Shown here: in pieces, positions 1-64,000 of the stretch
How the letters are laid out: every line of letters begins with the position of its first letter
Position numbering within the stretch: position 1 is the stretch's first letter
From: Chthoniobacterales bacterium
Lineage (GTDB): Bacteria > Verrucomicrobiota > Verrucomicrobiia > Chthoniobacterales > UBA10450
Direction of reading: 5' to 3'
Assembly (NCBI GenBank): GCA_013821455.1
Contig: JACDGS010000015.1
Location: 1-64,000, forward strand
Length of the DNA: 64,000 bases
The notes under the pieces: generated by a model
Databases searched by the model: none
Seen by the model: only the letters and a program-made list of their open reading frames with translations
Told to the model about the DNA's origin: nothing
Translations under genes and position numbers: made by a program

Positions 1-121
1 CCCGAGCGGAACGACGTGAAGTCGACGGATCCCGTGGGGCGTTCCGTGGAAGCCTGCGATCTGCCGGCACCGGGGCTTCCCGGAAACCCGGCGGGATCCC
101 TCGACTTCGCTCGGGATGACG
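1..121. repeat. Palindromic intergenic repeat of the GTCATCCCGAGCG.../...CGCTCGGGATGAC family (5' part at window edge)
   Basis: cccgagcgga...gatcccg and cgggatccctcgacttcgctcgggatgac arms; related copies at ~50.2, 50.75, 53.9 and 61.0 kb. Confidence 0.6.
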
Positions 122-164
122 GTCGGTGGCTGTTGGAGAAACTGCCGCCTAACGACTTGCCAAC

Positions 165-1898
165 CTAAACGGTCGCGGGCGTTTTCTGCTGGTGATAATG
201 CACGAGGCGGAAGCCCCATTCGATCAAGGTCGCCAGCTCGTGGTCGGCTGCTTTTCGCTGATGCAGGAAACGCGCGACCTTCGCCTGAAGTGGTTTCTGA
301 TCCTCCCGCTCGTCGAGAATCTCGAAAATTTCCAGGGAGAGAAGCCAGTCGTTAGGGTGTTCGGCCTGCTGCGTTTCCCAGATTTCGCCGAGCCGCTCGT
401 AGCCGGCTTTGCGCGTGCGAATATCGCGCACTTGTTGGTAGAGGTTTTCCAGTTTTCGCCGCTGCGCGTCGGATGGATTCTTGATCGTGCGCTCTTTGGG
501 AATGAGCGCGACTTGATTGAAGGCGTCTTTGTCAGCGGCGCCGTTAAAGACGGAAACGATCTTCGTTCCGACGGCCATGTCATACGTCCCCCACGACGGA
601 TCGAAAAGGACGCGCTCGCCCAGCTTTGCGATGCAATTTGAAAAGGTGATGACGACGAGTTTGCCGGCGTGGCGCAAAAGTTTTTCGACTTTGCCTGTCA
701 CACTAATTCCGCTCTCGAATTGGAGAGTCGCCGTTTCACCTGCGCGCAGTTCGACTTCGGTCCAGCAGCCGATTGGGGAACCAAAACCTTCGGCGTGATA
801 ATCGCGGCCGTGGCCGGACAATTCCATCCCGTCGACCGCGAGCGCCGTAGGACCGGTTGTGCGCAGGTAAATCGGCTCATCGTTAGGCCCAGTCAGGACT
901 TCGGTATAAGTGCCGGAAACTTGAAGCCCGGAGTCATACTCGCAGGTCGCGGTGTTCCGGCTGTCGATCGCTTTTGTGATTCCTTCCAGCCCGCCCACGC
1001 GGAAGGCCATCCTGCTCGCGAACTGCTCCAGGACATCGGCCAATTGTTTAAAATCCTCGGTCACGAAGAGCTGCGGTTGTTTTGTCGTGATGTCGAAAGC
1101 GGTCTTCGCCGCGCCTAACGAGTAAAGGATCTTTTTGACCTTCGGCTCGAGACAGGAAACCGACTCGCCGATCGAGGAAAGCAGACCCGCGCCATAGATT
1201 TTCGGGTTATCCATCGGCCCGATGAGTCCGTACTCAACGGTCCACCAATGGAAGCGCGAGAGGAGCGCCATCTCCGAAGGCTCGCCCAGGTCGCGCTGCC
1301 GTTCCTCGACCAGTTTCGTGGCCGCGGCGAGTTCGTTAGGCTCGGGGTTCGGCTGCTCCTTCAAAATCGAGAGATGCCGGATCGCTTCGTAGAGTTCGAA
1401 GTCTTTTTTTGACGACATCGCCTTCGCACCGACCTCGCCGAAACGTTGCAGATAATCCGCGTATTCCTGATCGACGATGATCGGCGCGTGGCCCGCGGCT
1501 TCGTGCACGATGTCGGGCGCGGGCGTGTATTCGATGTGATTGATCTGGCGCATGTCGCAGGCGATCACGAGCACGCGATAGGCTTGGAATTCCATGAAGG
1601 CCGCTGGCGGAATAAAACCGTCCACCGCGACACAACCCCAGCCGATTTTGCCGAGGATGTCGTTCATCTCGTCGATGCGCGGGATGCGGTCGAACGAGAT
1701 CCCGGTGTCGAGCAAACCCTGAAAGTAGAGTTTGTGGGCGTATTCCTTCAGGAAGAAAACATTCTGCCGCATGATGAAGCGCCAGACGGCGTGATCGATC
1801 GAGGTGTAGTCGTCGTAGCGCTGATCGACCGCGAATTGGAGCAAATGCTTTGGCAGGGCGGCGACGGCGGCGTTGGCGGATTTCGGTTTTGAATTCAT
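165..1898 (-). CDS. phhA: Aromatic amino acid hydroxylase (phenylalanine 4-monooxygenase-like, long form)
   Basis: 577 aa ORF; biopterin-dependent hydroxylase signature DIVHEAAGHAPIIVD...HWWTVEYGLIG. Confidence 0.88.
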   Translation of the reverse strand: MNSKPKSANAAVAALPKHLLQFAVDQRYDDYTSIDHAVWRFIMRQNVFFLKEYAHKLYFQGLLDTGISFDRIPRIDEMNDILGKIGWGCVAVDGFIPPAAFMEFQAYRVLVIACDMRQINHIEYTPAPDIVHEAAGHAPIIVDQEYADYLQRFGEVGAKAMSSKKDFELYEAIRHLSILKEQPNPEPNELAAATKLVEERQRDLGEPSEMALLSRFHWWTVEYGLIGPMDNPKIYGAGLLSSIGESVSCLEPKVKKILYSLGAAKTAFDITTKQPQLFVTEDFKQLADVLEQFASRMAFRVGGLEGITKAIDSRNTATCEYDSGLQVSGTYTEVLTGPNDEPIYLRTTGPTALAVDGMELSGHGRDYHAEGFGSPIGCWTEVELRAGETATLQFESGISVTGKVEKLLRHAGKLVVITFSNCIAKLGERVLFDPSWGTYDMAVGTKIVSVFNGAADKDAFNQVALIPKERTIKNPSDAQRRKLENLYQQVRDIRTRKAGYERLGEIWETQQAEHPNDWLLSLEIFEILDEREDQKPLQAKVARFLHQRKAADHELATLIEWGFRLVHYHQQKTPATV

Positions 1899-2025
1899 AA
1901 GCGCGCTCCTGCTCTCTGGACGTGATGGACCTGGCCGCGACGGGCCGACGTTAGAATCGCGGCGGATTGTCCGCCGGGCAAGCGCTACGCGCGATTTCTC
2001 CCCAGAGAATGATTCGCAGGCCGAG

Positions 2026-2442
2026 TCAGGGATTCGGCCGATTGTCAGTGATCTCGCGTGCCTGGTCTTCGCTCGGGAGGGTCTGGTGTTGCGCCTCCAT
2101 CTTTTCGAGCTTGGCGCGCTGTTCCGGAGTCAGCTCCGGCTGCAATGCGACGGCGGCGGCGGCAAATGCCGCGTGGACGCGCTGGCCTGTCTCCGTGCGA
2201 ATCCGTTCCAACTCGCGCGCAGTTTTTTCCAAAATTGGTTTTGTTTTGGCCACCTGTTCGGGCGTGAGATCGAGCCGCGATTGCATGCGGCGTCGAACTT
2301 TTTCCGAAAGGGTGGACTGATGCGAGAAGTCGAGCCGATGCGGGCGCGAGCGATCGATGCCGACGAATACTCCCGCGAGGAGCCCGGCGATGAAAACCAC
2401 CAGGAAGCCGCCCAATAATTTCCAGCGAAGTGGTGCGCTCAT
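2026..2442 (-). CDS. Spy/CpxP-like periplasmic protein with N-terminal TM (LTPEQ motifs)
   Basis: 138 aa ORF; TM followed by two LTPEQ motifs typical of Spy/metal-resistance family. Confidence 0.6.
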   Translation of the reverse strand: MSAPLRWKLLGGFLVVFIAGLLAGVFVGIDRSRPHRLDFSHQSTLSEKVRRRMQSRLDLTPEQVAKTKPILEKTARELERIRTETGQRVHAAFAAAAVALQPELTPEQRAKLEKMEAQHQTLPSEDQAREITDNRPNP

Positions 2443-2750
2443 TGGCCGAAGACCCCGCCAATCGCCGTGTCGGCGATAGAAAATTCATTGCCAAAAGGTT
2501 CCGCCGCTTCATCGCCATCGTGCAGCTCGCGATAAGCCCCCGCGGTCGCGAGGACGATCAGGCTCGCCGCGATGAGCATGACCCGGCGAAGCAGTCGCCC
2601 AATCTCCACGGGATCGGTCGGCAAGGTGGCGCGCCAGAGCGCGACCACGCGGGTGTCGAAACCAAACGGCATCTCCGGCGCGGGTTCGTTAGGCACGGAG
2701 GCCGCGGCACGGAGCAAACGAGGGACGGAAGAGGAGGTGGAGGTTTTCAT
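2439..2750 (-). CDS. Small membrane protein, probable anti-sigma partner of adjacent ECF sigma
   Basis: MKTSTSSSVPRLLRAAAS... start inferred inside ORF 2439..3113; single TM; overlaps both neighbours by 4 nt. Confidence 0.5.
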   Translation of the reverse strand: MKTSTSSSVPRLLRAAASVPNEPAPEMPFGFDTRVVALWRATLPTDPVEIGRLLRRVMLIAASLIVLATAGAYRELHDGDEAAEPFGNEFSIADTAIGGVFGQ

Positions 2751-3340
2751 TTTTCTTCTCGGGCGGTGACTAACGTGAGCTGTTGTTTCAGTTTTTGGCG
2801 GGCTCGGAAAGCGCGAACTTTTACGAGCGACGCGTTCCAGCCGGTGCGCTGCTGGATTTCTGCGATGGAAAGCTGCTGCAGATAAAGAAGGTCGATCACC
2901 AGACGATCGCGCGGCTTCAGGGAAGCGAGCAGATGCTCGACCAGATCGCGCGCGGCGAATTTGAGATCGGGCCCGACTTCCTCGGAAGTGGCGGCGAGAT
3001 TTTGCACGACCGCTTCTTCGTCCTCGCTCAGATCGGCGTAGCGCAACTCCGGCCGGATTTTTTCCGACTGGATTTGGTTCAGGCAGGTATTGATCGCGAC
3101 GCGCGAAACCCAATGCTCGAGCGGCACTTTGCCGGAAAACTGCGGCAGTTTTTGGAAAATCTTGATGAAAATCATCTGGCAGAGATCCTCCTCCGCGGCG
3201 CGGCGTGGACGATGAGAGCGGACCAACTTGGCGACGAGGGGATGCAGGCGGCGCACCATTTCGCGCTCGGCTGCTTCGTCGTGCTGGAGAACCGCGGGCA
3301 CAAGCTCGCCGGCATCCAATTCCTGGGCCATGTCATCCAA
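2747..3340 (-). CDS. ECF-type RNA polymerase sigma factor
   Basis: region 2/4 signatures (DLCQMIFIKIFQKLPQF; LVIDLLYLQQLSIAEIQQRTGWNASLVKVRAFRARQKL). Confidence 0.8.
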   Translation of the reverse strand: MDDMAQELDAGELVPAVLQHDEAAEREMVRRLHPLVAKLVRSHRPRRAAEEDLCQMIFIKIFQKLPQFSGKVPLEHWVSRVAINTCLNQIQSEKIRPELRYADLSEDEEAVVQNLAATSEEVGPDLKFAARDLVEHLLASLKPRDRLVIDLLYLQQLSIAEIQQRTGWNASLVKVRAFRARQKLKQQLTLVTAREEK

Positions 3341-3469
3341 AAGGTATCCACACTAACGTCGATGACCGGCCTGCGCGCGTCCGGGTTACAAGCGGCTTTT
3401 CGGTCGGCGAAAATCGAGCGGGTAAATTGTAACTCGCTTCTCCTCAGGCGCGTCATTAAAGCTAAGGAA

Positions 3470-3880
3470 ATGAAACTAAAACTGATCTCACTCACAGCTC
3501 TCACCGCTTTCGCCCTCGGCGGCGCGGCGTTGGCGCAGGACCAACCTAACGATGCTCCGCAGGGGCGCGGCGGACACGGCGGCGGCGGCATGCGCCACGA
3601 TCCGATGGAGAAATTGACCGACTCGCTCAACCTCACGCCTGAGCAGAAGACGAAAATCCAGCCAATCCTCGACGAAGCGAAGCCGAAGATGGAACAAATC
3701 CACCGGGATGCGATGGAGAAATCCAAAGCCGTCATGGACGACGCCGAGGCCAAGATTCGTCCGCTGCTTACAGCCGATCAGCAAAAGAAACTCGACGAAC
3801 AAAAGAACAATCGGCGCGGTGGCGGTCGCAAAGGCCGGCACGGTGGCGGTAGCGGCGGCGGCGAACCGGACGAAGGTTAG
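3470..3880 (+). CDS. Spy/CpxP-like secreted protein (LTPEQKTKIQPIL), Gly-rich tail
   Basis: signal peptide MKLKLISLTALTAFALGGAALAQ; LTPEQ and LTADQQKKLDEQ repeats. Confidence 0.65.
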   Translation: MKLKLISLTALTAFALGGAALAQDQPNDAPQGRGGHGGGGMRHDPMEKLTDSLNLTPEQKTKIQPILDEAKPKMEQIHRDAMEKSKAVMDDAEAKIRPLLTADQQKKLDEQKNNRRGGGRKGRHGGGSGGGEPDEG

Positions 3881-3903
3881 TCGTTAGGCCAGAGAAGATT
3901 TGA

Positions 3904-3940
3904 AGGCGGCGGCAATCGTAAGTTGCCGCCGCTTTTCGTT
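3904..3940 (+). terminator. Intrinsic terminator hairpin downstream of the Spy-like gene
   Basis: GCGGCGGCAA-tcgtaag-TTGCCGCCGC followed by TTTTCGTT. Confidence 0.6.
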
Positions 3941-4409
3941 AGGCCGGAGCGATCGGGATTTCGAGGAGCGGGAGCTCGCGTGCTTTGCCTTCCATTTGGG
4001 TGTGGAGAGTCCCGACGCGACGCGCGCCCATGTGCAGGTAAAATCCCTCCGCATTGGGATCGGATTCGATTGTTAGGCGGGTGACGCCCAGCTCGGCGGC
4101 CCGCGCCACGGCGTGGCGGAAAAGAGCTGCGCCGGCGCCGTGACCGATCCAATCCGGAAACACCCAGAGATGTTCCAGCCGCCAGACACGTTTAACACGG
4201 TGCAGTGCGTAAAAGCCGACCGTTTGCGCACCAGCGATGGCTTTGAAGACTTCGTTCCCAGCGATGAACTTCGACGTGACCAGAAGGTTTTCACCCCATT
4301 CCTCGAGCGCAGCGGCCGAGTAGCCCCAATGCGCCTTTGCCGCGCGCGAGACGAGACTTAACTCCGCCGCGTCGGCTGGAATTGCCCTAACGATTTCGAG
4401 ACTTTCCAT
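3939..4409 (-). CDS. GNAT family N-acetyltransferase
   Basis: LEHLWVFPDWIGHGAGAALFRHAVARAAELG motif A. Confidence 0.75.
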   Translation of the reverse strand: MESLEIVRAIPADAAELSLVSRAAKAHWGYSAAALEEWGENLLVTSKFIAGNEVFKAIAGAQTVGFYALHRVKRVWRLEHLWVFPDWIGHGAGAALFRHAVARAAELGVTRLTIESDPNAEGFYLHMGARRVGTLHTQMEGKARELPLLEIPIAPA

Positions 4410-4548
4410 CTTCGCTCAAGCTGGAAGGACGCCGCCGAAAGAGCTCGCTTAAACAGAAAGGCGAGGACGGCTTTCGCCGCCCTCGCCCGTTCAAGATTTG
4501 AAAAGTCTGCGGGCCAGAAGGGGCGCGCTCGCTTAACGAGTCGATCCC

Positions 4549-4728
4549 TTATTTTCCGAAAACCTTCTTCACGTCACCGACCTTTTGCTGGACCTTCCCC
4601 TCCACCTTGTCCGCGGTTCCGCGATCCTGCAGATCGGGATTGCCGATCACCTTCCCCGTTTTTTCTTTTACCGCACCGATGGCTTGTTTTGCTGTTCCTT
4701 TGGCTTTGTCTTCTGAGCTTGAGTTCAT
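4549..4728 (-). CDS. CsbD-like small stress protein (59 aa)
   Basis: Translated by hand: MNSSSEDKAKGTAKQAIGAVKEKTGKVIGNPDLQDRGTADKVEGKVQQKVGDVKKVFGK; below the length cutoff of the ORF track. Confidence 0.85.
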   Translation of the reverse strand: MNSSSEDKAKGTAKQAIGAVKEKTGKVIGNPDLQDRGTADKVEGKVQQKVGDVKKVFGK

Positions 4729-4782
4729 ACTCGTAATTCGTAGTTGGTCCCGCGGCAGGCCGTGCCGCTTTTGCCCCGTCGG

Positions 4783-6060
4783 TTAGCGCGCACTCGGCCC
4801 GAGGATTTTGAAGATGTCCCCGCTCGTGATGGCCACGATGTAGAGCTCGCCGCTCGCATCCTCGCCTAGCGAAGTCGGATTATTCAGCGGGTAGTTGCCC
4901 ACCGGCGTCGGGAACAGCTCCGTCGTGATGTCCTGGAAATTCGTCGCCGTGTTGCCGTTCACGTTCAAAGTCCAAATCCGGCCCGTGGTGTAATCCGGCC
5001 CGAGATAGTCCGCGAAAACGTAAACGCCTTTGAGCGAGGGAATGCGTTTCCCGCGATAAACGTAACCGCCAATGACCGTCACGCCGACCGTGTGTGGATA
5101 ATCGTAGATCGGATCGAGCGCGTTCGGCGGAACCGGATCGTTCGGGTAGGCCGGATTCTGGATTGTGCCTTCGCGCACCCGCCAGCCGTAGTTTTCCCCG
5201 CCGCCGGGATTGGCCGCAAGCTGCGCGTCCACCTCTTCGCGCGAATCCTGACCGACATCGCCAATGTACAGATTACCAGTCTGGCGATCGAAGCTGTCGC
5301 GGAAAGGATTGCGCAAGCCGTAGCAGAAGATCTCCTGCCGATTCACGGTCGAGCCGGCAAATGGATTGTTCGCCGGAATAGTGTAAGTGCCGAGCCGAGT
5401 CCCAATGTGAATGCGCAGCATCTTGCCCAGAAGCGTCGTGAGGTTTTGCGCGTTGCCGCCCGGCTCGATGTGTCCCGTGCCGGCGTCGTTGCTCGCGCCG
5501 CCATCGCCCGTCGCGATGTAAAGATTTCCCTCATCTCCGGCCCGCGGACTAAATCCGATCCAGCCGCCGTTGTGATTACTTTCCGGCTGGTCGTAGCTGA
5601 GCAGGATGCGCTCGCTAGCCGGATCGGCCACGTTGGGATCGGTCGAAACCCGGAACTGCGCGATGTGACTGACCCCCTGCCCGAAGCTCCCGCCCGGCCC
5701 GACGTAGTTAACATAGAACCGCCGATTCGCCGCGTAGTTCTGATCGAAGGCGAGCCCGAGCAAACCTTCCTCGCCATTGAGCGAAATCTCGCTCGAGATA
5801 TCGAGAAATGGCGTCGCGTTCGTCGCCCCGGTCTTCAGATTTAGAATCTTAATCTGGCCAGTAAGCTGGACCACAAAAAGCCGCGTCCGATCACCCGGCG
5901 GCGCCGTGACAAAGACCGGTTCGACAAACCCCGTGGCCACCCGCGTGGCGCTAAGTCCAGGGACGGCTTGGGCATGGAGTGAAGTGAGAGAAGTGAAGAA
6001 CAACGCGAGGCTGGCAGCCCCGGCGAAAGTCCGGCCAGCAAAGAATGGCTTGAGTGACAT
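4783..6060 (-). CDS. PQQ-dependent glucose/sorbosone dehydrogenase-like (GSDH) secreted protein
   Basis: LFVVQLTGQIKILN...LLGLAFDQNYAANRRFYVNY...YIATGDGGASNDAGTGH...YGLRNPFRDSFD. Confidence 0.85.
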   Translation of the reverse strand: MSLKPFFAGRTFAGAASLALFFTSLTSLHAQAVPGLSATRVATGFVEPVFVTAPPGDRTRLFVVQLTGQIKILNLKTGATNATPFLDISSEISLNGEEGLLGLAFDQNYAANRRFYVNYVGPGGSFGQGVSHIAQFRVSTDPNVADPASERILLSYDQPESNHNGGWIGFSPRAGDEGNLYIATGDGGASNDAGTGHIEPGGNAQNLTTLLGKMLRIHIGTRLGTYTIPANNPFAGSTVNRQEIFCYGLRNPFRDSFDRQTGNLYIGDVGQDSREEVDAQLAANPGGGENYGWRVREGTIQNPAYPNDPVPPNALDPIYDYPHTVGVTVIGGYVYRGKRIPSLKGVYVFADYLGPDYTTGRIWTLNVNGNTATNFQDITTELFPTPVGNYPLNNPTSLGEDASGELYIVAITSGDIFKILGPSAR

Positions 6061-6377
6061 CCTTATTCTTTATACGCGCGAACCGGAATAGCAAGGAGGT
6101 CGACAAAGTTAGTGCCTAACGAATAAAGCTCTCGCACGTGAAGGAGCGCGCTGGTGGATTAGTCGATTCCCGCCCTCTGCGAAACAAGGCGCCGGGCGAG
6201 CGATCTCCCCGTCGCCTTTTCTTTCGTAGCGCGATACTTTTGCCCGCACGGGCGGTGCGCCGTCTCCGCGCAACTGCCAGAGCCCAGCTCGCCGATTGTC
6301 TTCAAGCCGCCGGGGCGCAGGGGCGTAGGAGCAAATCAAGGCTTGCTCTCCCGGACCGCGGCGTTAAAAAGATTCCC

Positions 6378-6605
6378 ATGACTTCCCCTTACCCTTACCG
6401 CCCATCCGCAAGGCCAGAAATAGGCGAAAACCCGTTTCGTCCATTTCTCGTTAACCAAATCGGCTGGCACGTTTATCTTGACAGCCACGCTACAATTGCA
6501 GCCGATTCGGCTAACTCTGCGTTGCAGCGAAACCTCGGTAATGCTCTGAGTGAAAATGACCTTTGGTACTCGGTTACGCTGAACTCCGTTTCATTAGACG
6601 TATGA
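6378..6605 (+). CDS. Short hypothetical ORF (possible truncated cassette ORF)
   Basis: MTSPYPYRPSARPEIGENPFRPF... within ORF 6138..6605; 3' end runs into attC-like site. Confidence 0.3.
   Translation: MTSPYPYRPSARPEIGENPFRPFLVNQIGWHVYLDSHATIAADSANSALQRNLGNALSENDLWYSVTLNSVSLDV
6509..6599 (+). repeat. Diverged attC site (attC0)
   Basis: R''-like GGCTAAC; L'' GTT(G)CAGCGAAACC pairs with L' GGTTACGCTGAAC with one extrahelical base; R' decayed to ATTAGAC; next ORF starts 20 nt downstream. Confidence 0.55.
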
Positions 6606-6618
6606 GTCTACGCGGCAG

Positions 6619-7026
6619 ATGAACACTCCCGGAATCGCAGCGATCCTCGTTGCGTTCTTGGTCGGCATTGTCTTCGTTGCGGCGCATGGTTGGTGGCGGC
6701 GCATCGGCATTGTCTGCCTCGTCGGGTCCATCGCGACGGCGGGTTTCTTTCTCATGCGAGATCGCCGCATCGGCTCGGGGGCAGCTAGGATCGCCATTGG
6801 CGATTCGCAGGCACATGTCCTCGCACTCCTCGGCCGTCCCACGCAGATTACAGATTGCAGCACTGGCTACGGCGGCTACAAGCGTGGCGAACTCGATAAG
6901 AGCGAGATTGCGCCCGGCTGCGTGGAAGAGTATTGGTATTACTCGTTCTACTTTCCTGCGTCATCCACATACAGCTTTGACAGCGACAAGAAAGTTATTC
7001 GGAAGTATGACCTCAACTCGCCCTAA
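6619..7026 (+). CDS. Cassette-encoded small membrane protein of unknown function
   Basis: 135 aa ORF with two TM segments, between attC0 and attC1. Confidence 0.65.
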   Translation: MNTPGIAAILVAFLVGIVFVAAHGWWRRIGIVCLVGSIATAGFFLMRDRRIGSGAARIAIGDSQAHVLALLGRPTQITDCSTGYGGYKRGELDKSEIAPGCVEEYWYYSFYFPASSTYSFDSDKKVIRKYDLNSP

Positions 7027-7050
7027 GGCTTTTAGCTGCCACGCCGAAAC

Positions 7051-7173
7051 GTCTAACCATGCGATGCAGCCAACCCCTGGCCGGCGTACGGCTTAGTTTC
7101 TCATGACTCCAACCTCTTCACCCGCCGCCACACGCGCCCTCGCCAGCGGTGGCTGATCTTGTTCTCGTTAGAT
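7051..7173 (+). repeat. attC site 1
   Basis: R'' GTCTAAC, L'' CAGCC(A)ACCCCTGGC, L' GCCAGCGGTGGCTG, R' GTTAGAT; extrahelical A. Confidence 0.88.
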
Positions 7174-7184
7174 CGTGTAGCAAT

Positions 7185-7592
7185 ATGAATGCGGGTGAAT
7201 TGAAGGAGCTTGCGACAAGATACACTGCTGCGTGGTGCAGCCAGAATGCGCAGAGTGTCGCGGCGTTCTTCGCGCGAGGCGGTACGTTGAAGATCAATGA
7301 TGGGAGTCCCTCCATCGGTCGGACGGCGATCACCGAAGCAGCGCAAGGCTTTATGACCTCATTTCCCGACCTGGTTGTGACGATGGACGCAATCACCCTC
7401 ACCGACGGCGACCACGCGGTATATCGCTGGGCGCTGAGAGGGACAAACTTCGGGCCGGGCGGCACTGGCAAAGCCGTGCGAATCTGCGGTTACGAGAAAT
7501 GGACCATCGGGGCAGAAGGGCTGATCGCAGAGTCCGAGGGACATTTCGATGAAGCTGATTACAAACGCCAGTTGCAAGCGAGCCCGATCTAA
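7185..7592 (+). CDS. Cassette-encoded SnoaL-like / NTF2-fold protein
   Basis: MNAGELKELATRYTAAWCSQNAQSVAAFF...DGSPSIGRTAITEA; stop codon lies in attC2 R''. Confidence 0.75.
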   Translation: MNAGELKELATRYTAAWCSQNAQSVAAFFARGGTLKINDGSPSIGRTAITEAAQGFMTSFPDLVVTMDAITLTDGDHAVYRWALRGTNFGPGGTGKAVRICGYEKWTIGAEGLIAESEGHFDEADYKRQLQASPI

Positions 7593-7709
7593 CCATGCGA
7601 TGCAGCCAACCACTGGTCGGCGTACGCTCAAGTTTCTCATGACTCAAACCTTGTCTCCCGCCACCACGCGCGCTTCCGCCAGCGGTGGCTGATCTTGTTC
7701 TCGTTAGAC
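7587..7709 (+). repeat. attC site 2
   Basis: R'' ATCTAAC, L'' CAGCC(A)ACCACTGG, L' CCAGCGGTGGCTG, R' GTTAGAC. Confidence 0.88.
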
Positions 7710-7722
7710 CTCATCGTCACTA

Positions 7723-8448
7723 ATGGAACTCTACATCCACCGCAACGGAGAGCAGTTCGGCCCATACACCGAGGACCAAGTTCGCTCTGACCTACTCGCT
7801 GGTACAATCCAGCTAACGGATCTCGCGTGGTATGAGGGCGCTGAGGATTGGACGCCACTATCAGACGTTCCCGGCTTCGCCCAGCGCAGCACGCCGCCGC
7901 CTGTCCGGCCCGCAGCGCTTCGCGCCACTCGGCCGGTCGAGCTTCCGCAGATCAGTCGCGATAGTCTCGGTTCTTACGCGAGTTCTACGTTGCAACCAAA
8001 CGAGACGCCGCTTTATAAGACATCTGTTCACTGGATTATCTTTGTAGGCACAGGCATTCTTGCGTTCTTTCTTCTCGTCTTTCTCGCGTTACCTATGGCT
8101 ATCGGCATTCAGGCGGAGTCGCATTCGCCCGCCGGTTGGCTCGCACTGTTCCTACCGGTTGTGGTGGTTCTTCCGGGAGTCGTCGTCTACACGACGAGCG
8201 AGCTCGTCATTACAGATCGCCGCGTGCTCATTAAGGTAGGGTTTGTTCGTCGCCGCACGCTCGAGATGTTCATCTCCAAGATTGAATCAGTCGGAGTAAG
8301 TCAGGGGTTATTCGGACGCTTGTTCGACTAAGGCACCGTTACCATTAGAGGTACAGGCGGCTCCGCTGAACCGTTTAAGACTATCGCGGACCCACTCGGA
8401 TTCAGAAATTGTGTCCAGCGTATTCAGAGTCACACGGAGCCACGCTAA
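7723..8448 (+). pseudogene. Cassette-encoded GYF_2 + bacterial PH (bPH_2) domain protein interrupted by in-frame TAA at 8329-8331
   Basis: MELYIHRNGEQFGPYTEDQVRSDL... (GYF_2); after the TAA the same frame continues GTVTIRGTGGSAEPFKTIADPLGFRNCVQRIQ, the expected end of a bPH domain. Confidence 0.7.
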
Positions 8449-8452
8449 TGAG

Positions 8453-8597
8453 GTCTAACCAGGGCGATGCAGCCAACCGCTGGCCGGCGTACGCTCAAGT
8501 TTTCCATGACTCCAACCTCACAGCCCGCCGCCACGCGCGCCCTCGCCAGTCGCAGACTCGCCGTGGAGAGCGGTGGCTGATCTTGCTCTCGTTAGGC
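8453..8597 (+). repeat. attC site 3
   Basis: R'' GTCTAAC, L'' CAGCC(A)ACCGCTGGC, L' AGCGGTGGCTG, R' GTTAGGC. Confidence 0.87.
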
Positions 8598-8611
8598 CAC
8601 TATTCACGCCC

Positions 8612-9112
8612 ATGCCACTAAGCAACATTGTCGTTATTGTCATTCGCTTGTTCTCGCTGAACTGGCTGTTGACCTCCGTGCCGCTCTTCTTAGCGGCAAC
8701 AGCGAGTCCGTTGCCCAACGACCGGAATATGGCCGGTGTTTTGATGCTCTACGCCCCCTCCGTGCTCTTGCTCATCCTCGCAGCGGTGCTCTGGATTCTC
8801 GCGCCCGCCATCGCGCGACTAGTCAGCCGCGGCGTAGATACGACGGTGAGCGTCGGCGGTCTTTCCCGATCCGATCTTTACAGTTTCGCTTTTGTATTTC
8901 TCGGACTTTTCTTCATTCTTTCCTCGTTCGCGAATGTCGTCGACTGGGCTCACTATTTCGCCACGGTTTCCCACCCTGACGCACGCGTTCGCAACCTGTA
9001 TCAGCTTACTCGACCGTGTCTCACTCTGGGACTGGGGGTCGTTTCATTGCTCGGTGCGCCGAGCTGGACCAAGAAGCTCGTAGCCCATGACGAAAAGAGC
9101 CAAGTGGCCTAA
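8612..9112 (+). CDS. Cassette-encoded integral membrane protein
   Basis: MPLSNIVVIVIRLFSLNWLL... four predicted TM segments; stop overlaps attC4. Confidence 0.65.
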   Translation: MPLSNIVVIVIRLFSLNWLLTSVPLFLAATASPLPNDRNMAGVLMLYAPSVLLLILAAVLWILAPAIARLVSRGVDTTVSVGGLSRSDLYSFAFVFLGLFFILSSFANVVDWAHYFATVSHPDARVRNLYQLTRPCLTLGLGVVSLLGAPSWTKKLVAHDEKSQVA

Positions 9113-9228
9113 GCAGGCGATGCAGGCAACCACTGGCCAGCGTACGCCCAAGTTTCCATGACTCCAACCTCAAATCCCGCCGCCACGCGCGCCCTCGCCA
9201 GCGGTGGCTGATCTTATTCTCGTTAGGT
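9107..9228 (+). repeat. attC site 4 (R'' degenerate, GCCTAAG)
   Basis: L'' CAGG-CAACCACTGG, L' CCAGCGGTGGCTG, R' GTTAGGT; rest near-identical to attC1-3. Confidence 0.8.
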
Positions 9229-9241
9229 TCTTGCGACCGCC

Positions 9242-9961
9242 GTGTTGAGCAACTCCAAGCCAAATACATATTCACGCCGCTGGTTTGAGTCCTTTCATGC
9301 CGGGATCAGCGAAACGCGGACTATGATTGAGGTCGATTTTATTTCGTCGTTCGCGCCGTTAACCCAGTTCCCTAAACTGGCCGATGTCTGTTGCGGAATG
9401 GGGCGTCACGCCCGCGCTTTAAGTAAGCGTGGCTATACAGTGACGGGCGTTGAGCGCGATCTCGCGGCCGTCGCCAAGGCTCGCGAGCTAGGCGGTGGCC
9501 CGTGCTATATCGAGGCGGACCTGCGCGATTATCAACCAGAGATAGCGGCGTATGACGCCGTCATCGTGATGGGGCAGAGTTTTGGGCATTTCGACGCCGC
9601 GGCAAATCGAGCGGTACTCGGGCGGTTGGCCACTGGGTTAAGGCCGAGCGGTCGTTTGATTCTTGACCTATGGCATCCGGAGTTCTTCGCGTCTCATCAA
9701 GGTGAGCGAGATTTTGAATTAGCCGATGGAATTGTTCGTGAAACGAAACGAGTTCGAGGCGATCGGCTCTTTGTGCATCTGGCTTACCCGACCGGTGAAC
9801 AGGAAGATTTCGAGTGGCAGTTATTCAGCCGGACCGACATGAAAGCGTTGGCGTCCTCGCTCGGATTAACTCTCGTTGCCTGCTGCATGGATTTCGATTG
9901 CTCGGACGAGGTTCGCGCGGCAACGCCCCGAATCCAATTTGTCTTGGAGCGCAATGTGTAA
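9242..9961 (+). CDS. Cassette-encoded class I SAM-dependent methyltransferase
   Basis: LADVCCGMGRHARALSKRGYTVTGVERD SAM-binding motif; start 14 nt after attC4 R'. Confidence 0.8.
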   Translation: MLSNSKPNTYSRRWFESFHAGISETRTMIEVDFISSFAPLTQFPKLADVCCGMGRHARALSKRGYTVTGVERDLAAVAKARELGGGPCYIEADLRDYQPEIAAYDAVIVMGQSFGHFDAAANRAVLGRLATGLRPSGRLILDLWHPEFFASHQGERDFELADGIVRETKRVRGDRLFVHLAYPTGEQEDFEWQLFSRTDMKALASSLGLTLVACCMDFDCSDEVRAATPRIQFVLERNV

Positions 9962-10031
9962 GGGGCATGACCATTTGGAACTCGAACCTCTGGCCAAGGT
10001 ATGTTTCGCGTTTCCTGTGAGGCCAACATCC

Positions 10032-10159
10032 TTTAACAAAGCCGCGCGTGTGCTGGCCAAATGATGGGTTGCTTCTATCGATCCGTCGCGAGCACACATT
10101 CAGACTCCGGTCTTTAAGGTGATGTTGCGGCTTGTCGGTCCAATCCTTTCTCGTTAGGC
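10032..10159 (+). repeat. Possible diverged fifth attC site
   Basis: TTTAAC + AAGCCGC ... GCGGCTT + TCTCGTTAGGC; arms short. Confidence 0.3.
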
Positions 10160-10187
10160 TCCCTCCGTCAAAGGCCGAGGCTCGACG

Positions 10188-10883
10188 ATGCAACGCGAAA
10201 GTGACCGCCTGACTCCCCTCTACGCACGACTGCTTCTTCGCCTAACGAGGCCGTTCCCGAATTTCGATGTGGCGTTCATCGGGCCGTTGCGCGCAAGGGC
10301 AACGCAGGCCATGCATCTCCGAGCGGGAGACCGTGTGCTCGACGTTGGTTGCGGGATAGGCGGGAGCTTTCTGTTCCTGGCGGACGCGGTCGGCCCCTCG
10401 GGCGAAGTTCTCGGCGTCGAAATCAGTCCGGCAACTGTCGCCCACGCCCAGCGTCGCATAGAGACGAATCGGTGGACCAATGTCCATGTCGTGCAGGGCG
10501 CGGCTCAGACGGTTCGGCTCGCGGGATGGTACGACGGTCTGATCATGTTCGGGGCGCCGGACGTCTATGCTTCTGCGAAAGCACTTGAGAATATCCTGCC
10601 TCATCTGCGCGTCGGAGCGCGGATTGTCTTGTTCGGGGCGAGAACGACGAACGGTGTCGCCGGCAAACTGCTGAATCCAATGCTGAAGCTCGCCGTGTCG
10701 AAGCTGTCGTTCGCGACGACCCCTCTCCCGGACGCCGAACCCTGGCACTTGGTTCGCGCCGTGACCGAAAATCTGGAGATTCGCGAGTATTTTTTCGGTG
10801 CCATGTTTCTGGCTGCGGGCTCACTCGCGCAGAATTGGACCGCCGCCCTGAAGGATGCCGTTACGAATAAGAGTGGAGCATGA
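10188..10883 (+). CDS. Class I SAM-dependent methyltransferase
   Basis: MHLRAGDRVLDVGCGIGGSFLFLADAVGPSGEVLGVEISPATVAHA. Confidence 0.8.
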   Translation: MQRESDRLTPLYARLLLRLTRPFPNFDVAFIGPLRARATQAMHLRAGDRVLDVGCGIGGSFLFLADAVGPSGEVLGVEISPATVAHAQRRIETNRWTNVHVVQGAAQTVRLAGWYDGLIMFGAPDVYASAKALENILPHLRVGARIVLFGARTTNGVAGKLLNPMLKLAVSKLSFATTPLPDAEPWHLVRAVTENLEIREYFFGAMFLAAGSLAQNWTAALKDAVTNKSGA

Positions 10884-11009
10884 TAAAGCGCCCGACTTCT
10901 TTCTGGGGCGGACGCGAAGTATTTCAAAATCCGGATTTCCCTAACGAAAAGCCCGCGTAGCGAAGAGAGCAATTGAAAGGCGCAGGCGCGCGACTACTAT
11001 GCAGGCGCG

Positions 11010-13463
11010 GTGGCCAAACGCACTCAGCACAATGCATGGAATGAAGTTTACGCGCTCATCCTTCTCGGGGTCGGGACGCTCCTCTTCCTTGCCCTGATCT
11101 CCTACGTCCCGAAGGACATCCCGACCTGGTTTCCGCTTCTTAATTCCACCTCGTCGCCGAACCGGCCGGCGCAGAATTTTCTCGGACCGCTGGGCGCAGT
11201 CGGCGCGGGGATTTGTTACTTTCTCATCGGCGCCGCTTCTTATCTGCTGGCCGCGACGCTGCTCGGATTTGGCGGGGCGAAGCTTTTTTACGGCGAGCTG
11301 CGGGTCAGCCGGCGGGTGGGCTGGATGATTCTCTTCATCGCTTCCGGCGCGTGTCTGCTTCATCTGCAGCCGTGGTTTTTGCATGACTGGCGGCGCGAGT
11401 TCAAAATCCAGGGGCCGGGCGGATGGGTCGGTTATTTTTTTGGCCGGCATATCTTCCGCCTCGCGCTCGGCAAAGGGTCGGTCATCGTCCTGGCCGGGAT
11501 TTACCTAACGAGTCTAATCCTCATGACCGGCCTGCGGCCCGTCTATCTCGTTAGGCAAAGCGTTCTCGCGAGCAAGCGCGCGGTCGTTGTTCTGCGCCTT
11601 TGGTTTCTCCGTCGCCGGATGCGGAAGACGGACCTGAAAGGCCAGCTCGAAATCAGCCAGCAGCAGATCGCAAAACAGCAGCGCGTCCTGGAAAAGAAGC
11701 TGCGCAAAAAAGGTGCGCCTCTTCTCGACGGGCCGGTGCTGGCGACGCCGGAGGAGTTTGCCAATCGTCCGGAGCCGAAGGTCGTGGACACGACGGCGTT
11801 GCCTAACGAGTCCGCCACACCGCGCAAAAAACCTTCGCTGGCCGAATTGAAGCGTGGAAAAAAAAGCGCCAAAGCCGAGCCTGCCCTAACGACAGCGCAG
11901 GGATGGGACGCCGAGAGTTACGAGTTGCCCGGAATCGATTTGCTCGAGGAGCACGATCCCGCCGGGCGCGTCGCCGCCGATCCGGCTGAGCTGGCGGAAA
12001 TTCAGCAGACGTTGATCGACACACTTGATCAATTCGGGATCAAGGTTGCGGCCGGCGACATCACCAAAGGTCCGACGATCACGCGCTACGAAGTCTATCC
12101 GGCGAAAGGCGTGCGCGTGGATAAGATCGTTAGTCTGGAGCGCGATCTCGCCCGCGCCACGCGGGCCGAGCGGATAAATATTCTCGCGCCGATTCCGGGC
12201 AAAGACACCGTCGGCATCGAGCTGGCGAACACGCGCAAAGTCAAAGTGACGTTGCGCGAGCTGTTGCAATCGGAGGATTGGAACGCGAGCACGGCGAAGC
12301 TCCCGATCGCGCTGGGCAAAGACGTTTACGGCAAAACCATCATCGCCGATCTCGCGCAGATGCCGCACCTGCTCGTCGCGGGCACGACGGGCAGCGGCAA
12401 GAGCGTCTGCATCAATGCGCTTATCGCGAGCATGCTTTACCGGTTCACGCCGGATCAGCTCCGCTTCATCATGATCGATCCGAAGGTGGTTGAGATGCAG
12501 GTTTACAACACGCTGCCGCATCTCGTGATCCCGGTCGTGACCGATCCCAAAAAAGTGCTACTCGCGCTGCGCTGGGTGATCGATGAAATGGAGAAGCGCT
12601 ACAAAATTTTCGCCAAAGCTGGCGTGCGCAACATCACCAGCTTCAACGCACGCCCGCCGAAAAAAACGCAGGCGGAACTCGATCTTGTAGCCGGGGGCGC
12701 TGACCCCGGCGGGGCCAACGATGCCATGCTAAATGAGCGGCCGGGGTCACCGCCCCCGGCTACAATCAAAGTCCCGCGCGACGACGAGCTGATTGTGCCT
12801 GATCACATGAGTTACATCGTCGTCATCATCGATGAGCTGGCCGACCTGATGCAGACCGCGCCGGCCGATGTCGAGAGCGCGATCGCGCGCATTACGCAGA
12901 TGGCGCGCGCGGCTGGCATTCATCTCATCGTCGCGACGCAGACGCCGCGCGCCGATGTCATCACCGGCGTGATTAAGGCGAACATCCCGAGCCGCATCGC
13001 TTTCCAGGTCGCGAGCAAGATCGACAGCCGCGTCATCCTCGACGAGAACGGCGCCGATCGATTGTTAGGCCAGGGCGACATGCTCTATCTGCCGCCGAGC
13101 ACTTCACGTCTCATCCGCGCGCAAGGCGTGCTTGTGACCGATGAGGAAATCACCCGGCTGGTCGAGTTCGTGAGCGCGCAAAGTTCACCTGCGTACGATC
13201 TCGCGGCGCACGAACAAATGAGTTCCGCCAGCGCGCCTAACGATGACGATGTGACCGACGAAGACGAGGAACTGGTCGAGAAATGTCTCGAAATTATCCG
13301 CCAGGAAAAACGCGCTTCCACTTCGCTCCTGCAACGCCGGCTCCGGCTCGGCTACACCCGCGCGGCCAGGATCGTTGATATTCTGGAGCAGCGCGGCATA
13401 TTGGGACCCGGCGAAGGCGCGAAGCCGCGCGAGATTCTCGTCGATCTCGACGCCGCCGTCTGA
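11010..13463 (+). CDS. ftsK: DNA translocase FtsK/SpoIIIE
   Basis: TM N-terminus, Walker A AGTTGSGKSVCINALI, Walker B IVVIIDELADLM, C-terminal gamma domain. Confidence 0.93.
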   Translation: MAKRTQHNAWNEVYALILLGVGTLLFLALISYVPKDIPTWFPLLNSTSSPNRPAQNFLGPLGAVGAGICYFLIGAASYLLAATLLGFGGAKLFYGELRVSRRVGWMILFIASGACLLHLQPWFLHDWRREFKIQGPGGWVGYFFGRHIFRLALGKGSVIVLAGIYLTSLILMTGLRPVYLVRQSVLASKRAVVVLRLWFLRRRMRKTDLKGQLEISQQQIAKQQRVLEKKLRKKGAPLLDGPVLATPEEFANRPEPKVVDTTALPNESATPRKKPSLAELKRGKKSAKAEPALTTAQGWDAESYELPGIDLLEEHDPAGRVAADPAELAEIQQTLIDTLDQFGIKVAAGDITKGPTITRYEVYPAKGVRVDKIVSLERDLARATRAERINILAPIPGKDTVGIELANTRKVKVTLRELLQSEDWNASTAKLPIALGKDVYGKTIIADLAQMPHLLVAGTTGSGKSVCINALIASMLYRFTPDQLRFIMIDPKVVEMQVYNTLPHLVIPVVTDPKKVLLALRWVIDEMEKRYKIFAKAGVRNITSFNARPPKKTQAELDLVAGGADPGGANDAMLNERPGSPPPATIKVPRDDELIVPDHMSYIVVIIDELADLMQTAPADVESAIARITQMARAAGIHLIVATQTPRADVITGVIKANIPSRIAFQVASKIDSRVILDENGADRLLGQGDMLYLPPSTSRLIRAQGVLVTDEEITRLVEFVSAQSSPAYDLAAHEQMSSASAPNDDDVTDEDEELVEKCLEIIRQEKRASTSLLQRRLRLGYTRAARIVDILEQRGILGPGEGAKPREILVDLDAAV
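12685..12765. repeat. Palindromic element inserted in-frame within ftsK
   Basis: 25-bp arms TTGTAGCCGGGGGCGCTGACCCCGG / CCGGGGTCACCGCCCCCGGCTACAA (one mismatch), encodes LVAGGADPGG...ERPGSPPPATI. Confidence 0.85.
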
Positions 13464-13476
13464 TCCCACCACCCCG

Positions 13477-14130
13477 ATGGAAGCTCTCGGCCCTAAACTC
13501 AAGCAGGCGCGTCTCTCGCGAAAGATCACGCTCGAAGAAGCGTCGCGCATTACCAAGATCCGTCCGTCGCGCATCGCCGAGATCGAGCAGGAAGATTTTT
13601 CCAGCTTCCCCAGTCTCGCCTATGCCAAAGGCTTCCTCCTCATCTATGGGAAATTTCTCGACGTCGATGTCACGCCCTATCTCGATGCGTTTGAAATCTC
13701 CGACCGCGTGACGGTGGATGGATATTCCTATCTGCAGGATAACGGCCCCGCCGCACCGCCGCCGCTCGTGCGCCGGCAACCGCGCAAGAGCCCGGCCTTC
13801 GTGCCTTTTCTGATCGCGGTCGCGGTCCTCGTGATCGGCATATATTTGATCCGTCTGATGCTCAACGTGCAGCGCATCACGCCTGCGCACGACAACTCGA
13901 CAGGCGCGCTCACTTCCGCCTCGGCGACCGCGACGCCGCCACCAACTGCGCTCGGTGAGATCGTCGCGCCGCGCGCCCAACCGGTGGAGGGAACACCTGC
14001 AAGCGAAGCCGGCGTGACTCCACGGGCAACACTTCGCCAACCGGAAGTGCGTCGCGCCGAGCCCGTGAATCCGGAAGACGAGCCGTCGAATCCTTCGCCT
14101 AACGAGTCGCCGCGCGGAGGCCGTCGTTGA
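13477..14130 (+). CDS. RodZ-like HTH + TM protein
   Basis: LGPKLKQARLSRKITLEEASRITKIRPSRIAEIEQEDF...YAKGFLLIYGKFLDVD, TM, Pro-rich tail. Confidence 0.75.
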   Translation: MEALGPKLKQARLSRKITLEEASRITKIRPSRIAEIEQEDFSSFPSLAYAKGFLLIYGKFLDVDVTPYLDAFEISDRVTVDGYSYLQDNGPAAPPPLVRRQPRKSPAFVPFLIAVAVLVIGIYLIRLMLNVQRITPAHDNSTGALTSASATATPPPTALGEIVAPRAQPVEGTPASEAGVTPRATLRQPEVRRAEPVNPEDEPSNPSPNESPRGGRR

Positions 14131-15509
14131 ACGCGGAGCCGCCCGCGGCTTCCGGTCGCCTAACGACGGTGGGAATGATCAGTCTTGGCTGCGCCAAGAA
14201 TTTGGTCGATGCGGAAATCATGCTCGGGAGCGTGCGCGCGCAGGGGATGGAAATCACTCCCCACGCCGAGGAGGCGGATGTGCTCGTGATTAATACCTGC
14301 GCTTTCATCGATTCCGCCAAGGAAGAATCGATCGAAGCTATTCTCGAAGCGCACGAGCAACGCGGCCTAACGAAACGGCCTAACCAAAAGCTGATCGTAA
14401 GCGGTTGCATGTCGCAGCGTTTCGCGCGCGAACTGCGGGCGCAATTGCCCGAGGTGGACGCGTTCATCGGGCTCGACCAGGTGAGCGAACTGGGCGCCAT
14501 CGTTAGGCGAGTCGTTAGGCAGGAGACAGTTCCCGGCGAGAATTTCGTGACCAAAGGGCCGACCTATATTCCCGACTGGGACACGCCGCGTTTCCGTCTC
14601 ACGCCCGCGCATAGCGCCTATGTGAAAATCGCCGAGGGCTGCAATCATCCCTGTAGTTTTTGCGTGATCCCGCAAATGCGCGGCCGCCATCGCAGCCGGC
14701 CGCCGGGATCCATTCTGGCCGAAGTGCGCGGCCTCGTGGCGGAAGGCGTGGGGGAGATTAATCTGATCAGCCAGGACACCACTTATTACGGGATGGATTT
14801 GTGGGAACAAAAGGCCGGCCCGCGGCAGCCGGTTGATTCCGCACGGGGGCTCACGCTCTCGGCCTTGCTCCGCGAGCTGGAAAAAATCGACGGCGAATTT
14901 TGGGTGCGCCTTCTTTACACCCATCCCGCGCATTGGAGCGACGAACTGATCGAGACCATCGCGCAATGCGGTAAAGTCGCGCGCTATGTCGATATGCCGT
15001 TGCAGCATATCGACGAGGCGATGCTTGGCCGGATGCGCCGCGAAACGTCACGCGAGCACATCGAAAATTTGATCGTTAGGCTGCGCGCCGGCATTCCGGG
15101 ACTTGCTTTGCGCACGACTTTTATCGTTGGTTTTCCGGGCGAAACGGAAGCGGAGTTTGAGTCGCTGCTCGGGTTCATCGAGCGCGTCCGTTTTGAGCGG
15201 CTTGGAATTTTCAAATACTCGCAGGAGGAAGGCTCGCGCGCCGCGAAAATGCCGGGGCAAATCCCGGCGTCGGTCAAGAATGCGCGCTACCGCCGCGCCA
15301 TGACCTTGCAACAAAAAATCGCGCGCGAGCTGGCCGCGGCCCAGGTCGGCCGCGAACTCCGTTTGCTCGTCGATCAGCCGCTGATTGCGCGCACGGAAGC
15401 AGACGCGCCGGAGGTCGATTGTCGCGTGCTATTGCAGGAGGCCGCACCGGTCGGGGAGTTCGTTAGGCGCACGATTCGCGGTGCGCGTGGCTACGATCTT
15501 CTCGCCTAA
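14127..15509 (+). CDS. rimO: Ribosomal protein S12 methylthiotransferase RimO
   Basis: ISLGCAKNLVDAEIMLG; radical-SAM CNHPCSFC; 4-nt overlap with upstream gene. Confidence 0.93.
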   Translation: MNAEPPAASGRLTTVGMISLGCAKNLVDAEIMLGSVRAQGMEITPHAEEADVLVINTCAFIDSAKEESIEAILEAHEQRGLTKRPNQKLIVSGCMSQRFARELRAQLPEVDAFIGLDQVSELGAIVRRVVRQETVPGENFVTKGPTYIPDWDTPRFRLTPAHSAYVKIAEGCNHPCSFCVIPQMRGRHRSRPPGSILAEVRGLVAEGVGEINLISQDTTYYGMDLWEQKAGPRQPVDSARGLTLSALLRELEKIDGEFWVRLLYTHPAHWSDELIETIAQCGKVARYVDMPLQHIDEAMLGRMRRETSREHIENLIVRLRAGIPGLALRTTFIVGFPGETEAEFESLLGFIERVRFERLGIFKYSQEEGSRAAKMPGQIPASVKNARYRRAMTLQQKIARELAAAQVGRELRLLVDQPLIARTEADAPEVDCRVLLQEAAPVGEFVRRTIRGARGYDLLA

Positions 15510-15615
15510 CGAACGGATTTTCCGGGGCCGCCGCGGATTGGTATTTGACAGCCGGCACGCAGGTGGGCAGAGAAGATTCTCGCAATTTCAAAGCCACGAC
15601 TTTACGTTAATTTGC

Positions 15616-16422
15616 ATGGCCGATTTAAACGAACCTAAGAAGGAAACCGTTCGGATCACGCTGCCCCCGCGTCCGGCGACCGTGCCAGTCGCACGCGAAA
15701 AAGATACCGTGCGGATAAATTTGCCGACCCGTCTGCCTGGCGCCGCGCCGACCGTTCCGCTGCCTCCGCCGAGTGCCGGTGCACCGCCGCCGCCGCCGCC
15801 AAAACCCGCGGCGCCGGCCAGCATCACGCCCTCTTCGGTCAGGCCGGCTCCACCAGTCGTTAGGCCGCCGTTGCCGCCAGCTCCGGGAAGCGGGGTACGA
15901 CCGTCCGCGCCGCCTTCGCTACCCGCCCGCCCGCCTTCTCCCCCAACAACTTCATTGCCCAGGCCGCCTGAACCAGTTCGCCCCTCTGCCGCTGCGCCGC
16001 TGGCGCCGACAGGGGCAAAACCCGCCGCGCCACCGGTGCGCCCGCCTCTTTCGCCGCCGCGGCCTCCTTCTGTGCCGCCGACCACGGCGCTGAAACCGCC
16101 GTCCGCGCCCGCTTTGTTACCGGCGGTTCCGAAGCCGGTCACGCCGGCGAAGGTCGAGACTTCCGAGAGCGCGGTGGCTCCGCGAAAAGAAACCGCGCGC
16201 ATCGGCGCGGCTCCCGAATCGCCGATGAAGGCGACGGTCAAGCTTGGCACGACGCAACCTTTAAGTTCTCCGCCCGTCGGGGCGATTCGCACCGCGCCCT
16301 CCCTCGCCGCTCCGGCTCTGGTGCAAGTGCCGGTTGACTCTGTGCCGACCGGCTTTTGTTGGGCCTTGCTCGCCGTTTCTGTGCTAACCTTATTGATCCA
16401 ACTCTGGACTTACTTCTCTTAA
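15616..16422 (+). CDS. Proline-rich protein with KETVRI-type motifs and C-terminal TM
   Basis: MADLNEPKKETVRITLPPRP...EKDTVRINLP...RKETARI...C-terminal TM. Confidence 0.6.
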   Translation: MADLNEPKKETVRITLPPRPATVPVAREKDTVRINLPTRLPGAAPTVPLPPPSAGAPPPPPPKPAAPASITPSSVRPAPPVVRPPLPPAPGSGVRPSAPPSLPARPPSPPTTSLPRPPEPVRPSAAAPLAPTGAKPAAPPVRPPLSPPRPPSVPPTTALKPPSAPALLPAVPKPVTPAKVETSESAVAPRKETARIGAAPESPMKATVKLGTTQPLSSPPVGAIRTAPSLAAPALVQVPVDSVPTGFCWALLAVSVLTLLIQLWTYFS

Positions 16423-16430
16423 AAAAAATC

Positions 16431-16760
16431 ATGGACGACTCTTCCGCGGTAACAATCGACGAAGCGAATTTCGAAAACGAAGTCACTAAAAGCGACCAGC
16501 CGGTGCTGGTCGATTTCTGGGCGGAATGGTGTGGTCCGTGCAAAATGATCGCGCCGATTCTGGACGAGATCGCGAAGGAAAAAGCGGGGACCATCAAAGT
16601 CGCGAAGGTCAACGTCGATAACAATCAGAGTCTCTCCATGCGCTACAACGTGCGCTCGATTCCGACGCTCCTCTTTTTCAAGGGCGGCGAAGTGCGCGAC
16701 CAGGTCACGGGCATGACGAGCAAGAAGGACCTGCTGAGCCGGCTCGACGCGCTGGCTTAA
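16431..16760 (+). CDS. trxA: Thioredoxin
   Basis: VLVDFWAEWCGPCKMIAPILDEIA. Confidence 0.93.
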   Translation: MDDSSAVTIDEANFENEVTKSDQPVLVDFWAEWCGPCKMIAPILDEIAKEKAGTIKVAKVNVDNNQSLSMRYNVRSIPTLLFFKGGEVRDQVTGMTSKKDLLSRLDALA

Positions 16761-16794
16761 GGCGGCGCCGCAGTCCTTTACTCGTTAGGTAACG

Positions 16795-18369
16795 TTAGGG
16801 GACGACGGTCAGAGTGAGATCGTTGCCATCGCCACCTTCGTAGCTGGCTTGGAACTTATTGCTGCCCACGGTGAGGATCGCGCCGTCGGGCAGGTTGGAG
16901 AAGGTTCCGCTGATCGGGAGGCTGGAAAGGTTGCTAATGACGGTCAAGGTCGTGCCCGCAGCCAAGGTGCCGACGATGCGGGATTGAAAGGTGAAAGCGG
17001 CCTGACTAATAGTGACACTTCCAGCCACGACCTTATCGGTCCGAATCTTCCGGCCTTTCGCCCTGGCGGTGTAGAGATAGGTGGCATCAGATTTCAGAGT
17101 TAGCTGGCCTGTCACCGTAAATGTCGAGTTCTTGTTAGTGCCGGCGGCCGGTGCTAGGACCGCGCCGGACCCGGCTCCGGTTCCGAAAGAAGCCGTCGCC
17201 ACAGTACCACTGCCGCCCACGGTGCCGCTGTTCACTTGCAGGCTGCCGGGGCCAGTGGCGGAACCGCCCCCGTTCGCGGCCACGAGCGTGCCGGCACTCA
17301 TCGTGACGCCGCCGGTTAAAGAATTCGCGCCAGTCAAAGTCAGCGTGCCGGTGCCAACCTTAGTCAGCATCCCGGGTCCGCCACCGGTGCCATCCTGCAA
17401 CATACCCGAAAAAACGGTGCTAAGTGAGTTACTACCGACCGTGAGATTGACTTTCCCTAGAGACACGATGCCGTCACCTTCCAACGACCCGATCGTTAGG
17501 GTATGAGAAGTTCGGCCGGTAAGATCGAGAGTGCCGTTGCCTGACAATTCGATCCGTGAGGTCCCGCCCTCGGACGTGCCAAGGAATGAGAGGAAGCCGC
17601 CATCGGCGCCGGCGACGCTGCCGTCCGCGATCAAGGTCGCATCGGCCGCGGTGGAGCTTCCGCTTGCGGCGAAAACAACTATCCCGCCGCCCGCTCCCGC
17701 GACCGCGCCGCCATGCGCGGTGATGGTCGCGTGGTCCGACGTCGCCTGATCAAAGAAGGTCGCGTCAGCTCCTTGCGCCGCGTTCGTTAGGCCACCGTTC
17801 ACGGTGATGTTCGCGCTCGCGGCGGTTGAGTCAGTGGCAAAGGTCATGTGGCTACCATAGATATCGGACCCGCCAGCGAGATTTATGCTACTACTCCCTG
17901 CGCTCGAGCTATCTTCAAAGAAGAGGCTGGAAATGAGATTCGGAGCATCAACCGAGTAAATCGTCTCGTCGCCGGCGCTGGAGCTGTTGTGAAAAACAAT
18001 CTGGGCGACGACTCCTCGGAAAGCATCCAAGACCATCGTCTGCGTAACACCGGAGTTATTGGTGATGCCGGCGCCGTAGAAGTTAAGCGTGCGACCGTGC
18101 CCGAAAGCGATGGTATAAGCGCTCGCCCCGGCATTGAAGACGATGCCGCCCAGACTGGTTGGGACGGAGAAGGTGGGATCGGTCACATTGGACAGGCCGA
18201 AAGTAGCGATGTCTGAGGTGCCGTTAGGCACCGTCGCGGGCGTCCAGTTGGCGGCGGAATTCCAATCGTTCGTGGCCGGGTTGAGATCCCAGGTCGCGCT
18301 GCCGGCGCGCGCAACGTGGGTCGCCAAAGCCAGAGTTAACGTCAGAAAGAGAAGTCGCAGAGTTTTCAT
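16795..18369 (-). CDS. Autotransporter-associated beta-strand-repeat secreted protein (copy 1)
   Basis: signal peptide, GSATWDLNPATNDWNSAANWTP, GTGTLTLTGANSLTGGVTMSAGTLV, C-terminal ASYEGGDGNDLTLTVVP. Confidence 0.75.
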   Translation of the reverse strand: MKTLRLLFLTLTLALATHVARAGSATWDLNPATNDWNSAANWTPATVPNGTSDIATFGLSNVTDPTFSVPTSLGGIVFNAGASAYTIAFGHGRTLNFYGAGITNNSGVTQTMVLDAFRGVVAQIVFHNSSSAGDETIYSVDAPNLISSLFFEDSSSAGSSSINLAGGSDIYGSHMTFATDSTAASANITVNGGLTNAAQGADATFFDQATSDHATITAHGGAVAGAGGGIVVFAASGSSTAADATLIADGSVAGADGGFLSFLGTSEGGTSRIELSGNGTLDLTGRTSHTLTIGSLEGDGIVSLGKVNLTVGSNSLSTVFSGMLQDGTGGGPGMLTKVGTGTLTLTGANSLTGGVTMSAGTLVAANGGGSATGPGSLQVNSGTVGGSGTVATASFGTGAGSGAVLAPAAGTNKNSTFTVTGQLTLKSDATYLYTARAKGRKIRTDKVVAGSVTISQAAFTFQSRIVGTLAAGTTLTVISNLSSLPISGTFSNLPDGAILTVGSNKFQASYEGGDGNDLTLTVVP

Positions 18370-18517
18370 AAAGTTGCTTTCGTTAGGCGCGCTCGTGCAC
18401 GAACGCAGGCTTCCTCTTAGCCGGACTGACTCCGGTCTGCAAGATTAAATTCCGAAACGCGCTTCCTTCCGCTCAAGCTGAAAACTCGTTGCGAGCGGAC
18501 AGGCTCAACGGCTTTTG

Positions 18518-20089
18518 CTATGGCACCAAGGTCAAGGTGAGGTCATTCCCATCGCCGCCTTCGTAGCTGGCTTGGAAGTTATTTCCACTTACCATTAGGA
18601 TGGCGCCCTCGGAGAGGTTGCTGAAGGTACCGCTAGTAGGATTGGCGCTGGTGTTGCTAATAACAGTCAAGATCAATCCCTGGCGTAAGTGGCCTTGCAC
18701 TTGGCCGCTGAAGTTAAACGTCGCCCCGCTGTTAATGGTCACTCCGTTGGCGATGACTTTATCCGCGCGCGCTTTGTTCCCTTTGGCTTTGAAGGTACAG
18801 GTATAAGTACTATCTGACTTGAAGGTCAATCCACTTAGACTCGTTAGGCTAGCTTCTTGCTTCGTCCCATGCGCCGGGGCGAGGAATGCCCCCGCGCCGC
18901 TCCCGGTGCCGATAGTTACTGCACCCGCGATGATTCCTTTCCCGCCTAACGTCCCCGCGTTCACACTTACCGCCGCTGTGCCTGTGCCCGAGCCGTTTGT
19001 GTTACTAATGACTAACGTTCCCGCACTCACCGCCGTCCCATTGGTATAAAGATTCGCGCCGCTAAGCGTCAACGTGCCCGTTCCTATCTTCGTTAGGGCG
19101 CCACTTCCGCTATCGCCCGCCGGGCTCCCAGGATACAGGACGCCGGAGAAGGCAGTGCTGAGGTTGTTGCTTCCGACAATCAACATCCCCCGGCCGAGAT
19201 AAGCCGAGCCATCGCCTTCCAGCGACCCAAGGGTAAGGCTTGCGCCGATGTGATCACTCATGTCCATGGAGCCATTGCCGAAGAGTTCCAGCCTCGCCGT
19301 GCCACCCGTGGAGCCGTCCTTAAATTGGATGACGCCACCGCCCGCCCCACTCACGCCGCCATTTGCGATAATGGTCGCATTACCCGCACTGGGGCGGGCT
19401 AGGAGAAAGAAAGTATAGCCACCCAGAGCGCCACTGACTGACCCGCCGTCGTTAATAATCGTACAATCGGCTGCGCTCGCAGTGTGGTAAAAGGCGACAT
19501 ATCCTCCATCTCCCCCATCGATCACACCGCCTAAGGTATGAAAGGTCGCCGAGCCCGCAGTGGCACCAAGATCAAATTGCACGCCGCCGGGAGTTCCATC
19601 GAGGGTGGTGCGCGGTTCGAGTGTAAAATTGACGAGACTTCCTGCAGTGCCGCTGGCAAACGCGAAGCCGCCGCCGTGACCCATCTGATCGACCCCGGCT
19701 ACGAAATTCTGCTGCACCCCGGAAGTATTGACGACGCCCGCACCGTAGAACGTCAGCCCGACGTCAGGCAAGGTCGCGATTCCATAGGAGCTTGCACCCG
19801 GGTTGAAGGCGACCGTTCCCAGGGTGACATTTTGCGAGATGGAGAGCTGGGTGATTGTGGACCCTTCGAATGTTCCTATATCGGTCGAAGTATTGGGCAC
19901 TTGATTCGAGGACCAATTCGCCGCGGTGTTCCAATCGTTATTCGTCGGGTTAGCGAGCCAGGTGCCGCTCTCGGCATAGGTGATTGGGCGTGCCCCAATC
20001 AGCGCGCACGCGGCTAGAAGATTCAAATTGACGCGCACAAAGCGCTGGTGGGCACCTAGTAGGCTTCGATATGTCGGGATTGTTTTCAT
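18518..20089 (-). CDS. Autotransporter-associated beta-strand-repeat secreted protein (copy 2)
   Basis: GTWLANPTNNDWNTAANWSS...GTGTLTLSGANLYTNGTAVSAGTLV...ASYEGGDGNDLTLTLVP. Confidence 0.75.
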   Translation of the reverse strand: MKTIPTYRSLLGAHQRFVRVNLNLLAACALIGARPITYAESGTWLANPTNNDWNTAANWSSNQVPNTSTDIGTFEGSTITQLSISQNVTLGTVAFNPGASSYGIATLPDVGLTFYGAGVVNTSGVQQNFVAGVDQMGHGGGFAFASGTAGSLVNFTLEPRTTLDGTPGGVQFDLGATAGSATFHTLGGVIDGGDGGYVAFYHTASAADCTIINDGGSVSGALGGYTFFLLARPSAGNATIIANGGVSGAGGGVIQFKDGSTGGTARLELFGNGSMDMSDHIGASLTLGSLEGDGSAYLGRGMLIVGSNNLSTAFSGVLYPGSPAGDSGSGALTKIGTGTLTLSGANLYTNGTAVSAGTLVISNTNGSGTGTAAVSVNAGTLGGKGIIAGAVTIGTGSGAGAFLAPAHGTKQEASLTSLSGLTFKSDSTYTCTFKAKGNKARADKVIANGVTINSGATFNFSGQVQGHLRQGLILTVISNTSANPTSGTFSNLSEGAILMVSGNNFQASYEGGDGNDLTLTLVP

Positions 20090-20114
20090 GATCTGTCTCC
20101 TTGGCTTGGGGAAA

Positions 20115-21311
20115 TCAATGGCCGGCTGGTGTCTTCAGGTTTGCAGCATCAAAAAAGTCGATGACTCTGGTGCTCACGCGCTGCGCATAAGGATATCCAT
20201 CGTCGAATTCCCGCCAGAACTGAAAAGCATGCAAACGACTGTCTGGTATCGTTTCAGCTTTATACAAACCAGGGTCGATCCCAGCCGTTTGCAGAGCGCA
20301 TTGCAGGTCTACTATCTGATGAAATGGCATCGGATCGTATTGAGTGTTAATGAAAAAAATCGGTCTGAAAGGCTTATCGGCCGTTGGCGCGGTGACTTTA
20401 GCTACCGGTGAAACGCTTCTTTGAATTGTACGGTCAAAAGTGTTGGTATAGTTTTGGACCAGATCAATAAATTGTGGAAGTGGATCGTCGCCCGCCGGAT
20501 ATCCAACCTCCTGAGTGCGATCGGAGAGATCGTACGCTCCCGATAAACATGCGGCGGCATCTGGTCGATCGCTGGCCGACCAATTGGCCGAGGGAACTGT
20601 ATCGAGTGCTACGAATGCCGCATGACTGCCGCCGGCAGAACCGCCGACCACCGCTACCTTCCCATTGCAACGAGGGTCCGCGCGCGCCGCCCGCACTTCA
20701 GCTTTTATATCGTCAGTTTGTTCTGGAGGTCGCCCCGATGCCGCAACGTCGTGACACGGCTGCTTTTTGATAACTTCACACGGGGCGAGTCGATAACTAA
20801 CAATGAAGGCGTAATAGCCAGCGGATGCGAGGTCCGTGGCACAATTTTCCAACAGTCCGGAATACATACCCCCCGTTTTGAAGCCGCCTTCGTGGACAAC
20901 CAATACCGCAGGCCATGGCGAAGGGGCGCCATTGGTCGGAGGATAGGGACGCCACTCCAGGGTCGAGCCGTCGCCGGGTTGGTAGAGGCTCGGGATAGCC
21001 GTCGCAGTCGGGTCGGGTTGCGGGCTTGGAGTCTGGTGGGGCGAGCAGGTCGAGCAGGCAGCTGGTGTCGGCGTCGTCGTTGGGGGCGTGGCCGTCGGCG
21101 TCACGGTACATGTCGGAGTAGGCGAGTACGGCGGAGTCGGCGTTTGCGCGTTGAGAGTTGGCGTTAATTTAAGGCTAAGCAGCACAAAGAAAAAACAGCC
21201 TGCCGCGGAAAGCAGACATAGAAAAACATGCTTAGCGATGCTCGTGCGTGTGCGACGATGCGGGTGCGACGATGCGAGGTTCTTGGAGTTCATTGGTGAC
21301 GTTGCTAGCAA
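20115..21311 (-). CDS. Secreted alpha/beta hydrolase (HSL/BD-FAE-like) with Pro/Thr-rich linker
   Basis: VLVVHEGGFKTG, VAVVGGSAGGSHAA nucleophile elbow; TPTPPYSPTPTCTVTPTATPPTTTPTP linker. Confidence 0.75.
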   Translation of the reverse strand: MLATSPMNSKNLASSHPHRRTRTSIAKHVFLCLLSAAGCFFFVLLSLKLTPTLNAQTPTPPYSPTPTCTVTPTATPPTTTPTPAACSTCSPHQTPSPQPDPTATAIPSLYQPGDGSTLEWRPYPPTNGAPSPWPAVLVVHEGGFKTGGMYSGLLENCATDLASAGYYAFIVSYRLAPCEVIKKQPCHDVAASGRPPEQTDDIKAEVRAARADPRCNGKVAVVGGSAGGSHAAFVALDTVPSANWSASDRPDAAACLSGAYDLSDRTQEVGYPAGDDPLPQFIDLVQNYTNTFDRTIQRSVSPVAKVTAPTADKPFRPIFFINTQYDPMPFHQIVDLQCALQTAGIDPGLYKAETIPDSRLHAFQFWREFDDGYPYAQRVSTRVIDFFDAANLKTPAGH

Positions 21312-21629
21312 TTTCTATTTGGCCTGTCACGCCTTTTCTTCACCTCCCGGATTTTTTTCGAATGCGATGACTGGGGCTATGGGAGGCCGACGAACGGAGT
21401 CACAAAAAGGTTTCGAGCGGCAACAGTTCGAGCAGCGGCGTTTTGGCGATCTGTCTCGAGCGGACGATGGCTTCCGCGGTGATATGTCGGCATGCCCCTA
21501 CGGCGGCATTTTCGTGCCTCGGGAGTGGGAAGGGGAGGGGGCGGAGCCGGCGGGCTGGAAGGCCGCCAGCCGAGACGGGCAAGATGTCTAATCTTCCGGT
21601 GCAACGTTCTTTTGGAAACGCCCCTAAGA

Positions 21630-23276
21630 CTAAGGGACGACCGTCAGCGTGAGGTCGTTGCCGTCGCCGCCTTCATAGTTGGCCTGAAGGTTATTGCCGC
21701 CGGCCGTGATGATAGCGCCGTCGGGTAGATTGCCGAAAGTGCCGCTGATAGGTGTTGTCGCGGTGTTGTTGATCAAGGTGAAGACGAAGCCCTGGCTTAA
21801 AGTTCCCTGGATTATCCCGCTGAAGTTAAAGGTAGCGCCGTTGTTGATTGTGACTCCTTTGGCAATGACCTTATCGGCCCTGGCCTTATTCATCTTCGCC
21901 TTGGCGGTGTAAGTGTAAGTGCTAGCAGCGTTGAATGTGAGTGTGCTTTGCATTGTGAGTGTTAGTTGATGCCCGGTACCATGGGCGGGAGCGAGGATAC
22001 CTCCCGCGTTGATCGTCACCGCGCCGGCCAGCGTGCCGCTCCCACCTAACGTTCCGCCGTTTACCTGCACCGGGCCGGAGCCGGTGGCGGAGCCGTTGCG
22101 GTTGGTGGCGACAACCGTCCCGGCAGTGATGATAGTGCCGCCCGTATAACCATTGGCGCCGCTCAGCGTGAGTCTGCCAGTTCCAATCTTTGTTAGGGCG
22201 CCGTTAATTTGGTTAGGTGAGATGATGCCGGAAAAGAGAGTGTTGAGGTTGTTGCTACCGATAGTTAGACCGCTCGCACTTAGATTAAAATGCCATCACC
22301 TTCGAGCGAGCCGATAACGACGGAAGCGATGCCATTAGTCACGAGCGTGCCATCGCCGAATATCTCTACGCGCGCGGTGCCGCCACTCGCTTGGGAGCTG
22401 ATGGAAATGACACCGCCCAAACCACCGTTTTGCCCGCCATTCGCGACGAGCAACGCAATACCGGCGTTGGAGAACTCGTAGAAACTAATTGCCCCTCCTG
22501 CCGCACCCGCGACCATTCCACCTTCAGCAACGAGGAAGCCGTCACCTACGGTCGACCCATCGTAGAAGTTAACGCTTCCGCTGGTGCCGAAGTTGTCGTG
22601 ACTATCGGCGGTGCTGGCGTTGATCGTGAAGACGGCGCTCGCTGACGTTGAGTTATCGAAGAATGAAACTCCGCCTCCGAAATTACCGGCGCCCGCACCA
22701 CCATCGAGAACAAAGACCGCGCGCTCGGCCGTAGCGCTATCGTGAAATAACACGCCGCCACCGTTAGCGTGGCACATGAAACTCGACTGGTCCGCCGTCG
22801 TCGTATTAGCGAAAAGGGCGGCGCCGTTCGCCCCCAGGTTATAGACCACTCCCGCGCCGGAGGCAGCGCTCTTGGTGAAAGTAACCGTCCGGATATCATT
22901 CGAATTGGCTCCCATGGCGGTAAAGTTCTGCATGATCCCGGAGTTATTGACGATACCGGCTCCGCTGACAGTTAGCCCGCCCGATTGCCCTATGAACATA
23001 ACTCCGGGAGGCGAGATGTTATAGGCACTGGCCCCCCGGATTGAAGACGATGCTGCCGACCGTTGTCATTTCCGAAAACGAGATACCGGTAAGATTGGAA
23101 ACGCCGAAAGTCGCGACATCGGTTAGGCTATCAGGCACGGTCGCGGGCGTCCAGTTGGCGGCCGTGTTCCAATCGTTGTTAGTAGGATTAAGATCCCAGG
23201 TCGCGCTGCCCGCATGAGTGACATGGGTGGCCAAAGCCAGAGTGAGAGTCAAAAAGAGATATCGTAGTGCTTTCAT
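21630..23276 (-). pseudogene. Autotransporter-associated beta-strand-repeat protein (copy 3) with two frameshifts
   Basis: Homologous segments in ORFs 23019..23459, 22280..22999 and 21630..22070 lie in different frames; G6 tract at 23032-23037 and a 1-nt loss near 22285. Confidence 0.75.
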
Positions 23277-23504
23277 AGAGTTAGGTTCGTTAGGCGCGCG
23301 TTTATTGAACGTCATCAACATAGTACCAGGGGTTACCCTTGCATTTCGAGCTATTTTTTCGAAGAAGTGCCATTCCTTACGGCGGGAAGAAGGACGGAGG
23401 CAGGTTTCGCTCGCGCCGCGGGTCGCATCGCCGAAAAGCTCGGAGGGCTTGTCGCGCAATCCCTGGCCTGCGTCGGGCGGTTTGTGCCATTACACGGGAG
23501 ACCA

Positions 23505-23738
23505 ATGAATCGCCTCTGCTTCGGCGACAACCTCCAGTGGTTGCGCGACCCGAAAGAGTTCCCCGACGCCAGCGTCGATCTCGTTTACCTCGACCCGCCC
23601 TTTAACTCCAACGCCGACTACAACGTCCGCTTCCGCGAGAGCAGCGACGAAGCGAGTCAGGCGCAATTCCACGCCTTCACCGACACCTCAAGCTGGGCCG
23701 ACGCGGCCGAGACCTACCATCAATTCATCGACGTCTGA
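23505..23738 (+). pseudogene. N-terminal fragment of Mod-like site-specific DNA methyltransferase
   Basis: MNRLCFGDNLQWLRDPKEFPDASVDLVYLDPPFNSNADYNVRFRESS...FTDTSSWADAAETYHQFI then stop. Confidence 0.75.
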
Positions 23739-23798
23739 TCGCCCGTCACTGCAATTCCTTCTGGATCCGTCATCCGGTAAGGACTAGATCCGAGATGA

Positions 23799-24388
23799 AT
23801 GGCGATCGAGGAATTTTCTGACTTCATTCAGACCAATTACGAGATTCATGAGTGGCGTCATGCCTCCGCCATTTTGAGGCCGATTTTGCAAACGAATACC
23901 GCGACCTCACTGACGTTTTGAGCGGATTCCGAATTAACCGAAGCCAGTTAGTAATCGGCGGGGGAAGAAAGTCAGATATCGCCGGCTGGATGGACACGCA
24001 GTTCTATCAGCGCGGGTGGAAGGAAAAGCACTTCGATACAAAGATCGTCGTTGATACTACCGAATTCCAGTCGCCAACTCATAAAGTTGACTGCTTTAGA
24101 AACCGCGTCGCGTTGGAAGTCGAATGGAACAACAAGGACCCGTTTTTTGACCGCGACCTAAACAACTTCCGGCTTCTCTTCGAGCTGCGGGCCATCTCCA
24201 TCGGAATCATTGTTACTCGGTGCGACGAATTACAAGGCGTATTCAATGAGCTCCGCATTGGGACAAAGTACGGCGCGAGCACCACACACATGGGGAAACT
24301 TCTCCCGCGCATCGAAGGCGGTGGCGGAGGAGGTTGTCCAATCCTCGCGATTGGGATAAAGAAAAGCCTCTATGACGAAAATCATTAG
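23799..24388 (+). CDS. BglII-family type II restriction endonuclease (N-terminus frameshifted near 23872-23875)
   Basis: EKHFDTKIVVDTTEFQSPTHKVDCFRNRVALEVEWNNKDPFFDRDLNNFRLLFELRAISIGIIVTRCDEL...GASTTHMGKLLPRIEGGGGGGCPILAIGI; YEIHEWRHASAIL encoded upstream in a different frame. Confidence 0.8.
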
Positions 24389-25073
24389 TCGCGTCCTCCC
24401 GGCCCCGGCGGTTGACCTAAGCGAAAAAGTCTGGGGCCGCTTCGGAACCATCCTCGCCGACCCACCCTGGCAGTTTCAGAATCGGACCGGAAAGGTCGCG
24501 CCAGAACACCGACGCCTCTTGCGCTATCCGACGATGGAGTTGCAGGAAATCATGGATCTGCCGGTGGGCAGCGTGGCCGGCGCCCGCTCCCACCTTTATC
24601 TGTGGGTCCCTAACGCGCTGCTCCAAGAAGGTCTGCAAGTGATGAAAGCCTGGGGCTTCACCTACAAGGCCAATATCGTCTGGTTTAAGGTGCGTAAAGA
24701 CGGCGGCCCGGATGGCCGGGGAGTAGGCTTTTACTTTCGCAACGTCACCGAGCTTATTCTCTTCGGAGTTCGCGGTAGCATGAGAACGCTGCAAGCCGGT
24801 CGTACCCAGGTCAACATGCTCGCTACCCGTAAACGTGAGCATTCCAGAAAGCCCGACGAGATATACGATATCATCGAGTCATGTTCGGTAGGTCCTTACC
24901 TTGAGCTCTTCGCTAGGTTCTGCCGGGAAGGCTGGCAGCAATGGGGCAATGAAGACGTAGAACAGAATACAATGTTTAATGTTGCTCATCGAAAGGGCCA
25001 CGTTGAACCCCAACTGCGTTTGCTGGAGTCACCTCAAGGCTACCGCGGGGGAAGCGAAAAACGCTCTGCTTGA
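24372..25073 (+). CDS. MT-A70 family adenine-specific DNA methyltransferase
   Basis: ILADPPWQFQ catalytic DPPW; SHLYLWVPNALLQEGLQVMKAWGF; KPDEIYDIIE; overlaps REase by 17 nt. Confidence 0.88.
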   Translation: MTKIISRVLPAPAVDLSEKVWGRFGTILADPPWQFQNRTGKVAPEHRRLLRYPTMELQEIMDLPVGSVAGARSHLYLWVPNALLQEGLQVMKAWGFTYKANIVWFKVRKDGGPDGRGVGFYFRNVTELILFGVRGSMRTLQAGRTQVNMLATRKREHSRKPDEIYDIIESCSVGPYLELFARFCREGWQQWGNEDVEQNTMFNVAHRKGHVEPQLRLLESPQGYRGGSEKRSA

Positions 25074-25087
25074 ATTGCTATTAACGG

Positions 25088-25219
25088 CAACTCTTGCAAA
25101 AGGGCTACCCAAAAATCCAGATCGTCACCATCGCCGGCCTCCTCGACGGACCGATACCATCAATGCCCCCGCAACTAAACCCCTTCACCATGGTCGGAAG
25201 AGAGACTAACGAAACGTAA
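25088..25219 (+). pseudogene. C-terminal fragment of the same Mod-like DNA methyltransferase family
   Basis: Frame from 25088: QLLQKGYPKIQIVTIAGLLDGPIPSMPPQLNPFTMVGRETNET*. Confidence 0.6.
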
Positions 25220-25261
25220 GCAGACGGAGATGTTGTAAAGAAATTTCGTTAGCCGAAACTA

Positions 25262-26644
25262 ATGGAGGACGTGTCGATCGAAGGAAAATGGTGGATTTTT
25301 GGAGCTGAAGCCCCGCCGCAATTTGGCGCGCTAACAAATTCCGATGGTCTCCGCCTGAGCGTTAAAGTTCCTCAGGATCTTTCGATTGGGGAAACAATGG
25401 GCGAGCCTGTCAGATTCGGCCAGGATACGTCGGTTCCTGAGATTATCGTAGGAAGGAACGCGCACAACCGACCGGTGACGTTATTCGGATGTTTTGCGCT
25501 GCCAGCGATTTCTGCGGGGTTAAAGACTTACGACATTCAGGCAATCGCCGGCGTTGAAGGCTTGGAATTCGAGACGTGGGGTGAAAAGGGTATCTTTGCA
25601 GCAAGTCTCGATATCGAGATGTTACATAGTTGGCTTGGGGACAAGGTTCTGAAGCAGTCGACTATTGAAGGAGGAGAATCCGTATGGAGCGAGATTTCGG
25701 CGAAAGACTTGGTAGTCGATGTCACGCCAGAAATTCAAATGAGGATCGTTCGGTTCGTCGCGATCTCGGAAGAGTGGAGCGAGTATCGCTTCAGCGGAAA
25801 ACCTAGAGTCTGGCTACATTTTAAGTTTCCTCAGTCACTCTATGACGTTAGCAATCGATGGATTCCTTTCGTGGTTCGCTTTTTCTCACTTCTCGTTGGA
25901 GTAGGATTACGCTACAACGCGGTCGAAGTTTACAAGGACGATCCCTACGCACCCAACTTCGAGGGCCTCCCGGTTGAAGGAACCATCATTCGAAGCCGGC
26001 AGGCGCGGCGGACCAAAAAGGAAATCATCACTCCTTTTATGCTTGCTTCCTACCCGAGGATTGCAACTCAGTTCACAGAGATAGTTCAAAAATGGGCCGA
26101 AGTAGACTCGAAGCTGGGACCGGTCATAGACCTATTCGCAATCGTCGCTCTTCGTGATCGCCGCCTGCACGCAGACGCCGAATTTCTCTTTCTTGTGCAG
26201 GCGCTAGAAGTCTATCACGCGAGAATGTTCGATTCTAAAGCGCTTCCTACCGAAGAACATCGTCGCCGGGTTGATGCGATCGTCGATGCCGCTCCAGAAG
26301 CGCTACGCAACTGGACACTTCGAAAGTTGCGGTTCGGAAATTATAAATATTTGGATGAAAGAATCGCCGAGGTCTTTCAGCGTCACGAAGATGAGGCTCG
26401 GCAACTCTTCGACGATGTCGAGCAGCTTCCAGAGAAAATTCGCTATACCCGAAATCATCTCACTCATCACAGTGCAGATATTGACTCACCCAAATACCTG
26501 AAAGCTCCCGCAATGGCGCAGGTAAACTTTTATCTTCGGGTTTTTCTTTGGGTATGCTTGCTCAAGGAGACCGGTGCGCCGCGAGATGCTATTAATCGTC
26601 TCATCGGTAAACACAGGGATGCGAAATTTGTGAACCTGAGTTGA
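25262..26644 (+). CDS. ApeA-like HEPN-domain protein (putative anti-phage defence)
   Basis: 460 aa; ApeA-type N-terminal domain features (EGKWWIFGAEAPPQFGALT...TLFGCF) and C-terminal HEPN motif RYTRNHLTHHS (RNxxxH). Confidence 0.7.
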   Translation: MEDVSIEGKWWIFGAEAPPQFGALTNSDGLRLSVKVPQDLSIGETMGEPVRFGQDTSVPEIIVGRNAHNRPVTLFGCFALPAISAGLKTYDIQAIAGVEGLEFETWGEKGIFAASLDIEMLHSWLGDKVLKQSTIEGGESVWSEISAKDLVVDVTPEIQMRIVRFVAISEEWSEYRFSGKPRVWLHFKFPQSLYDVSNRWIPFVVRFFSLLVGVGLRYNAVEVYKDDPYAPNFEGLPVEGTIIRSRQARRTKKEIITPFMLASYPRIATQFTEIVQKWAEVDSKLGPVIDLFAIVALRDRRLHADAEFLFLVQALEVYHARMFDSKALPTEEHRRRVDAIVDAAPEALRNWTLRKLRFGNYKYLDERIAEVFQRHEDEARQLFDDVEQLPEKIRYTRNHLTHHSADIDSPKYLKAPAMAQVNFYLRVFLWVCLLKETGAPRDAINRLIGKHRDAKFVNLS

Positions 26645-26829
26645 TAGAGCTCTATAAGTAAGGGTCAGTTTACTGTCGACACTCATTCCTCAGTCCCTGC
26701 CGCTCGCTGTCTTTAAACTTCGGTCGCAAGAGCGTGTAACTCCTATCCGGGTGATCTTCAGATCGGGTGGCATTTGCCTTGAAATCCTACCCGCCTTGGC
26801 AGACTCGCGTCTCGAAAAGGATACGCACT

Positions 26830-27992
26830 ATGAAAAACCCAATTACTCATTCTAACATCATCGTTCTGCTAGCTACCACCTGGCTCTCGCTCGCGAGTGT
26901 CGCATTCGCCGTCACCCCTCCGCCCGGTGGCGACTATCCCGGAGCTAATACCGCTTTGGGTGAGGACGCACTTCTCAATCTGACGTCGGGCCAGACCAAC
27001 ACCGCGTTGGGTTTCAATGCGCTCCTAAGTGTAACCTCTGGCTTTGGCAATACGGCGACCGGCGGCTATGCGCTCGCGTCGGATACCAGTGGCGGCCCAA
27101 ACACGGCCGACGGCGGCCTGGCCCTGCAAAATAATACGACCGGCTTTTTTAACACCGCTCTGGGAAGCTCTGCGCTGACGAACAATACGACAGGAGCATC
27201 AACACCGCCGTCGGCCAATCCGCGCTCTATACCAGCACTATCGGGCATGACAATGTTGCGGTCGGGATGGATGCGCTGCTCTTCGCTACAACAGGAAACT
27301 TTAACACCGCCGTCGGGAACTCGGCGCTGGGCGACGTGTCCACGGGAAGCACGAATATCGCGGTTGGTTTTGCCGCCGGCAGTGCGCTTAAGACCGGCAC
27401 CTACAACATCGACATCGGCAACCGGGGAGGCGGGCCGAAGGAGTCTTACAAGGTCCGCATCGGCACGCCGGGAATACAAAACAACGCCTATATCGCCGGC
27501 ATCTACGGAGCTACGGTAGCTGCCGGTGTGCCCGTGGTCGTAGATGGCGACGGCCGCTTGGGCACGACCACCTCGTCGGCCCGCTTCAAGGAAGCGATCA
27601 AGCCGATGGATAAGTCGAGCGAAGCGTTGCTCAAGCTCCAGCCGGTGACTTTCCGTTATAAGAAAGACTTAGACTCGTTAGGTATTCCGCAGTTCGGTCT
27701 CGTTGCGGAGGAAGTAGCGAAGGTCGATCCCGACCTGGTCGCGCGCGATGAGTCAGGCGAACCTTACACGGTGCGCTACGAAGCGGTGAACGCGATGTTG
27801 CTCAATGAGTTCCTCAAAGAACACCGCAAGGTGGAAGGGTTGGAAACTTCCCTCGCGCAGGAGAGGAAGATCTCGGCCGCGGCGATTGCCGAACTCAAGC
27901 TCATGCTCCAGGAGCAGGCCCTGCAGCTCGAGAAGGTGAGCGCACGGCTGCAGTCGAAGGAGACAGAGCCGCGCCTGGTAGGAAATCGGTAG
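26830..27992 (+). pseudogene. Beta-roll repeat fibre/adhesin with S74 intramolecular chaperone domain (copy 1), frameshift near 27193-27196
   Basis: ORF 26767..27519 continues homologously in ORF 27267..27992; ends SSARFKEAIKPMDKSSEALLKLQPVTFRYKKDLDSLGIPQFGLVAEEVAKVDPDLV. Confidence 0.75.
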
Positions 27993-28140
27993 GGTCGCAG
28001 GCGCACAGAAGGATCAGGACTGAACTTGAGGAAGAACTTGCCAGGCGATTTCTTCGATCCCGTGAATCCTGTAAATCCTGTCTGGTTTGATCTTACAACC
28101 AGGTAGCAGGACCTTTACTAGTTAGGCTAGCAGGTCGGTG

Positions 28141-31008
28141 TCAACGCGCGGCGTCCAGGACAGTCCTCGGCTCGGGCGCGGCGAGAATTTTCTGGAAACG
28201 CGGGTTGCTCCGCAGTGAGTCCCATTCCCAGCGCAGGCGCAGGTCGGCCCGGGTGATGTTTTCGGGAAAGTCAGGAAACTCAACCGGGCCAGGAGTGGTG
28301 AGGAGCCGTTCGATGAGCGCCAGGGCCTGCTCCTGTTCGCCGGTGAGCGCATAGACAAGGGCCAGGGTACCGGCGCAGCCAGCGCCATGAAATGCGTTCT
28401 GGCTTTCGGGCTCCAACTCAACCGCGCGACGCGCTTCCTGGAGAGCTTCCTCCTTTCGCTTTATAAGGGCATAGAGTAATCCGAGTCGAGCGTGCGGCGC
28501 GTCATCGTTAGGGTCCTTGCGTTGCCACTCTTTGAGAGCTGGTAGGGCCGCGGCAAAGTAACGCTGAGCTGATTGAGCGTCGCCGTGGGCCAGAGCGGTG
28601 CGAGCCTGAAAAAAGGTTTTCGGTGCTTCACCATTCTTACGAAAATTGTCCAAGGGATAATCGCGTAAAACCTTTTCCGCGCTCGCGTAATCGCGCTCTA
28701 GCATGGCCAGGTCCCAGGATGCCAGGGCCAGGTCTCCATCAGGAGGAGAGCGAGCCGGAACGCTTTGTAGGATTTTTCTACCGGCGGCAGGATTGCCGTT
28801 CCGAAACACTTCCAGGTAGGCAAGGCCAGTTTTGGCATATGTATCATCCGGTGTTATCTCCAGTGCGCGGGTAAAACCCTTAACTGCGGCGGGCCAGTCG
28901 CGCACAAAGACGTGATTTTCGGCGGCACTATCAATAACATAAGTGTTGCGAGGATCGAGGGCCAGGGCGCGGTCGAAGCTAGCTACTGAGTCGCGCCAGC
29001 GTCCCTGCCGCCGGTAGATGCCAGCCATATAAACATAGGTCACCGCGTTATTAGGAGAGCTAGCAACCGAAAGCTTAAATTCCTTTAGCGCCGCATCGTA
29101 CTTCTTCTCTCCCCAAAAGAGGCAAAGACCCATCGCCATATGTGCTTCCCCCAAAGTAGGCGCGAGGCGCAAAGCTTCTTCCGCCTGGGCGCGCGCTTTT
29201 GCCTTGCGCGCCTGGTCCTCGTCTTGCGTGGCGACCCAACTGTTGACCAGAGAAGCCTCCGCATGAGCCAGGGCAAAGTTGGGATCAAGCGCCGTGGCCT
29301 GCATGAGAAGCTGCTCCACTGCTATCTCATCTGCCAAGCTATCGCGCGTCGCTTCCTTCCCGACTGCTTTCAGGTAAAGCACATAGGCTTCTGAGTTAGT
29401 GGTAGGCTCTACTTCCAGACGCGCCTTTTCTTCTGGCGCCAGCCTGGCGTCCAGAGTCGCCGCAATCTGGGTCGCTAACTCACCTTGCAAGCCAATCGAA
29501 TCGGCCACGATGCGATCGTAATGCTCGGCCCATAGGTGTCGATCGTTACGGGCGTCGATCAACTGGACGTTAATAAGCACACGGTTACCCTCGCGGCGCA
29601 CGCTGCCTTGCAGAATATTTGCGACGCCCAGGGATTTCCCAATCTCGCGCACATCGCGGCCATCAGGCTTTTGATAGGCCGCGACGCTGGTGCGGCTGAT
29701 GACTTTCAAGTCGTGAATCTGCGCGAGACTGGTGAGTAAGTCGTCCTGGATGCCGGCGGCGAACTCCGCATTCTCCTTGTTACTAACAAGAGCTTGGAAA
29801 GGCAGGACGGCGATACTCTTACTAGAGAGTGGTAAGTCTGGTGACTTAGCGATAGGACTACGCAATAACCAGAGGATGATCGTAGTCAGGATAAGACAGG
29901 CAGTGACCGCGCTGGAGAGAATCGGGTTGCGCCGCGCCCAGCGCCAGAGACGTGCTGGCGGCAGGATAGGACGCGTATGGATCGGGCGACCTTCCAGCCA
30001 ACACTCCAGGTCTTCGGCCAGTGCTCCCGCAGATTGGTAGCGCGCTCCTGGCTCTCGCTCCAGGGCACGCACCACGATCGTCTCCAGGTCGCGATCGAGC
30101 GAGGGCGCGAGCGTACGCAGATGCGGCGCGGGAGTTATCGAAGCCTGATGGATAACGCTAAGAACATTCGTCCCGGTGAAGGGCGGCCGCCCAGTCAATA
30201 AGTGAAATAGAATTGCGCCAAGGCTATAAGTATCCGCAGCGGGAGTAAGCTCCGCCGTAGCGGCTGCCGCTTGCTCCGGCGCGATATAACCCGGAGTACC
30301 AAAGGTAGTCAGGCTTTGCGTGAGATCACTTTCTTCGGTGAGCCATTTCGCGAGGCCGAAGTCACTGACCATCGGTTCGCCATGACTATCGAGCAGGATA
30401 TTTCCCGGTTGCAGGTCGCGATGGAGGATGCCTGCGTGATGCGCATAGTCGATGGCGCGCGCGACCTTGGCCAGCAAGCGCGCACATTCGTTAGGCTTGT
30501 TGCGCAGCCTGGGGAGCGCGGCGCGCAAGCTTCCGCCCGTCGCGTATTTCATGCTAAAGAAGGGCAGGCCATCCTCGCTCTCACTCACTTCGTAAATAGG
30601 AAGGATGTTAGGATGATCGAGGCCCGCGGCGGCTTCCGCTTCGCGCCGGAAACGCGCCAGAGTCTCATGAGAGTCAGTCTGGTAAGCCAGCACGCGCTTT
30701 AGCGCCACGATGCGGCGGGAATGTCGCTGCCGCGCACGGTAGATAACACCCATGCCGCCACGGCCTATCTCTTCCAGGATCTCATAATTCCCCAGGTGCC
30801 ATTCCTTATCCGGGACGTCGGCTTCCGTCAGGACACTTTCGAATAACTCGGCGGACGCTTCGCCTTCTGCTTCCATCGCTTCCCGGAGAAGACAACTCGC
30901 ACAAATCCCTTGGCCTACCTGGGTGGTAAGTCCACACCGCTCACACTTAGTGACACGCTCGGTCATTCCGGTAAACGAAGCGGAAAGGCCGGTTAACTCA
31001 CTCATCAA
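28141..31008 (-). CDS. Serine/threonine protein kinase with TolB-like domain and TPR repeats
   Basis: YEILEEIGRGGMGVIYRARQ, HRDLQPGNILLD, DFGLAK, SIAVLPF, TPR array; zinc-ribbon-like CERCGLTTQ..CASC N-terminus. Confidence 0.85.
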   Translation of the reverse strand: MMSELTGLSASFTGMTERVTKCERCGLTTQVGQGICASCLLREAMEAEGEASAELFESVLTEADVPDKEWHLGNYEILEEIGRGGMGVIYRARQRHSRRIVALKRVLAYQTDSHETLARFRREAEAAAGLDHPNILPIYEVSESEDGLPFFSMKYATGGSLRAALPRLRNKPNECARLLAKVARAIDYAHHAGILHRDLQPGNILLDSHGEPMVSDFGLAKWLTEESDLTQSLTTFGTPGYIAPEQAAAATAELTPAADTYSLGAILFHLLTGRPPFTGTNVLSVIHQASITPAPHLRTLAPSLDRDLETIVVRALEREPGARYQSAGALAEDLECWLEGRPIHTRPILPPARLWRWARRNPILSSAVTACLILTTIILWLLRSPIAKSPDLPLSSKSIAVLPFQALVSNKENAEFAAGIQDDLLTSLAQIHDLKVISRTSVAAYQKPDGRDVREIGKSLGVANILQGSVRREGNRVLINVQLIDARNDRHLWAEHYDRIVADSIGLQGELATQIAATLDARLAPEEKARLEVEPTTNSEAYVLYLKAVGKEATRDSLADEIAVEQLLMQATALDPNFALAHAEASLVNSWVATQDEDQARKAKARAQAEEALRLAPTLGEAHMAMGLCLFWGEKKYDAALKEFKLSVASSPNNAVTYVYMAGIYRRQGRWRDSVASFDRALALDPRNTYVIDSAAENHVFVRDWPAAVKGFTRALEITPDDTYAKTGLAYLEVFRNGNPAAGRKILQSVPARSPPDGDLALASWDLAMLERDYASAEKVLRDYPLDNFRKNGEAPKTFFQARTALAHGDAQSAQRYFAAALPALKEWQRKDPNDDAPHARLGLLYALIKRKEEALQEARRAVELEPESQNAFHGAGCAGTLALVYALTGEQEQALALIERLLTTPGPVEFPDFPENITRADLRLRWEWDSLRSNPRFQKILAAPEPRTVLDAAR

Positions 31009-31826
31009 GTGCCAGCGGCAAGCGCGGTGAAGAGATAGCGCATTTCGTCATCTACATCCGCGGGATTAGCGACTGTCTGCGCGACCTCGTTGCGTAAGAG
31101 CCAACGGTAACGCCGCCGCAGATTGTGCAGTTGCTTTTTCACCATCGTCTCTGCGATATCCAAGCGCGCCGCCAGGCTGGCATAAGAGGTCTCGCCGCGC
31201 TCGGCGGTGAGATAAGTGCTAAGTGTCTCGAAAAGCCGGCGGCGTCCTTTGGCTTCGCATTCCTCGCGCAGGCGTTGCAGCGCTTTCTCTACTACGGTCG
31301 CGGCCCAGCGTAAGTCGAAGAGTGCCTCCGGTGGTAAAGAGTCCAACGTTTGCGCGGAGATAGATAGCTGCGAGGGAGCTTCCTTCATCCAATCGTCCCA
31401 GGAGATGAAAGTAAGATCGCCTCCGCGCTTATGTGTCTTGGCCTTCTCCGCAGCATGACTTAGAAAATTCTGGAGTGACTTAAGGAGAAACGAACGAAAG
31501 CGACCGCGACTTTCATCCGCCTGCCGGAGCCAGTTACTCTCCAGGATCATAAGGAAAAAATCCTGCGTCAGATCCTGCGCATCCTCGGGCGAATAACCGC
31601 GGCGGCAGACGAAAGAAAAGATCGGCCGCCAATAACTGCGACATAACTCGCTTAGCGCCTGCCGGGCAGCTTGTTCGCCGCTCCCGAAGCCGGCTCCAGT
31701 CACAATGAGGCTCCAGCGCGTTGTGGCGAAGACGCCCGGCTCGGTTGCATCCTCTGTCTGCATCCTTGGATTCACGCTGCCTACAGGGTGGTTCCATTTT
31801 TCTTTTGGGACAAGCGCAAAAACCAC
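31005..31826 (-). CDS. ECF-type sigma factor operonic with the kinase
   Basis: FATTRWSLIV...GYSPEDAQDLTQDFFLMILE...MVKKQLHNLRRRYRWLL; 4-nt overlap with STPK. Confidence 0.78.
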   Translation of the reverse strand: MVFALVPKEKWNHPVGSVNPRMQTEDATEPGVFATTRWSLIVTGAGFGSGEQAARQALSELCRSYWRPIFSFVCRRGYSPEDAQDLTQDFFLMILESNWLRQADESRGRFRSFLLKSLQNFLSHAAEKAKTHKRGGDLTFISWDDWMKEAPSQLSISAQTLDSLPPEALFDLRWAATVVEKALQRLREECEAKGRRRLFETLSTYLTAERGETSYASLAARLDIAETMVKKQLHNLRRRYRWLLRNEVAQTVANPADVDDEMRYLFTALAAGT

Positions 31827-31864
31827 ATCGCGACCGTCCGTCAGGCTCGTGGCAAAAATAGTTG

Positions 31865-31904
31865 GGAACTTCGACTTCTCGTTCCGTTAGTACTCAGTGG
31901 CAAA
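31865..31904 (+). promoter_or_regulatory. Putative ECF-type promoter upstream of cupin gene
   Basis: GGAACT-N15-GTTAGTACTCAGTGGCAAA; same architecture at 32648. Confidence 0.4.
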
Positions 31905-31974
31905 GAGCCATCCAACAACACAACCAAAACCAGCGGAGCACCCTCACTCCCATAAAAGAAGGAACCTAACAACT

Positions 31975-32505
31975 ATGACTACACTGAGAGTAACACCAAC
32001 TCGCCGCCACTCCGTGCGGCGCGCCGCACTTATCGCAACGATGACTATCATCGCCGGTAGCGTGCTAACTATCACCTCAGCCAAGGCGACCGATCCTGTC
32101 GGCGTCACGACCACAATCCTGACCGGGCCTGATAGCCTGCCAGGTTTCACCATCCACCTTAAAACAGACAACTGGAAGATTCGGATGGAAGCCAACTCCG
32201 CGACCGACGTCTATGTCGTGGATAACGTCTTCGCGGCGAACGCCAACACCGGATGGCACTCGCACCCTGGCCCAAGCATAATTACCGTCCTTTCGGGGAC
32301 GATCACATCCTATGAAGGCGACGACCCGATGTGCACTCCGCACTTTCATCCCGCGGGGACGGCCTTCGTCGATCAAGGCGGGACTCATGTGCATCTGTTG
32401 CGCAATGAAGGAACCGACACCGCGGAGACGATCGCGACCCAACTCATCCCCGCCGGGGCCGACCGAAGACTCGACGAGCCCGATCCCGGCTTTTGTCCCT
32501 TCTAA
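31975..32505 (+). CDS. Secreted cupin-domain protein
   Basis: TGWHSHPGPSIITVLSGTITSYEGDD...HFHPAGTAFVDQGG. Confidence 0.8.
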   Translation: MTTLRVTPTRRHSVRRAALIATMTIIAGSVLTITSAKATDPVGVTTTILTGPDSLPGFTIHLKTDNWKIRMEANSATDVYVVDNVFAANANTGWHSHPGPSIITVLSGTITSYEGDDPMCTPHFHPAGTAFVDQGGTHVHLLRNEGTDTAETIATQLIPAGADRRLDEPDPGFCPF

Positions 32506-32647
32506 GAACTAGTGAGTTAGCGACCTTCTCCTTTACCGGCAAACCAGCGATGGGAAGCCGGTAGGGAGTTGGTAGCTTACCAAGCAGCAGGGACACTCCC
32601 CGGAGTAGGAATAAAGGTAAGTGATTTTCATGGGCTTTAAACAATTC

Positions 32648-32688
32648 GGAACTTCGGTTTTCTATGCCATTAGTACTTTGTGCCAAAA
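32648..32688 (+). promoter_or_regulatory. Putative ECF-type promoter upstream of S74 fibre gene (copy 2)
   Basis: GGAACT-N15-ATTAGTACTTTGTGCCAAA, matches element at 31865. Confidence 0.4.
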
Positions 32689-32721
32689 AACCAAAGCAAC
32701 ACACTGAAGGGGAAAAACCTT

Positions 32722-34407
32722 ATGAACACTTCTAACTCCAAACCACAGTCGAAGCAGTTACCAACCAGCTTCCTTACTTCACCCTCTGGGCGACGAGTTT
32801 GGCTCTTATTTATTTGCGTCCTGGCCGGGCTCGCGCTCGTGCCCGTGACCTGGGCGCAGACCTGCGAAGATGGTTGCTTTTTCAGCAACACCTACCAGGG
32901 CCAGGACGCGTTGCTCAACTTCGGTTCCGGAGGTAATGACACCGCCTTCGGCGCTGATGCGCTCACCAATAACACGGGCGTTGATAACACCGCGATCGGG
33001 ACATATGCCATGCTGGTGAACACCACTGGCATCGATGACACAGCCATAGGTTCTCAAGCGCTCTATAACAACACCACTGGCATCTACAACGTGGCCAATG
33101 GTTTTGACGCGCTCCTTTCCAATACCACAGGCTCCTTCAATACCGCCGTCGGGGCAGGGGGGCTTCAGAGCAACACCACCGGTGTCTCCAACACGGCCAC
33201 GGGGTTTAACGCGCTCGTTAGCAACACCACTGGCGCCTACAACACGGCCAACGGTCTTTCCGCGCTCCTTTCCAATACCACGGGTAACTACAACACCGCC
33301 ACGGGACTTGATGCGCTCGAAAACAACACCACTGCCGCTTTCAATACAGCCACAGGAGTTGAAGCGCTCCAAAACAACACTACTGGCTCCCTCAACACAG
33401 CCAACGGCTATTTAGCGCTCGCAAATAACGTGACGGGCAACTCCAATGCGGCCATGGGAGTTGAAGCGCTCGAAAACAACACCACTGGCTCCTTCAACAC
33501 CGCGACGGGGGTTGATGCGCTCGAAGACAACACGCTAGGCAACAACAATACGGCCGAGGGCTATTTTGCGCTCTCCCATAACACCACCGGCAACAGCAAC
33601 CTGGCCGCGGGGGTAAACGCGCTTTTATCCAATACCACGGGAAGTCAAAACACGGCCGGGGGACAAGGAGCGCTCTACAAGAACACGAGCGCGGGCAATA
33701 ACACGGCCTATGGGTTTCAAGCCCTGAATCAAAACACGACCGGAGCGAGTAACACCGCTTGCGGCGAGCAGGCCTTACTCAATAACAGCACCGGAAAGAG
33801 CAACATCGCCTTGGGCGAACTCGCCGGCAGCGGCCTGACGAGTGGGAGCAACAACATCGACCTTGGTGCCATCGGCGGGGCGGGGGAAAGCAATACCATG
33901 CGCCTGGGGAAACTGGGGGTGCAAACTGCGACCTACATTATCGGCATCCGCGGGGCGACGGTGGCGGGTGGAGTGGGGGTGGTAGTGGATAACAACGGGC
34001 ACATGGGCACGATCACTTCCTCGGCGCGCTACAAGGACCACATCCAGCCGATGAATAAGGCGAGTGAAGCATTGCTTAACCTTAAACCGGTGACATTCCG
34101 TTATAAGAAAGAGTTAGACTCGTTAGGTATTCCGCAGTTTGGCTTGGTGGCGGAAGAGGTGGCAAAAGTCGATCCCGATCTGGTCGCGCGCGACGACGAA
34201 GGCAAACCTTACACCGTGCGCTACGAAGCGGTGAACGCGATGTTGCTCAATGAGTTCCTCAAGGAACACAAAAAAGTTCAGGATTTAGAAGCGGCCGTAA
34301 CAAGGCTGGAAAGGCTGGCGGAAAAGCAGGCGGCGCAATTAGAGAAGGTGAGTGAACGGCTGGAGACGACGTCTTCATCGCCGCGGCTGGTCTGGACTAA
34401 CAAATAA
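32722..34407 (+). CDS. Beta-roll repeat fibre/adhesin with C-terminal S74 intramolecular chaperone (copy 2, intact)
   Basis: signal peptide, ~18 tandem NTAxGxxALxxNTTGxx repeats, SSARYKDHIQPMNKASEALLNLKPVTFRYKKELDSLGIPQFGLVAEEVAKVDPDLV. Confidence 0.82.
   Translation: MNTSNSKPQSKQLPTSFLTSPSGRRVWLLFICVLAGLALVPVTWAQTCEDGCFFSNTYQGQDALLNFGSGGNDTAFGADALTNNTGVDNTAIGTYAMLVNTTGIDDTAIGSQALYNNTTGIYNVANGFDALLSNTTGSFNTAVGAGGLQSNTTGVSNTATGFNALVSNTTGAYNTANGLSALLSNTTGNYNTATGLDALENNTTAAFNTATGVEALQNNTTGSLNTANGYLALANNVTGNSNAAMGVEALENNTTGSFNTATGVDALEDNTLGNNNTAEGYFALSHNTTGNSNLAAGVNALLSNTTGSQNTAGGQGALYKNTSAGNNTAYGFQALNQNTTGASNTACGEQALLNNSTGKSNIALGELAGSGLTSGSNNIDLGAIGGAGESNTMRLGKLGVQTATYIIGIRGATVAGGVGVVVDNNGHMGTITSSARYKDHIQPMNKASEALLNLKPVTFRYKKELDSLGIPQFGLVAEEVAKVDPDLVARDDEGKPYTVRYEAVNAMLLNEFLKEHKKVQDLEAAVTRLERLAEKQAAQLEKVSERLETTSSSPRLVWTNK
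32930..33850 (+). repeat. 51-bp (17-aa) tandem repeats in the fibre gene
   Basis: repeat unit N-T-A-x-G-x-x-A-L-x-x-N-T-T-G-x-x counted by eye. Confidence 0.8.
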
Positions 34408-34471
34408 AGGACTGGGTTTGGCTTGACACGGCGCCAGGCTGCCCTTCATCCTGCGTTTCACAAGGAGACAC

Positions 34472-35674
34472 ATGATGAAAAAGGTAAGCACCCGAATTAG
34501 CTTTTGTGGTTTGTTAGTTGTGGCCGGTCTTTCGCTGGCTCCAAGGATCTTAGCAGTGACTCCGCCACCAGGCGGTGGTTACCCGGGCGAGAACACCGCC
34601 CTGGGCGATGACGCCCTCTTTAGTCTCCAGCCGAACGCTCACGATAACGTCGCGCTCGGAATCGACGCGTTATACCACGATACTAGTGGAACGAGTAATA
34701 CCGCCGCGGGCGCCTTCGCCCTTTTCTCCAACACCACTGGCGCTGCGAATACCGCGGTTGGCTCTCAGGCGCTCTATAACAATACGAACGGCTATGCCAA
34801 TACGGCCGTTGGCCTCTCCGCTCTCGCTAGCGCCACAACGGCCACCGGGAATACGGCGGTAGGTAATGTCGCGCTCACCTCCACCACTGGCTCCTCAAAC
34901 ACGGCGGTTGGCCACGCCGCGCTGACCCTTGACTCAACCGGTATCGATAACTGCGCCTTCGGATACGAGGCCCTCCTCGAAAATAGCACAGGGTCTTCCA
35001 ATATTGCTCTCGGGAAAGACGCCCTTAATCTCTGCACGACCGGTTCCAACAACATCGCGATCGGAGTCCTGGCCGCGAGCAAGGTTATCGCGGGTAACTA
35101 CGACATTGTCATCGGAACGGTTGGCGGCGGCCCGAAAGAATCAAACACGATTCGCATTGGCACGCCTGGCATTCAGAACCATGCCTACATCGCCGGCATC
35201 TACGGCGGCACTGTGTCGGGAGTGAGTGTGATGGTGGATAGCAGCGGCCGGCTCGGCACCGCCACTTCCTCCGCGCGGTTTAAGGAGACGATCAAGCCCA
35301 TGGATAAAGTGAGCGAAGCCTTGCTCAAGCTGTAGCCGGTGACTTTCCGGTATAAGAAAGGGTTAGACTCGTTAGGCACACCGCAGTTCGGCCTGGTCGC
35401 AGAAGAAGTAGAGAAAGTCGATCCCGACCTGGTGGCGCGGGATGAGTCAGGCAAGCCGTACACCGTTCGCTACGAAGCGGTGAATGCGATGTTACTCAAT
35501 GAATTTCTCAAGGAGCACAAGGCGGTCGCTTCCCTCAAGACTACCGTTGCCGCACAGCAGAAAGAAATCGCTGAGTTACTCGCCGGTTTGAAAGAACAGC
35601 GCAAGGAAATCCAAAAGGTGAATGCGAAACTGGAAGCCTCACGACCCGCTTCGCGTGTGGCCGATAACGAGTAA
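34472..35674 (+). pseudogene. Beta-roll repeat fibre/adhesin with S74 chaperone (copy 3), in-frame TAG at 35333-35335
   Basis: KVSEALLKL*PVTFRYKKGLDSLGTPQFGLVAEEVEKVDPDLV; paralogues have CAG (Q) or K at the stop position. Confidence 0.8.
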
Positions 35675-35687
35675 ACCCGGCCCCCCG

Positions 35688-35761
35688 TGCGCCCGGCGCG
35701 GCTCGAACGCGCAACCTACAGCTTCGGAGGCTGTCACTCTATCCAGTTGAGCTACGGGCGC
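35688..35761 (-). tRNA. tRNA-Arg (anticodon CCG)
   Basis: revcomp GCGCCCGTAGCTCAACTGGATAGAGTGACAGCCTCCGAAGCTGTAGGTTGCGCGTTCGAGCCGCGCCGGGCGCA folds as a cloverleaf, loop CTCCGAA. Confidence 0.93.
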
Positions 35762-35972
35762 AGTGGAGCCGGGATTATAACGGCCGCGCCTGAAAGCACA
35801 AACCGACGGAGGAGTACGGCTGCAGCTCCTTCCCGGTGGGAGGCATGGGTGTCTCTGCCCCGTCCCAGTCGAGACGATCGCTCCCCACAGGGAAGCGGCT
35901 ACAGGTCTCTTTACAATCCGACGTTCTCGCGCTACTGATTCGGCCCCCTTTTTCCAGCCGGAGACCAGAATT

Positions 35973-36311
35973 ATGAATATCATCGACACCATCGCCAAAG
36001 AGCAGCAGAAAACCGACGTGACCAAATTCAAAGTGGGCGACGGCGTGCGCGTCCACACGCGCGTGCGCGAAGGTGAGAAAGAGCGTATCCAGATTTTCGC
36101 CGGCATCTGCATCGGCCGCAAAGGGACCGGCTTGAACCAGTCGTTCACCGTCCGCCGCATCTCTTATGGTGAAGGGGTGGAGCGTGTGTTCCCGATCCAC
36201 TCGCCGCGCATCGCGAAGGTGGAAGTGGAAAAAGTGGGCAAGGCACGCCGCTCGAAGCTGAATTACCTGCGTAATCGCAAGGGTAAGGAAGCGACTGCGG
36301 TGCGGGAGTAG
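35973..36311 (+). CDS. rplS: 50S ribosomal protein L19
   Basis: FKVGDGVRVHTRVREGEKERIQIFAGICIGRKGTGLNQSFTVRRISYGEGVERVFPIHSPRI. Confidence 0.95.
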   Translation: MNIIDTIAKEQQKTDVTKFKVGDGVRVHTRVREGEKERIQIFAGICIGRKGTGLNQSFTVRRISYGEGVERVFPIHSPRIAKVEVEKVGKARRSKLNYLRNRKGKEATAVRE

Positions 36312-36319
36312 CAGTTTTT

Positions 36320-36421
36320 CGTCCACAGATTTCGCAGATTCACGCAGATTTTTCGGATGAAACTGCGCTTCCGAAGTTCGGTTGCGAAATAATCTGTGAA
36401 AATCTGTGAAATCTGTGGATA
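36320..36421. mobile_element. Inverted-repeat element, ORF-less relative of the GxxExxY-flanking repeat
   Basis: cgtccacagatttcgcagattcacgcagattttt ... aataatctgtgaaaatctgtgaaatctgtgga. Confidence 0.65.
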
Positions 36422-36434
36422 AACTTCTCCGCAG

Positions 36435-37052
36435 ATGCGCTGCGGACTTCGTCACGAGAAAAAACTGCGGTCGTTAGGCATCGTCCGCATCGCCGGCATC
36501 GATGAAGCCGGCCGCGGTGCGCTCGCCGGGCCGGTCGTCGCGGCCGCCGCGGTTTTGCCGGAGCGTTTTCGGCACAAGAAGCTGAAGGATTCCAAACAGC
36601 TCTCGCCGGAATTACGCGAAGAAATTTTCGCCTACCTAACGACTCACTCCGAGATCGTCTGGGCCGTCGGCGTGGTCGATCATCTCGAGATCGATCGCAT
36701 CAACATCCTGCGCGCGTCCCATGCGGCGATGCGCGTGGCAGTCGCTGGCCTAACGATTTCACCAGAGCATGTGCTCATCGATGGCCTGCCGGTTTTTCCA
36801 TTTCCGCTTCCGCAAACTGCGATCATCGATGGCGACTGTCTCAGCCTGAGCATCGCCGCCGCGAGCGTGATCGCGAAGGTCACGCGCGATCGTTTGATGC
36901 GGGAATTTTGCGCGCAATTTCCGCAGTATTGTTTCAGTCAGCACAAAGGTTACGGCACGCCGCAACACCTCGCGAAACTTCATGAGCACGGGCCTTGTCC
37001 GATTCATCGCCGATCATTCGAACCGGTGGCGCAGCCGCTTTTCGCGTTCTAG
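36435..37052 (+). CDS. rnhB: Ribonuclease HII
   Basis: IAGIDEAGRGALAGPVVAAAAVLP. Confidence 0.93.
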   Translation: MRCGLRHEKKLRSLGIVRIAGIDEAGRGALAGPVVAAAAVLPERFRHKKLKDSKQLSPELREEIFAYLTTHSEIVWAVGVVDHLEIDRINILRASHAAMRVAVAGLTISPEHVLIDGLPVFPFPLPQTAIIDGDCLSLSIAAASVIAKVTRDRLMREFCAQFPQYCFSQHKGYGTPQHLAKLHEHGPCPIHRRSFEPVAQPLFAF

Positions 37053-37434
37053 TCCCGAGCATCTTCAGCTCGGCGCGCGGGGGGAAAAGCTGGCCGCACG
37101 CTATCTCCGGCGGCAGGGTTACAAGGTTCTCTACCGCAACTTCCGGGGAAAACATGGCGGCGAAATCGACCTCGTCTGCCGCGACGATGACACACTCGTT
37201 TTCGTCGAGGTAAAGACCCGCACGCGTGAAGATTTCGGTCGGCCGCTCGATGCCGTGAACCGGCAGAAGCAACGGCGGATCTCGTTAGGCGCGTTTGCCT
37301 GGCTGCGATTGTTAGGCAACCCCGATATTCTTTTTCGCTTCGACGTCGTGGAAGTCGTGATTGCCTTAAACGCCGAGCCGCGGATAGAGTTGGTCAAAGA
37401 CGCCTTCCAGTTACCCGCGCCATATATCTACTAG
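36982..37434 (+). CDS. YraN/UPF0102 family endonuclease-like protein
   Basis: LGARGEKLAARYLRRQGYKVLYRNFRGKHGGEIDLVCRDDDTLVFVEVKTR. Confidence 0.9.
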   Translation: MSTGLVRFIADHSNRWRSRFSRSSPEHLQLGARGEKLAARYLRRQGYKVLYRNFRGKHGGEIDLVCRDDDTLVFVEVKTRTREDFGRPLDAVNRQKQRRISLGAFAWLRLLGNPDILFRFDVVEVVIALNAEPRIELVKDAFQLPAPYIY

Positions 37435-37652
37435 ACTTAGCAGGGGCTTTTGGCACGGGCCGGAACAGTTTGCCGCGATGTTAGGAAGCAGATGACCGAG
37501 TCGCGCCGCCGGCACCTGACACCAACGCAGGTTAACTGTCATTCTCGCACACGCTCCCTAAGAGAGGCGCGGCGAACGCCCTTGTCAGACCGCTAAGTGT
37601 GTTGACACTGATACGTACGCTCAGCGAAGCGGCTACTGAGTTCGATCCAAAC

Positions 37653-39086
37653 TTAGTAGCGGTAATGTTCCGACTTATAGGGACCTTCGACGGGCACGCC
37701 GAGATACTCGGCCTGCTTCTCGCTTAGGACAGTGAGCTTCACGCCGATCTTTTGCAGATGCAGACGCGCGACTTCTTCGTCGAGTTGTTTGCTCAGCACA
37801 TAGACACCTATTTTGTAAGTGTCCTTGTTCTTCCAAAGATCGAGCTGCGCGAGCACTTGGTTCGAGAACGAGTTAGACATGACAAAGCTAGGGTGACCCG
37901 TGGCGCAACCGAGATTCACCAGCCGGCCTTCCGCCAGCATGAAGATCGCGTGACCATCCTTGAAGGTATACTTGTCAACTCCCGCTTTGATGTTAAGCCG
38001 CTCGACATCCTTCGCGTCATTTAACGGATCGACCTGAATCTCGTTATCGAAGTGACCAATGTTACAAACCACCGCCTGATCTTTCATCTTACTCATGTGC
38101 GCGAGAGTGATGATATCGACGTTACCAGTGGTAGTGACATAGATGTCGCCCCATCCGAGTGTGTCTTCGATCGTCGTTACCTGATAACCTTCCATCGCCG
38201 CCTGGAGAGCATTGATTGGGTCGATCTCAGTGATGATAACTCGTGCGCCTTGGCCGCGGAGCGATTGCGCGCATCCTTTGCCCACGTCTCCATAACCACA
38301 TATGACCGCGACCTTACCCGCAATCATAACATCAAGCGCGCGATTCAAACCATCGACCAATGAATGCCGGCAGCCGTATAAGTTATCGAACTTAGACTTA
38401 GTCACTGAGTCGTTGACGTTAATCGCCGGAATAAGCAGTTGACCCTGTTGCTGCATCTTATAGAGACGATGCACGCCAGTCGTAGTCTCTTCCGAGACGC
38501 CGCGCCAGTCCTTTACCATTTCATGCCAGCGGAAAGGATTCTCACGCTTCACTTCCTGGAGTAAGTCTTTAATGACTTGCTCTTCCTTACTGCCACTTGC
38601 CGATTTAACCCAGTCACTACCTTCTTCTAATTGGTAGCCCTTGTGAATGAAGAGAGTGACATCGCCACCATCATCGACCACGAGTTGCGGACCTTTACCG
38701 TCCGGGAACGAGATGGCCTGGTTGGTGCACCACCAATATTCTTCGAGACTCTCACCTTTCCACGCGAAAACTGGGACGCCAGCTTTGGCCATCGCCGCCG
38801 CAGCGTGATCCTGGGTCGAGAAAATGTTGCAGCTCGCCCAGCGCACATCCGCACCGAGGGCGATTAGCGTTTCGATCAGGACCGCGGTCTGGATCGTCAT
38901 GTGCAACGAGCCGGTAATGCGCACGCCTAGGAGAGGTTTATCCTTGGCATACTTCTCGCGGATCGACATCAGACCAGGCATCTCCTGCTCGGCAATGGTG
39001 ATCTCTTTGCGGCCCCAATCGGCCAGGCTGATGTCGGCGACCTTATAGTCGTTAGTCTCGGTTTTAGTTATAGTTTTGGTGCTCAT
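37653..39086 (-). CDS. ahcY: Adenosylhomocysteinase
   Basis: [46 protein letters not shown]; start chosen at [10 protein letters not shown]. Confidence 0.95.
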
Positions 39087-39093
39087 AGATTTT

Positions 39094-39513
39094 TTACAGA
39101 TAGATTTCGTCCACAGATTTAGCAGATTTACACAGATTTTCGGAGGGGCCAAAGACAAGGCGCTTATGCTCAAGGCTGCTAGACCCAAAGTTTAAGAGCA
39201 AACCGCGATGAAGACCGGTCGCCTTGAGTTCGTTGATAAGTTGCGCTTCGTCGGCGCTCGTTAGGCGGGAGATGGCTTTCGTCTCGACGATGATATTTTC
39301 GAAACAGATGAAATCGGCACGATAAGCGCAGGTCAGGAGCTTACCCTTGTAGCGAATTGGCAGGGCGACCTCAGCCTTGAAAGGAATCTTACACTCCTGA
39401 AATTCCAAGGCGAGTGCAGTCTGATAGACCATTTCAAGAAACCCGCGACCTAACTGTCGATGAACCTCCATCGCCGCGCCAATAATGGCAAAGGTCTCAG
39501 GGTCTTTCTCCAT
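39094..39513 (-). CDS. GxxExxY family protein (PD-(D/E)XK-like)
   Basis: [26 protein letters not shown]...[31 protein letters not shown]-terminus encoded by the flanking repeat. Confidence 0.85.
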
Positions 39514-39552
39514 TCCTAAAAATCTGTGTAAATCTGCGAAATCTGTGGACGA
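39108..39552. mobile_element. GxxExxY gene flanked by ~34-bp imperfect inverted repeats
   Basis: cgtccacagatttagcagatttacacagattt at 39108 and aaatctgtgtaaatctgcgaaatctgtggacg at 39519. Confidence 0.7.
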
Positions 39553-40752
39553 CTACTTCGCCGCCTTTTTGAGTGCCGCAGCTTTGTCCGTCTTTTCCCA
39601 GGTGATATCGGGATCGTCTTTGCCGAAGTGCCCATAGTTAGTCGTCTTGCTATAGATAGGTCTTAGTAAGTCTAACTGGTCGATAATGTCCGCGGGCTTG
39701 AAGGAAAAGACGCGATTAACCGCGCGCTCGATCGCTTCTTCCGGAACCGTATTCGACTCAAAGGTATTGATGTTCATACTCACCGGATCGGGATAGCCGA
39801 TAGCGTAGGCGAATTGAATCTCACAACGCTTCGCTAAGCCCGAGGCGACCACATTCTTAGCCACCCAACGTCCCATGTAGGCCGCGCTGCGATCGACTTT
39901 GCTCGGATCCTTACCAGAGAAGGCTCCGCCGCCGTGTCTGCCCCAGCCGCCATAGCTATCAACAATAATTTTGCGACCCGTCAGGCCGGTATCGCCTTGC
40001 GGTCCGCCGATAACGAAGCGGCCGGTAGGGTTGATCAGAAATTGAGTAACTCCATTCAGCATCGACTTAGGCAGCACTTTGCGAATGATTTTCTCGATGC
40101 AGAATTTTTCTATCTCGGCGTGTTCCTTATCCTCTGTGTGTTGGGTTGAGATAACGACGTTGGAGATACCAACCGGCTTGCCGCCTTCATAGATGACGGA
40201 GACTTGCGACTTCGCATCCGGGCGCAGCCATTCCGCTTTGCCGCTCTTACGAATACGCGTTAACTCGCGGCCGAGACGATGCGCGAACATGATCGGCGCC
40301 GGCATCAGCTCTTCCGTATCGTCGCAGGCAAAACCGAACATCAACCCTTGATCTCCGGCGCCTTGCTCGGACGACTTTTTCCCCTTCGCCATCTTCGCAT
40401 CGACACCTTGCGAAATATCGTCCGATTGATCGGTGATCACAGTGTTGACGAAAATCTTCCGCGCATGAAAAACGTCGTCGTCGTGCACGTAACCAATCTC
40501 GCGCACGGTATCGCGCACGATTTTGTTGATCGGAATCACATCCTCGAGCTGCTGACCTTTCTTCAGATTCGGAATGGTGATCTCACCGCCGACGATGACG
40601 AGGTTGCTCTTGGCGTAAGTCTCGCAGGCGACGCGGCTCGTCTTATCCTGCCTCAGGCAAGCGTCGAGGACAGCATCCGAAATGGTATCGCAAACTTTGT
40701 CCGGATGACCTTCACCGACGGACTCTGAGGAAAAAATAAAACGACGAAGCAT
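39553..40752 (-). CDS. metK: S-adenosylmethionine synthetase
   Basis: [53 protein letters not shown]. Confidence 0.96.
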
Positions 40753-40810
40753 GAGAAAAAGTTGGGCTGAAAGTTAACTGTTCAGAGCGCCGGAGGCCGC
40801 GCGTTATTCC

Positions 40811-40850
40811 GATTGATCATATTGACCAATCATGATGCGTCGATATATCG
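40811..40850. promoter_or_regulatory. Candidate operator palindromes between divergent metK and ArsR-methyltransferase genes
   Basis: GATTGATCATATTGACCAATC (imperfect palindrome) and CGATATATCG (perfect palindrome). Confidence 0.45.
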
Positions 40851-40862
40851 TATCTTCATCCG

Positions 40863-41798
40863 ATGGCGTCAACCTTAAATTTTCTGCGTCTCCTGGCCGA
40901 CCCGACCCGGCTGCGTTTGCTCCTCCTCCTGGAGCAGGAGGAATTGTCCGTCGCGGAACTGCAGGACATTCTCGGCATGGGGCAGTCGCGCATCTCCAGT
41001 CACCTCGCGCAGCTCAAGCGCGCCGGCGTCGTGGCTGATCGTCGTGCGGGAAAAAATGTTTATTACGGCCTAACGACCAAAGGCGGCGCCGACCCACAGC
41101 AGGCGAAAATCGCGGAGCTCACGCGCACGCTCGCGCGCGAAATGCCCGAGACCCAGCGCGACCGCACCGCGCTCAAAGTAGTCCTGCGCAAACGCCACGA
41201 CACGACGCGGGAATACTTCGATCAACTCGCGGGACGCTTCGGTCGCAGCTATGTGCCGGGCCGCTCGTGGCAGGCACTCGCGCACACCGTGATCGCGTTG
41301 TTACCCCCGCTCACCGTGGCGGATCTCGGCGCGGGCGAGGGGACGCTCTCGCAACTGCTCGCGAAAACCGCGCACAAAGTCATCGCCATCGATAACGCGC
41401 CGAAGATGGTCGAGTTCGGCGCGCAACTCGCGAAGAAGCACGGCTTCAAGAATCTCGAATACCGCCTCGGCGATATCGAAGATCCGCCGATCGATAAGAG
41501 CAGCGTTGATCTCGCTATTTTCAGCCAGGCGTTGCATCACGCGCTCCATCCCGAGCGCGCCCTTGCCGCGGCGTGCCGCATTTTAAAAAAGGGCGGCCGG
41601 GTCGTCGTGCTCGATCTGTTAAGCCACCGGTTTGAAAAAGCGCGCGAACTTTACGCCGACCATTGGTTAGGCTTTAGCGAAGTACAGTTGCAGCAATGGC
41701 TAGAAGAAGCCGGCTTCCAGAACATCGAAGTCACGGTCGTCTCCCGCGAAAAAGAAAGCCCGCATTTCCAAACCGTTTTCGCGAGCGGAATCAAGTAA
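40863..41798 (+). CDS. ArsR-type HTH fused to SAM-dependent methyltransferase
   Basis: ADPTRLRLLLLLEQEELSVAELQDILGMGQSRISSHLAQLKRAGVV...VADLGAGEGTLSQLLAKTAHKVIAIDNAPKMV. Confidence 0.88.
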   Translation: MASTLNFLRLLADPTRLRLLLLLEQEELSVAELQDILGMGQSRISSHLAQLKRAGVVADRRAGKNVYYGLTTKGGADPQQAKIAELTRTLAREMPETQRDRTALKVVLRKRHDTTREYFDQLAGRFGRSYVPGRSWQALAHTVIALLPPLTVADLGAGEGTLSQLLAKTAHKVIAIDNAPKMVEFGAQLAKKHGFKNLEYRLGDIEDPPIDKSSVDLAIFSQALHHALHPERALAAACRILKKGGRVVVLDLLSHRFEKARELYADHWLGFSEVQLQQWLEEAGFQNIEVTVVSREKESPHFQTVFASGIK

Positions 41799-41892
41799 GC
41801 ACTGACGCTTTCCAAGAATGCGCTTGAGTTCGCGGGTGCAATCATAATTATTCTGGTGCTCACGAAGGCACGCTGAGAATCTCCGCTCACTT

Positions 41893-43971
41893 ATGGCCCC
41901 GGACGCTGAACCGGATTTGAAGCTTGAAATAGCACACATCCTAACCATTGATGTGGTCGCTTACTCCACGCTGCTGATCAACGCGCAAACTCGCCTCATG
42001 CAGGCGCTAGTGCAGACGGTGCGCTCGACCCCGCGGTTCCGCGACGCCGAAGCCGGAGGCAAACTGATCCGGTTGCCGACCGGAGATGGGATGGCGCTCG
42101 TTTTTCTTGACGACGCCGAGGCGCCGCTGGAGTGCGCCATCCAGATCGTCGAAGGCTTGCGCGAGCATCCGGAAATAACTCTGCGCATGGGAATCCATAG
42201 CGGAGCGGTTAACACCATCCGTGACGTCAACGACCAATCAAACGTCGCGGGCGCCGGCATCGACATGGCGCAGCGAGTGATGGATTGCGGCGATGCGGGT
42301 CACATTCTGGTTTCGAAACGCGTCGCCGACGATCTCGCACCGCACCCACGCTGGAATCGGCATTTGCATGACCTTGGCGAATGCGTGGTCAAACACGGAC
42401 GCCGGATAGCGATTTATAACTTCTATTCCGACTCGTTAGGCAACCCCGCAACGCCGTCAAAACTGCAATGCGCCGCGACAGCGCCACCCCCGCCTCGATC
42501 GCCAGCTAACCGGAATTGGGCGGTGGCTGCCGTCGTTCTTCTTTTGCTATCCCTCTTCGCGGCTGCTTTCTTTTTTTTTGGCCGCTCTTTCCCTCCAAAA
42601 CATTCGGTCGCCGTTCTCCCGTTCGCCGACGCCAGCCCGGCCAAGGATCAGGAATATTTTAGCGATGGGATTACGGAACAAATCATCAACTCAATCGCAA
42701 AGGTTCGTGGGCTCTTCGTTGTCGGTCGAACCTCCTCTTTTGCTTTCAAAGGCAAGAATCAAGACGTGAGGCTCGTGGGACGAAGCTTGAACGTTAATTA
42801 TGTCTTAGAAGGAAGTGTTAGTCGTGCTGGGGGCCGCTTTCGCGTCGATGCGCAGTTAGTCACGACTAGTCAGGGTTATCAGGTCTGGTCGAAGAGTTAT
42901 GACTCAAACGAGAAGGATATTCTGTCGTTGCAAAGCGACGTCGCGCAGAAAGTCGCTTCGGCCTTGCGCGTCGAGATGGGTATTACCGAGAGTCAACAAG
43001 TTGCCAGGGCGCCGACCTATGATCCCGAGGCCTACGATTTCTACCTTCGGGGGCGTTATTTGCTGAACAAGCGCACGCCCGAGTCAGCCCAGAGTGGGCT
43101 ACAGTTTTTCCAGCGCGCGGTACTGAAGGATCCGCGCTTTGCTTTAGGTCATGCCGGCATCGCCGATGCCAATATCCTCTTAGGGAAACTCGGCGTCCTT
43201 TCCGCAGCCGAAGCAGCTACGCGCGCGCGTCCCGAGGTGTCCAAAGCGATTGCGCTCGATGATCAATTGGCCGACGGCTACGTCGCGCGCGGCACATTGC
43301 TTACCGACTTCGATTGGAACTGGCCAGCGGCAGAATTGGATTTCAAGAAAGCCATCGAACTCAATCCTAGCAGTGCGGCCGCTCATCATTGGTATGCGCG
43401 GCACTTAGCGGAGTTAGGCCGCTTTGGGGAAGCGCAGCACGAAATCGAAGCGGCACAGAAAATCGATCCACTCTCTCCTGCGATCGCAGTTTCCAAGGCT
43501 AAGATTCTTCTCGTCGCCCAGCAGCCCAGAGAAGCGATCGACGCCTGTAACCGCGCTCTTGAGATAGAGCCAAATTTTGCTTCTGCTTATTCCCTTCTTG
43601 GCCAAGCCTATTCCTTAAACGGCGAGCACGATAAGGCCATTGCTGCCGTGACGAGATATGTGCAACTCTCGCGCGATTCTGGTTACGCCAATCTAGAGCT
43701 AGCGTATGCCTATGTCATGGCTGGAAATACTAAAGAGGCCGATCGCATTGTGCATGACGTTACAACTGCAGGAAAGGCGTTTTCCCCTTACGATATGGCA
43801 ACGATTTATTCAGCAAGGTCTGACCTACAAACCGGCTTTCACTGGCTCAGAGAAGCCGTGCGCGGTCATTCGGTCGATTCGGTTTGGTTGCGCGTAGATC
43901 CGCGTCTTCGTAATCTCCAAGCGAATAGCGAGTTCACTCGACTCTTAGATCGGGTGCAGGCGAGCCGCTAA
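41893..43971 (+). CDS. Class III nucleotidyl cyclase-like domain + TM + TolB-like + TPR protein
   Basis: ILTIDVVAYSTLLINAQ...LPTGDGMALVF...MGIHSGAV; SVAVLPFADASPAKDQEYFSDGITEQII; TPR repeats. Confidence 0.8.
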   Translation: MAPDAEPDLKLEIAHILTIDVVAYSTLLINAQTRLMQALVQTVRSTPRFRDAEAGGKLIRLPTGDGMALVFLDDAEAPLECAIQIVEGLREHPEITLRMGIHSGAVNTIRDVNDQSNVAGAGIDMAQRVMDCGDAGHILVSKRVADDLAPHPRWNRHLHDLGECVVKHGRRIAIYNFYSDSLGNPATPSKLQCAATAPPPPRSPANRNWAVAAVVLLLLSLFAAAFFFFGRSFPPKHSVAVLPFADASPAKDQEYFSDGITEQIINSIAKVRGLFVVGRTSSFAFKGKNQDVRLVGRSLNVNYVLEGSVSRAGGRFRVDAQLVTTSQGYQVWSKSYDSNEKDILSLQSDVAQKVASALRVEMGITESQQVARAPTYDPEAYDFYLRGRYLLNKRTPESAQSGLQFFQRAVLKDPRFALGHAGIADANILLGKLGVLSAAEAATRARPEVSKAIALDDQLADGYVARGTLLTDFDWNWPAAELDFKKAIELNPSSAAAHHWYARHLAELGRFGEAQHEIEAAQKIDPLSPAIAVSKAKILLVAQQPREAIDACNRALEIEPNFASAYSLLGQAYSLNGEHDKAIAAVTRYVQLSRDSGYANLELAYAYVMAGNTKEADRIVHDVTTAGKAFSPYDMATIYSARSDLQTGFHWLREAVRGHSVDSVWLRVDPRLRNLQANSEFTRLLDRVQASR

Positions 43972-44026
43972 AATTCTGGTAAGAAAAGACTTTTCAAGCC
44001 CCGCACAGGAGTGCTAAACAGCGCTC

Positions 44027-44431
44027 ATGAAACGTAATAACGACGTAAAGTGGAAGAGGTTGATAAAGGAACTAGTCTCGTTAAAGAAAGGCACGAAACG
44101 TTACTCGGCAATGGTGAGAAAGGTTCTGGACAGGCTAGCTTCTCTAGATGATCGAACCGATCCTCTAACGCTCAGGGGTATGTTGGATGAATTGGAAAAT
44201 GACGTAGCATTCAGGGGGCGCGTATTTGATGTGTTTCAACTGAATTTGTCAGAAAGAGATTTTCATCGCTATCTTAGGAAGCTTTACAACCCGTCTCCCG
44301 AGGAACTTGTTGAATTGCAAATGATCGATTCGCCAGTCGACCCTGAAGCGAATGGAGCGGTCGGAACGCTCGCGTGTACTGATCATACGCGACTCGTCCT
44401 ACCCAGTATCATAAGAGATATTTTAACCTGA
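44027..44431 (+). CDS. Hypothetical protein; candidate long-leader RiPP precursor (ELQ motif, Cys/Thr/Ser-containing C-terminus)
   Basis: ...PSPEELVELQMIDSPVDPEANGAVGTLACTDHTRLVLPSIIRDILT, directly upstream of LanKC-like gene. Confidence 0.4.
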   Translation: MKRNNDVKWKRLIKELVSLKKGTKRYSAMVRKVLDRLASLDDRTDPLTLRGMLDELENDVAFRGRVFDVFQLNLSERDFHRYLRKLYNPSPEELVELQMIDSPVDPEANGAVGTLACTDHTRLVLPSIIRDILT

Positions 44432-44490
44432 GACTTGCCCAAGGTTGGAAGCTTCATGTTTCGGCGACAATTCTGTCAAGTGGCAGGGTT

Positions 44491-45621
44491 TTGGCGCAAG
44501 TCGATGAAATTGTTAAACGAGAACGGGTTCCTTATAAGTATATTATCGACCCGCATCAACTGCTGGTAATCAACTCAGGCTCGTTAGGCTTCTCTCAAAT
44601 TGGAAAATTCATCACGATCTATCCTCGTTCAACGAAGGAAGCAGTGAGGTTGGCGGAGATGTTACATTGTGCCACACTCGGGCTAGCAGGACCCAAGATT
44701 CCTTTTGACGCCCGATTCCGACCCGGCAGCTTGGTCTATTATCGGTACGGTTCCTTTCGCGGCACTCGTGCGAAGCCAATTGGTTATATCCGCGGCCCGG
44801 ACGGGAAGTTGCAGCGTGATCAACGCGGCCCAAAGAGCGCGGTGCCACCGTGGTTGGACGATCCCTTTCCGAAAAGGCGCAAGCCAAGACGTTCGTTAGG
44901 CCCGATCGGTCGCGATTATCTGGTGGTGAACGCGAAAGCACAGCGCGGCAAAGGCGGCGTTTACGAAGCGATCGATCTTTCGGTCGCGCCCCCGCGGGCA
45001 GTTATCATCAAGGAAGGACGACGCCACGGTGAGACCGATCGCGATGGCAAGGATGCGCGGCAACGCCTGCGACATGAAGGGAAAGTCCTTCGACACTTAC
45101 GCCACGCTGGGCTTCCGGTACCGGAGGTCTTTCGTGAATTCATCCAAAGCGAGAATCGCTATCTCGTCATTGAGATGATCGACGCCCGGCCTCTCCTAAC
45201 CGCGAAACAGTTAGGGCCGACGCCGGCCTCATGGAGGCGCGCGGACAAGATTCTTCGACAACTCGCTCCGCTGCTTCAGCAACTGCACGCTGCTGGCTGG
45301 GTTTGGCGCGATTGTCATCCGTCGCATCTCTTGCTGCAGCGCGGACAAATATGGCTGATCGATTTCGAAACGGCCTGCCGCCCTAACGAACGACGCATCT
45401 CGCCCTGGGGCTCGGCAAACTATCTTCCGCCGGGTTACCGCGACAAGACTTACCGTTCGGCCGGGACCTTGGAGGACGACTACGCGCTAGGCGTGCTCGC
45501 GTTCCAAGCTATGTGCGGGGATTTGCCCCCGCCGACCTTTCGGAGGCGGTTTAAATTCTACAGACGGTCTCATTGTCCCTCCCACCTACTCGATCGCATA
45601 GAGAATTTGTTGCGATATTAA
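44491..45621 (+). CDS. LanKC-like protein: class III/IV lanthionine synthetase lyase-like + kinase domains, no LanC cyclase domain
   Basis: RVPYKYIIDPHQLLVINSGSLGFSQIGKFITIYPRS...VYYRYGSF...DQRGPKSAVPPWL...kinase WRDCHPSHLLLQRGQIWLIDFETA; homologous sequence LRLAQGWKLHVSATILSSGRVL continues upstream of the TTG start. Confidence 0.75.
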   Translation: MAQVDEIVKRERVPYKYIIDPHQLLVINSGSLGFSQIGKFITIYPRSTKEAVRLAEMLHCATLGLAGPKIPFDARFRPGSLVYYRYGSFRGTRAKPIGYIRGPDGKLQRDQRGPKSAVPPWLDDPFPKRRKPRRSLGPIGRDYLVVNAKAQRGKGGVYEAIDLSVAPPRAVIIKEGRRHGETDRDGKDARQRLRHEGKVLRHLRHAGLPVPEVFREFIQSENRYLVIEMIDARPLLTAKQLGPTPASWRRADKILRQLAPLLQQLHAAGWVWRDCHPSHLLLQRGQIWLIDFETACRPNERRISPWGSANYLPPGYRDKTYRSAGTLEDDYALGVLAFQAMCGDLPPPTFRRRFKFYRRSHCPSHLLDRIENLLRY

Positions 45622-45684
45622 TCGCCGCTAGTGTCATCGAAAGAGCGAGCAACGGCATTCTGTGCAGTGCGTTTCTAGAGAGTC

Positions 45685-47064
45685 ATGAAATACGATCTTA
45701 TTGTCATCGGCGGCGGACCGGCGGGATATGTGGGCGCGATTCGCGCGGCGCAGCTTGGCAAGAAGGTGGCTTGCGTGGAGAAGGAGCGGGCTGGGGGCAC
45801 TTGTTTGAACTGGGGGTGCATCCCGACCAAGTCGCTCCTGCGTAATGCGGAGCTTTACCATCTCATAAGTCATCGCGCGGCGGACTTTGGTTTTAAAGTC
45901 GAAGGGCTAAGCTATGACTGGGATAAGGTCATCAAACGGTCGCGCGATGTTTCGGATAAGAACGCGGCCGGAGTCGAGTTCCTCTTCAAGAAAAACAAGA
46001 TTGATTATATTCGCGGCGAAGCTGCGCTCGAAAAGGAGGGCGAAGTCGCGGTGAAGCTCGCCGATGGAAAAGCCGAGATTCACGGCGCTGGAAATATTCT
46101 TGTCGCGACGGGTGTAGTCTCGCGTGCGCTGCCGGGACTTCCTTTTGATGGTAAAACGGTCATAGGCAGCCGGGAGGCGATGGTTCTGTCGCCGCAACCG
46201 AAGAGCATGGTTATCATCGGCGCGGGGGCGATCGGGGTGGAGTTCGCTTACTTCTACAATGCCTTCGGCACGAAGGTCACGTTGCTCGAGATGTTGCCTA
46301 ACATTCTCCCGGTGGAAGATACCGAGGTCTCGCAGACGCTGGAAAAAGCCCTAACGAGACAAGGAATCAGGATCCTTGCCAACACGAAAACGACTAAGGC
46401 TGAGGTGACGAAAAAGGGCGTGCGCGTGCAGGTGGAAGGAAAAGTCGCCGAGACGATGGAGGCCGACGTTTGCCTGGTGGCGATTGGTGTCGCGCCGTTG
46501 TTGCCTAACGGAAAATTAAAGCTCGAATTGACTGACCGCGGTTATATTAAGACGGGCGAACGCTACGAGACCAATCTAGCGAGTGTTTATGCGGCGGGCG
46601 ATATCATCGGACCGCCGTGGCTCGCGCATGTCGCGAGCTGGGAGGCGATTCAGGCGGTGGAAGGAATGTTTGGCGAGACTGACCCGCGCAAGGTGCGCAC
46701 ATTTCCGGGGTGCACTTATTGCCACCCGCAAGTGGCAAGTGTCGGTCTGACGGAACGCGCGGCGAAAGAAGCGGGTCGCAAATTCCGCATTGGGAAATTC
46801 CCATTCAGCGCGAGCGGCAAAGCGCGCGCGATCGGCGAGACGGATGGCTTCGTTAAGCTCATCATCGGCGAACCCCATGGCGAGATTCTGGGCGCGCATA
46901 TTATCGGGCCCGAGGCGACAGAGATGATTGCAGAGCTAGGTCTCGCGATGACTCTCGAGGCGACGTACGAAGAAATCGAAGCGACGATTCATGCGCATCC
47001 GACGTTGAGCGAAGCGGTCCACGAAGCGGCCGGCCAAGCCTTTGGCCACGCCATCCACCTTTAG
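45685..47064 (+). CDS. lpdA: Dihydrolipoyl dehydrogenase
   Basis: MKYDLIVIGGGPAGYVGAIRAAQLGKKVACVEKERAGGTCLNWGCIPTKSLL. Confidence 0.95.
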   Translation: MKYDLIVIGGGPAGYVGAIRAAQLGKKVACVEKERAGGTCLNWGCIPTKSLLRNAELYHLISHRAADFGFKVEGLSYDWDKVIKRSRDVSDKNAAGVEFLFKKNKIDYIRGEAALEKEGEVAVKLADGKAEIHGAGNILVATGVVSRALPGLPFDGKTVIGSREAMVLSPQPKSMVIIGAGAIGVEFAYFYNAFGTKVTLLEMLPNILPVEDTEVSQTLEKALTRQGIRILANTKTTKAEVTKKGVRVQVEGKVAETMEADVCLVAIGVAPLLPNGKLKLELTDRGYIKTGERYETNLASVYAAGDIIGPPWLAHVASWEAIQAVEGMFGETDPRKVRTFPGCTYCHPQVASVGLTERAAKEAGRKFRIGKFPFSASGKARAIGETDGFVKLIIGEPHGEILGAHIIGPEATEMIAELGLAMTLEATYEEIEATIHAHPTLSEAVHEAAGQAFGHAIHL

Positions 47065-47090
47065 CCTAACGAGTAAAGGACTCGCGTGGC

Positions 47091-47318
47091 CTAGGTCGAG
47101 CTACGGCCGCCGGTGACGAAGACCACGATGCCGGCGACAATGCAAAGTCCGCCCACAATCGGCCCGATGGGAACCGGATGGTTTTCAGTCTTATTGATCT
47201 CGAGCGGGCCCGCTTTGACCACATTCTCTTTGGTCGCAAAACTGGTATAGCCGCCATACCCAAGGACGACTACGCCGATAACGACAAGAATAAGTCCGAG
47301 GATAGCTCCGGGTTTCAT
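47091..47318 (-). CDS. Small two-TM membrane protein (DUF3185-like)
   Basis: MKPGAILGLILVVIGVVVLGYGGYTSFATKENVVKAGPLEI. Confidence 0.7.
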   Translation of the reverse strand: MKPGAILGLILVVIGVVVLGYGGYTSFATKENVVKAGPLEINKTENHPVPIGPIVGGLCIVAGIVVFVTGGRSST

Positions 47319-47331
47319 AAGTCGATCTAGG

Positions 47332-47481
47332 TTAAACGCCGCGACGTCCGGAGACGAGTTGGATAATGAAGATCACGATCGCGATAACAAGAAGCACGTG
47401 AATGATCGGGCCGACCGTGAAAGTCCCGACTACTCCCAGTAACCAAAGCACCAGTAAAATTACAATAATTGTCCAAAGCAT
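47332..47481 (-). CDS. Lmo0937-like small membrane protein (49 aa)
   Basis: MLWTIIVILLVLWLLGVVGTFTVGPIIHVLLVIAIVIFIIQLVSGRRGV; internal start of ORF 47332..47757. Confidence 0.75.
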   Translation of the reverse strand: MLWTIIVILLVLWLLGVVGTFTVGPIIHVLLVIAIVIFIIQLVSGRRGV

Positions 47482-47658
47482 AAATAATCCTCCTAAGTTA
47501 ACTTCCTTTCCTTCGTGGCGCGCACCGCGATTGCGCGTGTTTGTGCCTTCTTTTTTTAAAACTGGTTTTCGCGCCCGCGCAAAAAACTTTGTCACGGGCG
47601 CGGAACTTGCACTTACGCGAGCCAAGCTTCTCGCCTCGTCACGGCCTGCGGCGGCATT

Positions 47659-48120
47659 ATGTTTCAACAAACTTTTCTCATGCTCACGCTCAGCGCCTTT
47701 CTGGGTGGCGGCAGTCTTCATGGTGTGGTCGTTGGAAAAATCTTCCGGCCGCTGCATTCGTTAGGCACGGACGGCATTTATCGTTTGGAGGTGCGGGACG
47801 GCGAAAACAAAGTGCGGCGTCAGATGGTTTCGCATGAAATTTTTGCCCTCTACGATGTGGGCGATGTCTTCGACGACAAACTCTCGGTGGAGGAAGTGCG
47901 TCGTCGCCACGAAGCGGTTCGTGTCCGCAAGGCCGCGGCTGTTGCGCCGCCGGAAAAATTAGCCGTCGCGCCCGCGCCCGCGCTCGCGTCCACGGCAGTG
48001 CCTGCGGCTTCGCCAACTCCGACGGCCTCGCCGGCACCGGATCAACGCATTGCCGCGAACGAATACGCGCCGCAGTTATTTCTCCAGCTAGATCGGTTGC
48101 CGGAAACGGAAGGCTTTTAG
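47659..48120 (+). CDS. Hypothetical protein with Ala/Pro-rich C-terminus
   Basis: 153 aa ORF between small membrane genes and ligA. Confidence 0.45.
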   Translation: MFQQTFLMLTLSAFLGGGSLHGVVVGKIFRPLHSLGTDGIYRLEVRDGENKVRRQMVSHEIFALYDVGDVFDDKLSVEEVRRRHEAVRVRKAAAVAPPEKLAVAPAPALASTAVPAASPTPTASPAPDQRIAANEYAPQLFLQLDRLPETEGF

Positions 48121-48169
48121 CCGGTCTCAGCGCAGGAAATTGTCGTCGGCGCGGTCATCCGTATGCTGA

Positions 48170-50185
<2,016 letters not shown>

Positions 50186-50210
50186 CTCGGCGGAAACGGC
50201 GTCATCTGGC

Positions 50211-50334
50211 CGTCATCCCGAGCGAAGGGTAGCCCGGTCGAGGGATCCCGCGGATTTTCCGGGAATAGCGCGCGCTGGGCAGCCAGGCTTTACGGTCGCT
50301 CCGCGGGATCCCTCGGCTCCGCACGGGATGACGG
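50211..50334. repeat. Palindromic GTCATCCCGAGCG... intergenic repeat
   Basis: gtcatcccgagcgaag...cgagggatcccgcgg ... ccgcgggatccctcggctccgcacgggatgac. Confidence 0.7.
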
Positions 50335-50794
50335 ACTTGCGGAGCTCGCGCGCAAGCGGGCGAGAGAAGATTGCTTTCCGTTAGGCGAGCAGATGACAAA
50401 AGGATTTGCTAACGGCGGAGCGGACGTGCGACCGAATATTTACCCTGATGTCGATCTCGCCTACGCACATCTTTTTGTAAACGACCCGCCGGTTAAGTTG
50501 CTCGACGACCACGGACATCTGCGGCACGGAAATTTTGATGCGTCGGTCGATAGCGTGAGCGCTTCGCTCACCTTGCGCTGGAGAGAGCCGCGGCGGTCGT
50601 TAGGCAAAACGCCGGCAAGGACTTGGCGGGCGATCGTAAAAAGGCGGTCGGCCAACAGGCGACCTGCCTAACGAGAAGCAGTTGGAGGGGAGTTCCGTTT
50701 TCGGAAAGCGTGTCCGCGCAAACACTGCGAAGGAAGAGCCAAGTCCTCCCTGCTCGAGGGGTCCCTCGCTCCGCTCGGGATGACAGTTGGGTCG

Positions 50795-51907
50795 TTAGGG
50801 CGTTTTGTCCGAATCGAGGCGTAGCGGGACGACGGTTTTTTTCGTGGGACCCAGGGCCATCACCTCGGAAGCGTTCGGTCCCTCGGCGGGAACGAGCGGG
50901 CGGGCGACAACCGCTCCGGCTTGGACAGTGAAGGTCATTTTCTGATCGCCGCGCATGACGGTGATGGGAACGGAGTCGCCGGCGCTGATGAAAAACGATG
51001 CGTCGATCACATCTTCGGGTTGGTGCACCGGCACGTTGCCGACTTGCAGCAGCATGTCGCCCGCCTCCAACCCCGAGTCGGCGGCCGGCGCGTCTTTGCG
51101 GATTTGGGTCATCTGGGCATCGGAGCCTTCGACGCTTTTATCGGCCACCTGCACATCGATGCCGATCCAGCCGTGGCGCGCGTCACCGAAACGGATGTAA
51201 TCGCGCCGGATTTTTTCCGCGGCGTCGATCGGCAGCGCGTAACAAGCCGAGCCGCTATCGACGCTGCTGATGAGGATGCCGACGACTTCGCCTTTGAAAT
51301 TCAAAAGCGGCGCGCCGGCTTCCCCGCGCTGCGTGGGTAGATTGACGCGGACGTGTGTGGTCGAGAAATAACGGCCGAGATATTTCCGATCGAATCCTGC
51401 GACCATGCCGAAGCTCGGCGATTCCGGCAGATCGAGTGGATAACCAATCGCAACTACTGGCGTCGCCAAGCCGACGGAAGAGGATTTGCCGATCGGCAAA
51501 AACGGCGTTGCCGCATCGACTTTGAGCAGGGCGATGCCGCTGCGCACATCAGCCATCAACTGCGTGGCGTGATATTTTTTTCCATCGAACTGGACGGTGA
51601 AATTATCCGCGTCGCCTCCGACAGAATACGAAGTGTAAATCGTGCCCGTCGGATCGACGAAGAAACCGGTGCCGGAAAGTTCGCTGTGTTCATCGACGGC
51701 GTGAATTTTCACCACCGCTTTCCCGCAACGCTCGAAAACTGATTTTACTTCGCGGCTGATAGCCCCCGCGGTGTCGTCCTGCGCGCGCAGGATCGCAGGC
51801 GCAGCCAGCCTAACGAGAAGGATGGCCGCGAGTGCGGGAAGGAAAGCGCCGCGGCCGCGCCAAAAGATGGGAGCCGAGCGGAGGCTAGAAATTGAAAGAC
51901 GGCTCAT
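50795..51907 (-). CDS. Trypsin-like serine protease with PDZ domain (HtrA-like, likely degenerate catalytic site)
   Basis: GTGFFVDPTGTIYTSYSVGGDADNFTVQF...QRGEAGAPLLNFKGEVVGIL...PDZ GLEAGDMLLQVGN. Confidence 0.7.
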   Translation of the reverse strand: MSRLSISSLRSAPIFWRGRGAFLPALAAILLVRLAAPAILRAQDDTAGAISREVKSVFERCGKAVVKIHAVDEHSELSGTGFFVDPTGTIYTSYSVGGDADNFTVQFDGKKYHATQLMADVRSGIALLKVDAATPFLPIGKSSSVGLATPVVAIGYPLDLPESPSFGMVAGFDRKYLGRYFSTTHVRVNLPTQRGEAGAPLLNFKGEVVGILISSVDSGSACYALPIDAAEKIRRDYIRFGDARHGWIGIDVQVADKSVEGSDAQMTQIRKDAPAADSGLEAGDMLLQVGNVPVHQPEDVIDASFFISAGDSVPITVMRGDQKMTFTVQAGAVVARPLVPAEGPNASEVMALGPTKKTVVPLRLDSDKTP

Positions 51908-52397
51908 AACTCACAGGCAGCCGGTCGAGCACATAACGCGGAGGCGTCTGCGCGCGGTGAGTGTAGGCGCTTTCATCAATCTGACGGGAGAGATCCGGCC
52001 CGAGGCTGCGACTCGCCAGGGTCACGGGCGAGCTCAAGGTGAAATGATCGGCCGGCGCGGTGGCCATGGGCACGACGGCTTCCGCGTTGACCGCGAAACT
52101 CTCGGTCTGCGGCGAAGCCTGATAAATTTTCAGCGAAACAACGGCGGCGCAGACGAGCACCGCTGCGAGAGCCGCGGGATAAGAAGTGAGCGACGGAATG
52201 CTGAACCGGAAAAACGAATCGGAGAGCCGGTGCCAGATCACGCTCCAAAGCGGCTCGCGCAAAAGCTCGTCGCGTTGGCGGCGATGAAACTCGTGCAGGA
52301 AATCCTCGAAGTAAGCAGGAGGCGGTTGCTCGAACTTTTTCAAGCGAAGCAATTTTCCGATTTCGCTGCTGAGTTCGTTGTCGTCGAAGTTGTCCAT
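51885..52397 (-). CDS. Putative membrane-bound anti-sigma factor-like protein
   Basis: cytoplasmic N-terminus, TM PAALAAVLVCAAVVSL; located downstream of ECF sigma. Confidence 0.5.
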   Translation of the reverse strand: MDNFDDNELSSEIGKLLRLKKFEQPPPAYFEDFLHEFHRRQRDELLREPLWSVIWHRLSDSFFRFSIPSLTSYPAALAAVLVCAAVVSLKIYQASPQTESFAVNAEAVVPMATAPADHFTLSSPVTLASRSLGPDLSRQIDESAYTHRAQTPPRYVLDRLPVSYEPSFNF

Positions 52398-52411
52398 GCG
52401 GCGGTGAAGCG

Positions 52412-53008
52412 TTAACCAACGGGGTTCTTGCGGAATTCGTCCAGATAATTTTGCAGTTGTCGATTCGCGTAAAACAAACGCGAGCGCACGGTGCCTTCGG
52501 AAACTCCCAGGATTTTGCTGATCTCAGCGTGAGGCATTCCCTGGATATGAAACATGGTGACGACCGCTCTGTGTTCTTCAGACAGCTTCATCATGGACTC
52601 GTTCAATCTGCGCTGGAGATCGGAAAGATCGGCTTCGCGCACCGGACTGCTCGTGGAAGTGAGCTCGATGAATTCCTTATCATTCTGAATGCTCGCGTCC
52701 ACGTCGTCGAGGCTGAGGTGATAACGCCGGCCGCGTTTCTTGAGGAAGTTCAGCGTCATGTTCACCGCGATGGTGTGAATCCAGGTGTAGAACGACGACT
52801 TGCCGCGGAAGCCTTTGATCGCGCGATACGCCTTCGCGAAAACGTCCTGGAGCAGGTCGTTCGTGTCCTCGTGGTTCGAGGTCATGTTGTAAACGAGACC
52901 GTAAAGGCGCGGCGAATATTTCACCACGAGATCGTCAAACGCGGCGGCATCGCCCGTTTGCGCGCGGGCGACGAGCGCCTGGTCTTCGTCGGTTCGCGGT
53001 TGATCCAT
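52412..53008 (-). CDS. ECF sigma factor (RpoE-like)
   Basis: NDLLQDVFAKAYRAIKGFRGKSSFYTWIHTIAVNMTLNFLKKR...GMPHAEISKILGVSEGTVRSRLFYA. Confidence 0.88.
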   Translation of the reverse strand: MDQPRTDEDQALVARAQTGDAAAFDDLVVKYSPRLYGLVYNMTSNHEDTNDLLQDVFAKAYRAIKGFRGKSSFYTWIHTIAVNMTLNFLKKRGRRYHLSLDDVDASIQNDKEFIELTSTSSPVREADLSDLQRRLNESMMKLSEEHRAVVTMFHIQGMPHAEISKILGVSEGTVRSRLFYANRQLQNYLDEFRKNPVG

Positions 53009-53103
53009 CGCCGTGCGGCTACGTTTAGCACGCGTGGGCGAGGGCGACGATAGTAAATCGGTTAGGCGACGCGGGACTTGAATAGCGAGAGCGGAAGACA
53101 TCG

Positions 53104-53817
53104 TTAATTACGGCGATCGCGCACGGAGAGGAGCCAAAGGAGGTTGCCTAACGTTGCGATAAACGCGGCGACGTAGGTCCAGGCCGCGGCGTTGAGAACC
53201 TTGTTCACGCCGACCGTCTCGGTGCCCGGCTGGATGATTCCCATTTGGCCGAGGATAATTTTCGCGCGATGCGAAGCGTCGAACTCGACCGGCAAAGTGA
53301 TGAGCTGGAAAAGAAGAAGCGCGAGATAGCAATAGATGCCCACCGTGATGAGCCCGGTCATGTGGAAGAAAAGTCCGCCAATGATCGCGAACGGCAGAAT
53401 GCGGGTCGCGATTCCAGTGACCGGCACGATGACCATGCGCGCCTTGAGCGGCGCATACGCTTTCGCGTGCTGGATGGCGTGACCAGTTTCATGCGCGGCG
53501 ATTCCGAGCGCCGCGACTGACGGCGTGTTAAAAACATTTGAAGACAGACAAAGCCGCTTGCTCGTCGGGTCGTAATGATCGCCGAGATAATCGTTGATCT
53601 CGACGACGCTGACGTCGCGGATATTCGCAGCCTGCAAAATTTCGCGGGCCGCTTCCGCGCCGGTGATGTTCGAGCTCGCGCGCACCGCGCCCCATTTCTT
53701 GAAAGCGCCTTTGACGCGAAACTGCGCCCACAAACCGATGAGCAGCGGGATGCCGACGAGGAAGAGATAATTAGAGGAGAAAAACATTCCGCCTCCGTAA
53801 CCGTAGGGATGAAACAT
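53104..53817 (-). CDS. YugP-type zinc metallopeptidase (membrane)
   Basis: VAALGIAAHETGHAIQHAKAYAPLKAR. Confidence 0.88.
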   Translation of the reverse strand: MFHPYGYGGGMFFSSNYLFLVGIPLLIGLWAQFRVKGAFKKWGAVRASSNITGAEAAREILQAANIRDVSVVEINDYLGDHYDPTSKRLCLSSNVFNTPSVAALGIAAHETGHAIQHAKAYAPLKARMVIVPVTGIATRILPFAIIGGLFFHMTGLITVGIYCYLALLLFQLITLPVEFDASHRAKIILGQMGIIQPGTETVGVNKVLNAAAWTYVAAFIATLGNLLWLLSVRDRRN

Positions 53818-53946
53818 GTGGGTGGAAAAAGATCGTCGTTTGGTTAGACGCCTGAGTGTGCGGATCGTTCATCCTGGAGAGACCGATGCGAAAGAAGACG
53901 ACCGCACCTGTCATCCCTCGACTCCGCTGCGCTGCGTTCGAGAGGA

Positions 53947-55077
53947 CTAAATTTCGAGCCGGTTCTCGAAGCGTGAGAGCATTTTGATTCCGCTTTTCGT
54001 TAGGGCGACGACGTCTTCCGTGCGCACGCCGCCGAGTCCCGGATAGTAGAGGCCGGGTTCCACGGTGAGAACCTGACCTTCTTTGAACACCGTCTTCTGA
54101 AAACGCGGAAACTCGTGAATCTCCAATCCAAGCCCGTGACCTGTTCCGTGAAAAAAGCCAGTCTGTCTTCCATCGCGCACTTCCGTAGGAAAACCCTGGT
54201 CGGTAAAAAATTGCTTCACCTCTGTGTGCAGCTTCAGGCCATCGATTCCGGGCTTCATTTTTTTCAACGCGAGCGCTTGGCCTGCGTTCACCGTTTCCCA
54301 AAGTCTGCGTTGCGCGCCGCTGGCGCGACCGCGCACAACCGTTCTCGTTAGGTCACCATAGTAACCACTCGCCGCCGCGCGCGGAAAAATATCGAGAATG
54401 ATCAGGCTATCCGCCCTCAACGGACCATGCCCGCGCTCGTGCGGATCGCAGGCCTGCTCGGCGCCGGCGACGATTGTGTTCGCAGGCAAACCACCGGCGC
54501 GCAAAATAGCTGCATCAATTTCCGAACGCAGGATTTCCGAGGTCAGAACCTTGCCCGACCATTCCAGCTTCTGCCCTTTCCCGGGCTTCGATTTCTTCAG
54601 CACCTCGATGCCACGCGCCATGCCCGCCTCGGTGATTTCGAGCGCCTTGCGCAGCAGCCGCAGCTCCGCTTCGGTCTTGGTCTCGCGCGCCGGCCAGTAA
54701 AGTTCGCCCGCCGGCTCGACCCGGATTTTGTTCGCCTCCAACTCGCGTGCAAAACCCAGCGGAAACCGCGCGGGCACATAAGCCGATTTTACCTTTTGCT
54801 TCTTCAAAAAGTGCGCGAGCACTTTCTCGTAGGGTGGCGCCTTCGCCTTCTTGCCTTGCACTTCTTTTTCAAATTTGCTGTAAGGCAAAATCTCATCCGC
54901 CTCGGCCTGCTTGCGCCCGCGATCGAACTCGAGATCACTCAGCACCAGCGTCCGCTTGCCCTCTCGCTCGAGAAAAATAAAAGGATCGGGCGCAAAAAAT
55001 TTCGTGGCGTAGAGCATGTCCGCGTCGCTCTCACTCGCCGCGACCATGAGGCGTGTTCGGTTTTTCGTTTTAATCAT
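53947..55077 (-). CDS. M24 family metallopeptidase (Xaa-Pro aminopeptidase-like)
   Basis: DPHERGHGPLRADSLIILDIFPR...FFHGTGHGLGLEIHEFPRF...VLTVEPGLYYPGLGGVRTED. Confidence 0.88.
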   Translation of the reverse strand: MIKTKNRTRLMVAASESDADMLYATKFFAPDPFIFLEREGKRTLVLSDLEFDRGRKQAEADEILPYSKFEKEVQGKKAKAPPYEKVLAHFLKKQKVKSAYVPARFPLGFARELEANKIRVEPAGELYWPARETKTEAELRLLRKALEITEAGMARGIEVLKKSKPGKGQKLEWSGKVLTSEILRSEIDAAILRAGGLPANTIVAGAEQACDPHERGHGPLRADSLIILDIFPRAAASGYYGDLTRTVVRGRASGAQRRLWETVNAGQALALKKMKPGIDGLKLHTEVKQFFTDQGFPTEVRDGRQTGFFHGTGHGLGLEIHEFPRFQKTVFKEGQVLTVEPGLYYPGLGGVRTEDVVALTKSGIKMLSRFENRLEI

Positions 55078-55181
55078 CGAAGGCGATCCTAAACTGGCGA
55101 GATGACCTCGGCGAATCTCGCGCGTGATCTGGTTAGGCAACTCCTGTCGCAATGCTGCCGCGTCGCGGAGCTCCGCCTCCA

Positions 55182-58100
55182 TCAACTGCGGCGCACTTCG
55201 AGTTGGCGTCGCAAGATCCAGTGGAGGAGCGCGAGTAACCCCAAGCTCGAAAGGACGAGCACGAGGGTGTTGAAAACAAACACGCTCACGGCCGTGTTGA
55301 AGTAGCGCTTTTGCGCGCCAAAGAAAACGTTAGGCCGGCCACCGCGGCGGTAATCGCTTTGCTCCATCTCAGCATTCGAAATCAGGTCGGAGACCTTTTG
55401 GTTCACGTAAAGCTGCTCTGCAGTGAGCGGACCGTTCGCATACGCAAAGTAGCGCCGTTGAAACGGCATTTCCCCGCTCAGAATCCGATCGATCTGCTGG
55501 AGATAGCGATCGATTTCGCGACTGGTGTGCGCTTCGAGGCCGGAAAGGACGGCGAGCGTCTCCTTCAAATCGTCGAGTCGTTTGGCATCGCCCGGGTTGC
55601 TCTCGTGGCGAGCGACGATCATGTCGATTTGCCGCTGGGCTTCGTCCTGCCTTTTCGTTAGGGGATTCAGTTTCGCCTGAGCCACGACGAGCTCTTCGTA
55701 GGACCAGCGCATGGCCACGAACTCGCAGATGAAGGGCACCTGGAGGCGGCTATCCATTTTCTTATTTTCGTCGCTGTCGGGGTGCTCGTGAAACCAGCGC
55801 GCGAAGGTATGCACGAGATCGAGGTTGCGATTCATGTCCTGATATTTGATCAGCGCGCCTCCCATTACGATCTGCGGGATGAGGACGAAAGGCACTACGT
55901 TGGCGGCCGTTTTCGGGTCGGCCACGACGGATGAGACCACCAAGCCTAACGATACGCCACTCATTGCAGTCATGAAAACGATCGCAAGATCGGGCCAGAA
56001 CATGCCGCGAATCCCGAGAATTGTGCTTCCGATGAGAAGGAAGAGAACAGACTGCACGAGAGCGAACACGCCTAACGACACCGTCTTCGCGAAGATATAA
56101 TAGCTCAGGCGGACGTTGAGATTCCGCTCTCGCTGTAGAGTCGCGCGATCGCGAATAATGTCGTCGGCGCTATTCGTTAGGCCAAGGAACATCGCGACGA
56201 TGAGCGTGAGGAAAAGGAATGTCGGAATGTGATAGGCCGAGGCGAAGTCGTACTGGCCGCTATCGGAATAACGCAGAATCAACCCGATGAAGACCGCGAG
56301 GAGCGGAGCGAAACCGATAGTGACCACGAGATTGCCCCGGTTGCGCAGCTTGCTGAGGAAGGCGCGGCGCAAAAGCGTGCGCAGTTGCGTCCACTCATCG
56401 TGCCAGCGGATCGGCTCGCGTAATTTTTGCGGCGGGGCCGGCGGCAACGGCAGGACCGGGTCGCGCCGCAGCGGCACCTGCTTCACATCCTGGATGAGGC
56501 GAAACGCTTCGTATTTATCGCGCCAAAATTCCGGCGAATAACGACGCGCCGGCATGAGTTGGCCGCGATTATTCTCCTCGTAAATAATGTCGCCGCTCAG
56601 ATCGCGCAGCGGCGTTTCGAGAACGTCGAAAATAAATTCCGGACGCGTCGTGCCGCAGGCTTCGCACGCGCCGAGATCCGCGCCGAATTGATGCTGATGT
56701 TCCGCCTCCGCGAAATAACGGAGCATGTCGCTCGGCGTGCCGAAAAAGACGAGTCGCCCGCCCTTATCGAGCAGGATGGCCTTGTGAAACATCTGGAAAA
56801 GTTTCGAACTCGGCTGGTGAATTGTAACAATGATTATTTTGTTATGCGCCATCCCGCGAATGATCTCGATGACGTGCTCGGAATCTTTCGAAGACAAACC
56901 GGAGGTCGGTTCGTCGAAGAGATAAACGTCGGCCGAGCCGATCATATCGAGACCGATATTGAGGCGTTTGCGCTCGCCGCCGCTGAGCGTTTTTTTCACC
57001 GGGCTGCCGACGACGCTGTCACGGCGTTCGCTTAAGCCGAGCTCGAGCAATTTCGCATCCAGCCGCCGCGTGCGATCACGCCGCGAAAGATGTGGCGAGC
57101 GAATCGCGGCCGCGAATTGCAGGTTCTCGCCGATCGTGAGCTGTTCATCGAACGCATCCTCCTGTGGGATATAGCTAACGTAGCGTTTGAGCGCGTCGAG
57201 GTTTTGGTAGAGCGGCTGGCCGTTGAGCAGGATGTCGCCGCGGGTCGGTTGCAGTTGGCCGCCGACGACGCGCATGAGCGTGCTCTTGCCCGAGCCGCTC
57301 GCGCCCATGACGCAAACCAGCTCACCGCGATTGACCGCGAAGCTGATGGCTTCCAGCGCCACGTCGCTGTTGCTGAAGTGATGGTTAACGTCCACTACCT
57401 CTAGGTTGCGAATGATGTTGCGTTCTTCCTCGATGATTCGTTCCGAAAAATCGCACCGCAGAAATTGGCCGACATCGATCCGAATGGTGTCGCCATCAGC
57501 GAGCGGCGCGGTCGTACGCACTGCGAGGTCGCCCACCATGATCGGTCGGTCCGATTCGAGCACTTCGAGCGTGCCGACGCGCTTGTCGTAATCGCACAAA
57601 ATTTTCAGGAGCACGTCGCCTGCGGTTCCGGGTGAAAGGAGAATGTCGTCCGCTTCGAGCAGGCTCGGATTATTCGAGACGAGATATTCCGACTTCGAGG
57701 CCTTGAGTTGAAAACGTCCGCCCATCGCGCGTGCGCGGCGGCGCAGATCGACGAGGTCCAGCTCGGTGTCGTTGTGAAAAACGATCCGATCTTCCAGGGC
57801 CGCCTCGACTTTGGTTCCGGCTTTGAGGTCGATTCCATTCAAAGTCGCGCGCACATCGCGCAACGCCTTGACCTTCACTTTCAAACCGAAAGTGACCTCG
57901 AGTGAACTATCGCGCGACTTTACGCGCTCCATTTCCACTTCGTCGGAATCGCGATTCACCCGGACGAAAATTTGTGGGAGCGAAACGTTTTTCTTGGCGT
58001 TGAAATAAGTCGCGAGATCCTGAAACGAAAGCACCTGATCGCCGATGAGAATGCGCTGGCCCGGATAGATGCGGCAGAAGCCTCCGCGCGCGAGTGGCCG

Positions 58101-58811
58101 TCCGCGCACCGAGACGGGTTGGGTGCTGTAGTTTTTCAGGAGGATGAGATCGTGATAACGAAACGCGAGGAGCCGATCGCTTTCCGTTAGGCTCTTTAGC
58201 ACTACATCGGAATGGCCGTTGGTGCCAAACGAAACCGCCTCGAGCGGGGAAGCGCCACGCTGATAAACGCCGGGATCGGATTCCTCCGAAGCGTTCAATT
58301 GATAAACAATATCAATCGCCTGCGCCGCCATGCCGAGCTGCGACATGAAAGAGTAAAACGCGACGACCTGTTCCTGCTTCAGCCCGGCTTGCGAAATCAA
58401 ATCGTAGAGCTGAACACCGAGCATGATTTTGCGATCGGCGCTGAGCGAAGCGGCCAGCTTTTGCGCCATGGCCGAGAGATCCTGCTGCTCGTAAAGCGCC
58501 TGCCGGAAAAGCATCCGCAACTCGGAGTAAACCGTCTCCGGATAATCGTAGCGGAGAAAGCCTAACGAGGAATCGATTTCCTCCTCCAGCAGCACGCCAT
58601 CGGCTTTCGAAAAACTCGCCAGCACCTGGATGAGCAAGGGCAAAAGATTAGGCCCTTCCGAAACGCTGCGGGGTTTGCGCATCGCCCGGCGCATCCAACG
58701 CCGGCTGCGCCGCCGAAAGCGATAGGCCAGCGGCGTCATGCGCTGGACGGCGCGATCGATCCGGTCTGCTACTGATGAGACAAATTCTGACATTTTTGGA
58801 TTCGGCGGCAA
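55182..58811 (-). CDS. ABC transporter ATPase/permease fusion with N-terminal TerB-like and FHA-like regions
   Basis: MGASGSGKSTLMRVVGGQL, LSGGERKRLNIGLDMIGSADVYLFDEPTSGLSS, ABC-2 TM C-terminus. Confidence 0.82.
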   Translation of the reverse strand: MPPNPKMSEFVSSVADRIDRAVQRMTPLAYRFRRRSRRWMRRAMRKPRSVSEGPNLLPLLIQVLASFSKADGVLLEEEIDSSLGFLRYDYPETVYSELRMLFRQALYEQQDLSAMAQKLAASLSADRKIMLGVQLYDLISQAGLKQEQVVAFYSFMSQLGMAAQAIDIVYQLNASEESDPGVYQRGASPLEAVSFGTNGHSDVVLKSLTESDRLLAFRYHDLILLKNYSTQPVSVRGRPLARGGFCRIYPGQRILIGDQVLSFQDLATYFNAKKNVSLPQIFVRVNRDSDEVEMERVKSRDSSLEVTFGLKVKVKALRDVRATLNGIDLKAGTKVEAALEDRIVFHNDTELDLVDLRRRARAMGGRFQLKASKSEYLVSNNPSLLEADDILLSPGTAGDVLLKILCDYDKRVGTLEVLESDRPIMVGDLAVRTTAPLADGDTIRIDVGQFLRCDFSERIIEEERNIIRNLEVVDVNHHFSNSDVALEAISFAVNRGELVCVMGASGSGKSTLMRVVGGQLQPTRGDILLNGQPLYQNLDALKRYVSYIPQEDAFDEQLTIGENLQFAAAIRSPHLSRRDRTRRLDAKLLELGLSERRDSVVGSPVKKTLSGGERKRLNIGLDMIGSADVYLFDEPTSGLSSKDSEHVIEIIRGMAHNKIIIVTIHQPSSKLFQMFHKAILLDKGGRLVFFGTPSDMLRYFAEAEHQHQFGADLGACEACGTTRPEFIFDVLETPLRDLSGDIIYEENNRGQLMPARRYSPEFWRDKYEAFRLIQDVKQVPLRRDPVLPLPPAPPQKLREPIRWHDEWTQLRTLLRRAFLSKLRNRGNLVVTIGFAPLLAVFIGLILRYSDSGQYDFASAYHIPTFLFLTLIVAMFLGLTNSADDIIRDRATLQRERNLNVRLSYYIFAKTVSLGVFALVQSVLFLLIGSTILGIRGMFWPDLAIVFMTAMSGVSLGLVVSSVVADPKTAANVVPFVLIPQIVMGGALIKYQDMNRNLDLVHTFARWFHEHPDSDENKKMDSRLQVPFICEFVAMRWSYEELVVAQAKLNPLTKRQDEAQRQIDMIVARHESNPGDAKRLDDLKETLAVLSGLEAHTSREIDRYLQQIDRILSGEMPFQRRYFAYANGPLTAEQLYVNQKVSDLISNAEMEQSDYRRGGRPNVFFGAQKRYFNTAVSVFVFNTLVLVLSSLGLLALLHWILRRQLEVRRS

Positions 58812-58963
58812 AATTACCCGCGTCTATTGCGAGGCGCAATGAACCTCGCGGCCTTCCGCGTTGTCTTAGGGAAAGCAGGATTCGGCCCGGGTCCTGCTCT
58901 TTTGCAATGCCAATCGCTTCATGATACTTATTTTGCTCGCGCTTTCCGGACGCGATTTCTCCT

Positions 58964-61009
58964 ATGGCTCAGCCCGATCGTAACTCTTCCAAAGAAAACA
59001 AACCCCGCGGCGGCGATCCCAATTTCAACTGGCGTGGCGTCATTCTGTTCGCGATCGCGTTTGCCCTCATCGGGCTCGCGATTCTTTTCCGCGGCGGCGC
59101 CGGTTACACCACGGAAGAAAACGTTCCCTACAATCGTTTCCTCGAACTGCTCGATCACAAACAGCTCGTTAACGATCCAAAATATCCGCTCCTTCTTGTG
59201 GTCGAGGACGGCCGGCCGACGCAAAGCATTCGCGGCGCTTATTTGCGGCCAGGAGTTGGCAACGCGCCCGCGCAACAGGTGCCGTTCCGCACCACGATCT
59301 ACCTAAATTTCACGACCGATCTGCAGCAGAAATTGGCTGATGCGAACATGCAGCCCGCGATTCGCACGGAGTCTAATGTTCTCGCGCAAGCGGTCATTGG
59401 CTTTGTGCCGATCGCGCTCTTCCTCTTGGTTCTCTATTTTCTTTTCCGCCAGCAAATCAGGATGGCGGGCAAAGGCGCGCTGAACTTCGGCAAATCGAAG
59501 GCGCGCATGCTGGCGCGGGATAAAAACAAAATCACCTTCCGCGATGTCGCCGGTGTAGAAGAGGCGAAAGATGAAGTGCAGGAGCTGGTCGAGTTCCTGC
59601 GCGATCCGAAAAAATTTCAGAAGTTAGGCGGACGAATTCCCAAGGGCGTGTTGCTCGTTGGGCCGCCGGGAACAGGGAAGACGCTTCTTGCACGCGCCAT
59701 CGCGGGCGAGGCGGATGTTCCGTTTTTCTCGATCAGCGGTTCGGACTTTGTCGAGATGTTCGTCGGTGTCGGCGCGAGCCGTGTGCGCGACATGTTTGAG
59801 CAAGGCAAGAAATCTGCGCCGTGCATTATTTTTATCGACGAAATCGACGCGGTCGGTCGCCATCGCGGGCATGGTGTCGGCGGCGGGCATGACGAACGCG
59901 AGCAGACGTTGAATGCGTTGCTCGTCGAGATGGATGGCTTCGATACGCAGGAAGGCGTCATCATCATCGCGGCCACGAACCGCCCCGATGTGCTCGATCC
60001 CGCGCTGCTGCGCCCGGGTCGTTTCGATCGCCAGATCACGGTGAATTTGCCGGACGTAAAAGGCCGCGAGGAAATCCTCCGCGTTCACTCCAAGAAAGTG
60101 AAACTCGCGGAAGGCGTCGATATGGGTGTCGTCGCGCGCGGCACACCCGGATATTCCGGCGCGGAGTTGGCGAATGTGATCAACGAAGCGGCGCTTCTTG
60201 CGGCGCGGCGCGGTTTAAAAGGCATTGGTCTTCCCGAGCTCGAAGAAGCGCGCGACAAAGTGCGTTGGGGCAAGGAACGCCGCAGCCTCGCGCTGAGCGA
60301 AAAGGAAAAGACCAACACCGCCTATCACGAAGCCGGCCACGCGCTCTTGCTCGAATTGCTCGAACACACCGAGCCCTTGCACAAGGTCACCATCATCCCG
60401 CGCGGCCCATCGTTAGGCAGCACGATGTGGCTTCCACTCGAAGATAAATACACCCAGCGCCGCAACGAGCTGCTCGACGATCTCGTCGTGAGCATGGGCG
60501 GCCGCGTCGCAGAGGAAATTGTCTTCGGCGACGTCACGAGCGGCGCACGCGGCGACATTCAGATGGCCACTCGGCTCGCGCGCAAAATGGTTTGCGAATG
60601 GGGCATGAGCGAAAAGATGGGCATGGTCGAATACGGTGAACACGAGGATTACGTGTTCCTCGGCCGCGACATTTCGCGGGCCCGCGACTACAGCGAAGCG
60701 ACCGCCGAGCAAATCGATCGCGAAGTGCGCAAGCTGGTGGACGACGCCTACTCGCGCGCGACGCAAATGCTCACCGCGCAGCGCGCCAAGCTTGAGATCA
60801 TCGCCAAAGCCCTCCTCGAATTCGAAACCCTCGATGGCGGGCAAATTCGCGAAATCATCGAGCACGGACGGATGCTCAATCCGCCGCCAGGTCCTTTGCC
60901 TCCGGCTTCCGGGGAAAAGATGGCGCCGGAAAAACCGCCCAAGCAAGTGGTCATCGCGCCTGACGTCGCTCCGCCTCTGGGCGGCGGACTGAGCGGCGCG
61001 CCCGCCTAA
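58964..61009 (+). CDS. ftsH: ATP-dependent zinc metalloprotease FtsH
   Basis: [59 protein letters not shown]. Confidence 0.96.
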
Positions 61010-61031
61010 CGACGCTTAGGCTTTCCGCTTC

Positions 61032-61153
61032 CGTCATCCCGAGCGCAGTGAAGCGAAGCGCAACGGAGTCGAGGGATCCCGTCGAGCAATCCCGTCGAGC
61101 AATCCACAGCTTCGCCGCGTATTGATTTCGCTACGCCCCGCTCGGGATAACGG
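61032..61153. repeat. GTCATCCCGAGCG... intergenic repeat with internal CCCGTCGAGCAAT duplication
   Basis: gtcatcccgagcgcag...gtcgagggatcccgtcgagcaatcccgtcgagcaatcc...cgctcgggataacg. Confidence 0.6.
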
Positions 61154-61862
61154 CCTTCGGTGGAAACAGAACGTTCTCCCGTTCCACCGCCGCGCCGCGC
61201 CGCAGAAAAACCTCGAGGATTTCCGGCGTGTAATATTCCCCGGCGTAAGCCGGATTAAGTCCAAAAAAAATCTGTCCGCCTGGATTTAAATGGCGCTCCA
61301 GATCCGCGATGAGAAACTCCCACTCGTTAGGCCCCCAGCGCCAGGAGTTGTCTTTCCCGCCGTGAAATGCAGTCGAGAACGCCGTGATCAAGTCGAACTT
61401 GCGCCCGAAATCCGGGAGTGCCTCTTCCGCCTCGATGCGGTAAATGCCGCGTTCCACGCCTAACAACTTCACTAATTCATCGAAAACCGGAATCCCGCCG
61501 GTATCGAGTCCGAGGCCGCGATGCCCTTGTGCCTGGGCGACGAAAAGGAAAAAGCCACCGCCGCAGCCGAGGTCGAGAATATCCTTCGGACTCGTTAGGT
61601 GAAGATTGAGATCCTGCACGCGGCGAATATTGAGGCGCAAATATTTTTCCAGCTCGAGATACTTCGCGTAATGCCGCCAGCTCGCCGGCGCGGTCGACGG
61701 CGGCGAGCCTAACTCAGCGCGCAACTTGCGCAGCCGCTCCTGATCGATCCTGGCGAGCAGCGGCGCGAGCGGAATAGGATGCAGCCCGCGCCGCAGACGA
61801 CGCCACGACCTGCGATACGTTAGCGGCTGAAAAACTTTCGCGATTTTGTGGTAGAACTTCAC
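61131..61862 (-). CDS. SAM-dependent methyltransferase
   Basis: DILDLGCGGGFFLFVAQAQGHRGLGLDTG. Confidence 0.75.
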   Translation of the reverse strand: MKFYHKIAKVFQPLTYRRSWRRLRRGLHPIPLAPLLARIDQERLRKLRAELGSPPSTAPASWRHYAKYLELEKYLRLNIRRVQDLNLHLTSPKDILDLGCGGGFFLFVAQAQGHRGLGLDTGGIPVFDELVKLLGVERGIYRIEAEEALPDFGRKFDLITAFSTAFHGGKDNSWRWGPNEWEFLIADLERHLNPGGQIFFGLNPAYAGEYYTPEILEVFLRRGAAVERENVLFPPKAVIPSGA

Positions 61863-63031
61863 GCCTCACGATCCGGATTAACGGGAAAATGCTTATTCTT
61901 TAGTCTCTCCGGAACTCGTTCGGTTTGCTCCGACTCGATTTCCTCCGTCGCCGCGCCTAACGACTCGTAGGCTTCGCGATTCTTTGGCGCGCGGCACATG
62001 TAGCAAACCGCGTGGGCGAGGGGAATGCGCGCTTCCGGCATCCCGACAAACTCAACTGCCTGCTGCGTTGCGATCGCCAACGGGAGCGCTTCCGCATCCG
62101 CCAACCCGACATCTTCACTCGCGAAAATCACAATCCGCCGCGCGATGAAGCGAAAGTCCTCACCGGCGTGCAGCATTTTCGCGAGCCAGTAAATCGCGCC
62201 CTTTTCATCCGAGGCGCGCATGCTTTTGATAAATGCGCTGATGGTATCGTAATGCGCGTCGCCCGCACGGTCGTAAACGATGGCTTTCGTCTGAATACTC
62301 TCCTCCGCGACCTTGAGTGTAAAATGAACAGTCCTTTGCTCGTTAGGCGGAGTTGTCAGAACGCCAATCTCGAGGGCGTTGAGACATTTGCGCGCGTCGC
62401 CGTCACTTAGCTTCGCGAGATGGCGTTTCGCTTCCACGTCCATTCGCACCTTATACTTACCCAGTCCGCGCTCCTTGTCGGCCAGCGCGCGATCGATCAG
62501 CTCCTCCAGGTCAGTTACGCCTAACGACTCTAACTGGAAGACCTGCGAGCGCGAGACGAGCGCGCTGTTAACATAGAAGAACGGGTTATAAGTCGTCGCG
62601 CCGATGAGTCGCAGGTTTCCGCTTTCCACGTCGGGCAAGAGAATGTCCTGCTGCGCTTTGTTGAAATGATGAATCTCATCGACAAAAAGAATCGTCCGCT
62701 GACCCGAAGTGCGCCGGCGGTTCGCGGCCGCCGCTACGACCTTGCGCATCTCCGCGACGTTACTTTCCACCCCGCTGAGTTTTTCGAACTTCGACTCCGT
62801 CATGTGCGCGATGATTTGGGCGAGCGTCGTTTTTCCGGTTCCAGGCGGGCCGGAAAGAATCACGGAAGGCAGCCGATCTGCCTCGATCGCGCGCCGCAGC
62901 AGTTTCCCCGGAGAAAGAATGTGCTTTTGCCCCACAAACTCTTCGAGCGAACGCGGACGCATCCGACTCGCGAGCGGCGCCGCGGGGTCTGTTGCTTCCT
63001 CCGTTTCCGGCGCGGTGAAAAGATCATCCAC
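61859..63031 (-). CDS. rarA: Replication-associated recombination protein A (MgsA/RarA AAA+ ATPase)
   Basis: [51 protein letters not shown]. Confidence 0.93.
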   Translation of the reverse strand: MDDLFTAPETEEATDPAAPLASRMRPRSLEEFVGQKHILSPGKLLRRAIEADRLPSVILSGPPGTGKTTLAQIIAHMTESKFEKLSGVESNVAEMRKVVAAAANRRRTSGQRTILFVDEIHHFNKAQQDILLPDVESGNLRLIGATTYNPFFYVNSALVSRSQVFQLESLGVTDLEELIDRALADKERGLGKYKVRMDVEAKRHLAKLSDGDARKCLNALEIGVLTTPPNEQRTVHFTLKVAEESIQTKAIVYDRAGDAHYDTISAFIKSMRASDEKGAIYWLAKMLHAGEDFRFIARRIVIFASEDVGLADAEALPLAIATQQAVEFVGMPEARIPLAHAVCYMCRAPKNREAYESLGAATEEIESEQTERVPERLKNKHFPVNPDREA

Positions 63032-63118
63032 GCGCTAGACTAACGGCGCGTATTTGGTTTGTCAGCCGCTTGACCGAGCCTCACCGCGCCCGCATTCTTT
63101 TTCGCGGCTCACCTTTTC

Positions 63119-63622
63119 ATGAAAACCATTCTCGTTCCGATCGATTTTTCTTCCGCGATGGCGGGCGTCGTCGCACAAGCGCGCGAGTTGGCGCGCGCCT
63201 GTGACGCGGAACTGCATCTGGTCCACGTGCGCGATCTCGCGAGCTTACCGGCATACCCCGCGCCGGCGGTCGGTTTTCCCGGAATGGGTGTGGCGGAAAT
63301 GGGAGTGACTGGAGGTGTCACCATGGCGGTGCCCGGACTCCTGCCAGAGGAAATGCCTAACGAAAAGGGACCGGACCGCGTTATAGCTCTGGCTGAGGAG
63401 CTGCGCCATCAAGGCTTGCGCGCATCCGTGCACGAGCGCGCTGGAGCCGTCGTCGAGGAAATTCTCAAGTTGGCCGACGAGTTATCCGCCGACCTGATCG
63501 TTTTGGGTTCGCACGGTCACGGCTCGGTCTACAACCTGCTTGTAGGAAGTGTAACTGAAGGCGTCATCAAAGCAGGTCGGCATCCCGTATTGCTCGTTCC
63601 GATTGCGGTCGCAGCGAAATAG
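63119..63622 (+). CDS. Universal stress protein (UspA family)
   Basis: MKTILVPIDFSSAM...DLIVLGSHGHGSVYNLLVGSVTEGVIKAGRHPVLLVP. Confidence 0.92.
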   Translation: MKTILVPIDFSSAMAGVVAQARELARACDAELHLVHVRDLASLPAYPAPAVGFPGMGVAEMGVTGGVTMAVPGLLPEEMPNEKGPDRVIALAEELRHQGLRASVHERAGAVVEEILKLADELSADLIVLGSHGHGSVYNLLVGSVTEGVIKAGRHPVLLVPIAVAAK

Positions 63623-63671
63623 CGGGCCCGCGGCTTGCGTCCCGCGCCGTTTCTCCGAAAGGTCTGTTCCC

Positions 63672-64000
63672 ATGCGCCCGCGCGGACTTTTTTTCTCGCT
63701 CCTGCTTCTATTCGCCATTCCCGCTGGCCTAACGAGTGCCGCAAAGCTCCCTTTCGAAACGGTCTTTGCAGGACGCGCGACTTTCGACAAGCTCGTCGCC
63801 GAGGCAAAGGCGAATAACTGGCGTGCGCTTCCTCTCGGGGAGCGTGTCGCCACAATCGGTCATGCGCTCACCGGGACGCGCTATAAGTCCTTCACGTTGG
63901 AAATCGACGATCACATCGAGGCGGCCTCCGTTAACTTTAAAGGCGTCGATTGCTGGACCTTCTTTGAAATCTCGCTCGCCTTTGCCCGCATGCTCGATGA
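63672..64000 (+). CDS. DUF1460-type (N-acetylmuramoyl-alanine amidase-like) secreted protein, truncated by window end
   Basis: signal peptide MRPRGLFFSLLLLFAIPAGLTSA; GTRYKSFTLEIDDHIEAASVNFKGVDCWTFFE. Confidence 0.6.
   Translation, partial: MRPRGLFFSLLLLFAIPAGLTSAAKLPFETVFAGRATFDKLVAEAKANNWRALPLGERVATIGHALTGTRYKSFTLEIDDHIEAASVNFKGVDCWTFFEISLAFARMLD

Follow-up and report, generated by a model that had tools for sequence, protein, structure and literature searches.

A small cluster of integron cassettes in a Chthoniobacterales genome that also holds a complete integron

A 64,000-nt stretch of a Chthoniobacterales draft genome (positions 1–64,000 of contig JACDGS010000015.1, assembly GCA_013821455.1; hereafter the window) contains a row of single open reading frames (ORFs) separated by long direct repeats, with chromosomal genes on either side and no integrase gene nearby. 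The locus raises the question of whether these repeats are the attC recombination sites of an integron and, if so, how cassettes came to lie at a place that lacks an integrase. A preliminary description of the same DNA had proposed an integrase-less integron cassette array (CALIN).

Cassettes and their attC sites

The repeats form the largest direct-repeat family within positions 1–16000 of the window. The repeated unit is 121 nt, with an ungapped identity of 64–100%, the low values among the four copies being due to indels. The four repeats of the preliminary description are real and had been placed correctly to within 1–2 bp. They contain the R boxes and the complementary L''/L' boxes: attC 1–3 match R'' RYYYAAC and R' GTTRRRY, and the R'' of attC 4 is mutated, with CCTAAG for the CYTAAC of the family (AAG for AAC). 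The cluster and its flanks comprise the following features.

4783–6060, minus strand: left flank, glucose/sorbosone-dehydrogenase-like gene (name based on its protein sequence rather than on a family search)
6508–6605, plus strand: probable degenerate attC, with R'' GGCTAAC, an L''/L' stem and R' ATTAGAC, in which the crossover G is lost; 6.4 bits
6619–7026, plus strand: cassette 1 ORF, 135 aa, membrane-anchored, family unassigned
7050–7174, plus strand: attC 1, 146.2 bits with model R1
7185–7592, plus strand: cassette 2 ORF, SnoaL-like (PF12680, 50 bits); stop codon within R'' of attC 2
7586–7710, plus strand: attC 2, 141.1 bits with model R1
7723–8448, plus strand: cassette 3 ORF, GYF_2 and bPH_2; in-frame TAA at 8329–8331
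8452–8598, plus strand: attC 3, 123.2 bits with model R1; central stretch longer
8612–9112, plus strand: cassette 4 ORF, hydrophobic protein; stop codon within R'' of attC 4
9106–9229, plus strand: attC 4, 125.3 bits with model R1; R'' mutated
9242–9961, plus strand: cassette 5 ORF, class I methyltransferase (PF13649, 47 bits)
9975–10159, plus strand: probable decayed attC, 13.7 bits for 9991–10059, ending in an intact R'-like box, TTCTCGTTAGGC
10188–10883, plus strand: second methyltransferase ORF, candidate last cassette
11010–13463, plus strand: right flank, ftsK

Each of the four attCs is preceded by an ORF in the same orientation (4/4). The sites had been described as lying immediately after the stop codons; attC 2 and attC 4 overlap them instead, because R'' provides the TAA of the upstream ORF (7590–7592 and 9110–9112). 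The cargo listed in the preliminary description was recovered, with family matches for the SnoaL-like protein and the methyltransferase; the GYF_2–bPH ORF is probably broken, because of its in-frame TAA, without which the frame extends to 8448. In a different genus (L116), a homologue of the cassette 4 protein, with 62% identity, is encoded immediately after an attC.

The outer sites, at 6508–6605 and 9975–10159, are probable decayed attCs, judged by their residual boxes. Searched with filters off, the left one is weak by score but shows L''/L' pairing at 9/11 positions and has an ORF beginning just downstream, and the score of the right one corresponds to an E value of 0.008 in 5.2 kb. The ORF at 10188–10883, which follows the R'-like box at 10153, may be one further cassette.

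R1 is a covariance model that was built in this analysis. The preliminary description had considered that the repeats might score poorly, or might recur elsewhere without the ORF-by-ORF arrangement. They score 123–146 bits with R1, a model trained partly on them, and cassette-like arrays are found elsewhere too. Since the window sites belonged to the training set, independent support comes from the genome-wide R1 matches, which lie mostly outside it. The arrays have a median spacing of 600 bp, and among the cassettes of the genome with an ORF of at least 60 aa, the longest ORF lies on the attC strand in 24/36. Aligned with one another, 25 copies from the genome read R'' RYCTAACCA, L''/L' CAGCCAACC / GGTGGCTG and R' TTCTCGTTAGRY. 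A compact attC subfamily of 98 bp with a highly conserved core is common to several genera of the family (L067, L091, L094, L097, L100 and L113).

Folding of the bottom strands, which had been suggested as a check, gives a mixed result. The bottom strand is more stable than the top strand in all four attCs (minimum free energies of -21.7 versus -14.9, -21.9 versus -17.0, -29.9 versus -26.9 and -17.5 versus -16.7 kcal/mol for attC 1–4), yet these energies are ordinary compared with those of shuffled sequences, and the minimum-energy fold of attC 4 is not the attC hairpin. Covariation in the stem is weak (1/30 pairs), because the attC family is conserved. The identification is therefore built on the boxes, the array arrangement and the link to IntI, rather than on energy.

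Integrase, dispersal of attC sites and chromosomal setting

The genome yields five matches to tyrosine recombinases. The one on contig C81 is an integron integrase: it scores 478.9 bits with TIGR02249, for which the cut-off is 265, and no other IntI was matched in the genome. Upstream of this gene, five attCs point the opposite way, and an attI-like core, TTCTCGTTAGATG, is located at the attI position, approximately 140 nt upstream of the conserved domain of IntI. Among family loci with sufficient flank, TCGTTAG occurs in the attI-equivalent region in 17/26. With IntI, attI and five attCs on C81, a complete integron is thus present in this genome besides its other attC clusters. The search for intI elsewhere in the genome, advised in the preliminary description, was thus successful, and the term 'integrase-less' applies to the locus and not to the genome.

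In this genome, model R1 detects 83 attCs, spread over 22 contigs. How many separate loci these represent is uncertain, because the assembly is a 117-contig draft in which many attC clusters reach contig ends. One cassette of the IntI array on C81 is 93% identical over its full length to a cassette of a cluster on C72, and a second pair, on C19 and C21, is 94% identical.

R1 matches are present in 81/83 genomes of the family, and IntI is above the cut-off in 37/83. In 232 genomes from the rest of the class, few attC matches occur and most of these are weak; the chief exception is G523, a genome of the same order with eight matches. Three near-complete assemblies of the family (G038, G039 and G022) bear attCs at many separate places, so dispersal is not solely a matter of assembly breakage.

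The window cluster lies well inside an 83.6-kb contig, with chromosomal genes on both sides. In L038 and L180, the orthologue of the dehydrogenase-like gene adjoins ftsK at approximately 0.2 kb without an attC, which constitutes a near-empty site (L038 apparently belongs to genome G041), and with R1 no attC was found in the ftsK flanks examined in four genus-mates. Because the flanking genes are only about 0.2 kb apart in a genus-mate, the cluster is interpreted as an insertion. The earlier alternative of a sedentary cluster or the tail of an array can be narrowed accordingly: it is an attC cluster without an adjacent integrase, and not a tail at a contig edge. Left boundaries are eroded or illegible. 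No GTTRRRY was found upstream of the first cassette, and the intergenic DNA of the relatives is too divergent for the insertion junction to be read.

Other inserts occupy the interval between the dehydrogenase-like gene and ftsK in L037 and L047, and this interval appears to be a hot spot for insertion or duplication within the genus. Partial copies of the 5' region of ftsK are located several kilobases upstream of ftsK in these two loci (L037, 3405–3439 and 6498–6566; L047, 6385–6526), where they neighbour repeat-rich autotransporter-like genes. Within the ftsK frame of the window, a REP-like inverted repeat is present at 12685–12765, with 26-nt arms that are 96% complementary and lie 29 nt apart.

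Origin of the cluster

It is only in a local sense that the window cluster is a CALIN, with four attCs and no intI nearby. Most probably, it is a small CALIN in a chromosome that also bears a complete and otherwise ordinary integron, the resident IntI of which places cassettes in trans at many loci. It is established that CALINs exist and can be mobilised in trans (PMC12444791), and both PMC12444791 and PMC12901181 cite Loot et al. (2024) for the attG-type insertion of cassettes. By this mechanism, the resident IntI would excise cassettes as circles, which would enter attI, existing attCs and occasionally non-attI (attG-type) sites via the folded bottom strand of attC. Clusters would grow by attC × attC recombination and would then decay in place. 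We infer insertion by IntI at the window locus. Here, decay is indicated by the lost crossover G or altered R'' of the outer attCs and by the in-frame stop of the bPH gene. Accessory functions make up the cargo (SnoaL-like protein, GYF/bPH membrane protein and methyltransferases), and its expression, if any, would come from local promoters.

The decayed appearance of the outer attCs would also suit a degraded integron, in which an intI gene once stood beside the array and was deleted, leaving the cluster as a relic. This history is unlikely, given that no intI remnant was seen at the window locus, that the genome retains an intact IntI together with many other clusters, and that a genus-mate has a near-empty site. 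Less likely again is that the cluster arrived or moved with a larger mobile element, such as a transposon or an integrative element, and not cassette by cassette. The apparent hot spot on the 5' side of ftsK, with inserts in L037 and L047 that are accompanied by partial ftsK 5' copies, would fit such an element, whereas the ORFs of the insert include no transposase or other recombinase, and the window has no upstream copy of the ftsK 5' region.

The least probable reading, to which we give almost no weight, is that the repeats are not attCs but some other dispersed repeat or a regulatory RNA. Their presence at many places and the ordinary folding energies of single sites are compatible with it; the R and L boxes, the array spacing, the stop codons formed by R'' and the adjacency to IntI and attI all speak against it, and an Rfam search of the cluster returned no match. 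The preferred reading remains a CALIN supplied by the resident IntI.

The attC/CALIN type is already known, and it is the lineage that is poorly documented: in the open literature searched, no paper on integrons or uptake sequences in this group of soil Verrucomicrobiota was found. The cluster agrees with the CALIN of IntegronFinder (PMC9024848) in its small number of attCs (at least two), in the single ORF of each cassette and in the lack of a neighbouring intI; it differs in that many clusters and a complete integron share the genome, and the host family seems to have been little studied for integrons. Like the sedentary chromosomal integrons of Vibrio and Xanthomonas (PMC12444791, PMC11023631), the system has one IntI, a uniform species-specific attC family and many cassettes, but here, to judge by the draft assembly, the cassettes are distributed over many loci rather than collected in one large array. 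Its scattered chromosomal loci away from attI recall attG-mediated insertion as PMC12444791 and PMC12901181 convey it from the work of Loot et al. (2024).

A genome-wide word that matches the attC R' box

The word TCGTTAGGC is by a wide margin the most over-represented 9-mer of the window, with 58 copies against 0.5 expected, and it also ranks first in the genome. The whole window also contains 80 copies of TCGTTAGG. Motif statistics were obtained from 411 kb of the genome and from whole-genome pattern counts. The genome holds 4,633 copies of TCGTTAGGC (2314 + 2319), approximately one per 0.9 kb, divided equally between the strands and also present inside core genes; the reversed word occurs 63 times. 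Copies are approximately 1.7-fold enriched between genes, as approximately predicted, and approximately eightfold depleted inside cassettes, where, attC R' boxes apart, 5 were found against 39 expected (Poisson P ~1e-11). The weak extended context, TnTAC[TCGTTAGGC]RAR, differs from the flank of the box in attC. Among orthologues of the ftsK–rodZ–rimO region, some copies are conserved and others come and go among relatives. Neighbouring copies share orientation in 215/370 cases, and pairs within 60 bp are direct in 16 cases and inverted in 4, so a role as inverted-pair terminators was rejected.

Only within this family is the word abundant. Four genus-mates have 1,529–2,772 copies, and two further genera have 2,286 and 1,803. 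The rest of the family has 25 to approximately 590 copies, and genomes outside the family mostly 0–20, with a few reaching 134. A second word, AAGATCGACA, takes over in other genera of the family (G038, G039 and genera g2, g3, g4, g13 and g14), with up to 4,653 copies in the 2.9-Mb genome G038, which bears both words. Derivation of AAGATCGACA from attC was considered and rejected; only six bases are common to the two, which is at chance level.

The pattern of TCGTTAGGC resembles that of a DNA uptake sequence with dialects. Uptake sequences of the Neisseriaceae and Pasteurellaceae (PMC3630211, PMC12616744) are likewise 9–10-mers in thousands of copies (about one per 0.9 kb), equally common on the two strands and found within core genes; they too are enriched in intergenic DNA, depleted in DNA of foreign origin and divided into lineage dialects. 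They are known only from these two families according to a 2025 paper (PMC12616744); the present word belongs to another phylum, has direct rather than inverted close pairs and coincides with the attC/attI R' box. The comparison leaves room for another kind of genome-wide word, and TCGTTAGGC may be Chi-like or KOPS-like or serve in protection from restriction. As to competence, only a ComEC homologue was found in the genome; ComEC is widespread in bacteria and is not diagnostic.

The coincidence with the integron is exact: TCGTTAGGC consists of a perfect attC R' box plus the two bases that precede it, the arm reading TCGTTAGRY in attC and attI. TCGTTAG is found in 77/86 attC sites of the family, including those of motif-poor genomes. 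The probability that the box matches the 9-mer by chance was estimated, after the fact, at ~3e-5 for the R' box only and at ~4e-3 for any position in attC. Motif-rich genomes do not show the exact 9-mer in a larger share of their attCs (26/73) than other genomes do (21/68; Fisher p = 0.59), and retuning of attC towards TCGTTAGGC was accordingly rejected. Use of the word as a landing site for clusters was likewise rejected; TCGTTAG lies upstream of few of the approximately one dozen clusters for which upstream sequence is available, by estimate at or below the expectation from its density. Because these two direct tests showed no link between motif and integron, such a link is kept at low probability. 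It is an improbable proposition that the family has a genome-wide self-recognition word, probably an uptake sequence with lineage dialects (TCGTTAGGC and AAGATCGACA), and that TCGTTAGGC is the R' box. If it is true, every cassette would bear an uptake tag, which would couple natural transformation to cassette capture, or the word may have been recruited from the integron.

For the family, the findings describe a pervasive integron system in soil Verrucomicrobiota, with attCs in nearly every genome and many CALINs per genome. That the R' box of attC and attI is also a word of the whole genome raises the testable questions of whether uptake sequences are present in these bacteria and whether cassettes exploit them.
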